From: Synechococcus sp. Cruz-7E5
GTDB lineage: Bacteria; Cyanobacteriota; Cyanobacteriia; PCC-6307; Cyanobiaceae
Length of the DNA: 64,000 bases
Direction: 5' to 3'
NCBI RefSeq assembly: GCF_024345995.1
Contig: NZ_JAGQCE010000002.1
Span: forward strand, 1 to 64,000
The position numbers were made by a program, and so were the translations under genes. The notes under the pieces are model-generated. The model searched no databases, had not been told where the DNA came from, and saw only the letters and a list, made by a program, of their open reading frames with translations. This document shows positions 1 through 64,000 of this stretch, in pieces. Each line of letters opens with the position of its first letter. Position 1 is the stretch's first letter.

Positions 1-72
1 ACTGGCCGGGATCCGCTCCTCGATCGAGACGTAGGAGAACAGTGAGCCGCTGCGCTCCTGCTGACCTCGCAT
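1..72 (-). mobile_element. IS transposase, N-terminal 24 residues (cut by window edge)
   Basis: Read leftward from the ATG at 72 the frame gives MRGQQERSGSLFSYVSIEER followed by IPAS and then leaves the window. This opening (basic start, LFSYVS-x-EER-IP) is typical of DDE transposases of the IS5/IS1182 type, which begin with a short FSY segment before the HPLR motif. Only 24 residues are visible, so the family call rests on motif recognition and cannot show whether the element is intact. The neighbouring truncated OsmC fragment at 155-367 fits insertion or rearrangement at this point. Confidence 0.6.
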
Positions 73-154
73 CACGGCTGTGCGGTTGCCCCATTTTCGC
101 AGGGTGGGCGGGTTTTTCAGCAAACTCCTAAGACGCTTCACTCCCCCGCACTCT

Positions 155-367
155 TCAGTTCGACTGCACGTTGAACACAGGGGAGAACTCAGCCAGCTCC
201 CGGATCCGCGGCAGATCTTCGGGGCGAGCGTTCACCCGGAAGCTGGCACGGATCTCGGTAAAACCTTTCGGCACAGCAGGATTGAGACCGAGGAACCCAT
301 TGAGGTCGATGTCGCCCTCCAATTCGGACTCGAGGGCTTCGATCGAAATCCCACGCTGGCGGTTCAT
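155..367 (-). pseudogene. OsmC-family protein remnant (C-terminal half only)
   Basis: The 70 residues match the C-terminal half of OsmC/Ohr-like peroxidase-family proteins. The segment GISIEALESELEGDIDLNGF followed by a glycine/proline turn, a beta strand (FTEIRASFRVNA) and the ending FSPVFN is characteristic. Family members are about 135-180 residues, so roughly the first half, including the first catalytic cysteine, is missing. No upstream coding sequence can supply it because the debranching-enzyme stop lies at 372. I infer a decayed fragment left by a deletion whose junction is near 350-372, possibly linked to the IS at the left edge. Expression as a 70-residue protein is possible but not supported. 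Confidence 0.65.
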
Positions 368-371
368 CGGC

Positions 372-2453
372 TCACTGCTCCGCCTGTTCCTGGAGGGCGA
401 AGACGGCCACCAGCGAGCGCGGTTCGACCCGTTGATGGGTCGTCGTCAACGCAGGGGAGGAACCCCAGTCGTGAATGTCGTCAGGGCTGGGCTGGGCGGT
501 GTCGATCCAGCATCGCCAGCGCGTGCCCCAACCCTCGACCGGCGGCAGCTCGAAGGACAGAGCCTCCCAGAAGGCATTCACCATCAGGTGCACCCGGAAG
601 CGGTTGGCGATGCTGCGGATCGTCAGGGCGAAGGAGCGCGACGACTCACTCCAGTCGGGCTGGTCCAGCGCCACCCCATGCCAGTCGATCCTGCTTTCGC
701 GCAGCAGGTCGTTGAGGCTGAGCCGGCGTTGATCGATAACCACATCTCTGTGCATCCGCGCAGCCACGAGCTGCTTCACAAAGCGATGGACGTCAGCGTG
801 ACGCTCCAGCAGCGACCAGTCGAACCAGCTGAGCGGATTGTCCTGGCAGTAGGCGTTGTTGTTGCCGGCCTGGCTGCGGCACACCTCATCGCCCATCGCC
901 AGCATCGGGGAGCCGATGGCCAGCAGCAGCACAGCCAGAAAGTTGCGGATCTGCCGCTGGCGCAGCGCCTGAACGCCTGGGTCGTCGCTGGGGCCTTCCA
1001 CGCCGCAGTTCCAGCTGGCGTTATCGCTGGCGCCGTCGCGATTGGCTTCGCCATTGGCATCGTTGTGCTTCTCGTTGTAAGCCACCAGATCGGCCAGGGT
1101 GAAGCCGTCGTGGCAGGTGATGAAGTTGACGCTCTGCTCCGCCTCCCGCTCCTCGTGGCCGTAGAGGTCGGGGCTGCCCAGCAGCCGCAGCGCCGCCCTG
1201 GGCACCTGCCCGGGGTCCCCCTTGAGGAACCGGCGCAGATCGTCGCGGAACTGGCCGTTCCATTCCTGCCAGCTGTCGCCGATGAAGCTGCCCACCTGAT
1301 AGAGCCCCGCCGCATCCCAGGCCTCAGCGATCAGCTTGGTTCCGGCGAGCACCGGATCGGTCTCGATGTCGAACAGCACCGGCGGCAGCCGATGCGGCTG
1401 CCCGGTTTCATCGCGAGAGAGCACCGAAGCCAGATCGAAGCGGAACCCATCCACATGCATGCACTGCACCCAGTGGCGCAGGCTGTGGCGAATCAGACGG
1501 CGAACCACTGGATGATTGGCATTGAGCGTGTTGCCGCAGCCACTGAAATTGGCGTAGCGGCTGCGGTCGGCCTCCAGGTGGTAATAAGACTCATTGGCCA
1601 GCCCCCGAAAGCAGAAGCTGGGCCCGCGCTCATCCCCTTCGGCGGTGTGGTTGAACACCACGTCGAGAATCACCTCGATGCCGGCGCGATGCAGGGCCTT
1701 CACCATGTCGCGGAATTCGTCCAGCGGCGCCAGCGGATCCCGGCTGGAGCAGTAGCCGCTGTGGGGAGCCAGCAAGGAAACAGGTGAATAGCCCCAGTAG
1801 TTGCTGAGCCCAACGGGTGCATCGAGCGGATCGAACTGGAACACCGGCAGCAACTCCACCGCCGTGATGCCCAGATCCACCAGATAGGGGATCTTCTCCA
1901 CCAGGCCGGCGTAGGTGCCGGCCAGCTCCGGGGCCACGCCGGAGCTGGGGTGACGGGTGAAGCCCCTCACATGCAGTTCGTAGATCACCGTCTCGGCATG
2001 GGAGCGCTGCAGCGGCCGGTCCCCCTCCCAGTCGTAGAGAGCGGGGTCGGCCACCACGCTCTTCATCGCGGTGGCATGACCATCGGCGCTGGAGCGGCCC
2101 TGGGCGCGCCTGTAACCAGGGGGGGTGACGACCGCCAGCCCATAGGGATCGAGCAGAAGGTTGCGCTCATCGAAGCGGAGGCCCAGGTCCGGCCGATGGG
2201 GTCCTGAGACCCGATAGCCATAGAGCTGGCCGGCGCCGATGCCATCGACAAGGCAATGCCAGTAGTGGTAGGTGCGGTGACGGGTGGGATCCAGCCGCAC
2301 CACCCGAGTGGCTTCCGCCGCATCTTCACGCTCAAACAGCAACAGCTCCACCGCAGTGGCGTATTTCGAATAGACGCTGAAGTTGACCCCACCCCCCCAG
2401 ACCGTGGCGCCAAGGGGCGCGCTGCGGCCGTTCCAGATGGTTGTCGATCCCAT
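372..2453 (-). CDS. glgX: glycogen debranching enzyme (GlgX / isoamylase type)
   Basis: This GH13 alpha-1,6-glucosidase removes branches during glycogen breakdown in the cytosol. An N-terminal CBM48-like domain (SAPLGATVWGGGVNFSVYSK) is followed by the GH13 barrel with VIYELHVRGFT, DVVFNHT, the nucleophile region GFRFDLASVL, the acid/base region LIAEAWDAAG and the transition-state stabiliser region FITCHDGFTL. The length of about 690 residues is normal. I chose the ATG at 2453 because it places the family start (SxPLGAT) near residue 10. An in-frame ATG at 2537 would add 28 residues and overlap the divergent transketolase-like gene. The first codons face that gene across about 100 bp, so the two share a promoter region. 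Confidence 0.93.
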   Translation of the reverse strand: MGSTTIWNGRSAPLGATVWGGGVNFSVYSKYATAVELLLFEREDAAEATRVVRLDPTRHRTYHYWHCLVDGIGAGQLYGYRVSGPHRPDLGLRFDERNLLLDPYGLAVVTPPGYRRAQGRSSADGHATAMKSVVADPALYDWEGDRPLQRSHAETVIYELHVRGFTRHPSSGVAPELAGTYAGLVEKIPYLVDLGITAVELLPVFQFDPLDAPVGLSNYWGYSPVSLLAPHSGYCSSRDPLAPLDEFRDMVKALHRAGIEVILDVVFNHTAEGDERGPSFCFRGLANESYYHLEADRSRYANFSGCGNTLNANHPVVRRLIRHSLRHWVQCMHVDGFRFDLASVLSRDETGQPHRLPPVLFDIETDPVLAGTKLIAEAWDAAGLYQVGSFIGDSWQEWNGQFRDDLRRFLKGDPGQVPRAALRLLGSPDLYGHEEREAEQSVNFITCHDGFTLADLVAYNEKHNDANGEANRDGASDNASWNCGVEGPSDDPGVQALRQRQIRNFLAVLLLAIGSPMLAMGDEVCRSQAGNNNAYCQDNPLSWFDWSLLERHADVHRFVKQLVAARMHRDVVIDQRRLSLNDLLRESRIDWHGVALDQPDWSESSRSFALTIRSIANRFRVHLMVNAFWEALSFELPPVEGWGTRWRCWIDTAQPSPDDIHDWGSSPALTTTHQRVEPRSLVAVFALQEQAEQ

Positions 2454-2552
2454 GCCCTGAACCGTCGGCCGGTGAGTGACGACTTCATCTTCTGACCTCA
2501 GCGGCGAGCTCGCCCAGAAGTGCTGGAATGCGGCCACTCCCTGAGCGCAGCC

Positions 2553-4469
2553 ATGACCGCCACGATCTCAACCCCATTTCCGATCGATCTGGCCGCCTTC
2601 CAGCCGCTTGCCCTCGATCCGGATCAGCCCAGCCTGAGCGCCAGCCAGCGGGAGGCGCTCCGCGCCAACATCCAGCTCTGCCGCGACGCGATCATCTTCT
2701 TCACGGCCACCGGTGCGGCCCGGGGCGTGGGCGGTCACAGTGGCGGTCCCTTCGACACGGTGCCGGAGGTGATGATTCTTGATGCCTTCTTCCGCGGCGC
2801 GCCGGATCGTTTCCTGCCGGTGTTCTTCGATGAGGCCGGTCACCGGGTGGCCACCCAATACCTGATCAGCGTGCTGCGGGGCGAGCTGCCGGCCGAGGCG
2901 CTGCTGCAATACCGCGCCGCCCACTCCAGGCTGCCTGGCCATCCGGAGCTGGGTTTCACCCCTGGTGTGCAGTTCAGCTCGGGCCGGCTCGGTCACCTCT
3001 GGCCGTTCGTGAACGGCGTCGCCCTGGCCCACCCCGGCAAAACCCTGTTCTGCCTCGGCTCCGACGGCGCCCAGCAGGAGGGCGATGACGCCGAGGCGGC
3101 CCGCTTCGCGGTGGCCCACGGGCTGAACGTGAAGCTGGTGATCGATGACAACGACGTGACGATCGCCGGCCACCCCTCCCAGTACCAGCCCGGCTACGAC
3201 CTGGAGCGCACCCTTGGCGGCCATGGTTTGGCCACCCTGTGCGGCGACGGTGAGGACCTCGACGATCTGCATGGCCGCCTCTGCCGAGCTGTGGGCACGA
3301 ACGGCCCCGTTGCGGTGATCAACAAGCGACCGATGGCGGTTGGAATCGAGGGCCTGGAGGGCACAACCCACGGACACGACGTGATCCCGGTGGACCTGGC
3401 GATCGCTTACCTGGAGCAGCGCGGCCAGGACGGAGCCGCCACCTATCTCAAGGGCATCGTCAAACCCGCCAATCCCGCCACCTTCCTCGGTTCAGGCCAG
3501 CGTCTGGAGGCCAACCGCAACGTGTTCGGCGATGCGGTGGTGGAGATCCTGGGCGGCATGACGCCTGAAAGCCGTAAAGACAGCGTGCTGGTGGTGGACA
3601 GCGACCTGGAGGGCTCCTGCGGTCTGGCCCAGATCCGCAAGGCCTATCCGGAGATCTTCGTCAGCGGCGGCATCATGGAGCGGGCCAATTTCTCGGCGGC
3701 CGCCGGCTTCGGCATGGAGGCCGGCCGCCAGGGGATCTTCGCCACCTTCAGCGCGTTCCTGGAGATGATCATTTCCGAGGTCACCATGGCGCGGCTGAAT
3801 GGGGCCAATGTGCTGAGTCACTTCTCCCATGCCGGCATCGACGACATGGCCGACAACACCTGCCATTTCGGTCTCAACAACTGCTTTGCAGACAATGGAC
3901 TGGAGGAGAACGACAGCACCCGGCTCTATTTCCCGGCTGATGCGGCCCAGATGAAGGCCTGCGTGAAGGCCGTGTTCGCTGATCCCGGCCTGCGCTTCAT
4001 CTTCTCGACCCGCTCGAAGGTGCCCAATCTTCTTGATGCCGCCGGCAACGAACTGCACGGCGAGGGCTATTGCTTTGAGAGTGGCAAAGATGAGCTGGTG
4101 CGCGAGGGCAGTGCCGGCTATGTGGTGAGCTTCGGTGAGTGCCTCTACCGCGCCCTCGATGCGGTGGAGCGGCTGCGGGCGGAAGGGCTCGACGTGGGTC
4201 TGATCAACAAGCCCACCCTCAATGTGGTGGATGAAGCGATGATCGCCAGGGCGGGCGCCTCTCCCTTCGTGCTGGTGGTGGAATCCTTCAACCGCCGCAC
4301 CGGCCTCGGCAGCCGCTACGGCACCTGGCTGCTGGAGCGGGGCTTCACCCCCCGCTACGGCCACCTGGGCACCCACAAGGAGGGCTGCGGCGGCCTCTGG
4401 GAGCAGTTCCCCCACCAGGGCCTCGATCCCGAGGGGATCATCAGCCACGTCAAGGGACTGCTGGGCTGA
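2553..4469 (+). CDS. transketolase-family enzyme (non-canonical paralogue)
   Basis: This is a thiamine-diphosphate-dependent transketolase homologue of 638 residues. The N-terminal domain carries GGHSGGPFD (substrate and ThDP histidine region) and the ThDP/Mg motif GSDGAQQEG ending in DDND. The pyrimidine domain contains GIMERANFSAAAGFGMEAG, with the expected catalytic glutamate, and HFSHAGI. A C-terminal transketolase domain follows. The sequence departs from the standard Calvin-cycle enzyme (for example GSDG replaces GDG), so I take it as a paralogue and not the main tkt. Its divergent pairing with glgX suggests a link between glycogen breakdown and sugar-phosphate exchange, which is inference. 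The ATG at 2553 is preferred over one at 2520, which overlaps glgX further. Confidence 0.85.
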   Translation: MTATISTPFPIDLAAFQPLALDPDQPSLSASQREALRANIQLCRDAIIFFTATGAARGVGGHSGGPFDTVPEVMILDAFFRGAPDRFLPVFFDEAGHRVATQYLISVLRGELPAEALLQYRAAHSRLPGHPELGFTPGVQFSSGRLGHLWPFVNGVALAHPGKTLFCLGSDGAQQEGDDAEAARFAVAHGLNVKLVIDDNDVTIAGHPSQYQPGYDLERTLGGHGLATLCGDGEDLDDLHGRLCRAVGTNGPVAVINKRPMAVGIEGLEGTTHGHDVIPVDLAIAYLEQRGQDGAATYLKGIVKPANPATFLGSGQRLEANRNVFGDAVVEILGGMTPESRKDSVLVVDSDLEGSCGLAQIRKAYPEIFVSGGIMERANFSAAAGFGMEAGRQGIFATFSAFLEMIISEVTMARLNGANVLSHFSHAGIDDMADNTCHFGLNNCFADNGLEENDSTRLYFPADAAQMKACVKAVFADPGLRFIFSTRSKVPNLLDAAGNELHGEGYCFESGKDELVREGSAGYVVSFGECLYRALDAVERLRAEGLDVGLINKPTLNVVDEAMIARAGASPFVLVVESFNRRTGLGSRYGTWLLERGFTPRYGHLGTHKEGCGGLWEQFPHQGLDPEGIISHVKGLLG

Positions 4470-4669
4470 CGAGCCTCGACGACATCACCGCCGGAGCCAT
4501 TTCACACCTGCTGCCTACCCGCCTGCCGGCTGCTCTGCTTCTGCTCACTGCGCTGGCAGCCCCTCCCGGCAGCTCAGCTGGAGCTGCCCCGCTTCAAGAT
4601 GCGTTGGGAAGGGGGAGGATCTCGGATCCACCTTCACGCTGATGCTGATGGGATGGTGATGGGATGAGA

Positions 4670-4702
4670 GCACTCACGCATGAGATCCACATGCGTGAGT
4701 GC
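4670..4702. terminator. perfect 13-bp stem-loop between convergent genes
   Basis: The arms GCACTCACGCATG (4670-4682) and CATGCGTGAGTGC (4690-4702) are exact reverse complements around a 7-base loop. The hairpin sits in the 271-bp gap between the convergent transketolase-like gene (end 4469) and the deformylating-oxygenase-like gene (end 4741). Neither side carries a T-run, so it is not a classical intrinsic terminator. A bidirectional transcription stop, a 3'-end stabiliser or a protein site are all possible. The rest of the gap (4470-4669) shows only a short direct repeat, TGATGGGATG, at about 4647-4667. Confidence 0.5.
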
Positions 4703-4740
4703 GATCAGGGATCATCTGCCATCTCAATGGCCTGGAACGA

Positions 4741-5454
4741 TCAGACCACACCTACGGGTTCGTTCGCTGGTTGCACCCCAGCCACGCGACCGGCCAGCCT
4801 CGCCACCAACCCCCGCGCCTGGCGGGGCTCGAAGCCGATCGACGCCAGCGCGTCTTGAAATCGGCCCACGAATTCAACCACCAGCTCCGTTGGATCGATG
4901 CCGATCGCTCTGAGGTCGTCGCCCAGGCTGTGGAGCATGGCCATGGCCACAGGCACCGCCCGCTCGCAGCATGTCGTGATCGGTGCAGCCACTTCTGGAT
5001 ACCAGGCGGCAAGCCATCGTTCGCCGTAGTCGAGGTGTTCCTCTTCGTCGCCGAGCACTGCCTGGGTGATCGGTACGGCCTCGGCATCGGCGACCGGCAG
5101 GTAGCAGCGGTAGGCAGCCACGGCAAAGCTCTCGATGATCAGGCACTGGATCACCAATGCGCTCACCAGATCGCCGGCATGGATCGCCTGGCGGAACAGC
5201 CCGTGCAGGGGAGCGAACAACCGCCGAGCCAGAGGCAGATCCGGGCGGATGCCCAGGTTGCGGCCGCAACCAACGAAGTCGCGCGCGTGGCGGCCTTCCA
5301 TCGCCGCCAGCCGTTCCAGCTCTTGTCGATCGTCCGGCAGGGCATCGGCCAAGAGCCGGAAATGCCGGTCCGCCAGGCCTTCGCCGACGATCACCATGGC
5401 GTTGATGCGGCTGTAGGCGTTGCGGTAGGTGGCGGTCAGTTCAGGAACGGTCAT
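4741..5454 (-). CDS. aldehyde-deformylating-oxygenase-like ferritin-fold diiron protein
   Basis: This 237-residue protein aligns by eye with cyanobacterial aldehyde-deformylating oxygenase (AD, alkane synthesis) over its whole length. Shared blocks include AYSRINAMVIVGE, MEGRHARDFVGCGRNL, QCLIIESFAVAAY, PVADAEAVPIT and DEEEHLDYGE. All six expected diiron ligands are present: E25, E53, H56, E108, E137 and H140. Sequence around them diverges from canonical enzymes, and no acyl-ACP reductase gene is adjacent, unlike the usual pairing. It is the last gene of a run acsF, glycosyltransferase, this gene, and its ATG at 5454 lies inside the glycosyltransferase 3' end (14-bp overlap). A TTG at 5469 is an alternative start. 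The substrate is unknown; the diiron oxygenase fold is well supported. Confidence 0.8.
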   Translation of the reverse strand: MTVPELTATYRNAYSRINAMVIVGEGLADRHFRLLADALPDDRQELERLAAMEGRHARDFVGCGRNLGIRPDLPLARRLFAPLHGLFRQAIHAGDLVSALVIQCLIIESFAVAAYRCYLPVADAEAVPITQAVLGDEEEHLDYGERWLAAWYPEVAAPITTCCERAVPVAMAMLHSLGDDLRAIGIDPTELVVEFVGRFQDALASIGFEPRQARGLVARLAGRVAGVQPANEPVGVV

Positions 5455-6208
5455 GGCAGCTGCTGACAAGGGGATCAGGCGGTGAAGCGTGAGACGTGAA
5501 TGGCGAAGGGGGTGCCACCAGGGGACGGTTCATGGCCTCGCGGGCCACAAGCCAGCGCTGGGATTCGGGCATGTCCAGGCAGTCGTCGAACCAGGGGCCG
5601 CCGAGCGTGTAGTGCAGCACCTTCGCTGCGGCCGGAACCGGTTGCACCCCAACCAGCACGTTCCACTCCGGCGGCAGTTCGCCGATCTCCCCATCCGCCA
5701 GCCAGCGGAACTGGTGCAGCTCCAGCCCCGTGGCCGTGTTCACGAACTCCGGCGTCAGCGCCGTGCAGCGCTCGCAGTTGAACAGCACCACCGACGACCA
5801 GTTCTTGCGGCCATAGGGCGTCTGCGGCATGCCCTGGAACTTCAGCCCCTCCTCACACTCGTGCTGGTGCTTCACCACCTGAACCGCCATGCTCTCGTCG
5901 CGCAGCGCCCAGAGTTCGGCGATGTCGCCCAGGCAGAGCATGTCGGCGTCGATGAACAGGGCCCAGCCCTGGTAGCCGGCCAGCCATGGCACCAGGAAGC
6001 GGCTGAAGGAGAAATCGGTGCTCTGCTTCGGGTCACGCTCACGGGTGTACACGCCCCTGAGCTGATCAAGCCGCACCTGGCCGATCTGCACCGGGATGCT
6101 GGCGTGGGCCTGGAACGAGGCGGTGAGCACGTTCACGGCCACCTCTTCGCGGGGGTCGTAGCCGATGAAAACCCGCGCCACTGGGGCGCCGTCGAGGTCG
6201 TGGGTCAT
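5441..6208 (-). CDS. glycosyltransferase (GT8-like nucleotide-sugar fold)
   Basis: This 255-residue protein resembles GT-A fold glycosyltransferases. It begins with RVFIGYDPREEVAVNVLTAS, carries the DxD metal/nucleotide-sugar motif in ALFIDADMLCLGDI near residue 92, and ends the catalytic part with LHYTLGGPWFD, a histidine-containing block common in GT8-like enzymes. Its donor and acceptor cannot be read from sequence. Its ATG overlaps the acsF stop (ATGA at 6205-6208), and its own stop lies inside the following deformylating-oxygenase-like gene, so the three are probably translated together. The last 25 residues are proline/serine-rich and not conserved-looking. Confidence 0.75.
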   Translation of the reverse strand: MTHDLDGAPVARVFIGYDPREEVAVNVLTASFQAHASIPVQIGQVRLDQLRGVYTRERDPKQSTDFSFSRFLVPWLAGYQGWALFIDADMLCLGDIAELWALRDESMAVQVVKHQHECEEGLKFQGMPQTPYGRKNWSSVVLFNCERCTALTPEFVNTATGLELHQFRWLADGEIGELPPEWNVLVGVQPVPAAAKVLHYTLGGPWFDDCLDMPESQRWLVAREAMNRPLVAPPSPFTSHASPPDPLVSSCHDRS

Positions 6209-7233
6209 GCCGCCGAAGCCGGAACCATCGGCTGCAGGAATTGCTGGAGCAGCAGCTGCCCGAAGCGCAGCCGCCGACCGAGTTGCCTCAGGAGCCCTGC
6301 CCCCTCGGCCTTGCCGGCCTGCAGCTCGCGATGGCAGGCCACCATCCGGTCGCGCAGTTCCAGGTAGCGGCTGCCCTCAAGGTCGAACACCCAGGGGAAG
6401 GCGCGGCGGGCGGTGCGGTTGGTCTGGCGCATCACCTCAGCATCGAAGGCGGCCGGATCCATGCCCAGCAGACGGTAGAAGTCGCCCCGCTCGCACACCG
6501 TCAGGCTGTGGGTGAGGAACACACTCCAGAGGAAGAAGCGGCTGAGCAGCCGTCCGCGCAGGCCATGGCGCAGGCCGGGCCAGCAACGGATCAGCATGTT
6601 GAAGATGTCGCCGTGGCGGTTCTCGTCCTGGCACCAGGGTTCGAAGAAATCGAACAGCGGCGTAAAATTATTACCCGGACTCGCCTTGAGATGGCGATCG
6701 ATCAGAATGTAGCGCCAGTAGCCTATTTTCTCGGAAAGAAACACGCTGTAGAGCACCCAGCTGAGCGGGAACCAGGTGATCGGCCGCCTGGTGCTGAGCT
6801 TGGGCAGATCGAGTGTGATGCCCTCGGCGACCAGCGCGCGGTTGAGAAAGCCGGCATGGCGGGCCTCATCCCGCGCCATCAGCTGGAACAGGCGTCCGAG
6901 CTCGGGGCGCTCCGCCTGGAAGAGGCGCCTGGAGAGTTCCTTGAACAGCAGGAACCCCGAGAACTCCGACACGCAGGATCGGACCAGGTAGCTCTCATAG
7001 GCCTCCTTCTCCTCCGGGCTGAGGTTCTTGAGACGGTCCAGCGGCGCCTTGCGATCGAAGTGGTCGCGGTTGTAGTCGGCCTCCATTTCGTTGAGCATCG
7101 CCTCGAAGGCCGGCCGCTGGCCATTGAGGTCGGTGCGGGCCGCTTTCTCGATCTCGGTGGTGTAGAAGCGCGGCGTGAGCAGGTCCTCGCGCAGGTGCGG
7201 AGTGGTGGCCGGGGCTGCAGTGGCGGTGGTCAT
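6205..7233 (-). CDS. acsF: Mg-protoporphyrin IX monomethyl ester (oxidative) cyclase
   Basis: AcsF uses a diiron centre and O2 to form the isocyclic ring of chlorophyll. The 342-residue protein has the expected start LLTPRFYTTEIEK and the ligand motifs SEFSGFLLFKEL (E90), ARDEARHAGFLN (E123, H126), FLSEKIGYWRY and CQDENRHGDIFN. The ATG at 7233 is preferred to a site 14 codons upstream because it starts just before the conserved region. Many cyanobacteria carry two cyclases used at different oxygen levels; whether this is the main or the alternative copy cannot be told here. It leads a three-gene overlapping run and is divergent from an ArsR-type regulator, which suggests regulated rather than constitutive expression. 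Confidence 0.92.
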   Translation of the reverse strand: MTTATAAPATTPHLREDLLTPRFYTTEIEKAARTDLNGQRPAFEAMLNEMEADYNRDHFDRKAPLDRLKNLSPEEKEAYESYLVRSCVSEFSGFLLFKELSRRLFQAERPELGRLFQLMARDEARHAGFLNRALVAEGITLDLPKLSTRRPITWFPLSWVLYSVFLSEKIGYWRYILIDRHLKASPGNNFTPLFDFFEPWCQDENRHGDIFNMLIRCWPGLRHGLRGRLLSRFFLWSVFLTHSLTVCERGDFYRLLGMDPAAFDAEVMRQTNRTARRAFPWVFDLEGSRYLELRDRMVACHRELQAGKAEGAGLLRQLGRRLRFGQLLLQQFLQPMVPASAA

Positions 7234-7305
7234 CGGCGGGGGTGCGCTCTGACGCGAAATGCATAACGACAGCATGATACTACGAAAAGCCGTCTTTGCA
7301 TTCCA

Positions 7306-7323
7306 GCGCTGCCGCGGCAGCGC
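7306..7323. promoter_or_regulatory. 18-bp perfect palindrome in the acsF/arsR divergent promoter
   Basis: The sequence GCGCTGCCGCGGCAGCGC is identical to its reverse complement. It lies 73 bp upstream of the acsF ATG and 43 bp upstream of the ArsR-type ATG, within a 132-bp divergent intergenic region. ArsR-family repressors usually bind such dyads in their own promoters, so it is a candidate operator serving both arms. The assignment is inference, since high GC makes short palindromes more likely by chance, though 18 bp perfect is unusual. Confidence 0.5.
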
Positions 7324-7365
7324 GCTAAAGTTTCATTGCAGCCTGTGCTCCCGCGTGACGCCGCC

Positions 7366-7671
7366 ATGGAAGCCCTTGCCGACTACTTCAAGGTGTTCTC
7401 CGAGCCCAACCGCCTCACGGTTCTGGAGGCCCTGCGCTCCGGAGCCCTCAATGTCACCGCGGTGGTGGAGAAGACCGGCCTCAGTCAGGCACTGGTCTCG
7501 AAGCACCTCAAGTTGCTGATGATCGCCGGTGTGGTGCGTCGCCGGCCAGAAGGCAGCCTTGTGTTTTACGACGTGATCGACAAGGGGGTGTTCCGGCTGA
7601 TGGCCCAGGCCGAAAAGCTGTTGCTGGCGGCCCGCCGCCAGCAACTCGATGATCTGGCGGCGATCTTCTGA
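7366..7671 (+). CDS. ArsR/SmtB-family transcriptional regulator
   Basis: This 101-residue winged-helix protein has the ArsR layout. Helix 1-2 is ADYFKVFSEPNRLTVLEALRSG, the recognition helix is SQALVSKHLKLLMIAGVV, and the wing is RRRPEGSLVFYDV. It contains no cysteine, and its only histidine is in the recognition helix, so the classical metal-thiolate sensing sites are absent and the inducer must be something else. It is divergent from acsF and is the first gene of a six-gene run: its stop overlaps the start of the pentapeptide gene (TGATG). I chose the ATG at 7366; a CTG-free upstream extension to 7336 adds ten unconserved residues. It probably represses its own operon and perhaps acsF. Confidence 0.88.
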   Translation: MEALADYFKVFSEPNRLTVLEALRSGALNVTAVVEKTGLSQALVSKHLKLLMIAGVVRRRPEGSLVFYDVIDKGVFRLMAQAEKLLLAARRQQLDDLAAIF

Positions 7672-8354
7672 TGACCACAACAGCTACCCCGCCGCCGCCG
7701 CTGCCCACTTCAATCGAGGAGCTGCGCCAGGCCCTTGCCGGTGGCCGCCGCAGTTTCATCGGCCTGCGCCTGCCCGATGTCGACGGCCTCCACCTCGATC
7801 TTTCCGGCTGCGATCTGAGCCTGGGCTGCTTCCGCGAGGCGCGCTTCGGCCATGCGTCTCTGCGCGAGGCCTGTGTCGAAGGCGCCAGCTTGCAGCAGGC
7901 CCTGATCTGGGGTGCCGATCTCTCCGGTCTGCAGGCCGCTGGTTCCAGCTGGCAGGAGGCCGACCTTTCGGGATCCCGCCTGCAGCGGGCCGATTTCAGC
8001 CGTGCCCTGCTCCACCGCTGCTGCCTGCGCGGAGTGGTGGCCGCCAACAGCCGCTGGCGCGAGGCTCGGCTGGTGGAGGCCGATTTCCGCTCCGGGCTTG
8101 ATCAGCACACCGATCTGGGCGGCGCCGACTTCGAGGGGGCCGATCTCAGCTACGCCCAGTTCCAGGGTGCCCAGCTGCGCGGCGCCAGCCTGCGCGTGGC
8201 CTGCCTCTACGGCACCAACCTGCGCGACGCCGACCTGACCGGTGCCGATCTCAGCGGCTGTGACCTGCGCGACTGTCAGCTGGGCGGCACCGATCTGGGC
8301 GGCGCCTGCCTGGAGGGAGCCCGTCTGCCCGCGGACCACTTGGGGTGCGCCTGA
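7671..8354 (+). CDS. pentapeptide-repeat protein
   Basis: From about residue 25 the protein is a run of A(D/N)LxX pentapeptides, for example LSGCDLSLGCF, GADLSGLQAAG, GADFEGADLSYAQF and DADLTGADLSGCDL, ending in a run with TDLGGACLEGARL. That predicts a right-handed quadrilateral beta-helix of about 200 residues. There is no signal peptide, so it should be cytoplasmic. Some proteins of this fold protect DNA gyrase (Qnr, MfpA, McbG), but most cyanobacterial ones have unknown roles. Here it sits between an ArsR-type regulator and an ABC exporter with overlapping ends (TGATG before, 10 bp after), a layout like toxin-immunity and export operons. That role is inference. Confidence 0.88.
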   Translation: MTTTATPPPPLPTSIEELRQALAGGRRSFIGLRLPDVDGLHLDLSGCDLSLGCFREARFGHASLREACVEGASLQQALIWGADLSGLQAAGSSWQEADLSGSRLQRADFSRALLHRCCLRGVVAANSRWREARLVEADFRSGLDQHTDLGGADFEGADLSYAQFQGAQLRGASLRVACLYGTNLRDADLTGADLSGCDLRDCQLGGTDLGGACLEGARLPADHLGCA

Positions 8355-9517
8355 AGCTGCGGCCCCTGGCCTGGTCCCGGCGTCAGCAGCTGTTGACCGC
8401 AGCCGGCCTCGCCCTAGCGGCCGCCGGCCTGGCGGGCTGGCTGTGGCTGGGGCGGTCCAGCCCCGGCCCCCTGAGGTTGAGCGGTCGGATCGAGGGCTAC
8501 GAAACCGATCTCGGCGCCAGGATCGGTGGCCGTGTGGCTGAGGTCACGGTCCGGGAAGGGGAGCTCGTGAAGGCTGGGCAGTTGCTGGTTCGCCTCGACG
8601 ACGATGAGGTGCGTGCCCGCCTGCGCGGCGCCCAGGCCCGGCTGGCCGCCGCCCGTCAGCAGCTGAACCAGGCCCGCTCTCAGGTCGATGTGTTCGACAG
8701 CCAGATCCGCGAATCCCGTCTGACGGTGGCCCAGGCCGAGCAGGACAACCTGGGGCGAGTGGAGCAGGCCAGAGCCAATCTGGCCAGCGCCGAAGCTCAG
8801 CTGGCCCAGGCCCAGGCCCAGCAGCGGCTGGCGAAGGTCACCCTGGGCCGCACCGAATCGCTGGTGCGGGAGGGTGCGGCCTCGCCCCAGTCCCTCGATC
8901 AGGACCGCACGGCCCTGGAGACCGCCGAGGCTGTGGTCAACGCCCAGCGGCGCCAGGTGGAGGCGGCCCGCGGTGCTGTGGCGCTGGCGGCCTCGACGGG
9001 ACTGAATCCCTCCATCCGCTCGGCCCAGCTTCAGGCCCTGAGCGAGCAGCGCCAGCGCGCCCTGGCCGGGGTGCGGGCTGCTGAGAGCGATGTGCGCAGT
9101 GCCCAGGCGGCCGAGCAGCAGGTGAAGGCGGAAGCCGCCTACCTGAGGATCCACTCGCCCCTGGCTGCCGTTGTGATCTCCCGCAGTGTCGAGCCCGGCG
9201 CCGTGGTGGCCAGCGGCCGCACCCTGCTCACCCTGCTGGATCCCGCCACGGTGTATCTGCGCGGCTTCATTCCCCAGGGGGAGATCGGGCGGGTGCGCCT
9301 GGGGCAGCAGGCCCGGATCTACCTGGATTCGGACCCCCGCCGGCCATTGGCGGCGCGGGTGGCGGAAGTCGATGCCCAGGCCTCCTTCACCCCCGAGACC
9401 ATCTATTTCCAGCGCGACCGCGTCAGGCAGGTGTTCGGCCTGAAGCTGGCCATCGAGGATCCGGCCGGTTACGCCAAACCAGGAATGCCTGCCGATGCCG
9501 AGATCCTCACCCCCTGA
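8345..9517 (+). CDS. HlyD-family membrane fusion protein of an ABC exporter (YbhG-like)
   Basis: This is the periplasmic adaptor of a tripartite or bipartite exporter. A single N-terminal membrane segment (residues 15-36) is followed by a biotinyl-lipoyl half-motif (GRIEGYETDLGARIGGRVAEV), a long alanine/glutamine-rich coiled coil (about residues 90-250) and the returning half-motif AYLRIHSPLAAVVISR, then a beta-barrel (RGFIPQGEIGRVRLGQQARIY). Length, 390 residues, is a little above the YbhG type. The start is GTG, overlapping the pentapeptide gene by 10 bp, and the 3' end overlaps the ATPase gene by 23 bp. It therefore belongs to a translationally linked exporter operon. Confidence 0.9.
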   Translation: MRLKLRPLAWSRRQQLLTAAGLALAAAGLAGWLWLGRSSPGPLRLSGRIEGYETDLGARIGGRVAEVTVREGELVKAGQLLVRLDDDEVRARLRGAQARLAAARQQLNQARSQVDVFDSQIRESRLTVAQAEQDNLGRVEQARANLASAEAQLAQAQAQQRLAKVTLGRTESLVREGAASPQSLDQDRTALETAEAVVNAQRRQVEAARGAVALAASTGLNPSIRSAQLQALSEQRQRALAGVRAAESDVRSAQAAEQQVKAEAAYLRIHSPLAAVVISRSVEPGAVVASGRTLLTLLDPATVYLRGFIPQGEIGRVRLGQQARIYLDSDPRRPLAARVAEVDAQASFTPETIYFQRDRVRQVFGLKLAIEDPAGYAKPGMPADAEILTP

Positions 9518-11459
9518 TCCCGCTCACCACAACGCCAGCCGGAGCGCGGCCGGCGTTGTTGTGAGCGTGGAGGATCTGCACAAGTTCTACGGCAAGCGCC
9601 CGGCCGTGGCCGGCCTGGACTTCAGGGTTAGCGAAGGCGAGATCTTCGGCCTGATCGGCCCCGATGGCGCCGGCAAGACAACCACCTTCCACATCCTCGC
9701 CGGGGTGATCGAGCCCAGCGGGGGCCAGGTGCGGGTGCTTGGCCTCCCTCCCCGCGAGGCCCGCCAGCGGGTCGGCTATCTCACTCAGCAGTTCTCCCAG
9801 TACCCCGACCTCAGCGTCGAGGAAAACCTGCGCTACGTGGCCGGCCTGCGGCTGGTGTCCCCAGCTCTCTGGCGGGAGCGGCGCACTCCCCTGCTCAGGC
9901 GCCTGGGTCTGGAGCCCTTCGCCGATCGCCTGGCCAGCCAGCTCTCCGGTGGCATGAAGCAGAAGCTGGCCCTCTGCTGCGCCCTGATCGACAGGCCACG
10001 CCTGCTGTTGCTCGACGAACCCACCACCGGGGTGGATCCGATCTCGCGCCGCGATTTCTGGGACGTGCTCGCCACCCTGGCGGAGGAGGGGGTCACGATC
10101 GTGATCGCCACCCCCGATCTGGTGGAAGCCGAGCGCTGCCACCGCATCGCCCTGGTGCAGCAGGGGAAGATCGAGAGCCTGGATACGCCGGCCGCCCTGA
10201 AGCGGGGGCTGGGGCTGAGTCGGCTGGAGCTGAGGGGGGCCGCGTCGGCTGCGGCCGAACCGTTGCTCAGTGGTGGAGCGATCGTCGATGTGCAGACCTT
10301 CGGCGACCGGCTCGATCTGCTAGTGAACGATGCGGCCACGGGAGAAGCCCAGGTGCGGGAGCTGTTCCGCCGTCAGGGGTTGCCGCTGCAGGAACTGCTG
10401 GTCACCGCCCCCACCCTCGAGAACGTGGTCGTGATCCGCCAGCGCCGCCGCACTGGGGAGCTGCCACTGCTGCCCTTCCCACGGGTGCAGGGCAGCAGCC
10501 CGCGCCGCGCCGATCCCGCCATCGCCGCCCGGGGCCTCAGCCGCCGCTTCGGGCCTTTCGAGGCCGTGCGCCAGCTGACGCTGGAGATCCGCTACGGCGA
10601 GATCTTCGGTCTGCTGGGGGCCAACGGCGCCGGCAAGACCACCACGATCAAGATGCTCTGCGGCCTGCTGGCCCCCAGCTCCGGTGAGATCGTGCTGGCG
10701 GGTGAGTCGGAGCGGCTGCGCGGGCCGGATCTGCTGAGGCGGATCGGTTACATGAGCCAGAAGTTCACCCTCTACGACGACCTCTCGATCCGGGACAACC
10801 TGGAGTTCTACGCCGGTGTCTACGGCATCCCGGGTCCCCTGCGTCAGCCCCGTATCGACTGGGTGATCGCCAGCTGTGGGCTGCAGGGTCAGGAGCAGAT
10901 GCTGACCGCACGGCTGCCCGGGGGCTGGAAGCAGCGAGTGGCCTTCGGCGCCGCCGTGCTGCACGATCCAGAGGTGCTCTTCCTGGATGAGCCCACCTCT
11001 GGGGTGGATCCTCTGGCGCGGCGGCAGTTCTGGAGCCTGATCAACGCCTTCGCCCGCCGGGGCACCGCCATCCTCGTGACCACCCACTACCTGGAGGAAG
11101 CGGAGCAGTGCAACCGGCTCTGCTTCATGGTGGCCGGCGAAAACGTGATCGAGGGCAGCCCAGGCGCGATCAAGGCTGCCCAGCCGGGCCAGGTGCTTGA
11201 ACTGGTGCTGCCGCAGGATCAGCTCCAGATCGCCACCCTTCTGCTGCGCCGCCACTGGCAACCCTGGCGGGTCAGTCGCTTCGGCGACCGCCTCCATCTG
11301 GTGCTGGATGATCCCGAGCGGGAGGTCGAGGGCCTGCAGCTGCTGCTGAGCCAGGCCCAGCTCAGCCTGGAGGGGCTGCGCCGTGTGCCCCATTCCCTTG
11401 AAGATGCCTTCATCGGCACCGTGCAGCGGGCCCAGGCGCGAGAAGGGGGGGCCAGATGA
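9495..11459 (+). CDS. tandem ABC ATPase of the exporter (YbhF-like)
   Basis: Two nucleotide-binding domains are fused in one chain. The first has Walker A GPDGAGKTTT, signature LSGGMKQKLAL and Walker B LLLLDEPTTGVDP. The second has Walker A GANGAGKTTT, a degenerate signature LPGGWKQRVAF and Walker B VLFLDEPTSGVDP. The GPDGAGK form and the LPxGxKQR form are typical of the YbhF/RhtF subfamily, so the changes are not signs of decay. It energises the two following ABC-2 permeases. The ATG at 9495 lies inside the HlyD gene and the stop overlaps the next start by 4 bp (ATGA). Confidence 0.92.
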   Translation: MPRSSPPDPAHHNASRSAAGVVVSVEDLHKFYGKRPAVAGLDFRVSEGEIFGLIGPDGAGKTTTFHILAGVIEPSGGQVRVLGLPPREARQRVGYLTQQFSQYPDLSVEENLRYVAGLRLVSPALWRERRTPLLRRLGLEPFADRLASQLSGGMKQKLALCCALIDRPRLLLLDEPTTGVDPISRRDFWDVLATLAEEGVTIVIATPDLVEAERCHRIALVQQGKIESLDTPAALKRGLGLSRLELRGAASAAAEPLLSGGAIVDVQTFGDRLDLLVNDAATGEAQVRELFRRQGLPLQELLVTAPTLENVVVIRQRRRTGELPLLPFPRVQGSSPRRADPAIAARGLSRRFGPFEAVRQLTLEIRYGEIFGLLGANGAGKTTTIKMLCGLLAPSSGEIVLAGESERLRGPDLLRRIGYMSQKFTLYDDLSIRDNLEFYAGVYGIPGPLRQPRIDWVIASCGLQGQEQMLTARLPGGWKQRVAFGAAVLHDPEVLFLDEPTSGVDPLARRQFWSLINAFARRGTAILVTTHYLEEAEQCNRLCFMVAGENVIEGSPGAIKAAQPGQVLELVLPQDQLQIATLLLRRHWQPWRVSRFGDRLHLVLDDPEREVEGLQLLLSQAQLSLEGLRRVPHSLEDAFIGTVQRAQAREGGAR

Positions 11460-12580
11460 GGCGAGTCCTGGCCCAGTGCCGCAAGGAGCTGCTGCAGTTC
11501 CGCCGTGACCGGCTCACGCTGGGTCTGGCCTTTCTGCTGCCCCTGCTCACCCTGCTCATCTTCGGTTTCGCCATCCGCCTTGAAACCAAGGTGATTCCGA
11601 TCGTGGTGCAGGACTTCGACCGCAGTCCCCTCAGCGCCGCTTACACCGACCGTCTCTTCGCAACCGACCAGTTCAGGCCAGCCCCATGGCGGGGCGACGA
11701 CCCGGTGGCCGATGCGATCGATCGGGGCCTGGCCAAGGCGGCGGTGATCATCCCGCCGGAGTTCAGCCGCCGCCTCAAGGCCGGCCAGCCGGTGGAGGTG
11801 CAGGTGCTGGTGGATGGCACCGACACCAACAATGCCCGGGTGATCCGCAACGGCATCCAGGGCACGACGGCGTTCTTTCTCTCCGAGAAGGAGCTGCTCA
11901 CGAACCCGCCGCCGGTGCAGGCGCTGACGCGGTTGTGGTTCAACCCCGGTCGCAAGGAATCGCTGTACATCGTGCCGGGGGTCTATGCCGTGGTGCTCTG
12001 GATCTTTCCCTCCCTGCTTGCCGCGATCGCGATGGTGAAGGAAAAGGACAAGGGCACGATCCTGCAGGTCTATGCATCGGGGATCCGTGCGCCGGAGCTG
12101 CTGCTGGGCAAGGCCCTGGCCTACCTGCTGGTGGGGTTGAGCATGGCCGTTGTGGTGATGGGGCTGGGGGGGCTGATCTTCCAGCTCGGCTTCGCCGGCG
12201 ACCCGACGCCCCTGCTGGTGGGCACCACGCTCTATCTGGCCGCCGCCGTGCTCTTCGGGCTGCTGCTGGGGGTGCGCAGCGCCAACCAGAATGCGGCTGT
12301 GCAGGGCGTGTCGCTGGTGGGGTTCCTTTCCGCCCTGCTGCTCTCGGGCTTCATCTATCCGCTCAGCAACATCCCCCCACCGCTCTCGCTGGTGTCGGCC
12401 CTGATCCCGGCGCGCTACTTCATCGTGATCAGCCGTGATGCCTTCGTGAGAGGAACGGGCTGGGTCGGTGTCTGGCTGGATGTGCTGATGATCCTGGCCC
12501 TGGCGGCACTGCTCTATCTGGTCACGCGGCGCTCCCTGGGTTCCCTGCAGCTGGCCGATGGCGGCGGGGGCGGGCCGTGA
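11456..12580 (+). CDS. ABC-2 type transporter permease (YbhS-like)
   Basis: This 374-residue permease has the ABC-2 layout. One N-terminal membrane helix (LGLAFLLPLLTLLIFGFAI, residues 22-40) is followed by a large extracytoplasmic region of about 130 residues with the typical VQVLVDGTDTNNARV segment. Five to six C-terminal helices follow, including the conserved turn IVPGVYAVVLWIFPSLLAAIAMVKEKDKGTI. It starts 4 bp inside the ATPase gene and ends 4 bp inside the next permease gene, so it should be made in step with both. It presumably forms a heterodimeric channel with its neighbour. The substrate is unknown; related E. coli YbhFSR exports Na+, Li+ and some drugs. Confidence 0.92.
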   Translation: MRRVLAQCRKELLQFRRDRLTLGLAFLLPLLTLLIFGFAIRLETKVIPIVVQDFDRSPLSAAYTDRLFATDQFRPAPWRGDDPVADAIDRGLAKAAVIIPPEFSRRLKAGQPVEVQVLVDGTDTNNARVIRNGIQGTTAFFLSEKELLTNPPPVQALTRLWFNPGRKESLYIVPGVYAVVLWIFPSLLAAIAMVKEKDKGTILQVYASGIRAPELLLGKALAYLLVGLSMAVVVMGLGGLIFQLGFAGDPTPLLVGTTLYLAAAVLFGLLLGVRSANQNAAVQGVSLVGFLSALLLSGFIYPLSNIPPPLSLVSALIPARYFIVISRDAFVRGTGWVGVWLDVLMILALAALLYLVTRRSLGSLQLADGGGGGP

Positions 12581-13713
12581 GGATCGTGTGGCACGGCTGG
12601 CGAGTGTTGACGGCCAGTCGCCTCTGGGCCCTGCTGCGCAAGGAGGTCCAGCAGATCCTGCGCGACCGACAGCTGATCAAGTTGCTGATCATTCCCCCCA
12701 CCCTGCAGCTGCTGATCTACGGCTTCGCCCTCAACCCAGAGGTGCACAACCTCAGGCTGGGGGTGGTCGATTACGCCCAGGTTGCGGCGAGTCGGGAGCT
12801 GGTGTCGGCCCTCACCGCCAACCGGATCTTCCTGGCCAGCTCCTATCCCCGCAGCGAACAGGAGCTGGCCGGGCAGGTGGAGCGCGGAGAGCTGACGGCC
12901 GGCCTGGTGATCCCACCGAACTTCAGCAAGCGGCTGGCCACCGGTGACACCGCCCGGGTGCAGGTGTTCATCGATGGGGTCGACGCCAACAGCGCCGGCA
13001 TCGCCAGCGGTTACATCCAGCAGATCCTGCGCCGGTTCCGGCCGGAGGCGGGGGTTTTGCCGCCCACTCCGCCGGTGCGCACCCAGGTGCGCTTTCTCTA
13101 CAACCCCGGTCTGACCAGCAGCTGGTTCTTCGTGCCTGGGGTGATCGGCCTGGTGCTCACGTTGATCGCCACCCTGGTGTCGGCGGTGACGCTGGTGCGC
13201 GAGAAGGACAGTGGCACGCTCGAGCAGCTGCTGATGACCCCAGCTGGCGCCTGGGAGATCCTGCTGGCCAAGATCCTGCCCCTGGTCGTGTTGCTGATGG
13301 GGGATGTGCTGCTGGCCCTGGGCCTAGGCCGGCTGGTGTTCGGCGTGCCCATCCGGGGCGATCCGTTATTGCTGCTGGCCCTCTCGGGGCTGTATCTGTT
13401 CGTGGGGATCGGCGTGGGGATCATGCTGGCCACGGTCTGCCGCTCCCAGCAGCAGGTGATGCTCACGGCCTTCTTCATCACCTTGCCGATGGTGCAGACC
13501 TCCGGCGCGATCGCGCCGATCGAGAGCATGCCGGCCTTCTTTCAGGCCCTCTCCCTGCTCAATCCCCTGCGCCATTACATCGCCATCCTGCGAGGTCTGC
13601 TGCTGAAGGGTGTCGGTCTCGAGGCACTCTGGCCCCATGCCCTGGCCCTGCTGGTGATGGCCACGCTGCTGATGGCCATCAGTGTCTCGCGCTTCCGCAG
13701 CCAGCTGAGCTGA
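12577..13713 (+). CDS. ABC-2 type transporter permease (YbhR-like)
   Basis: This second permease, 378 residues, has the same plan: helix LIKLLIIPPTLQLLIYGFAL near residue 35, an external domain with VQVFIDGVDANSAGIASGYI, and C-terminal helices. The cytoplasmic turn VREKDSGTLEQLLMTP is a hallmark of ABC-2 permeases. The GTG start at 12577 overlaps the previous stop (GTGA). It is the last gene of the six-gene operon starting at the ArsR-type regulator. The gene ends 41 bp before the convergent GHL10-type gene; the gap contains short complementary GC stretches (TGGCCCC and GGGGCC) that could form a weak terminator. Confidence 0.92.
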   Translation: MRIVWHGWRVLTASRLWALLRKEVQQILRDRQLIKLLIIPPTLQLLIYGFALNPEVHNLRLGVVDYAQVAASRELVSALTANRIFLASSYPRSEQELAGQVERGELTAGLVIPPNFSKRLATGDTARVQVFIDGVDANSAGIASGYIQQILRRFRPEAGVLPPTPPVRTQVRFLYNPGLTSSWFFVPGVIGLVLTLIATLVSAVTLVREKDSGTLEQLLMTPAGAWEILLAKILPLVVLLMGDVLLALGLGRLVFGVPIRGDPLLLLALSGLYLFVGIGVGIMLATVCRSQQQVMLTAFFITLPMVQTSGAIAPIESMPAFFQALSLLNPLRHYIAILRGLLLKGVGLEALWPHALALLVMATLLMAISVSRFRSQLS

Positions 13714-13753
13714 TTGGCCCCTTAGCTCCTGAGACGTTCCTTCACCTGGGGCC

Positions 13754-14917
13754 TCAGAGCGGCGTGCGTGGCGCAGGACTGGGGAACAGGGACAGGAAGC
13801 CCTCGCGGCGCAGGTCTTCCGCTTCGGCGGTGGCAGTCCAGAGCGATTCGAAATAGAAGAAGGCCACTCCCATGCCGTTCTGCCGGGCCGTCTGCACCTG
13901 GTCCTGAATCAGTTGCATCGGAGCGGGCTTGGTGCGCAGCCCTGTCATCACGCCGATCGCGGTGGGGATTTTCTTACGGGTTTCTGCGAGCTCGGGGCGC
14001 GCCACCTCCGCCGCAAAGCTGGCGACATCGGGGCGGTAAAGCTGCACGATCACTTCATCGACGATGTTGCGCCGCACCCAGCCCAGCCAGTCCTGCAGTT
14101 GCAGCTTGTAGGCGAAGTCGTAGTAGTTGGGGGAAACGGAGACGATCGACTTGGGCTTTTTGGCGTTCACGGCCTTGTCCAGCTGGACCATGAAGGCCGT
14201 GATCTTGTCGGCTCGCCACTTGATCCAGGCCTGATCCATGGGGTTGCTGGGCACCGCACGCTTGGTCTCCTTGGTGTAGAGCGCTTTGGTGTAACTGTCG
14301 TAGCCGAATTCATTGGGCAGGCTCATGTGGTCATCGAACTGGATGCCATCGCCGTCGTAGTTGCCCACCACTTCCAGCACCAGCTCGGTGATGAATTGCT
14401 GCACCTCCGGCCTGAAGGGGTTGAGCCACACCACTTCTCCGGCAGCGCTGATCGAGGTGCGGCTGCCGTCCTGCCGCTGGGTGAGCCAGCTGGGGTGTTG
14501 CTGGGCCAGCTCCGAAAATGGGGGAGCCATGAAGCCGAATTCGAACCAGGGGATCACGAGCATCCCTTTGGTGTGGCCCTCACTGATCACATCCGCCAGG
14601 ATGTCCTGGCCTTCAAGGCCCTTGTAGGAAAACGACTGAATCTTTCGCGCCCGGGTCACCTCACTGGTGTGAATCGCGTAGCCGGAGTTCCAGACCACCG
14701 GATAAACAGTGTTGAAATGCATCTCCTTCAGCTGGTCCATCGCGGCCCGCAACTTGGTGCGATCGCGCATGGTGCTCATGTCGTTGGTGGTCATCCACAC
14801 GCCGCGGATCTCGCTGCGGGTGGCCTGGGCGGCACTGGGGGCGGGCAGGGCCGGCACCATCGCCAGCAGCAGTCCGCAGAGCAACAACACCGGCAGCAGC
14901 CAACGTGTTCGTCTCAT
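13754..14917 (-). CDS. secreted GHL10/DUF187-family glycoside hydrolase-like protein
   Basis: The 387-residue protein begins with a signal peptide (RRTRWLLPVLLLCGLLLAMV, cleavage probably near residue 30 after PSAAQA). It continues with the family start SEIRGVWMTTNDMS, the barrel strand MHFNTVYPVVWNSGYAIH, the block MLVIPWFEFGFMAPPF and a possible catalytic acidic pair in GDGIQFDDHMSLP. These are features of the DUF187/GHL10 TIM-barrel group, related to peptidoglycan- or polysaccharide-acting glycosidases. The substrate is unknown. It acts outside the cytoplasmic membrane. It stands alone, with tRNA-Ser upstream. Confidence 0.88.
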   Translation of the reverse strand: MRRTRWLLPVLLLCGLLLAMVPALPAPSAAQATRSEIRGVWMTTNDMSTMRDRTKLRAAMDQLKEMHFNTVYPVVWNSGYAIHTSEVTRARKIQSFSYKGLEGQDILADVISEGHTKGMLVIPWFEFGFMAPPFSELAQQHPSWLTQRQDGSRTSISAAGEVVWLNPFRPEVQQFITELVLEVVGNYDGDGIQFDDHMSLPNEFGYDSYTKALYTKETKRAVPSNPMDQAWIKWRADKITAFMVQLDKAVNAKKPKSIVSVSPNYYDFAYKLQLQDWLGWVRRNIVDEVIVQLYRPDVASFAAEVARPELAETRKKIPTAIGVMTGLRTKPAPMQLIQDQVQTARQNGMGVAFFYFESLWTATAEAEDLRREGFLSLFPSPAPRTPL

Positions 14918-15002
14918 GGCGCCGTTCGGATCACAAGCCGGCCGACGTTAGCGGCAGTTTCCGCAGCTCTCCAGCGATCTCGCCAGGAGAGCTTGCAGGC
15001 AA

Positions 15003-15087
15003 CGGAGGGGGCGGGATTCGAACCCGCGGAAGGTTTCCCTTCGCCGGTTTTCAAGACCGGAGCCATCAACCACTCGACCACCCCTCC
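15003..15087 (-). tRNA. tRNA-Ser(TGA)
   Basis: Read on the minus strand, a 7-bp acceptor stem GGAGGGG/CCCCTCC closes the molecule with discriminator G. The anticodon arm is CCGGT-CTTGAAA-ACCGG, giving anticodon TGA. A long variable arm (GCGAAGGGAAACCTTCC) marks a class II tRNA, and the T-arm is GCGGG-TTCGAAT-CCCGC. The CCA end is not encoded. All arms pair, so it should be functional. Confidence 0.97.
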
Positions 15088-15194
15088 ATGGGGCTGCCAT
15101 CGGTCCAGGGACCGGTGACCTGGTCAGTTTCCCATGGAACCCCGAACGATGCGGCGGGGGCTGAGGATGGGGCGCGCCGACGGCAGTGCCGACC

Positions 15195-16109
15195 ATGGCC
15201 TTCAGCAAAGCATCGTCGGATCCAGCGGCTGACCCGGCGGGGTCTGATCCAGGTCAGCGGTGGGGCGCTCTCCCCTGGGGTTTGCGCACCTACGTGATGG
15301 GGGTGATCAATCTCACCCCCGATTCCTTCAGTGATGGTGGCCGCTTCGATCGGCCCGCTGCCGCCCTGCGCCAGGCCCGGGTGATGCTGCGCCAGGGGGC
15401 GGAACTGCTCGATCTGGGGGGGCAGAGCACCCGGCCTGGGGCGGTGGAGATCAGCGCCGAGCAGGAACTTGGGCGGGTGTTGCCGGCCCTGGAGCTGATT
15501 CGCTCGGCCTGCACCGAGGCAGGAGGTCCTCGGCTCTCGATCGACACCTTCCGGGCCCCGGTGGCCGCGGCTGCTCTGGCGGCCGGCGCCCACTGGATCA
15601 ACGACGTCAGCGGCGGTCGCCGTGACCCCGAGATCCTCTCGGTGGTGGCGGAGTTCGGCTGTCCCTACGTGCTGATGCACTGTCGCGGCGACAGCCGCAG
15701 CATGGATGGGCTGGCCACCTACGCCGATGTGGTAGCCGAGGTGCGCGAGGAGTTGCTGCGCGCAAGCGAGGCGGCGCTGTCTGCGGGGGTGCGGACTGAT
15801 CAGCTGATCTGGGACCCGGGACTGGGCTTCGCCAAAACCACCGAGCACAACCTGGCGCTGCTGCGGGGGCTGGCGGGCCTGCGCCACGAAGGTTTCCCCC
15901 TGCTGGTGGGCCCATCGCGCAAACGCTTCATCGGCGCGGTGCTCAACGAGCCCAGACCTCGCACGCGGCTGTGGGGCACAGCGGCTGTCTGCGCCCAGGC
16001 GATCACGCAGGGTGCCGATGTGCTGCGGGTGCACGATGTGGGGCCGATTGCGCAGACCGCCCGGATGGTGGATGCGATCGTGCGCTCCTCGCCGCCGGTT
16101 CCGGATTGA
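15195..16109 (+). CDS. folP: dihydropteroate synthase
   Basis: FolP joins p-aminobenzoate to dihydropterin pyrophosphate in folate synthesis. Signatures are VMGVINLTPDSFSDGG, the pterin-binding block LDLGGQSTRPG (family G(A/G)ESTRPG), DTF, ND-V-SGG, VLMHCRG, DPGLGFAKT and the phosphate-binding VGPSRKRFIG. At 304 residues it is normal length with a proline/serine-rich N-terminus. I chose the ATG at 15195; a GTG at 15186 is three codons upstream. The gene ends 12 bp before the convergent katG stop. Confidence 0.96.
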   Translation: MAFSKASSDPAADPAGSDPGQRWGALPWGLRTYVMGVINLTPDSFSDGGRFDRPAAALRQARVMLRQGAELLDLGGQSTRPGAVEISAEQELGRVLPALELIRSACTEAGGPRLSIDTFRAPVAAAALAAGAHWINDVSGGRRDPEILSVVAEFGCPYVLMHCRGDSRSMDGLATYADVVAEVREELLRASEAALSAGVRTDQLIWDPGLGFAKTTEHNLALLRGLAGLRHEGFPLLVGPSRKRFIGAVLNEPRPRTRLWGTAAVCAQAITQGADVLRVHDVGPIAQTARMVDAIVRSSPPVPD

Positions 16110-16121
16110 ATCGCGGGAGCT

Positions 16122-18341
<2,220 letters not shown>

Positions 18342-18512
18342 TCACCTGTTCGGAACCTAGGCAGACGACCGCCCTGCGGAACCTCTGCGTCATATCCCTT
18401 AGGGCTTGCACCTTGCCGTGGGCTCAGCCATCCAGGACTTTCCCGCGCGAGCTGATGAGGGTGCTACCTGGCTGCTGGGCAACTCAGAATTTGGGGTGTC
18501 ATGTTCGCTCGG

Positions 18513-18614
18513 AAATGATCATTGCCTGGATATGATCTTCATTAAGATATGATCTTCTTGTGGATATTGTCTTTGTGTAGATATGATGTTTGCACGAATA
18601 TGAGCTATGTTAAT
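18513..18614. repeat. 17-bp tandem repeat array, six units, heptamer core ATATGAT
   Basis: A heptamer recurs exactly every 17 bp at 18513 (AAATGAT), 18530, 18547 (ATATGAT each), 18564 (ATATTGT), 18581 (ATATGAT) and 18598 (ATATGAG). The 10-bp spacers are more variable but often start CTT and end AG or GG. Regular spacing with a conserved core and drifting spacers is more like binding-site iterons than simple slippage. The array sits 200 bp upstream of the katG start and about 220 bp before the hsdR remnant. Its function is unknown: operator cluster, plasmid-type iteron remnant or decaying repeat are options. Confidence 0.75.
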
Positions 18615-18833
18615 CGGCTGCTTTCGTATGGAGAAGTTTCGGTGGGAGAGCCAGTCTGCGCAGATCATAGTCCTGGGATCCAGCCAGGTGCAGGAATTGC
18701 ATCATCAGGTCTGGAAATTGCATCTTGAGGTCAGCTCGAGCCTGGTTTTTCGGCCGAACCGTCAACATCTGAATCGATGTCCGGTTGCTCCGATGAGTCC
18801 AGCAACGTGCTTACTCAGGCGCTTCTGAGCTAG

Positions 18834-19148
18834 ATCGCCGTTGAGATACAAGCCGCCATCCCCGGCGCTGAGTTGCGCCTGTACCTCAACCCAGTTTCCC
18901 GAGCAGAGCATGCCCGCAGGTACATCCACTTCAGGTTCATCTGCAAGCAACAGTTCTTTCTGGATTTGGTGCTGCAGCACTACTTGACCATGGGTGTGCA
19001 GGGGCTGGCCCTGGACAAGCTCACCCCGTTTCTGCGTCTCCGTTACCAGAAAGCTATTGCCGATCTTGTGGCTGATCTCGGCAGGCCGGAGGACATTGGC
19101 CAGCCTTTTTACGGTTTCCAGGGGTCTCTTTGCCGGAGTTCTGCCTGA
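18834..19148 (+). pseudogene. hsdR: type I restriction endonuclease HsdR, C-terminal remnant
   Basis: The open frame between TAG at 18831 and TGA at 19148 ends with FLDLVLQHYLTMGVQGLALD, then KLTPFLRLRYQKAIADLVADLG, RPEDIGQPFYGFQ. This matches the C-terminal helical domain of type I restriction R subunits (the VGVEEL-x-KL-x-LL-x-LKY and GFQ-x-LY pattern of EcoEI/EcoR124 type proteins). Only about 100 of the usual 800-1,100 residues remain, and neither motor motifs nor hsdM/hsdS are nearby. The first available start is a TTG at 18873. I take it as the decayed tail of a lost restriction system. Confidence 0.75.
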
Positions 19149-19330
19149 TTCTTGCTTGGTTGATGCAGGGCTGTCATGATGAGAAGATCGGGCTCTGCAA
19201 GCCGATGTGCCTGTTGCGTCTGCTCTGGCTTGCTGACACGGCTGCCATCTTCTGGCAGGAAGGTGATCGGAGTCGATAGTCTGCCATTGCGAATGTCGCT
19301 TTTGTTGTTGCGTCTGTCTCGCTGGTCACA

Positions 19331-20581
19331 GTGACTCTTCATACAACTCACCATCAGCCTCAACTCAAGTTTTTAGGGCAACCTGCTGAGCAAAGCCGAT
19401 GGCTTCTGATTCCTTTTGGAATCATTATCCTGCTTTGCTTGGGAAGTGTGTATTCCTGGAGTATTTTCAGGACTCCCTTGGAAGGCGAGCTTGGAATCAG
19501 TGCCACTCAAAGCCTGCTTCCATTTACATTTGGCTTGGTTTTTTATGCTGGCATGATGCCAATCGCAGGTTTTTACATTCCTCGTATTGGTACCCGCGTC
19601 ACAACTGCTATCGGAGGTATTATCGTAGGCTTGGGCTATATGCTTTCAAGTTTTGCTACTCACGTTGGAGCTCTCGTTGTCACCTACGGGATGATCGCTG
19701 GAACAGGTGTGGGCATTGTCTATGGTGTTCCCATCGTGGTCGTCTCTCGCTGGTTTCCTGATAGAAAAGGCCTCGCTGTGGGCTTGACGATCATTGGTTT
19801 TGGGCTTTCGCCCTTGATTACGGCTCCTCTCACCAATAAATTGATTGAAGCCTACACAGTCCGCCCCACCTTGCGCCTGCTTGGCATTGCTTTTACGTTC
19901 ATCATCCTGGCTCTTTCTCTGGTGATGAAGTTGCCGCCTAAGGGCTGGCATCCTCGACACCATGCCGCTGCTGTTGCTGGCTCAGCCTTGGTCGATACCC
20001 GAAACATATTCCATAATCGATCGTTTTATGGGTTATGGCTCTGTTACGCGATCGGAACCCTGGTCGGCTTGACCGCCATTGGTATTTCCAGTTCAGTCGG
20101 GGAAGAAATCATTGATATCAATCCGACTGTAGCAGCCTGGAGTGTTTCTTTATTCGCCTTTTTTAATGGCGTCAGTCGTCCGCTGTTTGGCTGGTTAAGT
20201 GATCGGTTCAAGCCTCACTATGTTGCCATATTGTCCTACGCACTGATCCTAGTTGCCTGCGTGCTGATGATCAATGCTGAAGCTGGCCAGATTGCCACAT
20301 ATCTGGCTGCCTTTTGCCTGTTCTGGTTCTGTCTTGGCGGGTGGTTGGCCATGGCTCCAACCATTACTCTCCGCTTTTTCAATCCCGAAAAGTATGCCCA
20401 GAATTATGGAATTGTTTTTACTGCCTATGGAGCTGGCGCCTTGATTGGAACTTTACTGGCTGGTCATATTCGAGATCTGTTCGGGAGTTATGATCTTGTC
20501 TTCTATCCGATGGCAGTTCTGGCTATGATTGGCGCCGTTATAGCTTGCCTGCTGCTAAAGAGAGAACGATCTACTGCCTGA
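19331..20581 (+). CDS. OFA-type major facilitator carrier (oxalate/formate antiporter family)
   Basis: This 416-residue protein has twelve predicted membrane helices and the MFS loop 2-3 and 8-9 signatures (RIGTRVTTAIGG; GWLSDRFKPHY). Helix 1 contains GSVYSWSIFRTPLEGELG, the family feature of oxalate/formate:anion exchangers, and TM4-5 carries GTGVGIVYGVPIVVVSRWFPDRKG. OFA carriers move small carboxylates such as oxalate, formate or pyruvate; which one is not readable. The start is GTG at 19331; there is no nearby in-frame ATG. Codon use is noticeably AT-richer than in neighbouring core genes, so recent acquisition is likely. It is followed by a TauE/SafE gene with the same composition, and the two may function together. 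Confidence 0.85.
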   Translation: MTLHTTHHQPQLKFLGQPAEQSRWLLIPFGIIILLCLGSVYSWSIFRTPLEGELGISATQSLLPFTFGLVFYAGMMPIAGFYIPRIGTRVTTAIGGIIVGLGYMLSSFATHVGALVVTYGMIAGTGVGIVYGVPIVVVSRWFPDRKGLAVGLTIIGFGLSPLITAPLTNKLIEAYTVRPTLRLLGIAFTFIILALSLVMKLPPKGWHPRHHAAAVAGSALVDTRNIFHNRSFYGLWLCYAIGTLVGLTAIGISSSVGEEIIDINPTVAAWSVSLFAFFNGVSRPLFGWLSDRFKPHYVAILSYALILVACVLMINAEAGQIATYLAAFCLFWFCLGGWLAMAPTITLRFFNPEKYAQNYGIVFTAYGAGALIGTLLAGHIRDLFGSYDLVFYPMAVLAMIGAVIACLLLKRERSTA

Positions 20582-20660
20582 CAAGTTTGCATTGACCTCT
20601 TGCAAGGGTGACCTGCGTTGAATCGTGGACCATGTTTGCAATCTGCAGCGTCCTCTGTCC

Positions 20661-21404
20661 ATGAATACTGATCACATCCTGCTGTTGTGCATCGCCATCG
20701 GTGGAGTGGCGTTTTTGTACTCATCTGTCGGTCACGCAGGCGCTTCCGGCTATATCGCCATCTTGTCGCTGGCCGGGTTGTCGCCCAGTGCCATCAAGCC
20801 AACCGCGCTGATGCTCAACATTCTTGTGGCGACGATAGCCACATGGCAGTTCGCACGACGCGGCCACTTTTCATGGCCACTATTTTGGCCATTTGCTGTG
20901 TTGGCAGTGCCCATGGCGTTTCTTGGTGGCTACCTCAATATTCCGGTAACCGCATTCAGGCTAATAGTTGGAGTCGTGCTTGTTCTGTCGGCTGTAAGAT
21001 TCATTGTTGGTCAAAGTGCTGATACGCCAAGCTCGCCACCGGCAATTGCCTGCGCAATTCCAATCGGTGCTTGCCTTGGATTGTTATCAGGGCTGACGGG
21101 CACGGGTGGCGGTATTTTCCTTACTCCTTTGCTACTTATGATGCGGTGGTCAACAGTCAAATCTGCTGCAGCCGTGTCTGCATTGTTTATCTTGCTGAAT
21201 TCAGTGGCTGGTTTATTGGGCAATGTGAGCAGCACGAAAAACTTTCCGACTTTCACGATCCCTCTGGCGATTGTCGCTGTCGCGGCAGGTTTCGCTGGAG
21301 CCCATTTCGGCAGTCACCGATTTCCTCACACCACCATCAAGCGCATTCTCGCCGCTGTGTTGTTGATTGCTGGCGGGAAACTGCTCATGACTGCCCCGAC
21401 GTGA
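20661..21404 (+). CDS. sulfite exporter TauE/SafE-family permease
   Basis: The 247-residue protein shows the two-repeat TauE layout. The first repeat holds YSSVGHAGASGYIAILSLAG with SPSAIKPTALMLNI, and the second holds GLLSGLTGTGGGIFLTPLLL with KSAAAVSALFILLNSVAGL. About eight membrane helices are predicted. Family members export sulfite, sulfoacetate or other small organic anions. The ATG at 20661 fits better than an upstream frame opening at 20625, which adds a non-hydrophobic tail. It follows the OFA-type carrier by 79 bp on the same strand and shares its lower GC, so both probably arrived together. Confidence 0.85.
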   Translation: MNTDHILLLCIAIGGVAFLYSSVGHAGASGYIAILSLAGLSPSAIKPTALMLNILVATIATWQFARRGHFSWPLFWPFAVLAVPMAFLGGYLNIPVTAFRLIVGVVLVLSAVRFIVGQSADTPSSPPAIACAIPIGACLGLLSGLTGTGGGIFLTPLLLMMRWSTVKSAAAVSALFILLNSVAGLLGNVSSTKNFPTFTIPLAIVAVAAGFAGAHFGSHRFPHTTIKRILAAVLLIAGGKLLMTAPT

Positions 21405-21468
21405 CGCTGACCAGGGCGGTCGGTCACCACGGCTCTCATTTGGAGCCGCCGCTGGTTTTAATTGGTTG

Positions 21469-22083
21469 GTGGTATCAGCACGTTCTCCGATTCCGAGTCC
21501 CCCCCTGGTTCTGGTTCATGGGCTGCTCGACAGCCCAGCGGTGTTCAACAGACTCAGGCGTGAGCTGGGAGAACGACGGCCCAATCTGCTGATCCCTGCC
21601 CTGCCCCTGCGCCTCGGCCTTACCCCGATCGAACAGGCTGCTGAGCTGCTCGGTGGCCACATCCGGGCGAGTCTGGGGCTGGAGGAGCCGATCGACCTGC
21701 TGGGCTTTTCGATCGGGGGCGTCATTGCCCGCACATGGATTCAGCTCATGGGTGGGCACCAGCGCACACGACGCTTCATCAGCGTCGGCAGTCCCCAGCA
21801 GGGCACACTCACGGCCCAGCCCTGGCCTGGGCGCGTCTTCAAGGGCATCGCTGGTCTGAAGTGGGGCAGCGGCCTGCTGGAGCGCCTGAACGGCAACCTC
21901 GACACCCTGCACCGGATTGAGTGCCACAGCTTCTATTCCGCCATTGATCTGGCCGTGCTGCCGGGATGGCGCGCCGTGCTGCCCATCGGCGCCCGCACGG
22001 AGCTGCCGGTGGCGACACACCCCCAGCTGTTGCGTGATCCGGCTGCCATCGGCCCGCTGACCAGGGAATTGCTCAGGCCGTGA
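21469..22083 (+). CDS. alpha/beta-hydrolase, triacylglycerol-lipase-like
   Basis: The 204-residue protein opens with PPLVLVHGLLDSPAVF (oxyanion-hole HG motif) and has the nucleophile elbow LLGFSIGGVIARTW (G-F-S-I-G-G, Ser near residue 89). The C-terminal TELPVATHPQLL supplies a histidine for the triad. It resembles short lipase/esterase-like proteins of the PGAP1/LipA class found in cyanobacteria. High-GC composition returns here, so this gene lies outside the preceding island. Start is uncertain: GTG at 21469 or TTG at 21466. It precedes the CrtQ/CrtO-like pair by 59 bp on the same strand, and a role in lipid or carotenoid-ester metabolism is only a suggestion. Confidence 0.8.
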   Translation: MVSARSPIPSPPLVLVHGLLDSPAVFNRLRRELGERRPNLLIPALPLRLGLTPIEQAAELLGGHIRASLGLEEPIDLLGFSIGGVIARTWIQLMGGHQRTRRFISVGSPQQGTLTAQPWPGRVFKGIAGLKWGSGLLERLNGNLDTLHRIECHSFYSAIDLAVLPGWRAVLPIGARTELPVATHPQLLRDPAAIGPLTRELLRP

Positions 22084-22142
22084 TCCCGTGCGCCTGAGGC
22101 TTCTTGCCCATAGCGTTGGTGGTTGGAGGACTTGTGCGCACA

Positions 22143-23237
22143 ATGGGCTGGGTTGGCGTTTCCATGCTGGTGCGCTGGCTGCTGGGCTGGGTCCTGGGCC
22201 TGCGCCTACCCCTCCTCCCAGCCGCCTCACCTGTTGAACCGCCCACGGTGTCGGTGTTGATTCCCGCTCGCAACGAGGAGTCGACGCTTCCCCATCTGCT
22301 CGATGGTCTTGCCAGCCAGACCCTCAAGCCCCTGGAGGTGATCGTGGTGGATGACCACTCCAGTGATCGCACGGCCGCCATCGCCGCTGAGCCCCGGGCT
22401 GGCCTGCCGGTGGCCGTGCTCGCCTCGCTGCCATTGCCGGAGGGGTGGTGCGGCAAGACCTGGGCGCTGCACAACGGTGTGCTGGCCAGCCGCGGTGAGC
22501 TGTTGGTGTTTCTCGATGCCGACACCGAACCCGGTCCTGACTTCCTGGAGTGCCTGGTGGCGGCGCACCAGCAGCTCGGTGGACTGGTTTCGGTGCAGCC
22601 CTACCACCGCACGGAGAAGCCCTACGAACAGCTCTCGCTGCTGTTCAACATGGTGGGGCTGATGGCCGTGCCCCTGGGGCCCGGTTGCGGAGTGGCCTTC
22701 GGGCCGGCGCTGGCCACCAGCCGCGCCGACTATGACCGCAGCGGCGGTCACGCAGCCGTTGCCGGCAAGGTGGTGGAGGACTGGTTCCTTGCCCATGCCT
22801 ACGAACGGGCCGATCTGCCTGTGAGCGCTTTTCTCGGCTTCGGCCGGATCGCTTACCGCATGTACCCGGGCGGACTGCGCGACATGGTGGTGGGGTTCAA
22901 CAAAAATTTTGCCACCGCTGCCGGTGAGGTGCGCTGGAGCTGGATGCTGGCCGTGCTGCTCTGGCTCTCCGGCCTGTTCTGGGCCGCCTGGTGCCTGCCG
23001 GCCTCGCTGCTGGGCTGGCCGCTGGTGGGTGATCGCGCCGTGCTCAGCAATGCGCTGGTCTATGGGGCCTATGCGCTCCAGCTGCTGGTGATCACCCGCC
23101 CCGTGGGTCGCTTCGCCTGGATCAACCTGCTTTTTCCCATTCCGGTGCTGTTCTTTCTCGGGGTGTTTCTGCTGGCGATCCTCAACCTCGAGCGCGGCAA
23201 GGTGCAGTGGAAGGGACGCACATTCAGCACCCGCTGA
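22143..23237 (+). CDS. membrane glycosyltransferase family 2, CrtQ-like (carotenoid glucosyltransferase type)
   Basis: This 364-residue GT2 enzyme has an N-terminal helix, then VSVLIPARNEESTLPHLLDG, DDHSSDRT, GWCGKTWALHNGV, the DxD motif FLDADTEPGPDF and three C-terminal membrane helices ending FLGVFLLAILNLERGKVQWKGR. The layout, especially GKTWAxHxG and the terminal KGR, resembles 4,4'-diaponeurosporenoate glycosyltransferase (CrtQ). It overlaps the next gene (TGATG at 23235), which resembles CrtO, the acyltransferase that acts after CrtQ in staphyloxanthin synthesis. That pairing makes a polar lipid or carotenoid acceptor likely. GGAGGA at 22125 supports starting at ATG 22143 or GTG 22134. 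Donor and acceptor are not proven. Confidence 0.82.
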   Translation: MGWVGVSMLVRWLLGWVLGLRLPLLPAASPVEPPTVSVLIPARNEESTLPHLLDGLASQTLKPLEVIVVDDHSSDRTAAIAAEPRAGLPVAVLASLPLPEGWCGKTWALHNGVLASRGELLVFLDADTEPGPDFLECLVAAHQQLGGLVSVQPYHRTEKPYEQLSLLFNMVGLMAVPLGPGCGVAFGPALATSRADYDRSGGHAAVAGKVVEDWFLAHAYERADLPVSAFLGFGRIAYRMYPGGLRDMVVGFNKNFATAAGEVRWSWMLAVLLWLSGLFWAAWCLPASLLGWPLVGDRAVLSNALVYGAYALQLLVITRPVGRFAWINLLFPIPVLFFLGVFLLAILNLERGKVQWKGRTFSTR

Positions 23238-23737
23238 TGGCCAACTCCGTTGGTCTGGGTGCGGTGGCAGCCTCGGCGAGTCTGTGGCTGCTCTGGTCGC
23301 TTCTGGTCGGGGCGCTTGCCAATCAGCTGCCTGAGCGGCTGCTGGCCTGGCGCGATGGCGAGCGGCCCGACCACGGCGGTGAGGCCTGCTTGCGGATCTA
23401 CGAACGCTGGCTGGGCATCAGGGTCTGGAAGCGCTGGATTCCCGACGGCGGCCATGCCTTGCCGGGGGGGATCCGCAAGGCCAGCCTGGCCCGTCGCGAC
23501 CCTTTGGCCCTGCGACGGCTGAGCCTGGAGACCCGTCGGGCGGAGCTGGTGCACTGGGCGCTCTGGCCCGCCTGGATGGTCACGGCCCTGTGGTTGCCGC
23601 CGGCTGGCGTGCTGATCAACCTGGTTTTCGCGACCCTGTTCAACCTGCCCTGCGTGCTGCTGCAGCGCTACAACCGTCTGCGCCTAGGAGAGACGCTGAG
23701 GCAGCTCTCCAGCAGGCGCCCTGAGCTGGGCCGCTGA
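23237..23737 (+). CDS. CrtO-like glycosyl-carotenoid acyltransferase family protein
   Basis: The 166-residue protein matches the short integral-membrane acyltransferase CrtO of staphyloxanthin synthesis. Shared landmarks in order are YERWLGIRVWKRWIPDGG, LSLETRRAELVHWALWP (family ETKRAELIHW) and FNLPCVLLQRYNRLRLGETL (family NVPIIIVQRYNRPRL). Two or three membrane segments are predicted at residues 9-30, 105-125 and 128-145. CrtO transfers a fatty acyl group to the sugar of a glycosylated carotenoid. The overlapping CrtQ-like gene upstream makes the same two-step decoration plausible here. I see no CrtM/CrtN homologue in the window, so the acceptor would be a native cyanobacterial carotenoid or another lipid. 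Confidence 0.78.
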   Translation: MANSVGLGAVAASASLWLLWSLLVGALANQLPERLLAWRDGERPDHGGEACLRIYERWLGIRVWKRWIPDGGHALPGGIRKASLARRDPLALRRLSLETRRAELVHWALWPAWMVTALWLPPAGVLINLVFATLFNLPCVLLQRYNRLRLGETLRQLSSRRPELGR

Positions 23738-23766
23738 GCACTTGCGCTGAGAGTGGACCTCACCCG

Positions 23767-25959
23767 TCAGCTGCCCACACGCGCCGCCTCCATCTCCAGC
23801 GCAACCGCCAGGCCGACATCCTCCACGTGCCTGGCCACCACCAGCCTGTGCGTGCCGGCTTCGGTCACGAAGCCATCCTGGGCTGGATCGAACCTGGCGA
23901 GGCTGCGCAGGGGGACCGCCAGCGTGATGCGCCTCGCTTCCCCGGCGGCCAGGTGCAGGCGCTGGAACGCCACCAGGGTTCGAGCCGGTCGCTCCAGCCC
24001 CCGGGCTGGGGGTTCCAGATAAAGCTGCACCACGTCGGCCGCCTCCATCCCGCCGGTGTTGGTGATCGTGACGCTCGTCTGCAGGTGATCCATCCGGCCA
24101 TCAGCGCGCTGGAACTCGGCCGTCAGCTCGGAAGCCGTGAACTGGCTGTAGGAGAGCCCGAAGCCGAACGGAAACGCCGCGGCATGGCCTTCACGCTGGA
24201 GGCGCCGGTAGCCATGCCAGAAGTCGTATACGACGCGTCGAGCTCGGGGTTCGAAGGGCGGCAGGTGGCAGGCCTGAGTCGGCATGGAGAAGGGCAGGCG
24301 GCCGGAAGGTGACACCCGACCGAGCAGCACATCAGCCAGGGCAGCACCCCCTTGCTCTCCGGGATACCAGAGCAGCAGCAGGCCCGGAACCAGCTGCCGC
24401 CAGTCCTCGATCAGCATGGCGCCACCGCCCATCAGCACCACCACGGTGCGTGGATTGGCGCTGGCGACCTGGCGGATCAGGGCCACCTGATCCGCGGGCA
24501 GGTTCAGGTCGGTGCGATCACCGGCGGCAAAGTCGCCGCCCTGCCGGGCTGAGGCGTAGCTGGTGATCCAGGCGAGCAGGTGGGCCAGGGGTCGCCAGAA
24601 CGGCATCAGCCTGCGCCGCCCCACCAGGCGCAGCATCCATTCGGGTGGAGGAATCAGGCGCAGGATCGGGGCGATATCTCCCGGATGGATGTGCTCCCCT
24701 TCCTGGCGCCAGTCCAGGCCGGCCACCACCACAGCGGCGTCGCAGCGGGCCGCCAGCGCGGCCGCTGCCAGGGGGCTGCTGCCGCTGGCCTGCTCGATAC
24801 GCAGGTCGGGAGCCGCGGCCCGCAGCCCATCCAGCGGTGTCACCACCGATCCCGGCAGAGGCCGGGTGTCCGAGGATCCTCGATCCCCCAGGTTCGCGAT
24901 CGACGCCAGCCGGCCGATCACCGCCAGGGAGCTCAGGCCTTCGAAGGGCAGCACCTGCCCCTCGTTGCGCAGCAGCACAATCGAGCTGGTGGCCGCCTCG
25001 CGGGCCAGGGCACGGTGCGTCTCGCAGGAGCGAAGCGACGCCGGATAAACTCCTGGGGGCATTTTCAGCTGCACCTGCAGCAGTCGCAGCACGGCCTCGT
25101 CGATGCAACCCATCGGCACCCGGCCGTCGGCTACGGCCTCCGGCAGGCAGCCTGCGAACACCATCCGGAATGGCATTTCCAGGTCCTGGCCCGCCAGTAC
25201 GGCGGCGACGCCATCACGCACGCCGAAGATGAAGTCGCTGACCACGAAGCCGCGGAATCCCCAGCGCTGCTTGAGGATCCGTCGCAGCAGCTGCGGGTGC
25301 TGGCCGCACCAGTGGCCGTTGACCTGGTTGTAGGCGCTCATCAGCGAACCGGCGCCGGCTTCCACGCAGTCACGGAAGTGGGGGAGATAGAGCTCATGCA
25401 GCACCCGCTCGCTGACCTGCACGTCGACCAGGAACCGGGAGCTGTCGATCGAGTTGAGCGCGAAATGCTTGACGCAGGCCACGGCATGGCGTTCCAACCC
25501 ACGGGTCATGGCGGCTCCCATGGCGCCCACATGCACCGGGTCCTCCCCATAGGTCTCCTGGGCCCTGCCCCAGCCGGGGTGGCGCAGGAGGTTGATGCAG
25601 ACTCCGGCCACCCAGTTGGCGCCGAAGGATCGGGCTTCACGAGCGATGGCCTCGCCGATGCGCTGCTCCAGGTCTGGATCCCAGCAGGCCCCCCGGGCCA
25701 TCGGCACGGGGAATGTGGTGGCTCCACCCTCGAGCACCACGCCGCGGGGGCCGTCGACGAACTGAAGGCCCGCCAGGCCAAGACGGGGCACCTGCGCCGC
25801 CGGCCAGGGATGGCGGTGGGAGGCCTGATGGAGGGCGATGTCCACCATGCCGGACCAGAACGGGGTGTCACCGTCGAGCAGCTCCAGCTTCTCGGCCGTG
25901 GTGAGCTCGGCCAGCAGCTCCAGAGCCTTCTCCTGGCTCGAGCATCCGCGCTCGTGCAT
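23767..25959 (-). CDS. glycoside hydrolase family 3 (beta-glucosidase type)
   Basis: The 730-residue enzyme has the complete GH3 domain order. In the (beta/alpha)8 domain I see GPRGVVLEGGATTFPVPMA, then AVACVKHFALNSIDSSR and the nucleophile loop GFRGFVVSDFIFGVRDG (Asp near residue 230). The sandwich domain follows with SIVLLRNEGQVLPF and a candidate acid/base segment, and a C-terminal fibronectin-III-like domain contains FPFGFGLSYSQF. There is no signal peptide, so it would be cytoplasmic or released some other way. It probably hydrolyses beta-glucosides or oligosaccharides. An AAGGGG site 7 bp upstream supports the ATG at 25959 over a GTG at 25965. Confidence 0.92.
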   Translation of the reverse strand: MHERGCSSQEKALELLAELTTAEKLELLDGDTPFWSGMVDIALHQASHRHPWPAAQVPRLGLAGLQFVDGPRGVVLEGGATTFPVPMARGACWDPDLEQRIGEAIAREARSFGANWVAGVCINLLRHPGWGRAQETYGEDPVHVGAMGAAMTRGLERHAVACVKHFALNSIDSSRFLVDVQVSERVLHELYLPHFRDCVEAGAGSLMSAYNQVNGHWCGQHPQLLRRILKQRWGFRGFVVSDFIFGVRDGVAAVLAGQDLEMPFRMVFAGCLPEAVADGRVPMGCIDEAVLRLLQVQLKMPPGVYPASLRSCETHRALAREAATSSIVLLRNEGQVLPFEGLSSLAVIGRLASIANLGDRGSSDTRPLPGSVVTPLDGLRAAAPDLRIEQASGSSPLAAAALAARCDAAVVVAGLDWRQEGEHIHPGDIAPILRLIPPPEWMLRLVGRRRLMPFWRPLAHLLAWITSYASARQGGDFAAGDRTDLNLPADQVALIRQVASANPRTVVVLMGGGAMLIEDWRQLVPGLLLLWYPGEQGGAALADVLLGRVSPSGRLPFSMPTQACHLPPFEPRARRVVYDFWHGYRRLQREGHAAAFPFGFGLSYSQFTASELTAEFQRADGRMDHLQTSVTITNTGGMEAADVVQLYLEPPARGLERPARTLVAFQRLHLAAGEARRITLAVPLRSLARFDPAQDGFVTEAGTHRLVVARHVEDVGLAVALEMEAARVGS

Positions 25960-26100
25960 GGTCACCCCTTCAACGGAAGGACCCTCTCAGGATCGCAACG
26001 CTTGGGCCAATGGCAGCAGATCCATCGGCCCCAGGACGTCCAGAGCTATCCCAGCATCAACCCGTCTGGCATCACGCATCACGCCCGACAGGTTCGGTGA

Positions 26101-29100
26101 TCAGCTGGATTCAGCAGTGGTGACCCCTTCAATACGATCTTCGATCTCCTGGTAGATCTCCTGCAGCTGGGCGATGTTCTCATCGCTGGTGTCCCAGTAG
26201 CCGCGGCCGTTCACTTCCAGCAGGGTGCCCACGATGCGGCGGAAGCTGTGGGGGTTGAGCTCCATCAGCCGTTTGCGCATCTCGGGATCGTTGATGAAGG
26301 TGTCATTGGCCTCCTCATACACGAAGTTATCCACCGCGCCGCTGGTGGCGCTCCAGCCCAGGGTGAAGTTGAGCCGTTTGGCCACCTCACGCACCCCCTC
26401 GTAGCCGGAATTGAGCATGCCCTCGTACCACTTGGGATTGAGCAGCTTGGTGCGGGAGTCCAGCCGGATCGTTTCGCTCAGCGAGCGCACCTGAGCATTG
26501 GCGGTGGTGGTGTCGGCGATGTAGCTGGTCGGGGCCTTGCCGTCATCGCGCAGGCCGGCAATCAGCTTGGTGGGATCGGAATCGAAATAGTGGCTCACAT
26601 CGGTGAGCGAAATCTCAGCCGAATCCAGGTTCTGGAAGGTCACATCGGCGGTTTTCATCGCCGATTCGAACACCTCACGGTTCTGGTTCATCTCACCGGG
26701 GTTGTCAGCGTTGAAGGCGAAGGTCTTGCGCGACAGGTACATCTCCTGCAGGTCGCCCTCCTCCTCCCAGGTGCTGTTCTCCACCGCCAGGTTCACGTTC
26801 GAGCTGTAGCTGCCGCTGGCATTGGAGAACACCCTGGTGGCGGCCTCGCGCAGGCTGATGCCCTGTGCCGCCGCCTGCTCCTGGGAGTGCTTGCGCACGA
26901 AGTTCAGCTCCAGAGGCTCCTCGGCCTCAGCCGCCATCTTCACGCCCTGGTCGATCAGGCCCATCTGGTTGATGAACAGATCGCGGAACACACCGGAGCA
27001 GTTCACCACCACGTCGATGCGAGGACGGCCCAGCTCCTCCAGGGAAATCAGCTCCAGCTTGTTGACCCGCCCGAGCGAATCGGGCACGGGGCGGACACCG
27101 ATGAACCAGAGAATCTGGGCAAGCGATTCGCCGTAGGTCTTGATGTTGTCGGTGCCCCAGAGCACGCAGGCGATCGTTTCCGGCCAGGTGCCCTGCTCGG
27201 CCTTCTGACGCTCGATCAACCGATCCACCACCACCTTGGCCGCGGCGATGGCGGCGCGGGTGGGGATCGCCTGGGGGTCGAGGGCGTGGATGTTCTTGCC
27301 GCTGGGCAGCACACCCGGGTTGCGGATCGGATCGCCACCGGGGCCGGGAATCACGTATTCGCCATCAAGTGCCCGCAGCAGGCTCTCCATCTCCATGTCG
27401 GCGCAGATCTGCTCCAGGCAGAAGCGCAGGTAGCCGAACAGTTTGTCGAGCTCGGTGGGCTCCACCGCGGCGAAGCCCGAGGCACGGCAGGAACTCAGCC
27501 ACGGGCTGGGCCGCTCGTAGCCGAAGCGCTCCAGCAGAGCGAAGAACCAGCCGAAGCGGCCCTTGAGATCCACCCGACCATCGCTGCCCGTGACCGCGCG
27601 CACCATCGAGGCCACGGCGGCGCGGCAGGCCTCGGTGATCCGTTGGTTCAGTTCCACATCGACCAGCACCCCGGCGTCGTTGCCGCGATACACCTCATCG
27701 ATCGTGCGGCCCAGGCTTTCGGCCAGCAGAGCCGGCAGGCTGCGGTACCCCTCTTCCTCCCTCTCCAGGGCGGCGATGTTCACCAGGGTGGCAATCGCCT
27801 CTTCGGCGGTGGGCGGCTTGCCGATCGTGTGCAGGCCGCAGGGCAGCAGCCGGCTCTCGATCTCCATCAGCTGGCTGTAGAGAGCACCCACCACCCCGTC
27901 ACGGCCGTCTAGGTCGAGTTCGCTCGCGTCCACCTCCGGCAGGGTCACATCCTTGTCGAGGTTGCACTGGCGGGCAGTTTCCACGATCGCGTTGACGATC
28001 TGCACACCCCGGCTGCTCTCACGCAGCTGCTGGTATGAGCCCACCAGTTCGCCCAGTTCCTTGAGTCCCTTGTATAGACCGGCATTTTCGGCAGGTGGTG
28101 TGAGGTAACTGATCGTGGCGGCATAACCCCGCCGCTTGGCGATCGTGGCCTCAGAGGGATTGTTGGCCGCGTAGTAATAGAGGTTCGGCAGGGCGCCGAT
28201 CAGGGAATCGGGATAGCAGGTGTCACTCATGCCCATCTGCTTGCCAGGCATGAACTCCAGCGAGCCGTGGGTGCCGAAATGCAGCACCGCGTCGGCACCC
28301 CACACCTTCTCCAGATAGGTGTAATAGGCGGCGAAGCCGTGGTGGGGGCTGGCGCTGCGGGAATAGAGCAGCCGCATCGGATCCCCTTCGTAACCGAAGG
28401 TGGGCTGCACCCCCACGAATACGTTGCCGAAGTGACGGCCGTAGATCAGCAGGTTGGTGCCATCACTGTTGAGGCTGCCGGGAGGCTTGCCCCAGTTCTC
28501 CTCCAGCCGCTCGGAATAGGGGGTCAGGCGTTCATACTCCTCCACGCTCATGCGGTGGGCGATCGCGAGCTCCGGTGCCCCCTGGAGCGCCTCCGGGTCG
28601 TTGATCACCGCCTCCATCAACGCCTTGGAATCCCGCGGCAGGTTCTGGACGTCATAGCCCTTGCGCTTCATCTCCTCCAGCACCCGGTGGATCGAGCCGA
28701 ACACATCCAGGTAGGCGGCGGTGCCCACATTGCCCTTGTCGGGCGGGAAGCTGAACACCGTGATCGCCAGCTTCTTCTCGAAGCGGGGTTTGGTGCGCAG
28801 AGAGGCCCAGCGGATCACCCGCTCGGCGATCGCCTCCACCCGGTCCTGCAGGGTGTGGGCCTTGCCGGTGGCGTCGTCGCGGCCGCTGAGCACGATCGGC
28901 TCGATGGCGCCATCAAGCTCGGGAATGGCGATCTGCAGCGCCACCTGCACCGGGTGCAGACCCAGGTCGCTCTCCTCCCATTCCTGGGTTGTCTGGAACA
29001 CCAGCGGCAGGGCCACCATGTAGGGCCGGTTCAGCTTCGAAAGCGCTTCGATGGCGCGGGGATGGTCCTGGCGGGCCGGACCACCGATCAAGGCAAAGCC

Positions 29101-30132
29101 GGTGAGGCTCACAACCCCATCCACGATCGGTTGGTCGGGGTCAAGCGGGTCGTAGAAGAAGGCCTTCACGGGCTTGGAGAAATCAAGCCCGCCGCAGAAC
29201 ACCGGGATCACCGTGGCGCCGCGGTATTCCAGTTCCTGGATCACCGCCACGTAGTGGGCCTCATCGCCGGTGACGATGTGGCTGCGCTGCAGCACCAGGC
29301 CAATCACCGGACCGCTTCTGGCCTTCGCGCTGAGGTCGGTGCGGCTGGCGCTCCAGTTCAGATATTCCTTGAGGTCCTCGAACATCCCAGGAGCCATGGG
29401 GTGCCACAGGCCCAGATCCGGGAACACCACAGGTTCGGCCACCTGCAGTTCGGGCCGGCCGCTGTCGCCACGGGGGAACACGTATTTGTCGGCCAGCATC
29501 AACAGGAAGTTGCGCAGGTTGTCCGGCGTTCCGCCCAACCAATACTGGAAGCTGAGCATGAACGAGCGCGCATCCTGCGCCTTCTCGACCGGCAGGTACT
29601 TGAGAACCGTGGGCAGTGTGTTGAGCAGTTTCAACATGGCGTCCTGGAAGCCGGCGCCATTGGCTTCCTTCCGCTTCTTCATGAAGCTGGCGATGGCGCT
29701 CTTGCTCTGGCCCAGCTGGGCCATGGAAAACGTGCCGAGCTTGTTGAGCCTCATCACCTCCGGCATGGAGGGGAACACCACGGCGGCCTTGAGCCGGTCC
29801 CGGTGGGGTGCCACCGCCTCCACCACTTTCTGGGCCAGGTCTTCGATGAAGATCAGCGAGGCGATGAACACATCGGCTTCGGCAACATCGGCGCAGAAGG
29901 CGGCGTAATTCTCCGGATCGCGCAACTCCTCGATCAGGTAGCCGCTCAGATCCACCGCCAAGGCCGGGTTGGTGGCGTTGAGGCTGGTGGCCGCCTGTGT
30001 CAGGGCGTTCTGGTACTGGGGCTCGAGCACCACGTACACCGCACGCATCACGTCCCGACCCTCACTGCCGGCGGGAGCCTCGCCGTTGCCAGGGGTGACC
30101 CGGCGGTTGGCGGAGCGTACCTGCGTGAACAT
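26101..30132 (-). CDS. chlH: magnesium chelatase subunit H
   Basis: ChlH is the large porphyrin-binding catalytic subunit of Mg-chelatase, the first committed step of chlorophyll synthesis. The 1,343-residue length is normal. Recognisable stretches include [20 protein letters not shown] near the start, the central [18 protein letters not shown] segment and the C-terminal [20 protein letters not shown] with [11 protein letters not shown]. The first 28 residues before MRAVYV are a variable lead. The gene stands alone with about 140 bp on either side. ChlI and ChlD are not in the window. It is divergent from dapB. Confidence 0.98.
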
Positions 30133-30274
30133 CGGCGCTGGGTTTGAGCAATGTGAAGGAGCCTACGAAACCTGCTCCAGCCGCGCGACTTTGCGCCCCA
30201 AGGCGTTACAGGAGCGTGTGCGGGGCCGGAATCGCCGCCATAGGCTCCCCCAAAGTCGCGATCACGCCCGGCCC

Positions 30275-31132
30275 ATGCCCCCCACCGATGCGCTCCCTGC
30301 TTCGATCCCGGTGGTGGTGGCCGGTGCCCTTGGCCGGATGGGGGCTGAAGTGGTCAAAGCCGTCACGGCTGCAGGGGATTGCCGCCTGCTTGGCGCGATC
30401 GACACCACCCCCGGCAAGGAGGGGGCGGACGTGGGGCTGGAGCTGGGACTGGGGGAACTGGAGGTGGCGATCACCGCAGACTTCGAGGGCTGCCTCTGCC
30501 AGGCCAGCCAGGCGGTGCGGAGTGATGGCCCAGGAGCTGGCGCGGTGCTGGTCGACTTCACCCATCCCTCGGTGGTCCACGAGCACACCCGTGCTGCGAT
30601 CGCCTACGGCGTCCATCCGGTGATCGGCACCACAGGCCTGAGCCCCAAGCAACTGGGTGAGCTGGCGGTCTTTGCCGAGAAGGCCGGCATCGGCGGTGCC
30701 GTGATTCCCAACTTCTCGGTGGGCATGGTGCTGCTGCAGCAGGCCGCCGCGGCCGCCGCCCGCTTCTACGACTTCGCCGAGCTCACCGAACTCCATCACA
30801 ACCGCAAGGCCGATGCTCCCAGCGGCACCTGCCTCAAGACAGCCGAGCTGATCGAGGAGCTGGGCAAGACGTTCAATCAGCCCCAGGTGGAGGAGCACGA
30901 AACGCTGGCGGGCTGTCGCGGTGGTCAGCGGGAGAGTGGTCTGCGGCTGCATTCGCTGCGGCTGCCCGGGCTGGTGGCCCACCAGGAGGTGATGTTCGGC
31001 GCCCCAGGGGAGACCTACACCCTGCGGCACGACACGATCGAACGCTCCGCCTACATGCCCGGCGTGCTGCTGACCCTGCGCCGGGTGCGCCAGCTCCAGG
31101 GTCTGGTGTACGGGCTCGAGCGCCTGATCTGA
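30275..31132 (+). CDS. dapB: 4-hydroxy-tetrahydrodipicolinate reductase
   Basis: DapB reduces 4-hydroxy-tetrahydrodipicolinate with NAD(P)H in lysine and diaminopimelate synthesis. The 285-residue protein has the Rossmann glycine motif VVVAGALGRMGAEV, DFTHPSV, VIGTTGLS, the catalytic region ELHHNRKADAPSGT, and NFSVGMVLLQQ. The ATG at 30275 gives the usual short lead before the first strand. It overlaps nothing and is followed after 4 bp by a small membrane-protein gene, so the two are probably cotranscribed. It lies divergently from chlH across 142 bp. Confidence 0.96.
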   Translation: MPPTDALPASIPVVVAGALGRMGAEVVKAVTAAGDCRLLGAIDTTPGKEGADVGLELGLGELEVAITADFEGCLCQASQAVRSDGPGAGAVLVDFTHPSVVHEHTRAAIAYGVHPVIGTTGLSPKQLGELAVFAEKAGIGGAVIPNFSVGMVLLQQAAAAAARFYDFAELTELHHNRKADAPSGTCLKTAELIEELGKTFNQPQVEEHETLAGCRGGQRESGLRLHSLRLPGLVAHQEVMFGAPGETYTLRHDTIERSAYMPGVLLTLRRVRQLQGLVYGLERLI

Positions 31133-31136
31133 AGCG

Positions 31137-31781
31137 ATGCTGATCCCCCTCAAGCCAGGTGAGCTGCAGCGCCTGATTCCGGCGGTGGCCACCGGACCCC
31201 AGTTCAGTTTCTGCAGCGGCAATCCCCAGAAGATCCTGCAGCGGGTGCTGATCTCGGTGATCGGCGGGGTTATCTCGCTGCTGATCGCCCAGAGCCAGTT
31301 CTCCTATCGCTTCGGCTCGGTCTGGCTGGTGGCGGGCTTTGTCCTGCTGCTCTACGTGCTCTGGGGCCCGATCCTGGAGGCCGGACGACGAAACGCCACC
31401 CTGCGGCGCTACCCGCGGGCGGCGATCTATGAGGCGCGGGTGGGTGATCTGTTCACCAAGGAGCTGGTGGAGCAACGCAAGGAGCAGGCGGATCAGCGCG
31501 GCCGTCTGGAGCTGGTGGAGAACCGCCGCACCTGGCTGTCGCTGGAGCTGGAAGACGACGACGGCTACCTGGGCTCAGTGCGCTTCCCGATGGACAAGAA
31601 GCATCAGACGATCCGCCGCGGCATGGTCATTCGCGGACTGGTGCTGAGCGAAAGACCTGATTTTTCCCGGATCGATGCCATGAGCGACGCCTGGATCCCG
31701 CAGCTGAAGGTCTGGGTGGGTGAGTACCCCTACCTGCTGCGGCCGGCATTCGAGGAGCTCTGCCTGCGACGCCTGCGCTGA
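31137..31781 (+). CDS. conserved cyanobacterial membrane protein of unknown function
   Basis: The 214-residue protein has two adjacent membrane helices (about residues 38-53, [10 protein letters not shown], and 62-80, [16 protein letters not shown]). A hydrophilic C-terminal domain follows with [20 protein letters not shown] and [20 protein letters not shown] recognise it as a family conserved in cyanobacteria, sometimes labelled as a phosphate-transporter permease, but nothing in the sequence supports transport. It starts 4 bp after dapB and is likely cotranscribed with it. Confidence 0.8.
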
Positions 31782-31830
31782 AGCGGCTCGCAACCGGGCG
31801 CGCCCCTGGAGCTGCTTCCTTCAGCGGACG

Positions 31831-31858
31831 TTTACGTTCCGCAACAATGTGTTACATT
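31831..31858 (+). promoter_or_regulatory. triple HLR1-like array upstream of hli
   Basis: Three octamers repeat every 10 bp, separated by 2-bp gaps: TTTACGTT (31831), GCAACAAT (31841) and GTTACATT (31851). HLR1, the site bound by the cyanobacterial response regulator RpaB, is two (G/T)TTACA(T/A)(T/A) octamers with a 2-bp gap. Matches are 7, 6 and 8 of 8. The array ends 24 bp before the hli ATG, so it overlaps the likely promoter, which is the arrangement expected for repression in low light. RpaB itself is not in the window. Confidence 0.6.
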
Positions 31859-31882
31859 GAATTCATCAACCGAGGAAACCCC

Positions 31883-32167
31883 ATGGCCCAAGCCACCGCC
31901 ACCGCCCCCAGTTCGGCTCCTGTCAACGCCAGCGAGCGCGCCACCATCCGCGGCGCCACCGTCACCACCGAAGACGGTGGTCGCCTCAATGCCTTCGCCA
32001 CCGAGCCACGCATGGAAGTGGTGAGCGCCGAGAGCGGCTGGGGCTTCCACGAGCGCGCCGAGAAGCTGAACGGCCGCATGGCGATGCTCGGCTTCATCGC
32101 CCTGCTGGCCACCGAATTCGCCCTGGGTGGCGAGGCCTTCACCCGCGGCCTGCTCGGCATCGGCTGA
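31883..32167 (+). CDS. hli: high-light-inducible (Hlip/Scp) protein
   Basis: Hlips are single-helix thylakoid proteins related to light-harvesting CAB proteins. They bind chlorophyll and carotenoid and protect photosystem assembly in strong light. The 94-residue protein has a long alanine/threonine-rich N-terminus and then the signature helix [20 protein letters not shown], followed by LATEF. The E-x2-N-G-R-x-A-M motif carries the chlorophyll-binding residues. A GAGG ribosome-binding site precedes the ATG at 31883; an upstream ATG at 31847 lies inside the promoter array and is unlikely. It is monocistronic, with an HLR1-like array in front and an intrinsic terminator behind. Confidence 0.95.
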
Positions 32168-32192
32168 GCCCTTTCTTCGCATTCCCCTTCTG

Positions 32193-32223
32193 GCCGCAGC
32201 AGAATTTCTGTTGCGGCTTTTTT
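32193..32223 (+). terminator. rho-independent terminator after hli
   Basis: The stem GCCGCAGCAGA pairs with TCTGTTGCGGC (one G-T pair) around a short ATTT-type loop. A run of six T follows at 32218-32223. It lies 26 bp after the hli stop, making the hli message a single-gene unit. Confidence 0.88.
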
Positions 32224-32241
32224 GTGGCCGCCGCTGAGCCC

Positions 32242-33489
32242 ATGAGCGCCCTTGCCCCGGCCCCTGTGCTGGCCTCGCCTCGTCCTCTGATTTCTGAGTG
32301 GTCGACCATGCCTCGGGCCCGCGTGCTCGGCGGGGGACCCACCGGTGCCCTGACGGCCCTGGCCCTGGCCCAGGCGGGCTGGCGGGTGCAGCTCACTGAT
32401 CCGCTCAGCGGCGCTCAGCTGCAGGACCGCCGTCGCGCTTATGCCCTCAGCCACTCCAGTCGCCTGTTTCTGCAACGCCTGGGGCTCTGGCAGCAGCTGG
32501 CTGAGCTGGCGATTCCATTCCGCTCGCTGCGGCTGTGTGATCTGGAGGCGGGGCGAGCGATCGGTTTCGGCCCGGCCGAGGTGGGCTTCGGCGCCGCCAG
32601 CCCCGAGGAGGCGGGTGCCGTGGGCTGGATCCTGCAGCATCAGCCGCTGATGCGATCTCTGCTCGAACGACTCGAGGATCACCCCGCCATCAGACTCAGG
32701 CTGGGGGAGGCCGAATCCCGTGGGGCGCCATCCCCTGAGTCCGACAGTCCCGGTCCGCCTGATCTGGTGGTTGCTGCCGATGGCAGCGCCTCGCCAACCC
32801 GGGAGTCGGCAGGGATCAGGCGCTGGCGTCTGCCCTATGGCCAGGGCTGCCTCACCGCCCAGGTGCGCCTGCGCAGCCCGGCCCCCGATCAGGCCTGGGA
32901 GCTGTTTCGTCGCGAGGGTCCCTTCGCCGTGCTCCCCCTCGGCGACGGCACGGCCCAGCTGGTCTGGAGTGCTCCTGCCGGGCGCCTGCGACAGCTGGAA
33001 GCGCTTGATCCAGTGGCCTTCCTCGATGCCCTCGCCGCCACGCTTCCGGACAGCCTGCAGCCCGAGGCCCTGCTCGAGCGGCCACGGGCCTTCCCTGTGG
33101 CTCTCGAGCTCGCCCGCCGCTTCCACCGCGGCTCGCTGGCGCTGGTGGGGGAGGCGGCCCATCGCTGCCATCCGGTGGGCGGCCAGGGGATGAATCTCTG
33201 CTGGCGGGATGTGGAAGAACTGCAGCGTCAGGCCCTGCGGGCGGCCGCTGGACATCTGTCGCCTGCCGCGGTGGCCGCAGCCTATGGGCGCCGCCGCTGG
33301 CCTGATGTGCTGCTCACCCTGCTGAGCACCGACCTGCTGGTGCGGATCTTCTCCAACCGGCAGCCGCTGCTGCTGAGGGGCCGCCGCCTGGCTCTCGGCC
33401 TGATGGGCCGCTCCAGCGCTTTGAGGCACCTCAGCCTCAAGGCCATGACTCTGGGTCCTTGCCGGCTTGCGGCTCGCTGGTCAGAGTGA
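32242..33489 (+). CDS. FAD-dependent aromatic monooxygenase, UbiH/UbiF-like
   Basis: The 415-residue flavoprotein has the FAD-binding GGGPTGALTALALAQAG motif near the N-terminus. The DG-type second FAD motif is PDLVVAADGSASPTR, and the third is GSLALVGEAAHRCHPVGGQGMNL, which fits the UbiH/COQ6 group (GDAAH-x3-P-x-GG-x-G-x-N). In cyanobacteria a UbiH-like enzyme has been linked to ring hydroxylation in plastoquinone synthesis; this gene may be that one, but it is inference. The start is uncertain: ATG 32242, or ATG 32308, which leaves only five residues before the FAD motif. Confidence 0.82.
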   Translation: MSALAPAPVLASPRPLISEWSTMPRARVLGGGPTGALTALALAQAGWRVQLTDPLSGAQLQDRRRAYALSHSSRLFLQRLGLWQQLAELAIPFRSLRLCDLEAGRAIGFGPAEVGFGAASPEEAGAVGWILQHQPLMRSLLERLEDHPAIRLRLGEAESRGAPSPESDSPGPPDLVVAADGSASPTRESAGIRRWRLPYGQGCLTAQVRLRSPAPDQAWELFRREGPFAVLPLGDGTAQLVWSAPAGRLRQLEALDPVAFLDALAATLPDSLQPEALLERPRAFPVALELARRFHRGSLALVGEAAHRCHPVGGQGMNLCWRDVEELQRQALRAAAGHLSPAAVAAAYGRRRWPDVLLTLLSTDLLVRIFSNRQPLLLRGRRLALGLMGRSSALRHLSLKAMTLGPCRLAARWSE

Positions 33490-33537
33490 GGACAGCCCGG
33501 CTTCGGCCCCATTGAGTCTGAGCATTCCAGTGATCCG

Positions 33538-33750
33538 ATGGTGATCAGCACCTCGCCCCAGCCGATTCCCTCCTCCGCCCTGGTGCGTTATCTGCGCCAT
33601 GAGCAGGGTCTGAGCGAGAGCGCCCTGGCGCTGGGGATTCGCCAGGCCGATCAGGAGCAGGCTCCCTTGCCGGTGATCCTCTGGCGCTTCGGGCTGATCA
33701 GCCTGGATCAGTTCGATCAGGTGCTGGCCTGGCAGGACCAGCAGACCTGA
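33538..33750 (+). CDS. DUF2949-family small protein
   Basis: The 70-residue protein has the cyanobacterial DUF2949 pattern. An initial helical part, ALVRYLRHEQGLSESALALG, is followed by QEQAPLPVILWRFGLISLDQ and a terminal hydrophobic helix. The conserved LPxILWxxGLISLxQLD block is clear. Function is unknown. It follows the UbiH-like gene by 48 bp and faces the convergent apt gene. Confidence 0.8.
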   Translation: MVISTSPQPIPSSALVRYLRHEQGLSESALALGIRQADQEQAPLPVILWRFGLISLDQFDQVLAWQDQQT

Positions 33751-33766
33751 TCGTCGACAACCAAGC

Positions 33767-34324
33767 TCAGGCGTAGATGATCAGGGATTCCACCGGGTGC
33801 TCCCCCGGCAGGCGTGCCCGTCCCCCCAGGCCCGCCAGCTCCGCCACGAAGCCATAGCCGCAGAGGTCGCCGCCGGCTTCGAGCACCAGCTGGGCACAGG
33901 CCGCAGCGGTTCCGCCGGTGGCCAGCAGGTCGTCGACGATCAATACCCGCGGGCCGCCTGAGAGAGCATCGTGCTGGATCTCCAGGCGGTCGTGGCCGTA
34001 TTCCAGGGCGTACTCCACCGCATGCACCTGGCCGGGCAGCTTGCCGGGCTTGCGCACCGGCACGAAGCCGATTTCCACGGCCGTGGCCAGGGCCGTTCCC
34101 ACGATGAAGCCCCGTGATTCGATACCCACGATCAGATCGGGGCGCAGCTCTTCGCAGAGTCCGGATAGCTGGCGTACCACTTCCTTCCAGCCGCGTGGGT
34201 CGCGCATCAGCGGGGTCAGGTCGCGGAAGAGGATGCCGGGCTTGGGGAAATCGGGCACATCCCTGACCAGCTCCCGCAGATCAATGGGCTCGCCCAACTC
34301 GGGGGATGCGGTGCTCAGGGCCAT
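33767..34324 (-). CDS. apt: adenine phosphoribosyltransferase
   Basis: Apt salvages adenine with PRPP to give AMP. The 185-residue protein has the standard start [20 protein letters not shown], then [10 protein letters not shown] and the PRPP-binding motif [17 protein letters not shown]. The ATG at 34324 gives the normal length; the open frame continues much further upstream to 34849 but that part reads antisense through the DUF3038 gene and is not homologous to anything. The gene is divergent from DUF3038/DUF4335 with only 51 bp between starts, so promoters must be close together. Confidence 0.96.
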
Positions 34325-34375
34325 GAAAGAGCGATCGGGTGACGGATCGGCGCAGGCGCTGGCATCATCGCAGCC

Positions 34376-34957
34376 ATGGCCGACGTCACGATCACCGCTC
34401 CTAACGCGGAAGCTGCTGTGGAGCAGCCCCCGCCGCCACGGCCTTCTGCCCGCCTCAGTCGCCGAGGACTCGAGCGGCTCGACCTGATGCTGCTCAGCGT
34501 CGAAGCCCTTGATCTCAACGGCGGCGAAGCCATGGTCTGGATGGCAAACCAGCTCGGCTTCGGCTCCCTTTTCCCCAATCGTGTGGAGCTGTGGAAGCGG
34601 CGCTGCTACAACCCACTGAGGCTGGCCTGCCGGCGGGGCGTGCTCAGCGAAGCTGAAACCGATGCCCTGATCAGCCTGCTCTGTGCCATGGCCGATCGGC
34701 TCTATCCGATGTTGCGCCAACTGCTCTCGGCCTCCGAGCCTGAACCGGTCACCCAGCAGCGCTGGCAGCTGTTCCGCACCCGGCTCGATGAGCTGGTGCG
34801 CGAGCGCCTCAATCCCCGTCGGGGCGGTGTGCAGAAGTTGCTGGATCACCAGGAGGGTCCCCGTCTGCAGCGGCAGTTGGTGCAGGGTCTGGCCTTCGGC
34901 TCCGGCCGGGGTGGCTTCGATCGTCTCAAGGCCAGCCTGATGGATGCCGCGGCATGA
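34376..34957 (+). CDS. DUF3038-family protein
   Basis: The 193-residue protein fits DUF3038, known from cyanobacteria. It has [23 protein letters not shown] in the first third, an all-helical middle with [14 protein letters not shown], and a hydrophobic C-terminal region. There is no signal peptide or membrane helix. Function is unknown. It overlaps the next gene by 4 bp (ATGA), and in other cyanobacteria DUF3038 and DUF4335 are adjacent in the same way, which implies a joint function. Confidence 0.85.
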
Positions 34958-35592
34958 AACTCAGTTATCGCTTCGAGCAGACCAGCTGCCGTCTGCGCAT
35001 CGACGGACTCCCTGATCTGTCCGCCGGTCATGGCCCTGAGGTGATCGGCATCCTCTCGGCCTGGGAGCTAGATCTGGCCGGTCATCCCACTCTGGAGGGC
35101 AAACGCGATCACCTCCAGGCCCTGCTGGCCGCGGTGCTGCCCTACGCCCGTCACCTGGTGAGTTCCGTGCCGCGGCCGATGGGGGGGGCGACGGATCCGG
35201 TGCAGATGGAGCCGATCTCCTCCACGAGGGCTGGCCTGCGCAACCGCCCGGCCCACCGCCTGCGCCTGCACAGCAGCCAGCCAGACACCCAGCCCCTGGA
35301 GCTCAGCTTCGACGACGCCGAGCTGGCGGACCTGGTGCGCTGTCTAGATCAGCTCCGGCTCGATCCTCGCGTTCAGCTGGGGTTCAGCCTGCCTCCCGAT
35401 CGCCCCCTCCAGCGCCGCGAAATCCTGGAGCGTGTGCCCCTGCGCCAGCGCCTGGCCCCCCCTGTCGCCGGTCTGGCCGCCCTGGCGATCACCGCTGCCC
35501 TGGGCCTGATGGTGCCTCTGCCGCGCCCCACGGCCACACCGGCTGCCAGCCCCGCAGCGACGCCGACATCTCCCCTCACCCCTCCCCGCTAG
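34954..35592 (+). CDS. DUF4335-family protein, C-terminally anchored
   Basis: The 212-residue protein starts [20 protein letters not shown], a DUF4335 feature, and has a variable middle. A single membrane helix lies near residues 168-190 ([20 protein letters not shown]), followed by a proline/threonine-rich tail. Function is unknown. It overlaps the DUF3038 gene by 4 bp, so translation is probably coupled. The 134 bp after it contain a 12-of-14 imperfect inverted repeat (CCCATTGA/TCAATGGG core at about 35604-35641) and a 15-bp direct repeat. Confidence 0.83.
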
Positions 35593-35653
35593 GTGACTGC
35601 CCCATTGACGATCGAGAACCTGTGGCCACACTCAATGGGAGAGTCCCCTGGTG

Positions 35654-35680
35654 TTGATTCGGTTGGCATTGATTCGGTTG
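35654..35680. repeat. direct repeat TTGATTCGGTTG, two copies, 15-bp period
   Basis: TTGATTCGGTTG occurs at 35654-35665 and again at 35669-35680, separated by 3 bp. It sits in the noncoding gap after DUF4335 and 46 bp before the next start. It could be a regulator site for the small gene at 35727 or simple duplication. Confidence 0.4.
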
Positions 35681-35726
35681 CCGATGATCCTGCGCTCCAT
35701 GGTCCCGCTGCGATGACGACGAAGCC

Positions 35727-35969
35727 ATGACCACCAGCTGGTCTGAACTGCGCCGACGGGTGAATCGGCTGGGGGCCTCCCTGGATGTGGTGGTGCGCAG
35801 TGATCCCGAGGTCTGTGGCCTCAGCGGCAAGGATTTTCACCTCTCGCTCCACCACGGCGGCCAGGGGGATTGCACTGTGGCGGGTCTCAGCCTGGTGGAT
35901 TGCCCCAATGAACTGGTGCTGCTGGAGTTCGAGCGTTGGATGCGCGGCGCGGGCTACAGCCTCGATTGA
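35727..35969 (+). CDS. small conserved hypothetical protein
   Basis: This 80-residue protein begins MTTSWSELRRRVNRLGASLD and contains a histidine-rich strand, KDFHLSLHHGGQ, with two cysteines. No known domain is recognised. The codon use is similar to its neighbours and it is followed after 12 bp by a membrane-protein gene on the same strand, which supports coding status. Function is unknown. Confidence 0.65.
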   Translation: MTTSWSELRRRVNRLGASLDVVVRSDPEVCGLSGKDFHLSLHHGGQGDCTVAGLSLVDCPNELVLLEFERWMRGAGYSLD

Positions 35970-35981
35970 GAAGCCGCCTCA

Positions 35982-36434
35982 ATGAAGACTCACCTGCCCG
36001 ATCCTGGCCGCAAGAACCCGTTGCCTCGCAAGGTGTTCTCGCGCCAGCGGCGGGGTGCATCGGCCTGGCGGGAGGGAGGCCTGGCTCTGCTGAACGGGGC
36101 GGCGGGAACGGGGCTGCTGCTGCTGATGATGCAGATCCCCGACCGCCTGGATTCGCTGTTGGTGATCAGCAAGGTGATCAGCGCCCTGATCCGGGGGCTG
36201 AGCCAGATCGGCATGGGTCTGATCAGCCTGCTGGTGGGCCTGCTCCAGACTTTTGGCGTGCTGCTGCTGCTGGGGCTGGCGATAGCCGCACTGCTGTTGC
36301 TGATCAACGGGGTGTTCCGCCTGCTGCGTCTGGCCATGCCGGGGCTGGGCGGAGTTATGGCGTTGCCTGCGGGTCTGGCTCGACTCGTCTGGTCGGTGGT
36401 GCGCATCCGGCCGCCGGATCGCCCCGAGCGTTGA
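35982..36434 (+). CDS. conserved membrane protein of unknown function
   Basis: The 150-residue protein has a basic N-terminus and two long hydrophobic stretches (about residues 32-50 and 70-112), predicting three or four membrane helices with SLLVGLLQTFGVLLLLGLAI in the middle. It ends with a basic tail. No family could be assigned. It follows the 80-residue gene by 12 bp and ends 2 bp before the convergent EF-hand gene. Confidence 0.7.
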   Translation: MKTHLPDPGRKNPLPRKVFSRQRRGASAWREGGLALLNGAAGTGLLLLMMQIPDRLDSLLVISKVISALIRGLSQIGMGLISLLVGLLQTFGVLLLLGLAIAALLLLINGVFRLLRLAMPGLGGVMALPAGLARLVWSVVRIRPPDRPER

Positions 36435-36436
36435 GT

Positions 36437-36946
36437 TCAGGGCCGGGGCGCCAGCGACCGCCGCGACTCCCACAACTCCTGCAGGCTGATGAAGCCATTG
36501 CTGTCCAGGTCGATCTTGGAGAACCGCCGGTTCAGCCAGGGAAAGGAACGTGCCTCCTGGCGGCTGAGCTGGCCGTCGCCGTTGCGGTCGGCCTGGGTGA
36601 ACACCGCGTGCAACCTCACCCCCAGGAGGGCCGGCTGACGGGGGGCCAGGTCGGTGGGCAGCAGGTAGCCCCGGCCCCGCTGATCCAGCCGCTCAAAATT
36701 GGTTTCCAGGTAGGGCTGGCCCCGGATTTCCTGGGGCGACAGCCTGCCGTCGCCATTGCGGTCCAGCCGCTCGAACCAGGCCTGCATCCGCTGGTGGTAC
36801 AACTGCAGCGAGCGGGCGTCCTGGGCGATCCCCGGTCCAGCCTGGCTGAGCAGCAGGGAGGCCAGCAGCAGCACCAGCCGCAGCGGATTGCTGCTGCTGC
36901 ACTCAGCCAGGTCGGGCCTCGTTCTGGAGCTGGTGGGCGACGCCAT
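36437..36946 (-). CDS. secreted EF-hand calcium-binding protein
   Basis: After a signal peptide (NPLRLVLLLASLLLSQAGPG, cleavage near IA-QD) the 169-residue protein carries four EF-hand-like loops: DRNGDGRLSPQE, DQRGRGYLLPTD, DRNGDGQLSRQE and DLDSNGFISLQE. Loops 1, 3 and 4 keep the acidic ligands at positions 1, 3, 5 and 12. Loop 2 has lost several and probably does not bind Ca2+. I chose the ATG at 36946, which leaves a 23-residue lead before the hydrophobic segment; an upstream ATG at 37015 is possible. It lies convergent to the preceding gene and divergent from the two-component pair. Its role may be external calcium binding, which is inference. Confidence 0.85.
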   Translation of the reverse strand: MASPTSSRTRPDLAECSSSNPLRLVLLLASLLLSQAGPGIAQDARSLQLYHQRMQAWFERLDRNGDGRLSPQEIRGQPYLETNFERLDQRGRGYLLPTDLAPRQPALLGVRLHAVFTQADRNGDGQLSRQEARSFPWLNRRFSKIDLDSNGFISLQELWESRRSLAPRP

Positions 36947-37129
36947 GGCGATCACCTTATGGAGGCCCGCGGGCCAGGACAGCCCCTGCGGCGGCGGCTG
37001 CAGGGACCAAGACATGACCGGACCTGTCTACTGAGCCAGGCAGTCACCTTTGGCAAGGCGCCCCGTGGGGGTGGCCCCTGGGCGCGGTGGGTTCCGCTCC
37101 ATACAGTCAGACCAGCTGCGGCCCCCGCC

Positions 37130-37855
37130 TTGAGCCGAACCCACACGATCTGGGTCGTCGATGACGACCCCGAATTACGCCAGTTGTTGGGTACATACCT
37201 CACCGACCAGGGCTATGAGGTGCGCTGTCTCACCGACGGCCGCCAGCTGATGGCCCGGCTGGAGTTCCAGCGTCCCGATCTGGTGGTGCTCGATCTGATG
37301 CTGCCTGGTGACGATGGCCTCACCCTGCTGCGACGCCTGCGCGACGCCAGCGACGATCTGCCCGTCGTGATGCTCACGGCCCGCGGCGAGGCCGTTGACC
37401 GGATCATCGGCCTGGAGCAGGGCGCCGATGACTACCTGGCCAAGCCGTTCCTGCCCCGGGAGCTGATGGCCCGCATCGAAGCGGTGCTGCGCCGCCGCGG
37501 CTCCCTGCCGGCCGGCACCCCCCTCGCCGATGGCGAGCTGGTGCAGTTCGGCGACAACGTGCTGGATCTCTCCGCCCGCACCCTGGAGCGGCAGAATCAG
37601 CCCGTGACGATCACCAGCGGCGAATTCAGCCTGCTGGCCGCCTTCGTGCAGCATCCGCACCGACCCCTTTCGCGGGAGCGGCTGATCGAGCTGGCCCGGG
37701 GTCCCGCCAGCGACACCGACACCCGCAGCATGGACGTGCAGGTGTCGCGGGTGAGGCGGCTGGTGGAGCCCGATCCGAGCCGGCCGCGCTACCTCCAGAC
37801 GGTCTGGGGCTACGGCTACGTCTTCGTGCCCGACGGCCAGCCCCGCAACCGCTGA
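37130..37855 (+). CDS. OmpR-family response regulator
   Basis: The 241-residue regulator has a receiver domain with acidic pair DDD (residues 11-13), phosphoacceptor D55 in DLVVLDLMLPGDDG, T83 and the conserved lysine in DDYLAKPF. It also has a winged-helix effector domain ending in RSMDVQVSRVRRLVEPD with TVWGYGYVF. Length and spacing are OmpR-like. No ATG is available near the domain start, so I take the TTG at 37130. The histidine kinase starts 3 bp after its stop, so the pair is certainly coexpressed. Target genes are unknown. Confidence 0.9.
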   Translation: MSRTHTIWVVDDDPELRQLLGTYLTDQGYEVRCLTDGRQLMARLEFQRPDLVVLDLMLPGDDGLTLLRRLRDASDDLPVVMLTARGEAVDRIIGLEQGADDYLAKPFLPRELMARIEAVLRRRGSLPAGTPLADGELVQFGDNVLDLSARTLERQNQPVTITSGEFSLLAAFVQHPHRPLSRERLIELARGPASDTDTRSMDVQVSRVRRLVEPDPSRPRYLQTVWGYGYVFVPDGQPRNR

Positions 37856-37858
37856 GCC

Positions 37859-39223
37859 ATGGCCCCCGTGATGCGCCCAGCTGCCCTGTCGTTGCGTCTG
37901 GGGGTGTTTTTTCTGGGGGGATGGGCCCTCAGCCTGGTGCTGCTTCAGGTCCTGCTCGGTACCCGGATCGGCCAGGCCCAGATCGCCCAGATGGCTCCCC
38001 AGGTGGCCCTGAACCTGAGGCTCTCGGAGCTGGCGCTGGAGCGCTTCCCGCCGGCCACGGTCTCCCAGCTCAGCGGGCTGCAGCTGGGGGTGGGACAGCC
38101 ACCGCGACGTCCCCGCAGCTGGGGCCTGCTCAGCCAGGGGGATGATGTTCGCCTGGAGCGGCAGGCCGACCAGCTCCAGCTGGAGCTCTGCCGCAGTCTG
38201 CCCCGCTGCCCTGAGGTGGTACCGAACCATGGTGCGGCCCGTGGTGTCTGGATCGAGCTGGCCTCACCCCTGGAGCCGGTCTGGCTCTATGCCTCCATCC
38301 GGCCCCGTTTCGGCTGGCCACCCGACCCGCTGCTGGTCACCCTCTCGCTGGCCAGCGGCAGTTTGATGGCGGGGGCCCTGTTCCTGCTGCTGGAGGTGCA
38401 GCGGCCGCTGCGGCAGCTGGAGAGAGCCCTGGCGCGGGTGGGCCTCGAGGCCCAGCCGGAGCCGATGCCCCAGCGGGGCGCTCCCGAAGTGCGCCGCCTG
38501 GCTCAGCGCTTCAACGCAATGCTCCTGCGCCTGGAGGAGAGTGAGCGGGAGCGAGCGACGATGCTTGCGGGGATCGCCCACGACCTCAAGACTCCGCTCA
38601 CGCGCCTGCGGCTGCGCCTGTCGCTGCTGGGGGATGCCTCCGCCAGCGCACGGGCCGGTGCCGATCTCGATGACCTCGAGCGGATCACCGGTCAGTTCCT
38701 GCTCTTCGCCGGCGGCGGGGGAGGGGAAACAGCGGTGAACGTGCCCCTCGCGGAGCTGCTGGCGGAGCTGGCCGCCCGTTACGACGGCCAGCCGGTGGAG
38801 CTGGATCTGGCCCCGGTCACTGCCACGGTTCAGCCGATCGCCCTGGGTCGAGCCGTGGCCAACCTGATCGACAATGCCCTCAGCTACGGGCAGCCGCCGG
38901 TGAGGCTGGTGCTGCGTGCCTGGCAGGACGACGGTTTCGAGCTGCAGGTGTGGGATCAGGGGGAGGGCATCGCTGAGGATCAGCGCTCCCAGGCGCTGAT
39001 GCCCTTCCAGCGCCTTGACGAGGCTCGCAGCGGCCACGGCCACTGCGGCCTGGGTCTGGCAATCGCCCAGCGGGTGGCCCGCACCCATGGCGGTGAATTG
39101 CGGCTGGGGGGTGAGCCCCTGGTGGATCTCTCGCCCCAGGAGGCTCCCGGCACGTTCTGCGTCAGCCTGTGCGGCCATTCCCTGGTCGCTGGACGTGTCA
39201 GGGCCTCAACAATCTGTCCTTAA
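37859..39223 (+). CDS. EnvZ-like sensor histidine kinase
   Basis: The 454-residue kinase has one membrane helix at residues 12-33, an extracytoplasmic loop of about 120 residues, and a second helix at 158-178. A HAMP-like linker precedes the H-box GIAHDLKTPLTRLRLRLSLL with H241. The ATPase part shows the N-box NLIDNALSYG, the G1 box WDQGEGIAED and the G2 box GHCGLGLAIAQRV. The loop is 3 bp from the response regulator on the same strand. The layout matches EnvZ (membrane sensor of osmotic or envelope signals), but the actual signal is unknown. Confidence 0.92.
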   Translation: MAPVMRPAALSLRLGVFFLGGWALSLVLLQVLLGTRIGQAQIAQMAPQVALNLRLSELALERFPPATVSQLSGLQLGVGQPPRRPRSWGLLSQGDDVRLERQADQLQLELCRSLPRCPEVVPNHGAARGVWIELASPLEPVWLYASIRPRFGWPPDPLLVTLSLASGSLMAGALFLLLEVQRPLRQLERALARVGLEAQPEPMPQRGAPEVRRLAQRFNAMLLRLEESERERATMLAGIAHDLKTPLTRLRLRLSLLGDASASARAGADLDDLERITGQFLLFAGGGGGETAVNVPLAELLAELAARYDGQPVELDLAPVTATVQPIALGRAVANLIDNALSYGQPPVRLVLRAWQDDGFELQVWDQGEGIAEDQRSQALMPFQRLDEARSGHGHCGLGLAIAQRVARTHGGELRLGGEPLVDLSPQEAPGTFCVSLCGHSLVAGRVRASTICP

Positions 39224-39289
39224 CCCACAGCCTGTTCAAGAGGATGCCTCTAGACAAGGGGCATCGTTGGGGGTTCGGAGCTGAGTTTG

Positions 39290-40297
39290 ATGGCTAAAGA
39301 CAAGAGCAAGAGTGAGGGTAAAAAGGGCAGCTCCGCCAAGCACGGCTCTGCCAAGACCAAGAGAAAGAAAGGGAGCCATGGAGACTCCGGCCTGGTCCCC
39401 GCCATGGTCAGCTCCCATTCCCCATTCACCCCCAACGGTGAGAATGATCGCTACCACCCCTCCCACCTGCTGGGGGAAAGTGAAGACGATCTGGGAGCTC
39501 CCCCCGAAGATAAAGCTGTCAAATTAAGCCGCAAATTCTACGAGAAAGAGCTGGAGAAACTCCAGGTTGAGCTGGTGAAGATGCAGTATTGGGTGAAGCA
39601 CGTTGGCTTTCGCCTGATTATTCTCTTTGAAGGCCGTGATGCCGCCGGCAAGGGTGGAGCGATCAAGCGCATCACCGAACCGCTTAATCCCCGGGGCTGC
39701 AATGTGGTCGCCCTGGGTACGCCCTCGGATCAGCAGCGCACCCAGTGGTATTTCCAGCGCTACGTCGAGCACTTCCCGGCAGCCGGAGAGATCGTCATGT
39801 TCGATCGCAGCTGGTACAACCGGGCTGGTGTGGAGCGGGTGATGGGCTTCTGCACGGAATCTCAGGTCGAGGAGTTCATGCAATCGGCCCCCCAGTTCGA
39901 GCGGATGCTAGTGCGTTCGGGAATTGTTCTGCTCAAATACTGGTTCTCAGTCAGCGATGAGGAGCAGGAAGTCCGTTTCCGCTCCCGGCTGGATGATCCG
40001 GCTCGTCGCTGGAAGCTTTCACCGATGGATCTCGAGTCACGTGACCGTTGGGTGGAGTTTTCCAAGGCCAAAGACCAGATGTTCGCGCATACCAATATCC
40101 CGGAGGCGCCGTGGTTCACCGTTGAGGCAGATGACAAGCGCCGAGCCCGCCTCAACTGTATTCGCCATCTGCTCTCCAAGATCCCCTACGAGGACATGAC
40201 CCCTGCACCCATTGAACTGCCTCCGCGCAAGACTGTTGGTGATTACCACCGCCCGCCGATGAACGAGCAGTTCTTCGTTCCCAACGCTTATCACTGA
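39290..40297 (+). CDS. ppk2: polyphosphate kinase 2
   Basis: PPK2 uses inorganic polyphosphate to phosphorylate nucleotides. The core (about residues 80-300) has Walker A FEGRDAAGKGGAIKRI, the lid region and FDRSWYNRAGVERVMGF with Walker B-like residues, then KYWFSVSDEEQEVRFRSRL and the terminal DDKRRARLNCIRHLL. These fit a single-domain class I PPK2. The first 80 residues are lysine/serine-rich and then carry a histidine/proline stretch, an unusual extension. ATG at 39290 is preferred to an overlapping TTG at 39287. It follows the two-component pair after 66 bp, but no functional link is shown. Confidence 0.94.
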   Translation: MAKDKSKSEGKKGSSAKHGSAKTKRKKGSHGDSGLVPAMVSSHSPFTPNGENDRYHPSHLLGESEDDLGAPPEDKAVKLSRKFYEKELEKLQVELVKMQYWVKHVGFRLIILFEGRDAAGKGGAIKRITEPLNPRGCNVVALGTPSDQQRTQWYFQRYVEHFPAAGEIVMFDRSWYNRAGVERVMGFCTESQVEEFMQSAPQFERMLVRSGIVLLKYWFSVSDEEQEVRFRSRLDDPARRWKLSPMDLESRDRWVEFSKAKDQMFAHTNIPEAPWFTVEADDKRRARLNCIRHLLSKIPYEDMTPAPIELPPRKTVGDYHRPPMNEQFFVPNAYH

Positions 40298-40332
40298 ATC
40301 CCCAAGCCCTCCCGCCCCATTGCCCCCTGGCC

Positions 40333-40695
40333 ATGATCAGCTCCGACGATGACCCGGCCCCGGGCCCGGACTCCTCCCAGCCCTCCCGGTCCGGCGAAGG
40401 ATCCGAGGACGCCCTGACCGTTCCCGCCACGGCCCCCTTGCGGGGTCCCGAGGGCAGCCTGCTCTACACGGGCAGCGATGGTCGCCAGTACATCGTCTGC
40501 GGGGATCCAGCCCAGGCCCTGGACCAGGAGCTGATGGCCTCCTTTCAGGCGCTGCGTTCGGGAGCCGAGGACCTGGAGGCCCTGATCCGTGGTGCCCAGG
40601 ACTGGGTGGAGCACGCAAGCGACCAGGGTCTGAGCCCGGAGGTGGCCCGCCGCACACTGCTCTCGCGTCTCAGGCAGGCCCTCGACGATCAATAG
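40333..40695 (+). CDS. small hypothetical protein
   Basis: The 120-residue protein has a disordered acidic/serine/proline N-terminus and then a compact domain starting SLLYTGSDGRQYIVCGDPAQ and ending with helices rich in charged residues. No known domain is recognised, but the part after residue 40 looks like a folded, conserved-type sequence. It follows ppk2 by 35 bp and is convergent with the 52-codon gene at 40702. Confidence 0.6.
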   Translation: MISSDDDPAPGPDSSQPSRSGEGSEDALTVPATAPLRGPEGSLLYTGSDGRQYIVCGDPAQALDQELMASFQALRSGAEDLEALIRGAQDWVEHASDQGLSPEVARRTLLSRLRQALDDQ

Positions 40696-40701
40696 GTCGG
40701 C

Positions 40702-40860
40702 TCAGTGGAGCCGCTCGAACCAGAAGCCTGCCAGCTGCCAGCTGCTCAAGAGAAAGATCAGCAGGAACACCCAGTTCAGCCAGGGGGGACGCTGCTTGTT
40801 CTCCAAACCCATCGGCCTCTGGCGGCGGCAACGGCCCAAACCTATCGGCTCGTCCGTCAT
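40702..40860 (-). CDS. 52-residue single-helix membrane protein
   Basis: On the minus strand the ATG at 40860 opens a 52-codon frame reading MTDEPIGLGRCRRQRPMGLE then NKQRPPWLNWVFLLIFLLSS and WQLAGFWFERLH, ending TGA at 40702. It has a basic N-terminus followed by one hydrophobic helix (residues about 27-45) rich in tryptophan and leucine. The pattern of a short cytoplasmic segment and one helix is convincing for a real small membrane protein. It starts 12 bp after the stop of the gene at 40873-41382 and probably shares its message. Function is unknown. Confidence 0.6.
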   Translation of the reverse strand: MTDEPIGLGRCRRQRPMGLENKQRPPWLNWVFLLIFLLSSWQLAGFWFERLH

Positions 40861-40872
40861 GGGGCACTCGGG

Positions 40873-41382
40873 TCAATCCCCGGGCTTCTGCGAGGCGCAG
40901 GGGACCAACTCCCCGGAGGAGTCGCTCTGACACAGCCCCCAGCGCTGGCCGCTGGCGTCATCCACCCAGCGCAGCACCTGCGGTCCGCCAGGGCTGCCAG
41001 GCCCGGCGGGCACGGTGATCACCGCCAGCCTGGCCCCGCCCCTGCGGTAGTCGAAGCGGCAATAGCCCCGCCCCGAGCCGGCGCAGCCACTGAGGCTGGC
41101 CAGGGTGCTGCCGGAGCGCTCCTGGTCAAGGGCATCGGCGCTGGCGGCCGGAGCGGGCCGCCAGCCCAGCTGCAGCAACCGCTGGTCGGCCGCGATGATC
41201 GGCTCACCCACCCGCAACAGGGATGCCAGGTCCAGGCTGTCGCTCCGGCGCTGCTGGGCCAGGGCCAGTCCGGCGCCGCCGAGCAGGACCAGCAACAGAA
41301 CGGCCCCCAGGGAGTGGCCGCCCCAGCACCCGATGGGACAGCTGGGGCATTGGGGAAGCGGACCTTTTCGAGCCGTTGCCAT
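40873..41382 (-). CDS. hypothetical protein with N-terminal membrane helix
   Basis: The 169-residue protein has a cysteine-containing lead (CPSCPIGCWGGH, two CxxC-like pairs), then a hydrophobic helix GAVLLLVLLGGAGLALA. A soluble extracytoplasmic part contains four further cysteines. No family is recognised. ATG 41382 is used; another ATG two codons upstream at 41388 is possible. Its ATG shares the CATG at 41380-41383 head-to-head with the + strand gene starting at 41381, which is unusual. Confidence 0.65.
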   Translation of the reverse strand: MATARKGPLPQCPSCPIGCWGGHSLGAVLLLVLLGGAGLALAQQRRSDSLDLASLLRVGEPIIAADQRLLQLGWRPAPAASADALDQERSGSTLASLSGCAGSGRGYCRFDYRRGGARLAVITVPAGPGSPGGPQVLRWVDDASGQRWGLCQSDSSGELVPCASQKPGD

Positions 41383-41785
41383 GGACATCCCCGCGGTGTA
41401 TTCCTTCCTGGGTTTTCCCGGCTGGGGACCTGTTCATCTCTATCTCCCCCATCAGGGGGATCCGGCCGGGGCGGCCCTGAGGCTGGGGGCTGCCCTCGAG
41501 GCCTGCCAGGCCGATGGGAACGGTCCCGGCGGGCTGGTGGCCGGTTTCCTGCGCTGCCATCTCCAGGCTGAACCCCTGGGATCTCCGGAGTTTCGCCGTG
41601 ATTGCCGCTACCGCTATCTGATCGTTTACAGGCCTCAGGGGCGCTGGGTGCTGCGGATCACCGCCTGGCGGCATCCGATCGCTGAGCAGGGCTGGCGGCG
41701 GCGTTGCGGACCGATCGAGCTGGATGGGTTCCTCAGGCGTTTCCATCCCTGCCGGGGGACGCAGCGGCTGGCTTGGTCCGCCTGA
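41381..41785 (+). CDS. hypothetical protein
   Basis: The 134-residue protein opens MDIPAVYSFLGFPGWGPVHL and has arginine-rich strands (RYRYLIVYRPQGRWVLRIT) in its second half. No domain is recognised, though the sequence composition looks like a folded protein. The ATG at 41381 overlaps the divergent start at 41382; GTG at 41396 would avoid this. The 3' end overlaps the convergent gene at 41733 by 53 bp, so at least one of these frames may be shorter than given. Confidence 0.55.
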   Translation: MDIPAVYSFLGFPGWGPVHLYLPHQGDPAGAALRLGAALEACQADGNGPGGLVAGFLRCHLQAEPLGSPEFRRDCRYRYLIVYRPQGRWVLRITAWRHPIAEQGWRRRCGPIELDGFLRRFHPCRGTQRLAWSA

Positions 41786-41942
41786 GGTCGTGGAGGCCTT
41801 CCAGCTGGTTGTAGACCGCCAGCAGCTGCGTGCGGATGTGATCGGTGTTCTCAAGCTTGGCCAGGTTGGCGAGGACCGCCTCGATCTGGTCCTTGCTGTC
41901 AATCAGCAACCGGCATTCACTGGTACCGGGTTCGTAACTCAT
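41733..41942 (-). CDS. small helical hypothetical protein
   Basis: The 69-residue protein starts MSYEPGTSECRLLIDSKDQI and is predicted almost entirely alpha-helical, with an amphipathic stretch VLANLAKLENTDHIRTQLLA. The C-terminal 20 residues overlap the end of the + strand gene at 41381-41785. An extension to ATG 42053 exists but its residues look random. No family is recognised. Confidence 0.55.
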   Translation of the reverse strand: MSYEPGTSECRLLIDSKDQIEAVLANLAKLENTDHIRTQLLAVYNQLEGLHDLRRTKPAAASPGRDGNA

Positions 41943-42049
41943 GGGGACTCGCGGGTGGGAAGGAACGGAATGGCGTACGCCCTCTGCATCGTGCTGGGAT
42001 AACCATCCAACGGAAAGGCTGGCGCTGCCGCTGTTGGATCGGTTGCATT

Positions 42050-42301
42050 TCATCCGATGTCATCCGGTCCTGACAGGCTGCTCAGCTGACGGGGCATCAG
42101 CACCAGGAACAGCCACCACCACAGCAGCACGCCTGTGGCGATTGGAACGGTAAGCCACCAGCGTCCGAGCCAGAACCAGCTGCCGGTGATCATGAGCACA
42201 CCGGTGAGCAGGATCGACCATGGCTGGCACCACCAGGGTTTGAGCTGCCAGATCGACACCGCCCCTGGCGCTGGGGCGGTGTTGCCGGGGGCATCGCTCA
42301 T
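42050..42301 (-). CDS. DUF6737-family membrane protein
   Basis: The 83-residue protein has the cyanobacterial pattern WQLKPWWCQPWSILLTGVLM. Two membrane helices follow (about residues 27-47 and 52-70), the second tryptophan-rich. I recall the family as DUF6737; function is unknown. It lies 13 bp upstream of the next leftward gene's start and may be expressed with its neighbours. Confidence 0.7.
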   Translation of the reverse strand: MSDAPGNTAPAPGAVSIWQLKPWWCQPWSILLTGVLMITGSWFWLGRWWLTVPIATGVLLWWWLFLVLMPRQLSSLSGPDDIG

Positions 42302-42314
42302 CGGTTAAGGATCA

Positions 42315-42557
42315 TCAGGAATGGAACAGCAGCACCAGGCCCATGCGCAACTGGTGGAACTCCCGTTCCTCACGGCTGAGATCCAGTCCCACATCTAGCC
42401 CTTCCTTGAGGGCGGCCTCGTAAGGGGGGATTGAGGGTGCTGCGCCAGCACGCCAGAGGGCGGCGATTCCCACGGGGGTGGCATGCCAGCTGAAGCATGG
42501 GGTGAGCCCGATCGAGGGTTCCTCGAGGGCGTCTTCGAGCAGGTCGCGGATCGGCAT
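42315..42557 (-). CDS. small conserved hypothetical protein
   Basis: The 80-residue protein reads MPIRDLLEDALEEPSIGLTP then a tryptophan-containing block, IAALWRAGAAPSIPPYEAALKE, and ends in LRMGLVLLFHS. No known domain is seen, but composition and the neat helical layout support coding. ATG 42557 is used; 42605 is an alternative. It lies 13 bp before the DUF6737 gene on the same strand. Confidence 0.6.
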   Translation of the reverse strand: MPIRDLLEDALEEPSIGLTPCFSWHATPVGIAALWRAGAAPSIPPYEAALKEGLDVGLDLSREEREFHQLRMGLVLLFHS

Positions 42558-42660
42558 GGCTGGCTGAGCTCCGTTCAGCATCCAGATCCAGGCCTGGGCA
42601 CGCAATCAGCTGAGAGTTTTCGTGATGTGATGGCATGGGCGCGGGCTCTACCCTGCCGCC

Positions 42661-43872
42661 ATGTCAGGACTCCCCAGCCGGATCGCCCTCGTGCATGAGT
42701 GGTTCACGCCCCGCTCGGTTGGGGGCTCTGAACTGGTGGTGCAGCAGATCGATCGGCTGCTTGGTGCGGGTCGCCCCGCCGCCAGCCTCTTTGCCCTTGT
42801 GGATGGGGAAAGTGACCGGCCGGGAAGCTGGCTGCAGGGTCGGCGCATCCAGACCAGCTTCATCCAGCGCCTGCCCTGGGGGGTGAGCCATGTGCAGCAC
42901 TACCTGCCTCTGCTTCCCCTGGCCATCGAGCAGCTGGATCTGGCCGGTTATCCCCTGGTGCTCAGCAGTAATCACCTGGTGGCCAAGGGGGTGCTCACCG
43001 GCCCGGACCAGCTCCACATCAGCTATGTGCACACACCGGTCCGCTACGCCTGGGACCAGATGCATGCATACCTTGCCGGTTCCGCCATCGCCCGCGGACC
43101 CCTGGGACCGTGGGTCCGCTGGCAGCTGCATCAGCTGCGTCAGTGGGATGTGAGCAGCAGTGCCCGGGTCGACCATCTGCTGGCCAACTCCAGCTTCACG
43201 GCGCGGCGGATCTGGCGCTGCTGGCGCCGTTCCAGCCAGGTGCTGCATCCGCCGGTGGAGGTGGACCGCTTCCGCCCGGACCTGCCCAGGGACGACTTCT
43301 ACCTCTCCCTCTGCCGCCTGGTGCCATACAAGCGGGTGGATCTGGTGATCGAGGCCTGCAACCGCCTGGGGCTTCCCCTGCTGGTGGTTGGTGACGGTCC
43401 GGAGCGCAGCCGCCTGCAGGCCCTGGCCGGCCCCACCGTGACCCTGCTGGGGTCATGCTCTGCCGAGCGGGTGACGGATCTGATGGGGCGCTGCAGGGCC
43501 TATCTCTACGCCGGTCTGGAGGATTTCGGCATCGCCCCGGTGGAGGCCATGGCCGCCGGGGCTCCTGTGATCGGCCTCGGTCAGGGGGGGCTGCTCGACA
43601 CGGTCCGCTGCCTGGCTTCAGGGACCCCCCATCCCACCGGCCTGCTGTTCGAGCAGCAGAGCGCCGCAGCCCTGGTCCAGGCCCTGGAGTATTTCGAGCA
43701 GGGACAGTTGTGGCACCGCCTGCCGGCGGAGCGCCAGCGCCAGTGGGCCGAGCGCTTTTCGCCGGAACGGTTCCGCCAGAGGCTGCAGGTGGTTCTGGAG
43801 CGTCGCTGGCAGGGGCATCAGCGGCGTCTGCAGCGCTGTGCCTCTGGGGTGAGTGACCGCGAAAGCTGGTGA
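42661..43872 (+). CDS. glycosyltransferase family 4
   Basis: The 403-residue protein is a GT-B fold retaining glycosyltransferase. The N-terminal domain has ALVHEWFTPRSVGGSELVVQ and the acceptor-side YVHTPVRYAWDQMHAYL. The C-terminal domain has DDFYLSLCRLVPYKRVDLVI and the donor-binding EDFGIAPVEAMAAGAPVIG (E-x7-E). It is followed after 44 bp by an initiating sugar-phosphate transferase, so both probably serve exopolysaccharide or O-antigen-like assembly. The specific sugar is not readable. Confidence 0.9.
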   Translation: MSGLPSRIALVHEWFTPRSVGGSELVVQQIDRLLGAGRPAASLFALVDGESDRPGSWLQGRRIQTSFIQRLPWGVSHVQHYLPLLPLAIEQLDLAGYPLVLSSNHLVAKGVLTGPDQLHISYVHTPVRYAWDQMHAYLAGSAIARGPLGPWVRWQLHQLRQWDVSSSARVDHLLANSSFTARRIWRCWRRSSQVLHPPVEVDRFRPDLPRDDFYLSLCRLVPYKRVDLVIEACNRLGLPLLVVGDGPERSRLQALAGPTVTLLGSCSAERVTDLMGRCRAYLYAGLEDFGIAPVEAMAAGAPVIGLGQGGLLDTVRCLASGTPHPTGLLFEQQSAAALVQALEYFEQGQLWHRLPAERQRQWAERFSPERFRQRLQVVLERRWQGHQRRLQRCASGVSDRESW

Positions 43873-43916
43873 GTGAACCAAACGATTTTTAGTATTCCGA
43901 CACCTCGGGGGCGTTG

Positions 43917-44675
43917 ATGTCCGGAACGTCACTCAGCGCTTACCAAGCCGCCGGCCCCGTTGCCCGGCCCCTGCACCTGGTTCCCCTGCCCGCGGTCGCT
44001 GATTCGATGACCACCGCGGTGCCCACGGCCGAGCAGTTGATCCGGGCGCAGTCGAAGCGCTCCCGCGTGCTCAAGCGCAGTGGCGACATTGTCTTCTCCC
44101 TGGCGGTTCTGGCCCTGGGCAGTCCCCTGCTGCTGCTGCTGGCGGTACTGGTGAAGCTCAGCTCGCCCGGGCCGGTGTTCTATGTGCAGCGCCGGATCGG
44201 CCGCGGTTACAAGGGTTTCGGCTGCATCAAGTTCCGCACGATGCGCAAGGACGCCGACCGCATCCTCAAGACCCTGCTGGAGCAGTCGCCGGAACTCAAG
44301 GCGGAGTTCAAAAAAGACTTCAAGCTCAAGGCCGACCCACGCATCACCCCAATCGGGGGCTTCCTGCGCCGCTCCAGTCTCGATGAGCTGCCCCAGTTCA
44401 TCAATGTGCTCAGGGGCCAGATGAGCGTGGTCGGGCCGCGGCCGATCGTCTGGGATGAACTGGAGCGCTACGGCCGCCAGATGGATGAGGTGCTGGCGGT
44501 CCGTCCTGGACTCACCGGTCTCTGGCAGGTGTCGGGGCGCAACAACCTCAGCTACAAGGCCCGGGTCCAGCTTGATGTCAGCTATGCCCGCCGCCGCACT
44601 GTCCAGCTGGATCTGGCGATCATTCTGCGCACGGTGGGGGTGATCCTCTACCCGCGTGATCGCGGCGCCTACTGA
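43917..44675 (+). CDS. undecaprenyl-phosphate sugar-phosphate transferase (WbaP/WcaJ type)
   Basis: This integral-membrane enzyme starts polysaccharide repeat synthesis by placing a sugar-1-phosphate on undecaprenyl phosphate. The 252-residue protein has one membrane segment near residues 52-73 and the catalytic domain with KLSSPGPVFYVQRRIGRGYK, KFRTMRKDAD, RSSLDELPQFINVLRGQMS, VVGPRP and PGLTGLWQVSGRN. The DELPQF motif and the SVVGPRP turn are diagnostic. There is no extra N-terminal membrane domain, so it is the short form. It follows the GT4 gene on the same strand. Confidence 0.93.
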   Translation: MSGTSLSAYQAAGPVARPLHLVPLPAVADSMTTAVPTAEQLIRAQSKRSRVLKRSGDIVFSLAVLALGSPLLLLLAVLVKLSSPGPVFYVQRRIGRGYKGFGCIKFRTMRKDADRILKTLLEQSPELKAEFKKDFKLKADPRITPIGGFLRRSSLDELPQFINVLRGQMSVVGPRPIVWDELERYGRQMDEVLAVRPGLTGLWQVSGRNNLSYKARVQLDVSYARRRTVQLDLAIILRTVGVILYPRDRGAY

Positions 44676-44685
44676 GCCCCTCGCC

Positions 44686-45780
44686 TCAGTAAGCCAGCCC
44701 GCGCAGCTGGCTCAGCCAGAGCAGCATGGGCAGGCTCAGGGCCAGCCAGAGGCACTCCAGGCGGGCGCTCAGCGTCAGGATCAGGGCCACGGCAGTGGCA
44801 TCGGCTGCGGGATAACCCCGGCCGAGGATCGGTTTGGCCCTGGCCACGCCTCCGTAGTGGTTCAAGCCCCCCAGCTGAACCCGGCCCGCCAGGGCAAAGG
44901 CCGCCATTGACACCCCGGCGTTGGGAGAGGGATCGGCCCGCCCCTGGCGCAGCGCTTCCCGCCCAAGCTCAAGGCCTCGCCAGAGCCGGCCCGCGACGGC
45001 TGGCAGCGTGAACGCCACCAGCCGGGCGGGCATCCATGTGAGCAGGTCATCAAGGCGGGCGCCGGCGGTACCCAGCCAGAGCAGGCGGCCGCGGCGGTAG
45101 CCGAGCATGGAATCGAGCGTGCTGGCGGCCTTGTACATCCAGGCCAGGCTCAGGGGGCCAGGAGCCCCATCAGCAACCCCCAGCGCCGCCCAGATCCCAG
45201 CGCCCACCAGCATCCAGAACAGCGGGCCAAAGAGGCCATCGACAGCATTTTCCGCGGCAGTCTCTGCTGCCCCTCGCATCAGTTCCGCCCGGCTGAGCTC
45301 GTCCACATCCCGGCCCACGATCCAGGCCAGGCGCCGGCGCGCCTCCCCCAACTCACCATCCTCCCCGGCATCCGGTGGCTGCGGGCCGCTGACCGCTTCC
45401 AGCACCGCGCGAACGGCCTTCTCCAGGCTGCCGGCGGCCAGGGCGCTGGCCAGGGCCACCACCAGTCCGGGCAACCCGAGCCAGACCACTGGGGCCGGCA
45501 GGGGCAGGAGTGAACTTGAGCCAAGTGCCAGTTGCTCAATGATCCAGCCGGCCAGGCCGCTGAAGCCCACCACCAGGGTTGTGAGGCCCAGTCCCACCAG
45601 CCGGAGCCGGCGGGGGTGATCTCCGGCCCAGCGTTCCCCGGCCGCGCGCAGCAACTGGATCGCCCAACCCATCGCCTGCACCGGATGGGGCCAGCTGATC
45701 GGATCCCCCACCAGCCGATCCAGGCCGGCGGCCAGCAGCACCAGGAGCCAGAGCTGGAACGCTCCTGCCGGTGAGATCAC
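44686..45780 (-). CDS. cbiB: adenosylcobinamide-phosphate synthase
   Basis: CbiB/CobD joins aminopropanol phosphate to adenosylcobyric acid in the (pseudo)cobalamin pathway. The 364-residue membrane protein has the signature LAAGLDRLVGDPISWPHPVQ at its start, then RRRLAWIVGRDVDELSRAEL and AAETAAENAVDGLFGPLFWM, and KAASTLDSMLGYRRGRLLWL. These are the family blocks in order. The start is GTG at 45780, overlapping the preceding stop (GTGA at 45777-45780). It ends an unbroken leftward run from 50.5 kb. Confidence 0.95.
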   Translation of the reverse strand: MISPAGAFQLWLLVLLAAGLDRLVGDPISWPHPVQAMGWAIQLLRAAGERWAGDHPRRLRLVGLGLTTLVVGFSGLAGWIIEQLALGSSSLLPLPAPVVWLGLPGLVVALASALAAGSLEKAVRAVLEAVSGPQPPDAGEDGELGEARRRLAWIVGRDVDELSRAELMRGAAETAAENAVDGLFGPLFWMLVGAGIWAALGVADGAPGPLSLAWMYKAASTLDSMLGYRRGRLLWLGTAGARLDDLLTWMPARLVAFTLPAVAGRLWRGLELGREALRQGRADPSPNAGVSMAAFALAGRVQLGGLNHYGGVARAKPILGRGYPAADATAVALILTLSARLECLWLALSLPMLLWLSQLRGLAY

Positions 45781-46880
45781 GGCCGCGGCGGCAGCACCAG
45801 GGCCGCGCCGATGAAGAGGCCAAGCTGAAGGGGGAGGGCAACGGGCAGGCCGAGCAGCTGGGCCACCAGCCCCATGGCCAGGCTGCCGATCAGGCCGCCG
45901 ATAGCCCCCGATCGCGCCAGGGTCTGCCAGCTCAGGGGCTCATCGCCCAGGTGAGTCAGACCCCTGACCTGATCCAGGTCGCTGGCCTGGGCAAGGCCGC
46001 CCATCGGCAGAAACAGCAGCAGCGATCCCCAGCCGGGCAGCCAGCGGGTCGCACCCAGCAGCAGGGCCATGACCAGATAGCGGAAGGCCCCCTCGCGGCG
46101 CGGCCCCACCAGCTGCCGGGCCATCGGCCACCAAGCCAGACCCCAGTCCCCGCCAAGGCAGCGCCCCAGTCCATAGGCGGCCAGCACCAAGCCGAAATCC
46201 AGACAGGTGCCGGCTTCCACCTGGCGCACCCACAGAGGCAGCAGCCCGAAGAGACCGCCGAACAGCACACCCTGCATGGCGCAGCGCCAGCTGAACGCCG
46301 CAGGCGCAGGCGGGGCTCCTGCGCCTGCTCCCTGGCGGCGATACTCCCCCCGGGCCTGGCGCGCCAGAGGTAGCGCTGGCAGGAGCAGCACCAGGGCCTG
46401 GCTGAACTGGAGCAGGGCGCGGCCGATCGGAAACAGCAGCGCCGTGAGTCCATGGCCAAGCAGGGCACCTAATTCGCCGACACGCCGCAGCTGTCCCATC
46501 GGCAGCTGGTGCACTGCCAGCAGGGTCCGCTGCACGGGCAGGACCGCCATCTGGGTGCCCACCGCGACGGCCAGCACCGAGGCCATGGCCAGCAGCACGG
46601 GGATCGAGAGTTCGGTCGCTGGGGCGCCCACGGCCAGGCTGGTGCCCACCCCCAGTCCCAGCAGCACAAGCACCGCCAGCAGTTGCAGCATCACCCCGGC
46701 CTGGGGACGGTGGATCAGGGGAAGCAGCGCCGGCAGGGTGACCAGGGCCGGCAGCATGCTGTTCACCAGGGGTGAAGGGCTCAGGCCACTCACCATCCAG
46801 GCGGCGGCGGCCAGGGTGAGGCTGGTGCTGGCCTGGGCACTGCCCCAGGCCAGCACAGGCAAGTTAAGCCTGGGGGCCAC
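45777..46880 (-). CDS. MFS-type permease
   Basis: The 367-residue protein has roughly eleven or twelve hydrophobic helices separated by short loops, with a central charged loop ARGEYRRQGAGAGA near residue 190. The second half contains GLGRCLGGDWGLAWW, resembling an MFS loop. It is alanine/leucine-rich and lacks clear substrate motifs. The GTG start at 46880 lies 26 bp after ilvC, and the stop overlaps cbiB by 4 bp, so it is probably cotranscribed. A link with cobalamin export or precursor handling is speculative. Confidence 0.72.
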   Translation of the reverse strand: MAPRLNLPVLAWGSAQASTSLTLAAAAWMVSGLSPSPLVNSMLPALVTLPALLPLIHRPQAGVMLQLLAVLVLLGLGVGTSLAVGAPATELSIPVLLAMASVLAVAVGTQMAVLPVQRTLLAVHQLPMGQLRRVGELGALLGHGLTALLFPIGRALLQFSQALVLLLPALPLARQARGEYRRQGAGAGAPPAPAAFSWRCAMQGVLFGGLFGLLPLWVRQVEAGTCLDFGLVLAAYGLGRCLGGDWGLAWWPMARQLVGPRREGAFRYLVMALLLGATRWLPGWGSLLLFLPMGGLAQASDLDQVRGLTHLGDEPLSWQTLARSGAIGGLIGSLAMGLVAQLLGLPVALPLQLGLFIGAALVLPPRP

Positions 46881-46906
46881 GTTTACGCCGTAGGGATGAT
46901 CCCGCT

Positions 46907-47932
<1,026 letters not shown>

Positions 47933-47952
47933 TTACGGTCGCGCCTGACCGC

Positions 47953-48555
47953 TCAGGCTTCGCCGGGGTGGGAGATCACCCGGTCGATCAGGCCGTAGTC
48001 CTTGGCCTCCGCTGCGCTGAGGAAGTAATCGCGGTCGGTGTCCTTGGTCACCTTCTCGAGGCTCTGACCACACATGTCGGCCAGGCTCTGGTTGAGCATG
48101 TCCTTGATGCGCAGGATCTCGCGGGCCTCGATCTCGATGTCACTGGCCTGTCGCTGGCTGGTGCCACCCAGGGGTTGGTGGATCATGATCCGCGCATGCG
48201 GCAGGGCCAGGCGCTTGCCTTTGGTGCCCGCCGCCAGCAGGAACGCACCCATGCTGGCCGCAAGCCCCACACAGATGGTGATCACATCCGACTTGACGTA
48301 CTGGATCGTGTCGTAGATCGCCAGCCCGGCCGTGACCGACCCCCCAGGCGAATTGATGTACAGATAGATCGGCTTGCTGCTGTCGTCGGAATCGAGGTAC
48401 AGCATCTGAGCGACGAGGCTGTTGGCGATGCTGTCGTTCACCTCCGATCCGAGGAAGAGGATGCGCTCAACGCCCAGACGGGTGTAGATGTCGACCCAGC
48501 GCTCGTACTGGCTGCCGGGCAGGCGATAGGGAACGCTGGGGGTGCCGATGGGCAT
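47953..48555 (-). CDS. clpP: ATP-dependent Clp protease proteolytic subunit (ClpP3 type)
   Basis: The 200-residue serine peptidase has the catalytic triad: Ser101 in [16 protein letters not shown], His126 in [11 protein letters not shown] and an Asp near 176 in [13 protein letters not shown]. In cyanobacteria the paralogue directly downstream of clpR is ClpP3, which forms a mixed essential core with the inactive ClpR. That arrangement is seen here, with clpR upstream on the same strand (83 bp gap). I therefore use the general symbol with a ClpP3 note. Confidence 0.95.
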
Positions 48556-48638
48556 GGCGGTGGGTGTGGAACGGGGTGTTGACGCAATGAAAGAGGAGTC
48601 GCGAGCTGGCTTGGATCAGCAAGCTCAGCGGGCCAGGT

Positions 48639-49313
48639 TCAGACCGAGCCGGCCACGGGGACCGGCAGGGACTTCTGACTGGTGAGGATCCGGTCGATCA
48701 GTCCGTAATCGAGGGCTTCGCTGGGCGTGAGGTAAGTCATGCGGTCGGAATCCTTCGAGAGCTGCTCCACACTGCGGCCGGTGTTGTCGGAGAGCATCTC
48801 CAGCATGACGCGCTTGTTGTGCAGGACTTCCTGGGCGCGAATCTGAATGTCGCTGGCCTGGCCGCGGGCGCCGGAGCGGGGCTGGTGCAGCACGATCGAG
48901 GCGTGGGGCAGGGCGGCCCGATGGCCCTTGGCACCCGCCGAGAGGATCATCGCGGCCGTCCCCATGGCCTGGCCGATGCAGATGGTGTGCACCGGCGGCT
49001 TCACGTATCGGATCGTGTCGCAGATGGCGAAGGCCTCGGTTTCGAAGCCGATGGCATCGCCCGAGTACCAGCTGGTGCCGGTGGAGTTGATGTAAAAGAA
49101 GATCGGCTTCTCGGGATTGTCGAATTCGAGATAGAGGAGCTGGGCAATGATCAGCTCAGTCACATCGATGCCCATCTGACGCTTGGCGTCGTCGTCGGAG
49201 AAGAGGGGCAGACCGAGGTACACGATCCGCTCCTTCAGCATCAGCGACGGCAGATCGGGCGGCGGTGTGCGCATCACGGCGGAATCGCCGTAGTAAGGGG
49301 CCGACACCGACAT
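48639..49313 (-). CDS. clpR: ClpR, inactive ClpP-like subunit
   Basis: The 224-residue protein has the ClpP fold but reads ICIGQAMGTAAMILSAGAKG where the catalytic serine should be, so the Ser position (about 118) is Gly. The histidine in IVLHQPRSGARGQ is retained. The variant GQAMGTAAM and the insertion YSGDAIGFETEAF are marks of cyanobacterial/plastid ClpR, a structural partner in the ClpP3/R ring. It lies just upstream of clpP3 and 32 bp downstream of the PIN/TRAM gene. The missing serine is family-normal and not a mutation. Confidence 0.95.
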   Translation of the reverse strand: MSVSAPYYGDSAVMRTPPPDLPSLMLKERIVYLGLPLFSDDDAKRQMGIDVTELIIAQLLYLEFDNPEKPIFFYINSTGTSWYSGDAIGFETEAFAICDTIRYVKPPVHTICIGQAMGTAAMILSAGAKGHRAALPHASIVLHQPRSGARGQASDIQIRAQEVLHNKRVMLEMLSDNTGRSVEQLSKDSDRMTYLTPSEALDYGLIDRILTSQKSLPVPVAGSV

Positions 49314-49345
49314 CTGGAAACGCTCTACAGGGCCTGAATGGGAGC

Positions 49346-50458
49346 CTAGCGGGGGCCAGCCGGCTGCTGGACCTGGGCGGGCTGTTTCGGTCCCTCCTGG
49401 TCGCAGCGGGCGAAGACCATGCGCCCAGCCGGGGTCTGCAGGGCGCCGGTCACGGTCACGGGCAGGCGCTGGCCGATGCGGGCCCGAGCGGATTCCACCA
49501 CCACCATCGTGCCGTCCTCCAGGTACCCAACTCCCTGGTTGGCCTCCTTGCCCTCGCGAACGATCTTGAGCTGCAGGGCATCACCGGGCTGCACCTCGGG
49601 CCGCAGGGCGATCACCAGGGCGCTCAGATTCATCACCTTGAGGGCCTGCACCTCAGCCACCTTGGCCAGGTTGTAGTCGGCTGTGAGCAGGGTGCCGCCG
49701 GTGTCGGCGGTGAGCTTGAGCAGTTTGTCGTCGGCGCCGTTGCCCTCGTAGCGGGTGCTGTTCACCACCAGGCGGCGGCCATAGGTTTCGCGCAGGGCGG
49801 CCAGCAGGTTCAGGCCGCGCCGGCCCTTGCCCCGCTTCTCGGCATTGCCCGAATCGGCCAGCTGCTGCAGCTCATCGATCACGGCCTGGGCAACAATCAC
49901 CTGACCTTCCAGCAAGCCCGACTCCAGCAGCCCGCGGATTCTTCCGTCGATGATCACGCTGGTGTCGAGAATCTTGGCGGTGGCTGGCTGCAGAACCCCG
50001 TCGGCGACCAGCAGCGCCTCGGTGCTGGAAGGGTTGAACAGCCGCAGCAGCGTGCGGCCGTGAACCTCGGCGAGGTTGTAACCCAACACCCCGAAGAACA
50101 CGTTGCTCAGCACCGCCGCCAGCGGCTTCACGAAAATCACCTCCCAGGGCAGCGGCAGCAGCAGGATCGGTGCCAGCAGCAGGTTGGCCACCAGCAGGCC
50201 CAGGATCAGCCCCACCGCACGGCTCACCAGCAGGTCGGTGGGCATCGAACGCACCTGTCGCATCAGGCGCCGCCGCAGCAGCTGAAAGAAGAATCCGGCC
50301 AGCAGCCCGAAGAAGGCCCCGAAGCCGCCCAGCACCCAGCGCAGGCCCTCGAGGTTGGTCACCTCGATCAGCAGGTTCTCCGGCAGCAGATCCACCCCCA
50401 GCCAGCCGGTGGCTGCGCCGGAGATCAGGAACAGCAGCAGGATGATCGGGTCCACCAT
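49346..50458 (-). CDS. PIN/TRAM-domain membrane protein (YacL-like)
   Basis: The 370-residue protein has four N-terminal membrane helices (residues 3-20, 39-60, 80-108 and 110-128). Then comes a PIN nuclease-like domain with KILDTSVIIDGRIRGLLESG, VIDELQQLADSGNAEKRGKG and TLLTADYNLAKVA (conserved acidic residues), and a C-terminal TRAM domain starting about residue 290. This layout defines the YacL group. PIN domains are RNases; the TRAM may bind RNA. Function in cyanobacteria is unknown. It leads the leftward run that includes clpR, clpP3 and ilvC. Confidence 0.9.
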   Translation of the reverse strand: MVDPIILLLFLISGAATGWLGVDLLPENLLIEVTNLEGLRWVLGGFGAFFGLLAGFFFQLLRRRLMRQVRSMPTDLLVSRAVGLILGLLVANLLLAPILLLPLPWEVIFVKPLAAVLSNVFFGVLGYNLAEVHGRTLLRLFNPSSTEALLVADGVLQPATAKILDTSVIIDGRIRGLLESGLLEGQVIVAQAVIDELQQLADSGNAEKRGKGRRGLNLLAALRETYGRRLVVNSTRYEGNGADDKLLKLTADTGGTLLTADYNLAKVAEVQALKVMNLSALVIALRPEVQPGDALQLKIVREGKEANQGVGYLEDGTMVVVESARARIGQRLPVTVTGALQTPAGRMVFARCDQEGPKQPAQVQQPAGPR

Positions 50459-50599
50459 GAATGGGTTGTGGGCTGCCTAGAACCGGGAACTCGCAGCATG
50501 GCTGATCCCACTCCATCTGGCCGGGAAAGGTATCCGTACATTTGCCTACGGACATGTGGCGAAACCTGAAGGCGGCCGCGCCCAAGTCCACGCCAGCCC

Positions 50600-51820
50600 G
50601 TGACTGCACCCCGCGCCGCCTACCTCCACATCCCCTTCTGCCATCGCCGGTGCTTCTACTGCGACTTTGCGGTGGTGCCACTGGGAGACCATGCCGACGG
50701 GGCCAATTCCGGCTCGATCGCCGCCTATCTGCCCCTGCTGCAGGCCGAGATCGCCGCCAGCCCGAACCCTGCCCCGCTCTCCACCGTCTACATCGGCGGC
50801 GGCACCCCCTCGCTGCTCACTCCCAGGCAGATGGAGGCGGTTCTGGATGGCCTGCGGCAGCGATTCGGCTTCGCCCCCGGGGCTGAGATCACCCTGGAGA
50901 TGGATCCGGCCAGCTTCGATCGTCCGCGGCTGGAGGGGATGCTGGCTCTGGGCATCAATCGGGTTAGCCTGGGGGGACAGAGCTTCGATGACGGGGTGCT
51001 GGAGCGGCTGGGCCGCCGCCATCGCCGCCAGGACCTGCTCCAGGCCGCCGGCTGGCTGCGCCAGGCCCTGGCCGCTGGTGATCTGGCCAGCTGGAGTCTG
51101 GATCTGATCCAGGGGCTTCCCGAGCAGGATCTGTCCCACTGGCGGCAGCAGCTGCGGCAGGCCCTGGAACTGGAGCCGCCCCATCTCTCCGTCTACGACC
51201 TGATCGTGGAACCCGGCACCGTGTTTGAGCGCCTGCAGCAGCGCGGGCAGCTGCCCCTGCCGGATCCGGATCTGGGGGCCGACCTGATGGACCTCACCGG
51301 GGAGCAGCTACGCAGCGCCGGCTACGGCCGCTACGAGATTTCCAACTACGCCCTGCCCGGGCACGCCTCCCGACACAACCGCGTCTACTGGAGTGGGGCC
51401 GGTTGGTGGGGTTTCGGCCTGGGGGCCACGTCGGCTCCTTACGGACAGCGCCTGGCCAGGCCCCGCACCCGGGAGGCCTATGCCGCCTGGCTGCAGACCA
51501 GAGCGGCCAGCCCGCCGGCAGGGCGGCCGCCGTTCGATGAATGGCTGATGGTGGGTCTGCGCCGGCGCGAAGGGGTGAACCTGGAGCGTCTCGCCCGGGC
51601 CGCGGGTCTGAACATGGCTGACTGCACGTCGTTGCATGGCTGGATGGCCCCCTGGCGCGAGCGGGGCCTGCTGCTGGTGGAGGGCCGGCGCTGGCGGCTG
51701 GCGGATCCCCAGGGGCTGGCTCTCAGCAATGCGGTGCTGAGGGAGTTGCTGGCCTGGTGGGGCGCCCATCAACCTCAAGAGGCGCCTCTGGCGCAGTCGC
51801 CGATTGCAGCCAGCCCCTGA
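50600..51820 (+). CDS. hemW: radical SAM heme chaperone HemW
   Basis: HemW is a haem-binding radical SAM protein related to HemN; it delivers haem to respiratory enzymes and lacks coproporphyrinogen oxidase activity. The 406-residue protein has [20 protein letters not shown] with CX3CX2C near residue 14, the [10 protein letters not shown] loop, RVSLGGQSF and the HemW hallmark [19 protein letters not shown] (HNxxYW). The start is GTG at 50600. The final 98 bp overlap the convergent panB end, which is unusually long. Confidence 0.95.
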
Positions 51821-52577
51821 GGGCATCCACGCATAGTTCGCGGCCCGCCAGCAGCGGCGCGCTGAAGGGAGGTTGGCTCGGGGTCAGGCCCAGCAGGTCC
51901 GCCGTGACCCGGACCTGGCCATCGCAGTCGTCGCCGGCGCCGATCCCGATCACCGGAATGGCCAGCTGCCGGCGCAGGCTGCCGGCCAGATCCGCCGGCA
52001 CGTGTTCAAGCACCAGGGCGAAGCAGCCGGCGGCCTCCAGATCCAGCGCCTGGCGCCGCAGGCGCTCCTGGCTGATTGGGTCCCTGGCCTGGCGCCGGTA
52101 GCCCAGCCGGTGCACCGACTGCGGGGTCAGGCCGAGGTGGCCCATCACCGGGATCCCGCTGCGCACCAGCCGGTCGATCACGGCCACGGTTTCCGGCTCA
52201 CCGCCCTCCAGCTTCACGGCGGCCGCCGCGCTTTCCTTGAGCACCCGCCCAGCGGCCGCCACCGCCTGATCAGTGCCGCACTGGTAGCTGAGGAAGGGAA
52301 GATCGCAGATCAGCAGCGGTTGCTGGCCCCGGGGCCGCCGCAGACCCCTGGCCACGGCCTGGGTGTGGCCGATCATCTCCGCCAGGGTCACCGGCAGGGT
52401 TGTGGCATGGCCGAGCACCACCATCGCCAGGGAGTCGCCCACCAGCACCACCTCGGCACCGGCCTCCTCCACCAGCGCCCCCGAGAGGGCATCCCAGGCG
52501 GTGAGCATCAGGATCGGCCTCCCCGCCTGTTTGCGGGCCACCAGATCACCGGGTCTCAGGGGCACGGGCAGAAGCAT
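51723..52577 (-). CDS. panB: 3-methyl-2-oxobutanoate hydroxymethyltransferase
   Basis: PanB makes ketopantoate from 2-oxoisovalerate in pantothenate and CoA synthesis. The 284-residue protein has the barrel motifs [64 protein letters not shown] and [16 protein letters not shown]. The C-terminal 20-25 residues ([13 protein letters not shown]) extend past the conserved domain and account for most of the 98-bp overlap with hemW. The ATG is at 52577, directly next to the SRP RNA promoter region on the other strand. Confidence 0.96.
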
Positions 52578-52607
52578 CTCGGGCCTCCATTGCTACCATT
52601 GACTCGA

Positions 52608-52702
52608 CTCGGACCCACGCGGCCCGGACGCCCAAATCTGGTCAGGACCGGAAGGTAGCAGCCACACGGGATGCTCCAGGCAGGCGTGGACTCCGGGTCA
52701 CC
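52608..52702 (+). ncRNA. ffs: signal recognition particle RNA (4.5S)
   Basis: The conserved apical domain appears as CTGGTCAGGACCGGAAGGTA then GCAGCC, the sequence recognised by Ffh, between long complementary arms (CCCACGC near the 5' end with GCGTGG near the 3' end). The size of about 95 nt fits the small bacterial SRP RNA. Ends are estimates to within a few bases. It lies between panB and ftsZ, whose convergent stop is at 52746. Confidence 0.92.
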
Positions 52703-52745
52703 CTCTTCAAGAACGGGAGCCCTCAGGCCTGGCCGAGCTGACGGA

Positions 52746-53945
52746 TCAGGGGTTGGTGGAACGGCTCTGGCGGTTGAGCAGGAAGGGAGGAATCTTGGCG
52801 CCGCGCTGGTCGGCTTCGGCTTCGGTGTGGGTGAGCTCGGGGCTGGCGGCAAATTTCTCGCGGGGGCGCTCGATGCGGTATGTGCTGCCCGCCTCGAAGC
52901 CTGTGGCGATCACGGTCACGTGGATCTCGCCTTCGAGCTTCTCATCCACAACGGCGCCCACAATGATGTTGGCGTCGGGGTCGACCACGTCGTAGATCAC
53001 CTCGGAGGCGGTGGTCATGTCCTCGAGGGTCATGTCCTTGCCGCCGCTGATATTGATCACGCAGCCCTTGGCCCCGTCGATCCTGGCGGCTTCCAGGAGA
53101 GGGCTGCTGATGGCGGCCTGGGCGGCTTCCACGGCCCGAGAGCGGCCCGAGCCCACGCCGATGCCCAGCAGGGCCGTGCCCGCCAGGGTCATGACGGAGC
53201 GCACATCGGCAAAGTCGACGTTGACCAGGCCAGGACGGGTGATGATGTCGCTGATCCCCTTGACGCCCTGACGGAGCACGTCGTCGGCGGCGCGGAAGGC
53301 CTCCTGGAGGGGAGCGCCGGAGATGGCATCACGCAGGCGGTCGTTGGGGATCACGATCAGGGTGTCGACGTGCTCAGCCAGCCGGGCGATGCCTTCCTCG
53401 GCCTGCTTCATGCGCTTGCGTCCCTCAAAGCTGAATGGCTTGGTGACGATGCCCACGGTCAGGGCACCGCATTCCTTGGCCACCTCCGCGAGGATCGGGG
53501 CCGCTCCGGTGCCGGTGCCGCCCCCCATGCCGGCGGCGATGAACACCAGGTCGGCCCCTTCGAGGGCTGCCTGGAGGTCGTTGCGGGATTCTTCGGCCGC
53601 CTTCTGACCGATCATCGGGTTGCCGCCAGCCCCCAGGCCCCGGGTGAGCTTCTGGCCAAGCTGCACCCGACGCTGGGCGGCCGATTGCAACAGGGCCTGG
53701 GCGTCGGTGTTGAGCACCCAGTAACCGACCCCTTCGAGATCCGAGGCGATCATCCGATTGACCGCGTTGCTGCCGCCACCGCCGACGCCGATCACTTCGA
53801 TCCTGGCGCTCTGGCTGGGAACAATGCCGTTACTGGAGGGCGAGGAGGTCAATGGGGATCCGAGTAAGGCGTCTTGTGGGATGGGGAGGATTCCTGCGGT
53901 GAGCTGTACGCCCGGGGAACCGTTGGCACTCATCTCGGGCAGCAT
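52746..53945 (-). CDS. ftsZ: cell-division GTPase FtsZ
   Basis: FtsZ polymerises into the Z-ring at midcell. The GTPase core begins [20 protein letters not shown], then shows the tubulin signature [10 protein letters not shown] and the T7-loop region with [12 protein letters not shown]. The C-terminal tail ends in [13 protein letters not shown], retaining part of the short partner-binding peptide. A disordered N-terminal lead of about 45 residues is typical for cyanobacteria. I chose ATG 53945 ([12 protein letters not shown]); 54014 and 53933 are alternatives. It ends the ddl-ftsQ-ftsZ cluster and lies 43 bp from the SRP RNA. Confidence 0.96.
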
Positions 53946-54057
53946 TATGTCTGTGGCGGGCTGGAAAATTCCTGTGCGATGCGGCACTTTTGCGTGAAAT
54001 CGGTTTTCTCGCAATGCTCCGGTGAGGGTTTGCGCTCCGATTGGGAGCTTGTGGCCC

Positions 54058-54897
54058 CTAGTCCACTCCTTGCCCTGGTCGTTTCGGCTGAGCGGAATCG
54101 ACAGCCGCAGCTGGCAGCCCCAGTTCGGGTTGGTTCGGGTCGCTCAGATCGATGGAGCGCACCCCCTGGCCCTTGACCCGCTTCGGCAGTTCTCCGGACA
54201 AGTAACGCAACACATCCAGCCGGCGGGAGAGGTCGCCGTCAGGGCCACCGAGCTTGACCTCCCCGAGGCTGCCAGTGGTCAGAAAGAGGGTGCCGTCGGG
54301 TTCGAATCGGATCGTTTGGAGCGGGCTGCCAAGGTCGTTGCGGCGGTCGATGAGCTGCACGATGGTCGGCTTGAACCGGGCCTGCCATCCCTGCACCCGG
54401 ATCGCTGTTTCGGGCTGGCTGCCGCTGGATCCGATGGCCTTCTGGCTGCTGCTGATCCAGTTGCCGAGGCGGTCGATGTAGCCCTGCTCGTTCCCCTTGG
54501 CTGTCCGCCGCTCCGCCCGCGCCACCACCTGGCGGTCCATCAGCTCGATGCGCAGGCGGGGCGGCAGGATCAGCCGCTGCACCGTCACCTGCTCCACCGG
54601 CAGGGCGTCCAGGAGTTCGGAGCGCATTCGCCGGGGGTCGAGGGTCAGCAGGGGCATGGGGAAGCGCAGTTCGGCTGCGGTGATCACCTGTTCACGGCTC
54701 ACCCGTTCGCTGCCGCTCACCTCCACCTGGGACGGGCCGCTCAGGCTCCAGCCCTGGCGCAGCAGTCCGTAGCCAAGGCCCGCGGCTGCCGCTGAGAAGA
54801 CCACAAGCCTCCAGAAGTTGCGCAGGCGCTCCTGCCGGCGCTGCAGCCGCAGCTGCCGCCGTCGCTCAACCCCTGGCGCCTGAGGACCGGGACTCAC
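54058..54897 (-). CDS. ftsQ: FtsQ-type cell-division protein (POTRA domain)
   Basis: The 279-residue protein has a basic cytoplasmic tail rich in arginine (residues 10-28), one membrane helix [19 protein letters not shown], and a POTRA domain beginning [20 protein letters not shown], then [20 protein letters not shown]. It matches FtsQ/DivIB of the divisome, which links FtsB/FtsL and FtsZ. The GTG start at 54897 overlaps the preceding gene's stop (GTGA). Position between ddl and ftsZ is standard for the division cluster. Confidence 0.9.
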
Positions 54898-55304
54898 AGC
54901 TCACAACGGGATCGGGCCATCAGCTCATCCATCCAGCGCCGGGCCCGCTCGGCATCGGAGAAGGGCAGGTCTTTTTGCTGGCCATCGCCCACCAGCCGAA
55001 CACGGCAGCTGCCCTGGCTTTCATCGGTGAGGGGAGCATCACCCGAGCCCAGGGACATCAGCTCCAGCAGTTCGAGCTTGCTGATGACGAACGATCCCTG
55101 GGGCTTGAGCACCCCGGCCTCAAAGGTGCTCCAGGTCAGGACCCCTTCGGCGAGCCGCGCCGCACCGCAGCCATCGAGTTTCGAGAGTTCCGAGCCGGCC
55201 GCCCAGTCGCGGAAGAGTCGTTGACGGCGCCGCTCTAGCCAGCCGAGGGCCGTGAGCAGCACAAAAACCACCAGCAGTGGCAGCCAGAGCAAGCCGTGAC
55301 TCAT
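54894..55304 (-). CDS. conserved membrane-anchored protein between ddl and ftsQ
   Basis: The 136-residue protein has one N-terminal membrane helix ([20 protein letters not shown]) and a soluble domain with [20 protein letters not shown] and [21 protein letters not shown] know no named domain. It overlaps ddl upstream (ATGA at 55301-55304) and ftsQ downstream, so it belongs to the division/cell-wall operon and may be a cyanobacterial accessory protein. Function is unknown. Confidence 0.8.
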
Positions 55305-56422
55305 TCCGCCGGGTCCTCTCGAGATGATTCACGGTCCCATTCTCCCGCGCTCTCCACCAACTGGTGCACGAGGTCGGCCAGTGGAACCCCGCTGGCGGCC
55401 CAAAGCATCGGATACATGCTCTGGCTGGTGAAGCCGGGCATGGTGTTGATCTCGTTCAGCCAGAGTTGCTGCGCCGCTTCGTCGTAGAAGAAATCCACCC
55501 GCGCCAGCCCCTCGGCCGCGACGGCGGCACAGGCCTGAAGTGCCATGGCGCGCAGGCTCTCGCTCACGGCCTCGGGCAGCTCGGCGGGGATCACGGTGGA
55601 GCTGAGCCCCGCTGTGTATTTCGTCTCGTAGTCGTACCAGTCAGCAGAAAAGCAAATCTCCCCCACCACTGAGGCCTGCAGGCCGCCCCGGCCTCCTGGC
55701 CCCTGACCGAGCACGGCGCACTCCAGTTCCCTTGCCGTGACCCCCTGCTCCACCACCAGCCGTGGATCGAGGTCAGCAGCCAGCTCAAGCCCCTGCAGCA
55801 GGGAAGAGCGGTCGCTGGCCTTGCTGATGCCCACCGAGGAGCCCATGTTGGCCGGTTTGACGAAGCAGGGGTAGCCCAGATCGCGCTCCAGGCGCTGCAG
55901 GAGCCCCTCCGGGTCATGGCGCAGGTCTGCCGCCTGCACGCCCGCGTATGGCACCTGGGGCAGGCCTGCGGCGGCGAAGGCGGCTTTCATGGCCTGTTTG
56001 TCCATGCCTAGGGCCGAGCCGAGCACGCCCGAACCCACGAAGGGCACCTGCATCAAGGTGAACAGACCCTGGATGGTGCCGTCCTCGCCGTTGGGCCCGT
56101 GCAGCACCGGAAACCACACGTCAACGCCAGTGGCCTGGGGAGGCAGGCCCTTGAAGCCAGTCCCCTCCAGGGGGCGATGAGTGGCGGCGTCGAGCAGCTG
56201 CTCATCGGAGGCTGGTTCACCGCTGGAGAGAACGGTCTCGGCCAGCTCGGGCCCCCACCAGCGGCCATGGCGATCGATGTAGAACGGCCGAACCCGATAG
56301 CGCAGGAGGTTCTCGTCGTGCCTGAGGCCTGCCACCACGGTGATGGCCGAGCGGATCGAAACGGCGTGCTCATCGGATGCCCCCCCGAACACCAGGCCGA
56401 CGCAGCGGGGGGAGCTGGGCAT
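55301..56422 (-). CDS. ddl: D-alanine-D-alanine ligase
   Basis: Ddl makes the D-Ala-D-Ala dipeptide of peptidoglycan. The 373-residue protein has [20 protein letters not shown] (substrate serine in the first block), [20 protein letters not shown], the ATP-grasp lysines in [20 protein letters not shown] and the metal site [20 protein letters not shown]. The ATG at 56422 is used because the region upstream is not homologous. Length and order are normal. It is the first gene of the division cluster, 50 bp downstream of miaB. Confidence 0.97.
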
Positions 56423-56472
56423 GGTGTCGGTCAGATCCGGATCGGCGCCAAACGTATCAGCGCCACCACGCC

Positions 56473-57903
56473 TCAGCCCACCGCAACGCCGGTGAGGGAG
56501 AAGGCGCGCACCTCCTGGATCCGCACGTTCACCAGATCCCCCGGCTGGATGGCGCCGCCCTGGGGTTCGCCGCAGTGGCTGGCGGGGGCATGGGCGGGGA
56601 AGAACGTCAGCCGATTGGTGCGCGTGCGACCCATCCACTGGCTGGGTTCACGGGGGTTGCTGCCTTCCACCAGCACCTGCTCGATCCGCCCCAGGTAACG
56701 CTCACTGCGCAGGCGGGCTGTGCGCTCCACCAGGGCGTTGATCTCCTGGAGCCGCTCCACCTTCACGGCCTCGCTCAGCTGATCGGGCCAGTCGGCGGCG
56801 GGGGTATGGGGCCTGGGCGAGTAGGCGGCGGTGTTCACCTGGTCGAAGCCGACCTCCTCGATCAACGCCAGGGTGCGCCGGTACTGGGCGTCGGTTTCGC
56901 CGGGGAAGCCCACGATCACATCGGCGCTGATCGCCGCATCGGGCATGCGACTGCGGATGCGCTCGAGGATGCGCCGGTAACGCTCCACCGTGTAGCCGCG
57001 CGCCATCGCCTTGAGCACGTCGTCATCACCGCTCTGGAAGGGGATGTGGAAGTGCTCGCACAGCTTGGGCAGCTCGGCGCAGGCCTCGATCAGGCGCTCG
57101 GTGAAGTAGCGGGGATGGCTGGTGGCGAAGCGGATCCGCTCGATTCCCTCCACGTCGTGGACGTGCTGAAGCAGGTCGGTGAGGGTGTGCTGACGGCGGC
57201 CCTCCGGGGTGATGCCGGGCAAGTCGCGGCCATAGGCATCGATGTTCTGGCCCAGCAGGGTGACCTCCTTGAATCCGCGCTCCGCCAGCCCCTCCATCTC
57301 CAGCCGGATCGCCTCGGGGCGACGGCTCTGTTCGGCGCCACGCACCGAGGGAACCACGCAATAGGTGCAGCGCTCGTTGCAGCCGTAGATCACGTTCACC
57401 CAGGCGCACACCTGGGAATCGCGGCGGGCGGTGGTGATGTCTTCGAGGATGTGGTGCTCACCGGTTGCCACCACCTGCTGACCGGTGGCCACCTGCTCCA
57501 GCAGGGTGCCCAGCCGGTTGGCGTGCTGGGGACCCATCACCAGGTCGAGCTCGGGCACCCGCCTCAGCAGCGACTCTCCCTCCTGCTGGGCCACGCAACC
57601 CGCCACCACCAGGGTGAGGTGGGGATTGGTCCGTTTGCGCTGGGCCTGACGACCCAGGTAGCTGTACACCTTCTGCTCAGCGTTGTCGCGAATCGTGCAG
57701 GTGTTGTAGAGCACCAGATCGGCGCTGTGCTCATCGCTTCCGGGCTGGTAGCCCATGCTCTCGAGGATTCCGGCCATGCGCTCGGAATCGGCTTTATTCA
57801 TCTGGCAGCCGAAGGTGGTGATCCAGTAGCTGCCGCGCCGCCCGGCCAGAACCGGGGCCGATGCCGATGCTGTGGCACTCGCCGTTGTGGTGGTCACGCT
57901 CAT
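56473..57903 (-). CDS. miaB: tRNA-2-methylthio-N6-dimethylallyladenosine synthase
   Basis: MiaB adds a methylthio group to i6A37 of tRNAs reading UNN codons. The 476-residue protein has the three UPF0004 cysteines in [20 protein letters not shown] and VVAGCVAQQ, the radical SAM motif [13 protein letters not shown], and a C-terminal TRAM domain ending [17 protein letters not shown]. The ATG at 57903 is chosen; ATGs at 57921 and 57939 are upstream but lie in or beyond the 28-bp palindrome. It is divergent from the dipeptide-epimerase-like gene across only about 35 bp. Confidence 0.96.
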
Positions 57904-57906
57904 CCC

Positions 57907-57934
57907 ACAAGTTTCGACCATGGCCGAAACTTGT
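57907..57934. promoter_or_regulatory. 28-bp near-perfect palindrome between miaB and the epimerase-like gene
   Basis: The 10-bp arms ACAAGTTTCG (57907-57916) and CGAAACTTGT (57925-57934) are exact reverse complements. The 8-bp centre ACCATGGC contains the palindromic CCATGG, so only its outer pair mismatches. It lies between the two divergent starts (57903 and 57938), where a repressor bound to it could block both. If the upstream ATGs inside it are used, it would be coding as well. Regulator unknown. Confidence 0.55.
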
Positions 57935-57937
57935 TGC

Positions 57938-59077
57938 ATGCAGGCACGCCTTCACTGGATCACGCTTACCAAAGCGGTGCCCCTGGCGATCAGCCGGGGC
58001 ACCACGGCATCGGTGCGGCGGCTGGTGGTCGAGCTGGAGCACGAGGGGCTGGTGGGGCGCGGCGAAACCGGTGGCTTCGAGACCGGCCACCGGGCCTACG
58101 CCATCGAGGCTGTCGCGGCTGAGCTGGAGGCACTGCTGCCGCGCTTCGCCTCAGCCGAGGGTCTGGCCCTCAGCGAGGACCTGCCGGCCTTTCAGGCCCT
58201 TGAGCCCTGGCTTGCCCCACTGTCGCCACCGGCCCGCTGCGCCATCGACCTGGCCCTGCACGACTGGTGGGGCCAGAAGCTGGGCCAGCCCCTCTGGCGC
58301 CTCTGGGGCCTGGATCGGGCCGCCTGCAGTCCCACCAGCGTCACCCTCGGCCTTGGCGAATTGGAGCGGGTGCTGGCCAGGTTGGATCTGTGGCAGGAGC
58401 GCCTGGGCTGCTGGCCCCGGCGGGTGAAACTCAAACTGGGCAGTCCTGATGGCCCAGACCACGACCGTGCCCTGGTGTCGGCGGTGGGGCGGCGGTTGCA
58501 GGAGCAGGCCGGCCGCGGGGAGGCCGCCGGCACGGTCAGTGAGCTGCAGGTGGATGCCAATGGCGGCTGGGACCTGGCCACAGCTCAGCAGTTGATCCCC
58601 TGGCTGGCGGAGCAGGGGGTGGTGCTGGTGGAGCAGCCGCTGCCCGCCCAGCTCGACCCCGACGCCGATGCAGCCAGCTTCGAGGCCCTTGATCTGAGCT
58701 GCCCGATTCCCCTGGTGGCCGATGAGAGCTGCTGGAACCTGGCCGACCTGCTGCGCCTTGCCCCCCACGTGGATGCGGTCAACATCAAGCTGCTCAAGAG
58801 CGGCGGCCTGACTGAGGCCCTGCTGATGGCCCAGACCGCCCGGAGCCTCGGTCTTGATCTGATGCTGGGCTGCTACTCCGACAGCGCCCTGCTCAATGGA
58901 GCTGCCTCCCAGCTGCTGCCGCTGGTGCGCTGGCCCGACCTCGACAGCCACCTGAACCTGGTCGACGACCCCTTCGAGGGCCCCGAACTCCAGGGCGACA
59001 GGCTGTTGCCTTCCGGCCGTCCCGGCCTGGGGGTGATCGAGCTGTCCGGCCCCGCTGCTGCGCCTGCCCCGTGCTGA
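57938..59077 (+). CDS. dipeptide-epimerase-like enolase-superfamily enzyme (DgcA-like)
   Basis: The 379-residue protein belongs to the muconate-cycloisomerase subgroup of the enolase superfamily. It begins [20 protein letters not shown], contains the catalytic KxK in RRVKLKLGS, the Mg ligands Asp in LQVDANGGW, Glu in VLVEQPLP and Asp in LVADESC, and the second base Lys in [11 protein letters not shown]. That set fits L-Ala-D/L-Glu epimerases and the related N-acetyl-D-glutamate racemase DgcA. The next gene overlaps by 7 bp and is a DUF1611 protein, the family of DgcN, so the DgcA reading is preferred. ATG 57938 is used; 57920 lies inside the palindrome. Confidence 0.82.
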
Positions 59078-60186
59078 GCGCCGATGCGCCAGTGGTGCTG
59101 CTGCTCCACGGCGGCCTCGACAACCTTTCAGGCAAGACGGGCCTGGCGATGTTGCGCTATCGGCACGGTCCTGTGGTGGCCGTGGTGGATCCGGCCCATG
59201 CAGGCGCCAAGCTGGAGGCCATCACCGGCATCCCCCGGTCGGTGCCCATCGTGGCCGACCTCAACGCCGCGCTGGCTTTCCGGCCGGAGGTGGCGGTGGT
59301 GGGGCTGGCCCCATCCGGCGGGCAGCTGCCACCGGAGCTGAAGGCTGATCTGGCGGCTGCCCTGCGGGCCGGGCTCCATCTGGCCAGCGGTCTGCACACC
59401 CCCCTGGCCTCCGATCCGGAGCTGGCTGCCCTGCGGGGGCCAGGGCAGTGGATCTGGGACCTGCGTCAGGAGCCCCCTGGCCTGCAGGTGGCCGCGGCCC
59501 GTGCGGCAGCGCTGCTCGGCGAGCGGCTGCTGGCGGTGGGCACCGACATGGCCGTGGGCAAGATGAGCGCTTGCCTTGAGCTCACCGCGGCCGCCCGCAG
59601 GGCCGGGCTGGATGGTCGGTTCGTCGGCACCGGCCAGGCCGGCATCCTGATCAGCGGCAGGGGTGTCCCCCTGGATGCGGTCCGGGTCGACTACGCCGCC
59701 GGTGCGGTGGAGCGGGCCCTGCTGGAGGCGGCCTCAGATCCAGCCTGCACCGAGGCGAGCATGCTGTTCGTGGAAGGTCAGGGCTCCCTCTGTCATCCCG
59801 GCTCAACCGCCACCCTCCCCCTGATCCGCGGCAGCCAGCCCACGGCACTGCTGCTGGTCCATCGGGCTGGCCAGTGCCATGTGAACAAGCATCCCCAGGT
59901 GGCGGTGCCGCCCCTGGCAGAGCTGGTCGGCGTTCTGGAAGGGTTGGCGGCCCTTGGCCGGCCGAAGGGCACTCCACCGCCCCGGGTAAGGGCCGTGGCC
60001 CTGAACACCGCTGGATTGGCGGAGGACAGCGCCGCCAGGGCCTGTGGAGAGATCAGCGACTCCCTGGGCCTCCCCTGCGCCGATCCGGTGAGAAATAAGC
60101 CAGCAGCCGATCGACTACTGGCTTCAATCAGGGCGAGCGAGGGGATTCGAACCCCCGGATGGCGGCACCACAAGCCGCTGCCTTAA
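59071..60186 (+). CDS. DUF1611-family protein (DgcN-like D-glutamate N-acetyltransferase)
   Basis: The 371-residue protein has the DUF1611 two-domain plan. The N-terminal Rossmann-like part ends IVADLNAALAFRPEVAVVGL, and the C-terminal part has the P-loop-like motif AVGTDMAVGKMSACLEL and the metal/phosphate region LFVEGQGSLCHPGSTATLPL. In a described D-glutamate pathway DgcN, a DUF1611 protein, acetylates D-glutamate and DgcA racemises the product. Adjacent genes with a 7-bp overlap suggest the same here, though no activity is proven. The start is GTG at 59071. The stop at 60186 lies inside tRNA-His on the opposite strand, so the last 18-19 codons are shared. Confidence 0.8.
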   Translation: MLSADAPVVLLLHGGLDNLSGKTGLAMLRYRHGPVVAVVDPAHAGAKLEAITGIPRSVPIVADLNAALAFRPEVAVVGLAPSGGQLPPELKADLAAALRAGLHLASGLHTPLASDPELAALRGPGQWIWDLRQEPPGLQVAAARAAALLGERLLAVGTDMAVGKMSACLELTAAARRAGLDGRFVGTGQAGILISGRGVPLDAVRVDYAAGAVERALLEAASDPACTEASMLFVEGQGSLCHPGSTATLPLIRGSQPTALLLVHRAGQCHVNKHPQVAVPPLAELVGVLEGLAALGRPKGTPPPRVRAVALNTAGLAEDSAARACGEISDSLGLPCADPVRNKPAADRLLASIRASEGIRTPGWRHHKPLP

Positions 60187-60205
60187 CCACTTGGCGACGC
60201 CCGCC
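60132..60205 (-). tRNA. tRNA-His(GTG)
   Basis: On the minus strand the acceptor stem GCGGGCG/CGCTCGC pairs with one G-T. There is an extra 5' G (position -1, plus-strand base 60205) opposite discriminator C, the identity mark of histidine tRNA. The anticodon arm is GCGGC-TTGTGGT-GCCGC with anticodon GTG. The T-loop TTCGAAT is standard. No encoded CCA. About 55 bp overlap the 3' end of the DUF1611 gene on the other strand. Confidence 0.97.
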
Positions 60206-60246
60206 GTGGTCTTTGCCAATGTATCAAGCAGCCTTGCACCCTCGCC

Positions 60247-60696
60247 TTGCGGCCCGCCTCCTCAGTTCGCCTTGCCCGCTGGTGCACCGCTCTGGCCGTG
60301 GCGGGAGGGGTCAGCGGGGTTGCCCTGGTCTTCACCAATCCCGGGCTGGATGAGTTCGAGAGCTTCGCGGGTGACCAGCTGGCTGAACTGGCGGTGGAGG
60401 AGGTCTGCGTCAATCGCCTGCCTATGCCCCTCAAACTGGCGATCCAGAACTGTCCTGAGTTGATTCGCAGTCAGCACAAGGTGCTTGGTGACCTGGCCCG
60501 GCGCAGCACCCGGCGGCAGAACTTCGGACTGTTCAGCCTCTACCGCACCCAGATCGGAGGCCCTTCGGTGTTGCCGTTTCTCGAGCTCCCTATCTATCGC
60601 GTGCTCACGCTGGCGGCCGCCGGGCGCTTCAAGATCCTGAGCACCTCCAGCGACAACGACCCTGAGAGCGCCCCATCTGATCGTGGGCCGTGGTGA
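60247..60696 (+). CDS. DUF4359-family protein
   Basis: The 149-residue protein has an N-terminal hydrophobic segment (about residues 12-30, ALAVAGGVSGVALVF) and then the pattern LDEFESFAGDQLAELAVEEV, with ARRSTRRQNFGLFSLYRTQI, which fits the cyanobacterial DUF4359 family. Two conserved cysteines are present in the soluble part. Function is unknown; location is probably periplasmic or lumenal. The only usable start is TTG at 60247. It overlaps the next gene by 4 bp. Confidence 0.75.
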   Translation: MRPASSVRLARWCTALAVAGGVSGVALVFTNPGLDEFESFAGDQLAELAVEEVCVNRLPMPLKLAIQNCPELIRSQHKVLGDLARRSTRRQNFGLFSLYRTQIGGPSVLPFLELPIYRVLTLAAAGRFKILSTSSDNDPESAPSDRGPW

Positions 60697-62021
60697 GCGC
60701 GGCCGAGTCGCTGCCGCCACTGCTGCTGCCGCGTGCCCTGATCGATCCCCAGCGGCTTGATCTGCCCCCGGCAGATGCGGGTGGTCTGGTGGCCGTGCGT
60801 CTGATCCACCAGCATGGGCGGATCACGGCGATCGAGACCCATCTACGCGCTGATGGGGAGCAGTTGCCGCTGGCACTGACCCCCCTGGTGGAGCCCCATG
60901 CCCACCTCGACAAGGCCTTCAGCTGGGAGCGGCATCCGAACCCGGCGGGCACGATGCAAGGGGCTCTGGCGGCCAACCTGGCCGAGCACCAGGAACGCAA
61001 CCTCAAGCAGGTCTTGGAGCGGGGTGAGCGAGCCCTGGAGCGGGCCTGGCGCTACGGCCTGAGAGCCGTGCGCAGCCACATCGACAGCCTCGGTCCCGGC
61101 GCCGAGCCGGGATGGGAGGGATTGCTGCAGCTGCAACGTCGCTGGGCGCCACGGCTGGCGCTGCAGCTGGTGGCTCTGGTGCCGGTGCGGCACTGGGGCA
61201 CGGCCGCGGGAGGCGCCCTGGCCCGCTGGCTCGTCAGCCGCGGTCCGCGGGGATCGGTGCTGCTGGGGGGTGTGCTGGGCGCCCCCCAGGCCCCCAGCAG
61301 TGCCGATGGGGAAGGGCTGCTGGCCCTGCTCCAGCTGGCGGACAGCCTGGGGGCTCCGGTGGATCTGCACGTCGATGAAAGCGGCGAGGGGGGCGGGGCG
61401 GGAGTGGCTCTGGTGGCCAGGCTGGTGCGGCGGCACCGCATCGGCGTGCCGGTCACCTGCAGTCACAGCTGCTCGATGTCGCAGTTGAGGGCTCCGCGCC
61501 TGCGCCGGCTCGCAGACGCCATGGCGGACGCGGGCCTTTCGGTGGTGGCCCTGCCCCCCACCAACCTCTGGCTGCTGGGGCATCACGCTGAAGACACCCC
61601 GGCCACCCGGCCCCTGGCCCCGATCCGCCAGCTGCAGCGCGCCGGCGTCACGGTGGCGGTGGGGGGCGACAACGTTCAGGACCCCTGGCATCCGGGCGGG
61701 GATTTCGACCCGCTGGAGCTGTTGCGCTTCTGCCTGCCGGCGGCCCATCTGGCCCCCTGGCAACGGCAGGGGCTGGCCCCGTTCACCACATCTGCCTCCC
61801 GATTGATGGGTCTGGAGTGGGACGGGGTGCTGCGCCCCGGGGCACCCGCTGATCTGGTGGTGATCGCCGCCGGCAGCTGGAGTGAGCTGCTGGCCCGTTC
61901 TCCCCAGCGGCGGGTGCTGCGCGCTGGCCAGTGGCTGCCAGCTCCGGCGCCGTCGGAGCTGGCAGCACAGCTGGAGATGATGGCTGGAGGCCATGGCCGT
62001 GGCTGTGCCCGGCGGGGCTGA
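60693..62021 (+). CDS. CodA-like metal-dependent amidohydrolase
   Basis: The 442-residue protein fits the cytosine-deaminase branch of the amidohydrolase superfamily. It has the metal motif LVEPHAHLDKAFSW (HxH), AVRSHIDSLGPGAEPGWEGL, the second histidine in PVDLHVDESGEGGG, VTCSHSCSMSQLR and the catalytic Asp in VAVGGDNVQDPW. Substrate cannot be inferred beyond cyclic amidines or amides. The GTG at 60693 overlaps the preceding stop (GTGA); GTG 60690 is an alternative. It is followed by a predicted FAD-linked oxidase on the same strand. Confidence 0.85.
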   Translation: MSAAESLPPLLLPRALIDPQRLDLPPADAGGLVAVRLIHQHGRITAIETHLRADGEQLPLALTPLVEPHAHLDKAFSWERHPNPAGTMQGALAANLAEHQERNLKQVLERGERALERAWRYGLRAVRSHIDSLGPGAEPGWEGLLQLQRRWAPRLALQLVALVPVRHWGTAAGGALARWLVSRGPRGSVLLGGVLGAPQAPSSADGEGLLALLQLADSLGAPVDLHVDESGEGGGAGVALVARLVRRHRIGVPVTCSHSCSMSQLRAPRLRRLADAMADAGLSVVALPPTNLWLLGHHAEDTPATRPLAPIRQLQRAGVTVAVGGDNVQDPWHPGGDFDPLELLRFCLPAAHLAPWQRQGLAPFTTSASRLMGLEWDGVLRPGAPADLVVIAAGSWSELLARSPQRRVLRAGQWLPAPAPSELAAQLEMMAGGHGRGCARRG

Positions 62022-62074
62022 GTAGACCGGATGGAGGTGAGGTCCCCTGCCTGCCGTTCGCCGCTTCGGTCGCT

Positions 62075-63520
62075 TTGCCCCTCGATCCAGTCACCAGGCA
62101 ACCTGCCCTGGCCATTGCCACCCAGCTGCCAGACGATCTCCCTGCGCCGCCCACGCAAGCCCAGCTCGAGGCTCTGGTGGCCGAGCTGAGTTCCGCGGCC
62201 GCCGCCTCTGCCACCTCTGCCGGGGAAGCCGGCAAGGGGCTGGTGCTGATTCGCTCCGGGTCTGAGCTGGAGCGGCTCTCCCGGGATTTTTTCAGCTACT
62301 CCCCGGTGCTGACGCCCCTGCTGCAGGACAGGCTGGCCCAACTGGTGGTCAAGGCCAGCAGCACCGAGCAGGTGCAACTGGTGGCAGGAGCCTGCGCCCG
62401 TCATCGTGTGCCGATCACGCTGCGGGGAAGCGGCACCGGCAACTACGGCCAGTGCGTCCCCCTGGCCGGGGGGGTGGTGCTCGACCTCAGCGGCCTCAAG
62501 CGGGTGCGGCAGCTGGATTCCCTCAGTGGGGTGCTGACCGCGGAGGCGGGCTGCCTGCTGGCCGACCTGGAGCAGCAGCTCGCCCCCCATGGGCGGGAGT
62601 TGCGCCTCACCCCCAGCACCCGCCGCAGCGCCAGCCTGGGAGGGTTCATCGCCGGAGGTTCAGGCGGCATCGGCTCGGTGCGCTGGGGTTTCCTGCGCGA
62701 CCCCGGCAATCTGCTGGGCCTGGAGGTGGTCACGGTGGAGCCGGAGCCCAGGTTGCTGCAGCTCGATGCCAGTGCCAGTGCCCCCCTCAACCATGCCTAC
62801 GGCAGCAACGGAATTCTCACGGCGGTGACCGTGGCCACGGCCCCGGCGGTGCCCTGGCAGCAGCTGGTGATCGACTTCAGCAGCTGGACGGCGGCGGTTG
62901 CGGCGATCCGCGCCCTGCCCGCCACGGCCCTGCTCCTGAACGGCCTCTGCCTGCTGGAAGCGGCGGTGGCGAGGAATCTGCCCTGCCCGGAGGGCCATGG
63001 CCATCGCCTGCTGCTGCTGGCTGCACCCGACGCCCTGCCGGCCCTGGAGCCCCTGCTTCGGGCGATGGGCGGGCGGCTGGTCTGGCAGGCGCCTGAGCGG
63101 GGATGCCGCGGAGTGCCCCTGCGGGAACTCTGCTGGAACCACACCACCCTGCACATGCGGGCCCATGACCCCGGCTGGACCTACCTGCAGATGCTCCTCC
63201 CCCAACCGGAGGCCCCGGCGCTCGAAGCCCTCAAGCAAAACTGGGGGGATGATCTGCTCTGGCATCTTGAAGCCGTCCGCCAGCAGGGCTGCCAGCGGCT
63301 TGCAGCCCTGCCTCTGGTGCGCTGGCGCGGCCCCGAGGCGCTGCTGGAGTTGATGGAGCAGGCGCGGCAGCTGGGGGCCTTGCTGTTCAACCCCCACGTG
63401 TTCACGGTGGAGGACGGGGGTCTGGGGGTGATCGACGCCGACCAGGTGGCGGCCAAGCACACCTATGACCCGGCGGGTCTGCTCAACCCCGGCAAGTTGC
63501 GGGGCTGGAGCGAACGCTGA
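62075..63520 (+). CDS. FAD-binding (PCMH-type) oxidoreductase, GlcD-like
   Basis: The roughly 480-residue flavoprotein has the PCMH FAD-binding domain (ITLRGSGTGNYGQCVPLAGG then VVLDLSGLKRVRQLD, and SLGGFIAGGSGGIGSVRWG). The C-terminal cap ends with the family closing block KHTYDPAGLLNPGKLRGW. This is the glycolate-oxidase GlcD/lactate dehydrogenase superfamily; the substrate is probably a hydroxy acid but is not proven. No ATG or GTG is available before the domain, so a TTG at 62075 is given with low certainty. It lies 54 bp after the amidohydrolase gene. Confidence 0.83.
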   Translation: MPLDPVTRQPALAIATQLPDDLPAPPTQAQLEALVAELSSAAAASATSAGEAGKGLVLIRSGSELERLSRDFFSYSPVLTPLLQDRLAQLVVKASSTEQVQLVAGACARHRVPITLRGSGTGNYGQCVPLAGGVVLDLSGLKRVRQLDSLSGVLTAEAGCLLADLEQQLAPHGRELRLTPSTRRSASLGGFIAGGSGGIGSVRWGFLRDPGNLLGLEVVTVEPEPRLLQLDASASAPLNHAYGSNGILTAVTVATAPAVPWQQLVIDFSSWTAAVAAIRALPATALLLNGLCLLEAAVARNLPCPEGHGHRLLLLAAPDALPALEPLLRAMGGRLVWQAPERGCRGVPLRELCWNHTTLHMRAHDPGWTYLQMLLPQPEAPALEALKQNWGDDLLWHLEAVRQQGCQRLAALPLVRWRGPEALLELMEQARQLGALLFNPHVFTVEDGGLGVIDADQVAAKHTYDPAGLLNPGKLRGWSER

Positions 63521-63525
63521 ATGGT

Positions 63526-64000
63526 CTAAGGACAGTCGAGGCTCAGGCGGGTGCTGACTCCCGTGGTGGGATTGGTGCCCTGGGCCCGGCGGCAGAGGAT
63601 CCGCTGATCTGAGCGATCAAGCAGGGCATCGCTGAAGTCAGCGTCATCGATCACGGCATCGCTGAAGCTGCTGCCGGCGGCTATCACGCCCCGCAGCAGG
63701 GCTCCGCTCAGGTCGGTGCCGCTGAAGTCAGCCCGATCCATGAGGGCATCGGAGAGATCGGCACCGCTGAAGTCTGAGCGCAGAAAGGAGGCCTGGGTGA
63801 GGATCGCCCCGTGAAGATCCGCGCCACTGAAATCGGCATCCCGGGCCGTCACCCCTGCAAAGGAGCTGTTGGCAAGCTGCTGTCCGCTGAAATCCTTGCC
63901 GTCCTGATTGGTGAGGGTGTAATCGACCCGGTCCTGAACCAGGGCGAGATCCTGCACTCCCCCTCCCGCGCTCGACTCGAGGGCGAAGGCGGCAGAGATC
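63526..64000 (-). CDS. lumenal-type pentapeptide-repeat protein (5' end beyond window)
   Basis: The frame reads leftward from beyond 64000, entering as ISAAFALESSAGGGVQDLAL, so the start is not in the window and a GTG at 63957 is internal. The first visible residues, with an alanine-rich cleavage-like site (AFA), look like the end of a signal peptide. About 15 pentapeptides follow (SGADLHGAILTQASF, SGADLSDALMDRADF and so on). The end LCRRAQGTNPTTGVSTRLSL with DC matches pentapeptide proteins of the thylakoid lumen. Function is unknown. Confidence 0.82.
   Translation of the reverse strand, partial: ISAAFALESSAGGGVQDLALVQDRVDYTLTNQDGKDFSGQQLANSSFAGVTARDADFSGADLHGAILTQASFLRSDFSGADLSDALMDRADFSGTDLSGALLRGVIAAGSSFSDAVIDDADFSDALLDRSDQRILCRRAQGTNPTTGVSTRLSLDCP

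Follow-up and report, generated by a model that had tools for sequence, protein, structure and literature searches.

Two overlapping genes of Synechococcus sp. Cruz-7E5, one encoding an epimerase of the enolase superfamily and the other a DUF1611 protein, raise the question of what such a pair does in a phototroph. They lie in a 64,000-nucleotide stretch of DNA (‘the window’; contig NZ_JAGQCE010000002.1), for which an earlier note had proposed a DgcA/DgcN-like pair turning D-glutamate into L-glutamate by way of N-acetyl-D-glutamate, a route it considered unusual for a phototroph. The DgcN-DgcA D-glutamate pathway is found in marine Proteobacteria and haloarchaea. The available text of PMC12363236 describes DgcN as central to a recently recognised, irreversible racemisation of acidic D-amino acids, its reference list giving Yu et al. 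2023 as the original DgcN paper, whilst that of PMC10845958 regards DgcN-DgcA as the probable chief route for D-Glu in Shewanella psychrophila. As set out below, the cyanobacterial genes likely form an acyltransferase-racemase module, for which we infer D-glutamate and acetyl-CoA as substrates—the best single guess for both the amino acid and the acyl group.

The gene pair

Judged by the nearest relatives of its DUF1611 protein (Synechococcus sp. J7-Johnson, 96%; 1G10, 95%; WH 5701, 91%), the host is a picocyanobacterium. The two reading frames and their overlap (Table 1) lie exactly where the earlier note had placed them, and the families it named are also right: Pfam finds MR_MLE_C (90.5 bits) and MR_MLE_N (34.4 bits) in the epimerase, scanned as the longest open reading frame (starting at 57872), and DUF1611 (210.3 bits) and DUF1611_N (87.7 bits) in its partner. 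The same overlap is present in the six closest Synechococcus loci (L074–L079); with first possible start codons taken, the frames overlap in 44 of the 55 distinct cyanobacterial loci where both genes are readable, with a gap of at most 62 bp in five and a larger one in six.

The DUF1611 gene ends inside a tRNA gene on the opposite strand, and residues 358–371 of its AlphaFold model have a pLDDT below 50. Upstream, and pointing away from the pair, lies a probable miaB, read as such from its radical-SAM, UPF0004 and TRAM domains.

Table 1. Coordinates of the gene pair, its motifs and adjoining features within the window
Feature	Position	Strand	Basis or remark
Gene with radical-SAM, UPF0004 and TRAM domains (read as miaB)	56473..57939	-	Pfam
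MR_MLE (enolase-superfamily) epimerase/racemase, 379 aa, ATG start, TGA stop	57938..59077	+	Pfam, NCBIfam, tree, residues
L-A-I-S-R-G stretch, epimerase residues 16–21	57983..58000	+	I, S, R, G invariant, 56/56 + 7/7 rows
K164-L165-K166, K-x-K motif with catalytic base	58427..58435	+	Alignment
Y313-S314-D315 after G-C	58874..58882	+	Tyr-Ser in 56/56 cyanobacterial rows
D334-L-D336-S-H-L-N340 (D-x-D then S-H-x-N)	58937..58957	+	56/56 cyanobacterial rows
Reading-frame overlap epimerase/DUF1611, 7 bp	59071..59077	+	Length shared by six sister loci
DUF1611 protein (DgcN-like, proposed acyltransferase), 371 aa, GTG start, TAA stop	59071..60186	+	Pfam, NCBIfam, model, tree, residues
N-terminal Rossmann domain, DUF1611 residues 1–132	59071..59466	+	Model alignment with CoA enzymes
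P-loop G157-T-D-M-A-V-G-K-M165	59539..59565	+	Met after Lys, not Ser/Thr; likewise 5/5 DgcN rows
tRNA-His(gtg)	60131..60204	-	Antisense to 3′ end of DUF1611 gene, 56-base overlap
Amidohydrolase	60690..62021		NCBIfam

Distribution in cyanobacteria

Strong matches place DUF1611 in 83 of 292 genomes of the phylum, the epimerase in 83 and both in 82; put differently, 82 of the 84 genomes with either gene have the two together (Fisher p 7e-71, the 292 genomes being treated as unrelated). The expectation that such a pair would be unusual in a phototroph is thus not borne out; it is common in cyanobacteria. Dropped before the count were ten DUF1611 rows that were weak or second pieces (E no better than 9e-15, and in nine no better than 5e-5), together with 13 epimerase rows with E >1e-30; the undropped tallies at E 0.001 are 91/292 genomes for DUF1611 and 95/292 for the epimerase. 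The DUF1611 search also responded in four control genomes, Synechococcus elongatus being one, and passed the cut-off in three of them. Both totals of 83 include broken cases: a fused remnant of the two genes in G266, and a DUF1611 gene in two pieces with an internal stop in G174. The epimerase occurs without DUF1611 in a single genome (G053, listed contamination 9%) and DUF1611 without the epimerase in another (G211), which carries a pair of a DUF1611 gene and a PLP racemase gene.

Of the 83 epimerase genomes, 76 have DUF1611 on the same strand and no more than 4 kb away, with the epimerase first in 71 and DUF1611 first in five; six have the two genes at separate places, in five of these on different contigs. 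No genome of genus g2 (1.6–1.7 Mb among the rows listed) was among the matches of the 292-genome search. In the window's own family (g10) the pair is found in G205, G201 and G272, is absent from G227 and G257 and survives as the fused remnant in G266; a patchiness that fits a dispensable, niche-dependent function.

Racemase partners and gene neighbourhood

Eight strong DUF1611 copies, of which the host genome has one (contig 23), lack an epimerase close by, and all eight adjoin a gene for a PLP racemase resembling ornithine racemase (Orr). Strong Orr matches among the 292 genomes are confined to these eight racemases (288–404 bits, the next being 54.5), none of which reaches the 480-bit cut-off. 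Taken with the epimerase pairing, all 90 strong DUF1611 matches therefore sit in genomes with a matching racemase (in G266, a remnant). The Orr-like pair resembles ours in setting DUF1611 beside an amino-acid racemase, but differs in that the racemase has an unrelated fold, its DUF1611 protein belongs to a separate clade and it is confined to 8/292 genomes. Plasmids of Vibrio, Phaeobacter and Ruegeria carry the same PLP pairing, and an Erwinia jumbo phage has a DUF1611 gene that overlaps one resembling alanine racemase; these plasmid and phage loci were hand-picked, some for their labels, the survey being systematic for cyanobacteria. As these further copies, eight of eight, stand beside a PLP racemase unrelated to the epimerase, a general partnership between DUF1611 and amino-acid racemases seems likely. 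In the Orr-like pair, acylation would not be expected to precede racemisation, because a PLP racemase requires a free amine.

Recurring neighbour families were clustered in 51 loci, and 13 neighbours annotated. In picocyanobacteria, and in one other genome (G036), the pair adjoins a block that we read by eye as ftsZ-ftsQ-ddl-miaB. Elsewhere in cyanobacteria the commonest neighbour, shared by three loci (L107–L109), lies upstream of the epimerase and encodes a NUDIX-domain protein, and a GNAT-family gene follows DUF1611 in two (L110 and L131, annotated in the latter). A Roseovarius metagenome-assembled genome (MAG) has a PF00850 deacetylase-family gene immediately upstream of the pair, and SBP_bac_5 nearby; seven further annotated neighbours comprise a transposase, Uma2, RsgA, LpxA-like, VWA and DUF2927 proteins and one without a Pfam match. 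On two Haladaptatus plasmids the order is D-aminoacylase, epimerase, DUF1611, epimerase. Across the annotated part of the cyanobacterial neighbours, no gene supplying D-Glu was found beside the pair. The amidohydrolase downstream of the pair in the window was considered as a missing deacetylase and rejected as a required partner: its best NCBIfam match is a cytosine deaminase model (254.9 bits against a cut-off of 403), and its family keeps its place in G266 even though only the fused remnant of the pair is left there.

Might the module run in reverse, from an L form to an N-acyl-D-amino acid serving as a biosynthetic or signalling product? Racemases are reversible, and acylation after racemisation would be the easier order in the DUF1611 type that pairs with a PLP racemase; against this, no recurrent biosynthetic gene set was found beside the pair in the 51 clustered loci, whose neighbours are partly annotated, and the described DgcN/DgcA pathway runs from D to L in the available text of both PMC12363236 and PMC10845958. 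We consider a reversed module very improbable.

Relationship to DgcA and DgcN

The top NCBIfam match of the epimerase is DgcA (NF042940; 157.6 bits, equivalog cut-off 400) and the sole match of the DUF1611 protein is DgcN (NF041892; 208.5 bits, cut-off 480), each score being less than half of its cut-off; the models for L-Ala-D/L-Glu epimerases score lower still (YcjG, NF011708, 110.8 bits against 343; NF041118, 60.4 bits against 500). The DgcN model also gives 177.3 bits to the host's second DUF1611 protein, the one beside the PLP racemase, and 306.9 bits to the phage DUF1611 beside the alanine-racemase-like gene, and because it matches such proteins too its score is silent on substrate and partner.

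Trees and neighbour sets were built from a non-random sample of up to 30 loci per search plus hand-picked, labelled references, and both trees were midpoint-rooted (that of DUF1611 without an outgroup). In the epimerase tree, 56 cyanobacterial rows and the Roseovarius MAG form a clade (100/99), separate from a ten-row clade (100/100) of seven DgcA-labelled enzymes, E. coli YcjG and two sphingomonad epimerases; the Bacteroides and Deinococcus epimerases are placed elsewhere. The cyanobacterial epimerases do not group with the DgcA-labelled enzymes, the deep branches being long and partly unresolved, nor do they join an L-Ala-D/L-Glu epimerase set; YcjG itself falls within the DgcA clade, its join with Pantoea DgcA being among several that carry long-branch warnings. 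Such grouping therefore does not tell the two functions apart. YcjG and Pantoea DgcA also resemble each other strongly in direct comparison, E. coli 1jpd being the best solved match of the latter (313 bits). The DUF1611 tree is similar: 59 cyanobacterial rows and the same Roseovarius MAG form one clade (100/99), and five DgcN sequences with one sphingomonad protein another (100/100), so that the window's protein does not group with DgcN. Pairwise distances of the two proteins correlate closely across 56 cyanobacterial pairs (r 0.97, with 0/2000 permutations as high), partly because of shared ancestry.

Gene order and setting also set the locus apart from the DgcN-DgcA pathway, with which it shares two families encoded by adjacent genes. 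The epimerase comes first here, as in an unlabelled Bradyrhizobium pair, whereas in all five labelled loci that carry both genes it is dgcN that leads; and of the eight window ORFs scanned, Pfam identifies none as a regulator or a transporter. Proximity to DUF1611/DgcN, a trait of dgcA, is seen here, whereas two DgcA-labelled loci have no DUF1611 gene in the stretch shown.

Structural comparison

By sequence, the solved relatives of the DUF1611 protein are 2obn (a DUF1611 protein of Anabaena; 334 bits), DgcN itself (7xrj; 154 bits) and 2g0t; that of the epimerase is a Bacteroides dipeptide epimerase (3iji, 140.6 bits). AlphaFold models of our two proteins have mean pLDDT values of 87.8 and 87.1. 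The DUF1611 model matches 2obn with Z 45.4, 2g0t with Z 36.6 and 7xrj with Z 36.1 (329 residues, rmsd 2.6, 35% identity), and thus has the DgcN fold. The Anabaena structure has been public since 2007 under the DUF name.

The N-terminal Rossmann domain of the model aligns with the alpha subunit of succinyl-CoA synthetase (2nu9_A; Z 11.8, 110 residues, rmsd 2.5) and with ATP citrate lyase (6hxj_D; Z 11.6), and the remainder with P-loop proteins (Z ~12–13), among them MinD, dethiobiotin synthetase and cobyrinic acid a,c-diamide synthase. A fold shared with CoA enzymes is suggestive of CoA binding rather than proof of it. Foldseek matches to MurD (TM-score ~0.2) were judged to reflect a common arrangement and set aside.

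The ranking of NCBIfam models and the shared fold uphold DgcN/DgcA as the closest described system. The evidence stops short of full identity with DgcA and DgcN, as distinct from membership of the same families: the equivalog cut-offs are missed, the clades are separate, pocket-side residues are changed (below) and the DgcN model is unselective. The pair is real and conserved; it is a cyanobacterial variant of DgcN/DgcA that lies outside both equivalogs by cut-off.

Active-site residues

All 56 cyanobacterial epimerases in the alignment keep K164, K166, D206, E232, D262, K284, D334 and D336, and five of these residues (K166, D206, E232, D262 and K284) are, together with an I-S-R-G motif, invariant in the seven DgcA-labelled rows as well. 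We take the Arg of this motif to be the equivalent of Arg24 of B. subtilis YkfB, which binds the glutamate side chain. The two-lysine mechanism of the enolase superfamily is covered in the available text of PMC5808125. The D-x-D motif was discarded as a test of DgcA versus dipeptide epimerase, as it occurs in both (6/7 DgcA-labelled rows have it).

Such likeness bears on a rival reading, in which the epimerase serves murein-peptide recycling by epimerising L-Ala-D/L-Glu, with this dipeptide or its product as the substrate of DUF1611. Fold, catalytic lysines and D-x-D motif are all shared with these enzymes (YcjG, YkfB and 3iji); the Bacteroides L-Ala-D-Glu epimerase (3iji/3ijq) is the best structural match and best solved relative, YcjG nests among DgcA-labelled enzymes, and a Sphingobium plasmid cluster combines a serine hydrolase, a dipeptide epimerase, DUF1611 and a dipeptidase. 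Even so, D-x-D does not discriminate, the DgcA model outscores that of YcjG, the cyanobacterial enzymes form their own clade, and 82 of 83 epimerase genomes have a DUF1611 partner, whereas the three inspected loci for L-Ala-D/L-Glu epimerases (AEE) show, in the stretch covered, no DUF1611 gene but a neighbour of the murein-peptidase, C40 or NlpC/P60 kind. Pfam matched no peptidase among the eight window ORFs scanned. On balance we regard the dipeptide reading as improbable. The available text of PMC3605383 mentions AEE genes in cyanobacteria, and the term DUF1611 is absent from that text.

The altered positions, by contrast, may speak to specificity. Those of Y313-S314 and of D-x-D presumably line the substrate pocket, going by the literature on YkfB. 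On this pocket side GCYS replaces GCMx and DLDSHxN replaces DLDGP. Y313, S314, N320 and W152 are found in 56/56 cyanobacterial and 0/22 comparison rows, the latter having Met (21) or Leu (1) at the place of Tyr313 and never Ser at that of Ser314. Beyond cyanobacteria, S337 and N340, and hence the full S-H-x-N set, recur only in the Roseovarius MAG (L084), H338 and R148 in that MAG and one further row each, and G209 in three rows.

In the DUF1611 protein, H109, D130, R132, G157, D159, G163-K164-M165, T187-G-Q, E235-G-Q-G-S, N312, D338 and R341 are invariant in five DgcN and 59 cyanobacterial rows; most occur in other DUF1611 types too, and so do not discriminate. R205, R253 and Q268 are unlike all five DgcN rows. 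R205 recurs in the Roseovarius MAG; R253 recurs in the MAG and in two PLP-paired rows, and is for this reason not linked to the epimerase partner.

Residues of its own on the pocket side mean that the cyanobacterial clade may act on a different acyl group or side chain from proteobacterial DgcN/DgcA. Carried further, the chemistry would be the same and the pocket changes would mark a new specificity, for another acyl group or another amino acid such as D-Asp. The clade-specific residues of both proteins, their position outside the DgcA and DgcN clades and the independence of DgcN-model scores from the partner all point this way; the retention of I-S-R-G with its presumed glutamate-binding Arg, the recurrence of R253 in PLP-paired proteins and the chance that the changes are drift within a deep clade point the other. 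We see a different specificity as possible, if on the unlikely side.

Discussion

Our preferred reading, held tentatively and at a little under even confidence, is a two-gene acyltransferase-racemase module of DgcN/DgcA type, in which an acidic D-amino acid, likeliest D-glutamate, is N-acylated and then racemised to its N-acyl-L form. In its favour we count the NCBIfam ranking, the 7xrj fold, the 82/84 co-occurrence, the correlated distances, the invariant catalytic residues with I-S-R-G, and genes for N-acyl chemistry near pairs elsewhere (PF00850 in the Roseovarius MAG, D-aminoacylase in Haladaptatus). Against it we count the missed cut-offs, the separate clades, the unselective DgcN model, the pocket-side and R205/R253/Q268 changes, the 3iji/3ijq match, the lack of a D-Glu supply gene among the annotated neighbours and the presence in the host genome of MurI (190.3 bits), which could itself interconvert D- and L-Glu.

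In such a module, the DUF1611 protein would bind an acyl-CoA, likeliest acetyl-CoA, and acylate the alpha-amino group of the acidic D-amino acid, D-glutamate probably coming from peptidoglycan turnover or from outside. The epimerase, with Mg2+ and two opposed lysines, would then take off and return the alpha-proton, converting the N-acyl-D- to the N-acyl-L-amino acid; for this step the catalytic residues are seen directly, the reaction by extension from them. N-acetyl-L-glutamate could finally enter arginine synthesis via ArgB or, alternatively, yield L-glutamate through ArgJ exchange or a deacetylase. The host genome encodes ArgJ (449.7 bits) and no ArgA over cut-off; the ArgA model reaches 121.2 bits of the 202.85 required, over its positions 2–285 of 429, a match that we take for a probable ArgB. 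With ArgJ present and no ArgA over cut-off, N-acetyl-L-glutamate would be an arginine precursor with no need of a further new enzyme. The genome also encodes one M20 peptidase and one protein of the histone-deacetylase family, either of which could remove the acetyl group. According to the available text of PMC7133116, ArgA and ArgE are missing from Synechocystis, which relies on ArgJ, and MurI is the enzyme that makes D-glutamate.

We found no literature on DUF1611 in cyanobacteria, in a search that covered few subscription journals and is thus weak evidence of absence; within the same coverage, the only work retrieved for DUF1611 was, by title, on Dickeya, and searches for DgcN in cyanobacteria, Ava_3511, 2OBN and TM0796 returned nothing related by title except that work. 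Nor did we find in the literature a measured activity for any cyanobacterial member.

A broader conjecture, to which we give little credence, is that DUF1611 is a general CoA-dependent amino-acid acyltransferase working in tandem with structurally unrelated racemases (enolase superfamily, Orr-like PLP and, in jumbo phages, alanine-racemase-like), and that the enolase-type pair is a second source of N-acetylglutamate beside ArgJ. In cyanobacteria without ArgA, the pair would on this conjecture make N-acetyl-L-glutamate from D-glutamate. Were this true, D-Glu derived from the wall would reach the arginine and nitrogen-storage branch without a prior L-glutamate stage. The acyltransferase-racemase module itself would carry D-amino-acid recycling by N-acylation beyond marine heterotrophs into much of the cyanobacteria, possibly tying it directly to arginine synthesis, and would give a DUF family a testable rule, that of one acyltransferase serving several kinds of racemase.

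Genes beside the pair and its relatives in other loci

At the 3' end of the DUF1611 gene, the overlap with the antisense tRNA-His gene recurs in six sister loci (L074–L079) with an identical length of 56 bases; in 12 other picocyanobacterial loci (L034–L045) the tRNA starts at most ~115 bases past the DUF1611 stop, and in L080, L081 and L083 it lies more than 1 kb from the DUF1611 gene. Downstream of the pair, the family of the cytosine-deaminase-like amidohydrolase is found in 11 of the 51 clustered loci and that of the FAD_binding_4 protein in 15 of the 51, the GlcD-like scores of the latter protein being weak.

Coordinates of the pair's neighbours, variants and relatives (those after an L-number count within that locus)
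Feature	Position	Source
tRNA-His, antisense to DUF1611 gene, covering its 3' end	60131-60204	window
Cytosine-deaminase-like amidohydrolase and FAD_binding_4 protein, downstream of pair	60690-63520	window
Second DUF1611 gene and Orr-like PLP racemase gene	L001 1036-3302	window's own genome, contig 23
Deacetylase-family gene, epimerase, DUF1611, consecutive	L084 2942-6059	Roseovarius MAG
D-aminoacylase, epimerase, DUF1611, second epimerase, consecutive	L067 1121-6075	Haladaptatus plasmid
D-aminoacylase, epimerase, DUF1611, second epimerase, consecutive	L143 2193-7072	Haladaptatus plasmid
DUF1611 gene and alanine-racemase-like gene, overlapping	L144 2797-4763	Erwinia jumbo phage
Fused remnant of pair, at its usual place	G266:C1:700795-701334	genome in window's family

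The second type of DUF1611 gene overlaps its ornithine-racemase-like (Orr-like) partner by 4 bp in the window's own genome, and such a partner stands beside all eight copies of this type among the 292 genomes. DUF1611 also matches 34 phage records; in the Erwinia jumbo phage an asparagine-synthase-like gene follows the overlapping two.

The cyanobacterial clades take in both the epimerase and the DUF1611 protein of the Roseovarius MAG, a cyanobacterial-type pair that could reflect either transfer or a misbinned contig. In G266 we see one 304-aa open frame, the start of the epimerase joined to the end of DUF1611: loss of the pair in progress.
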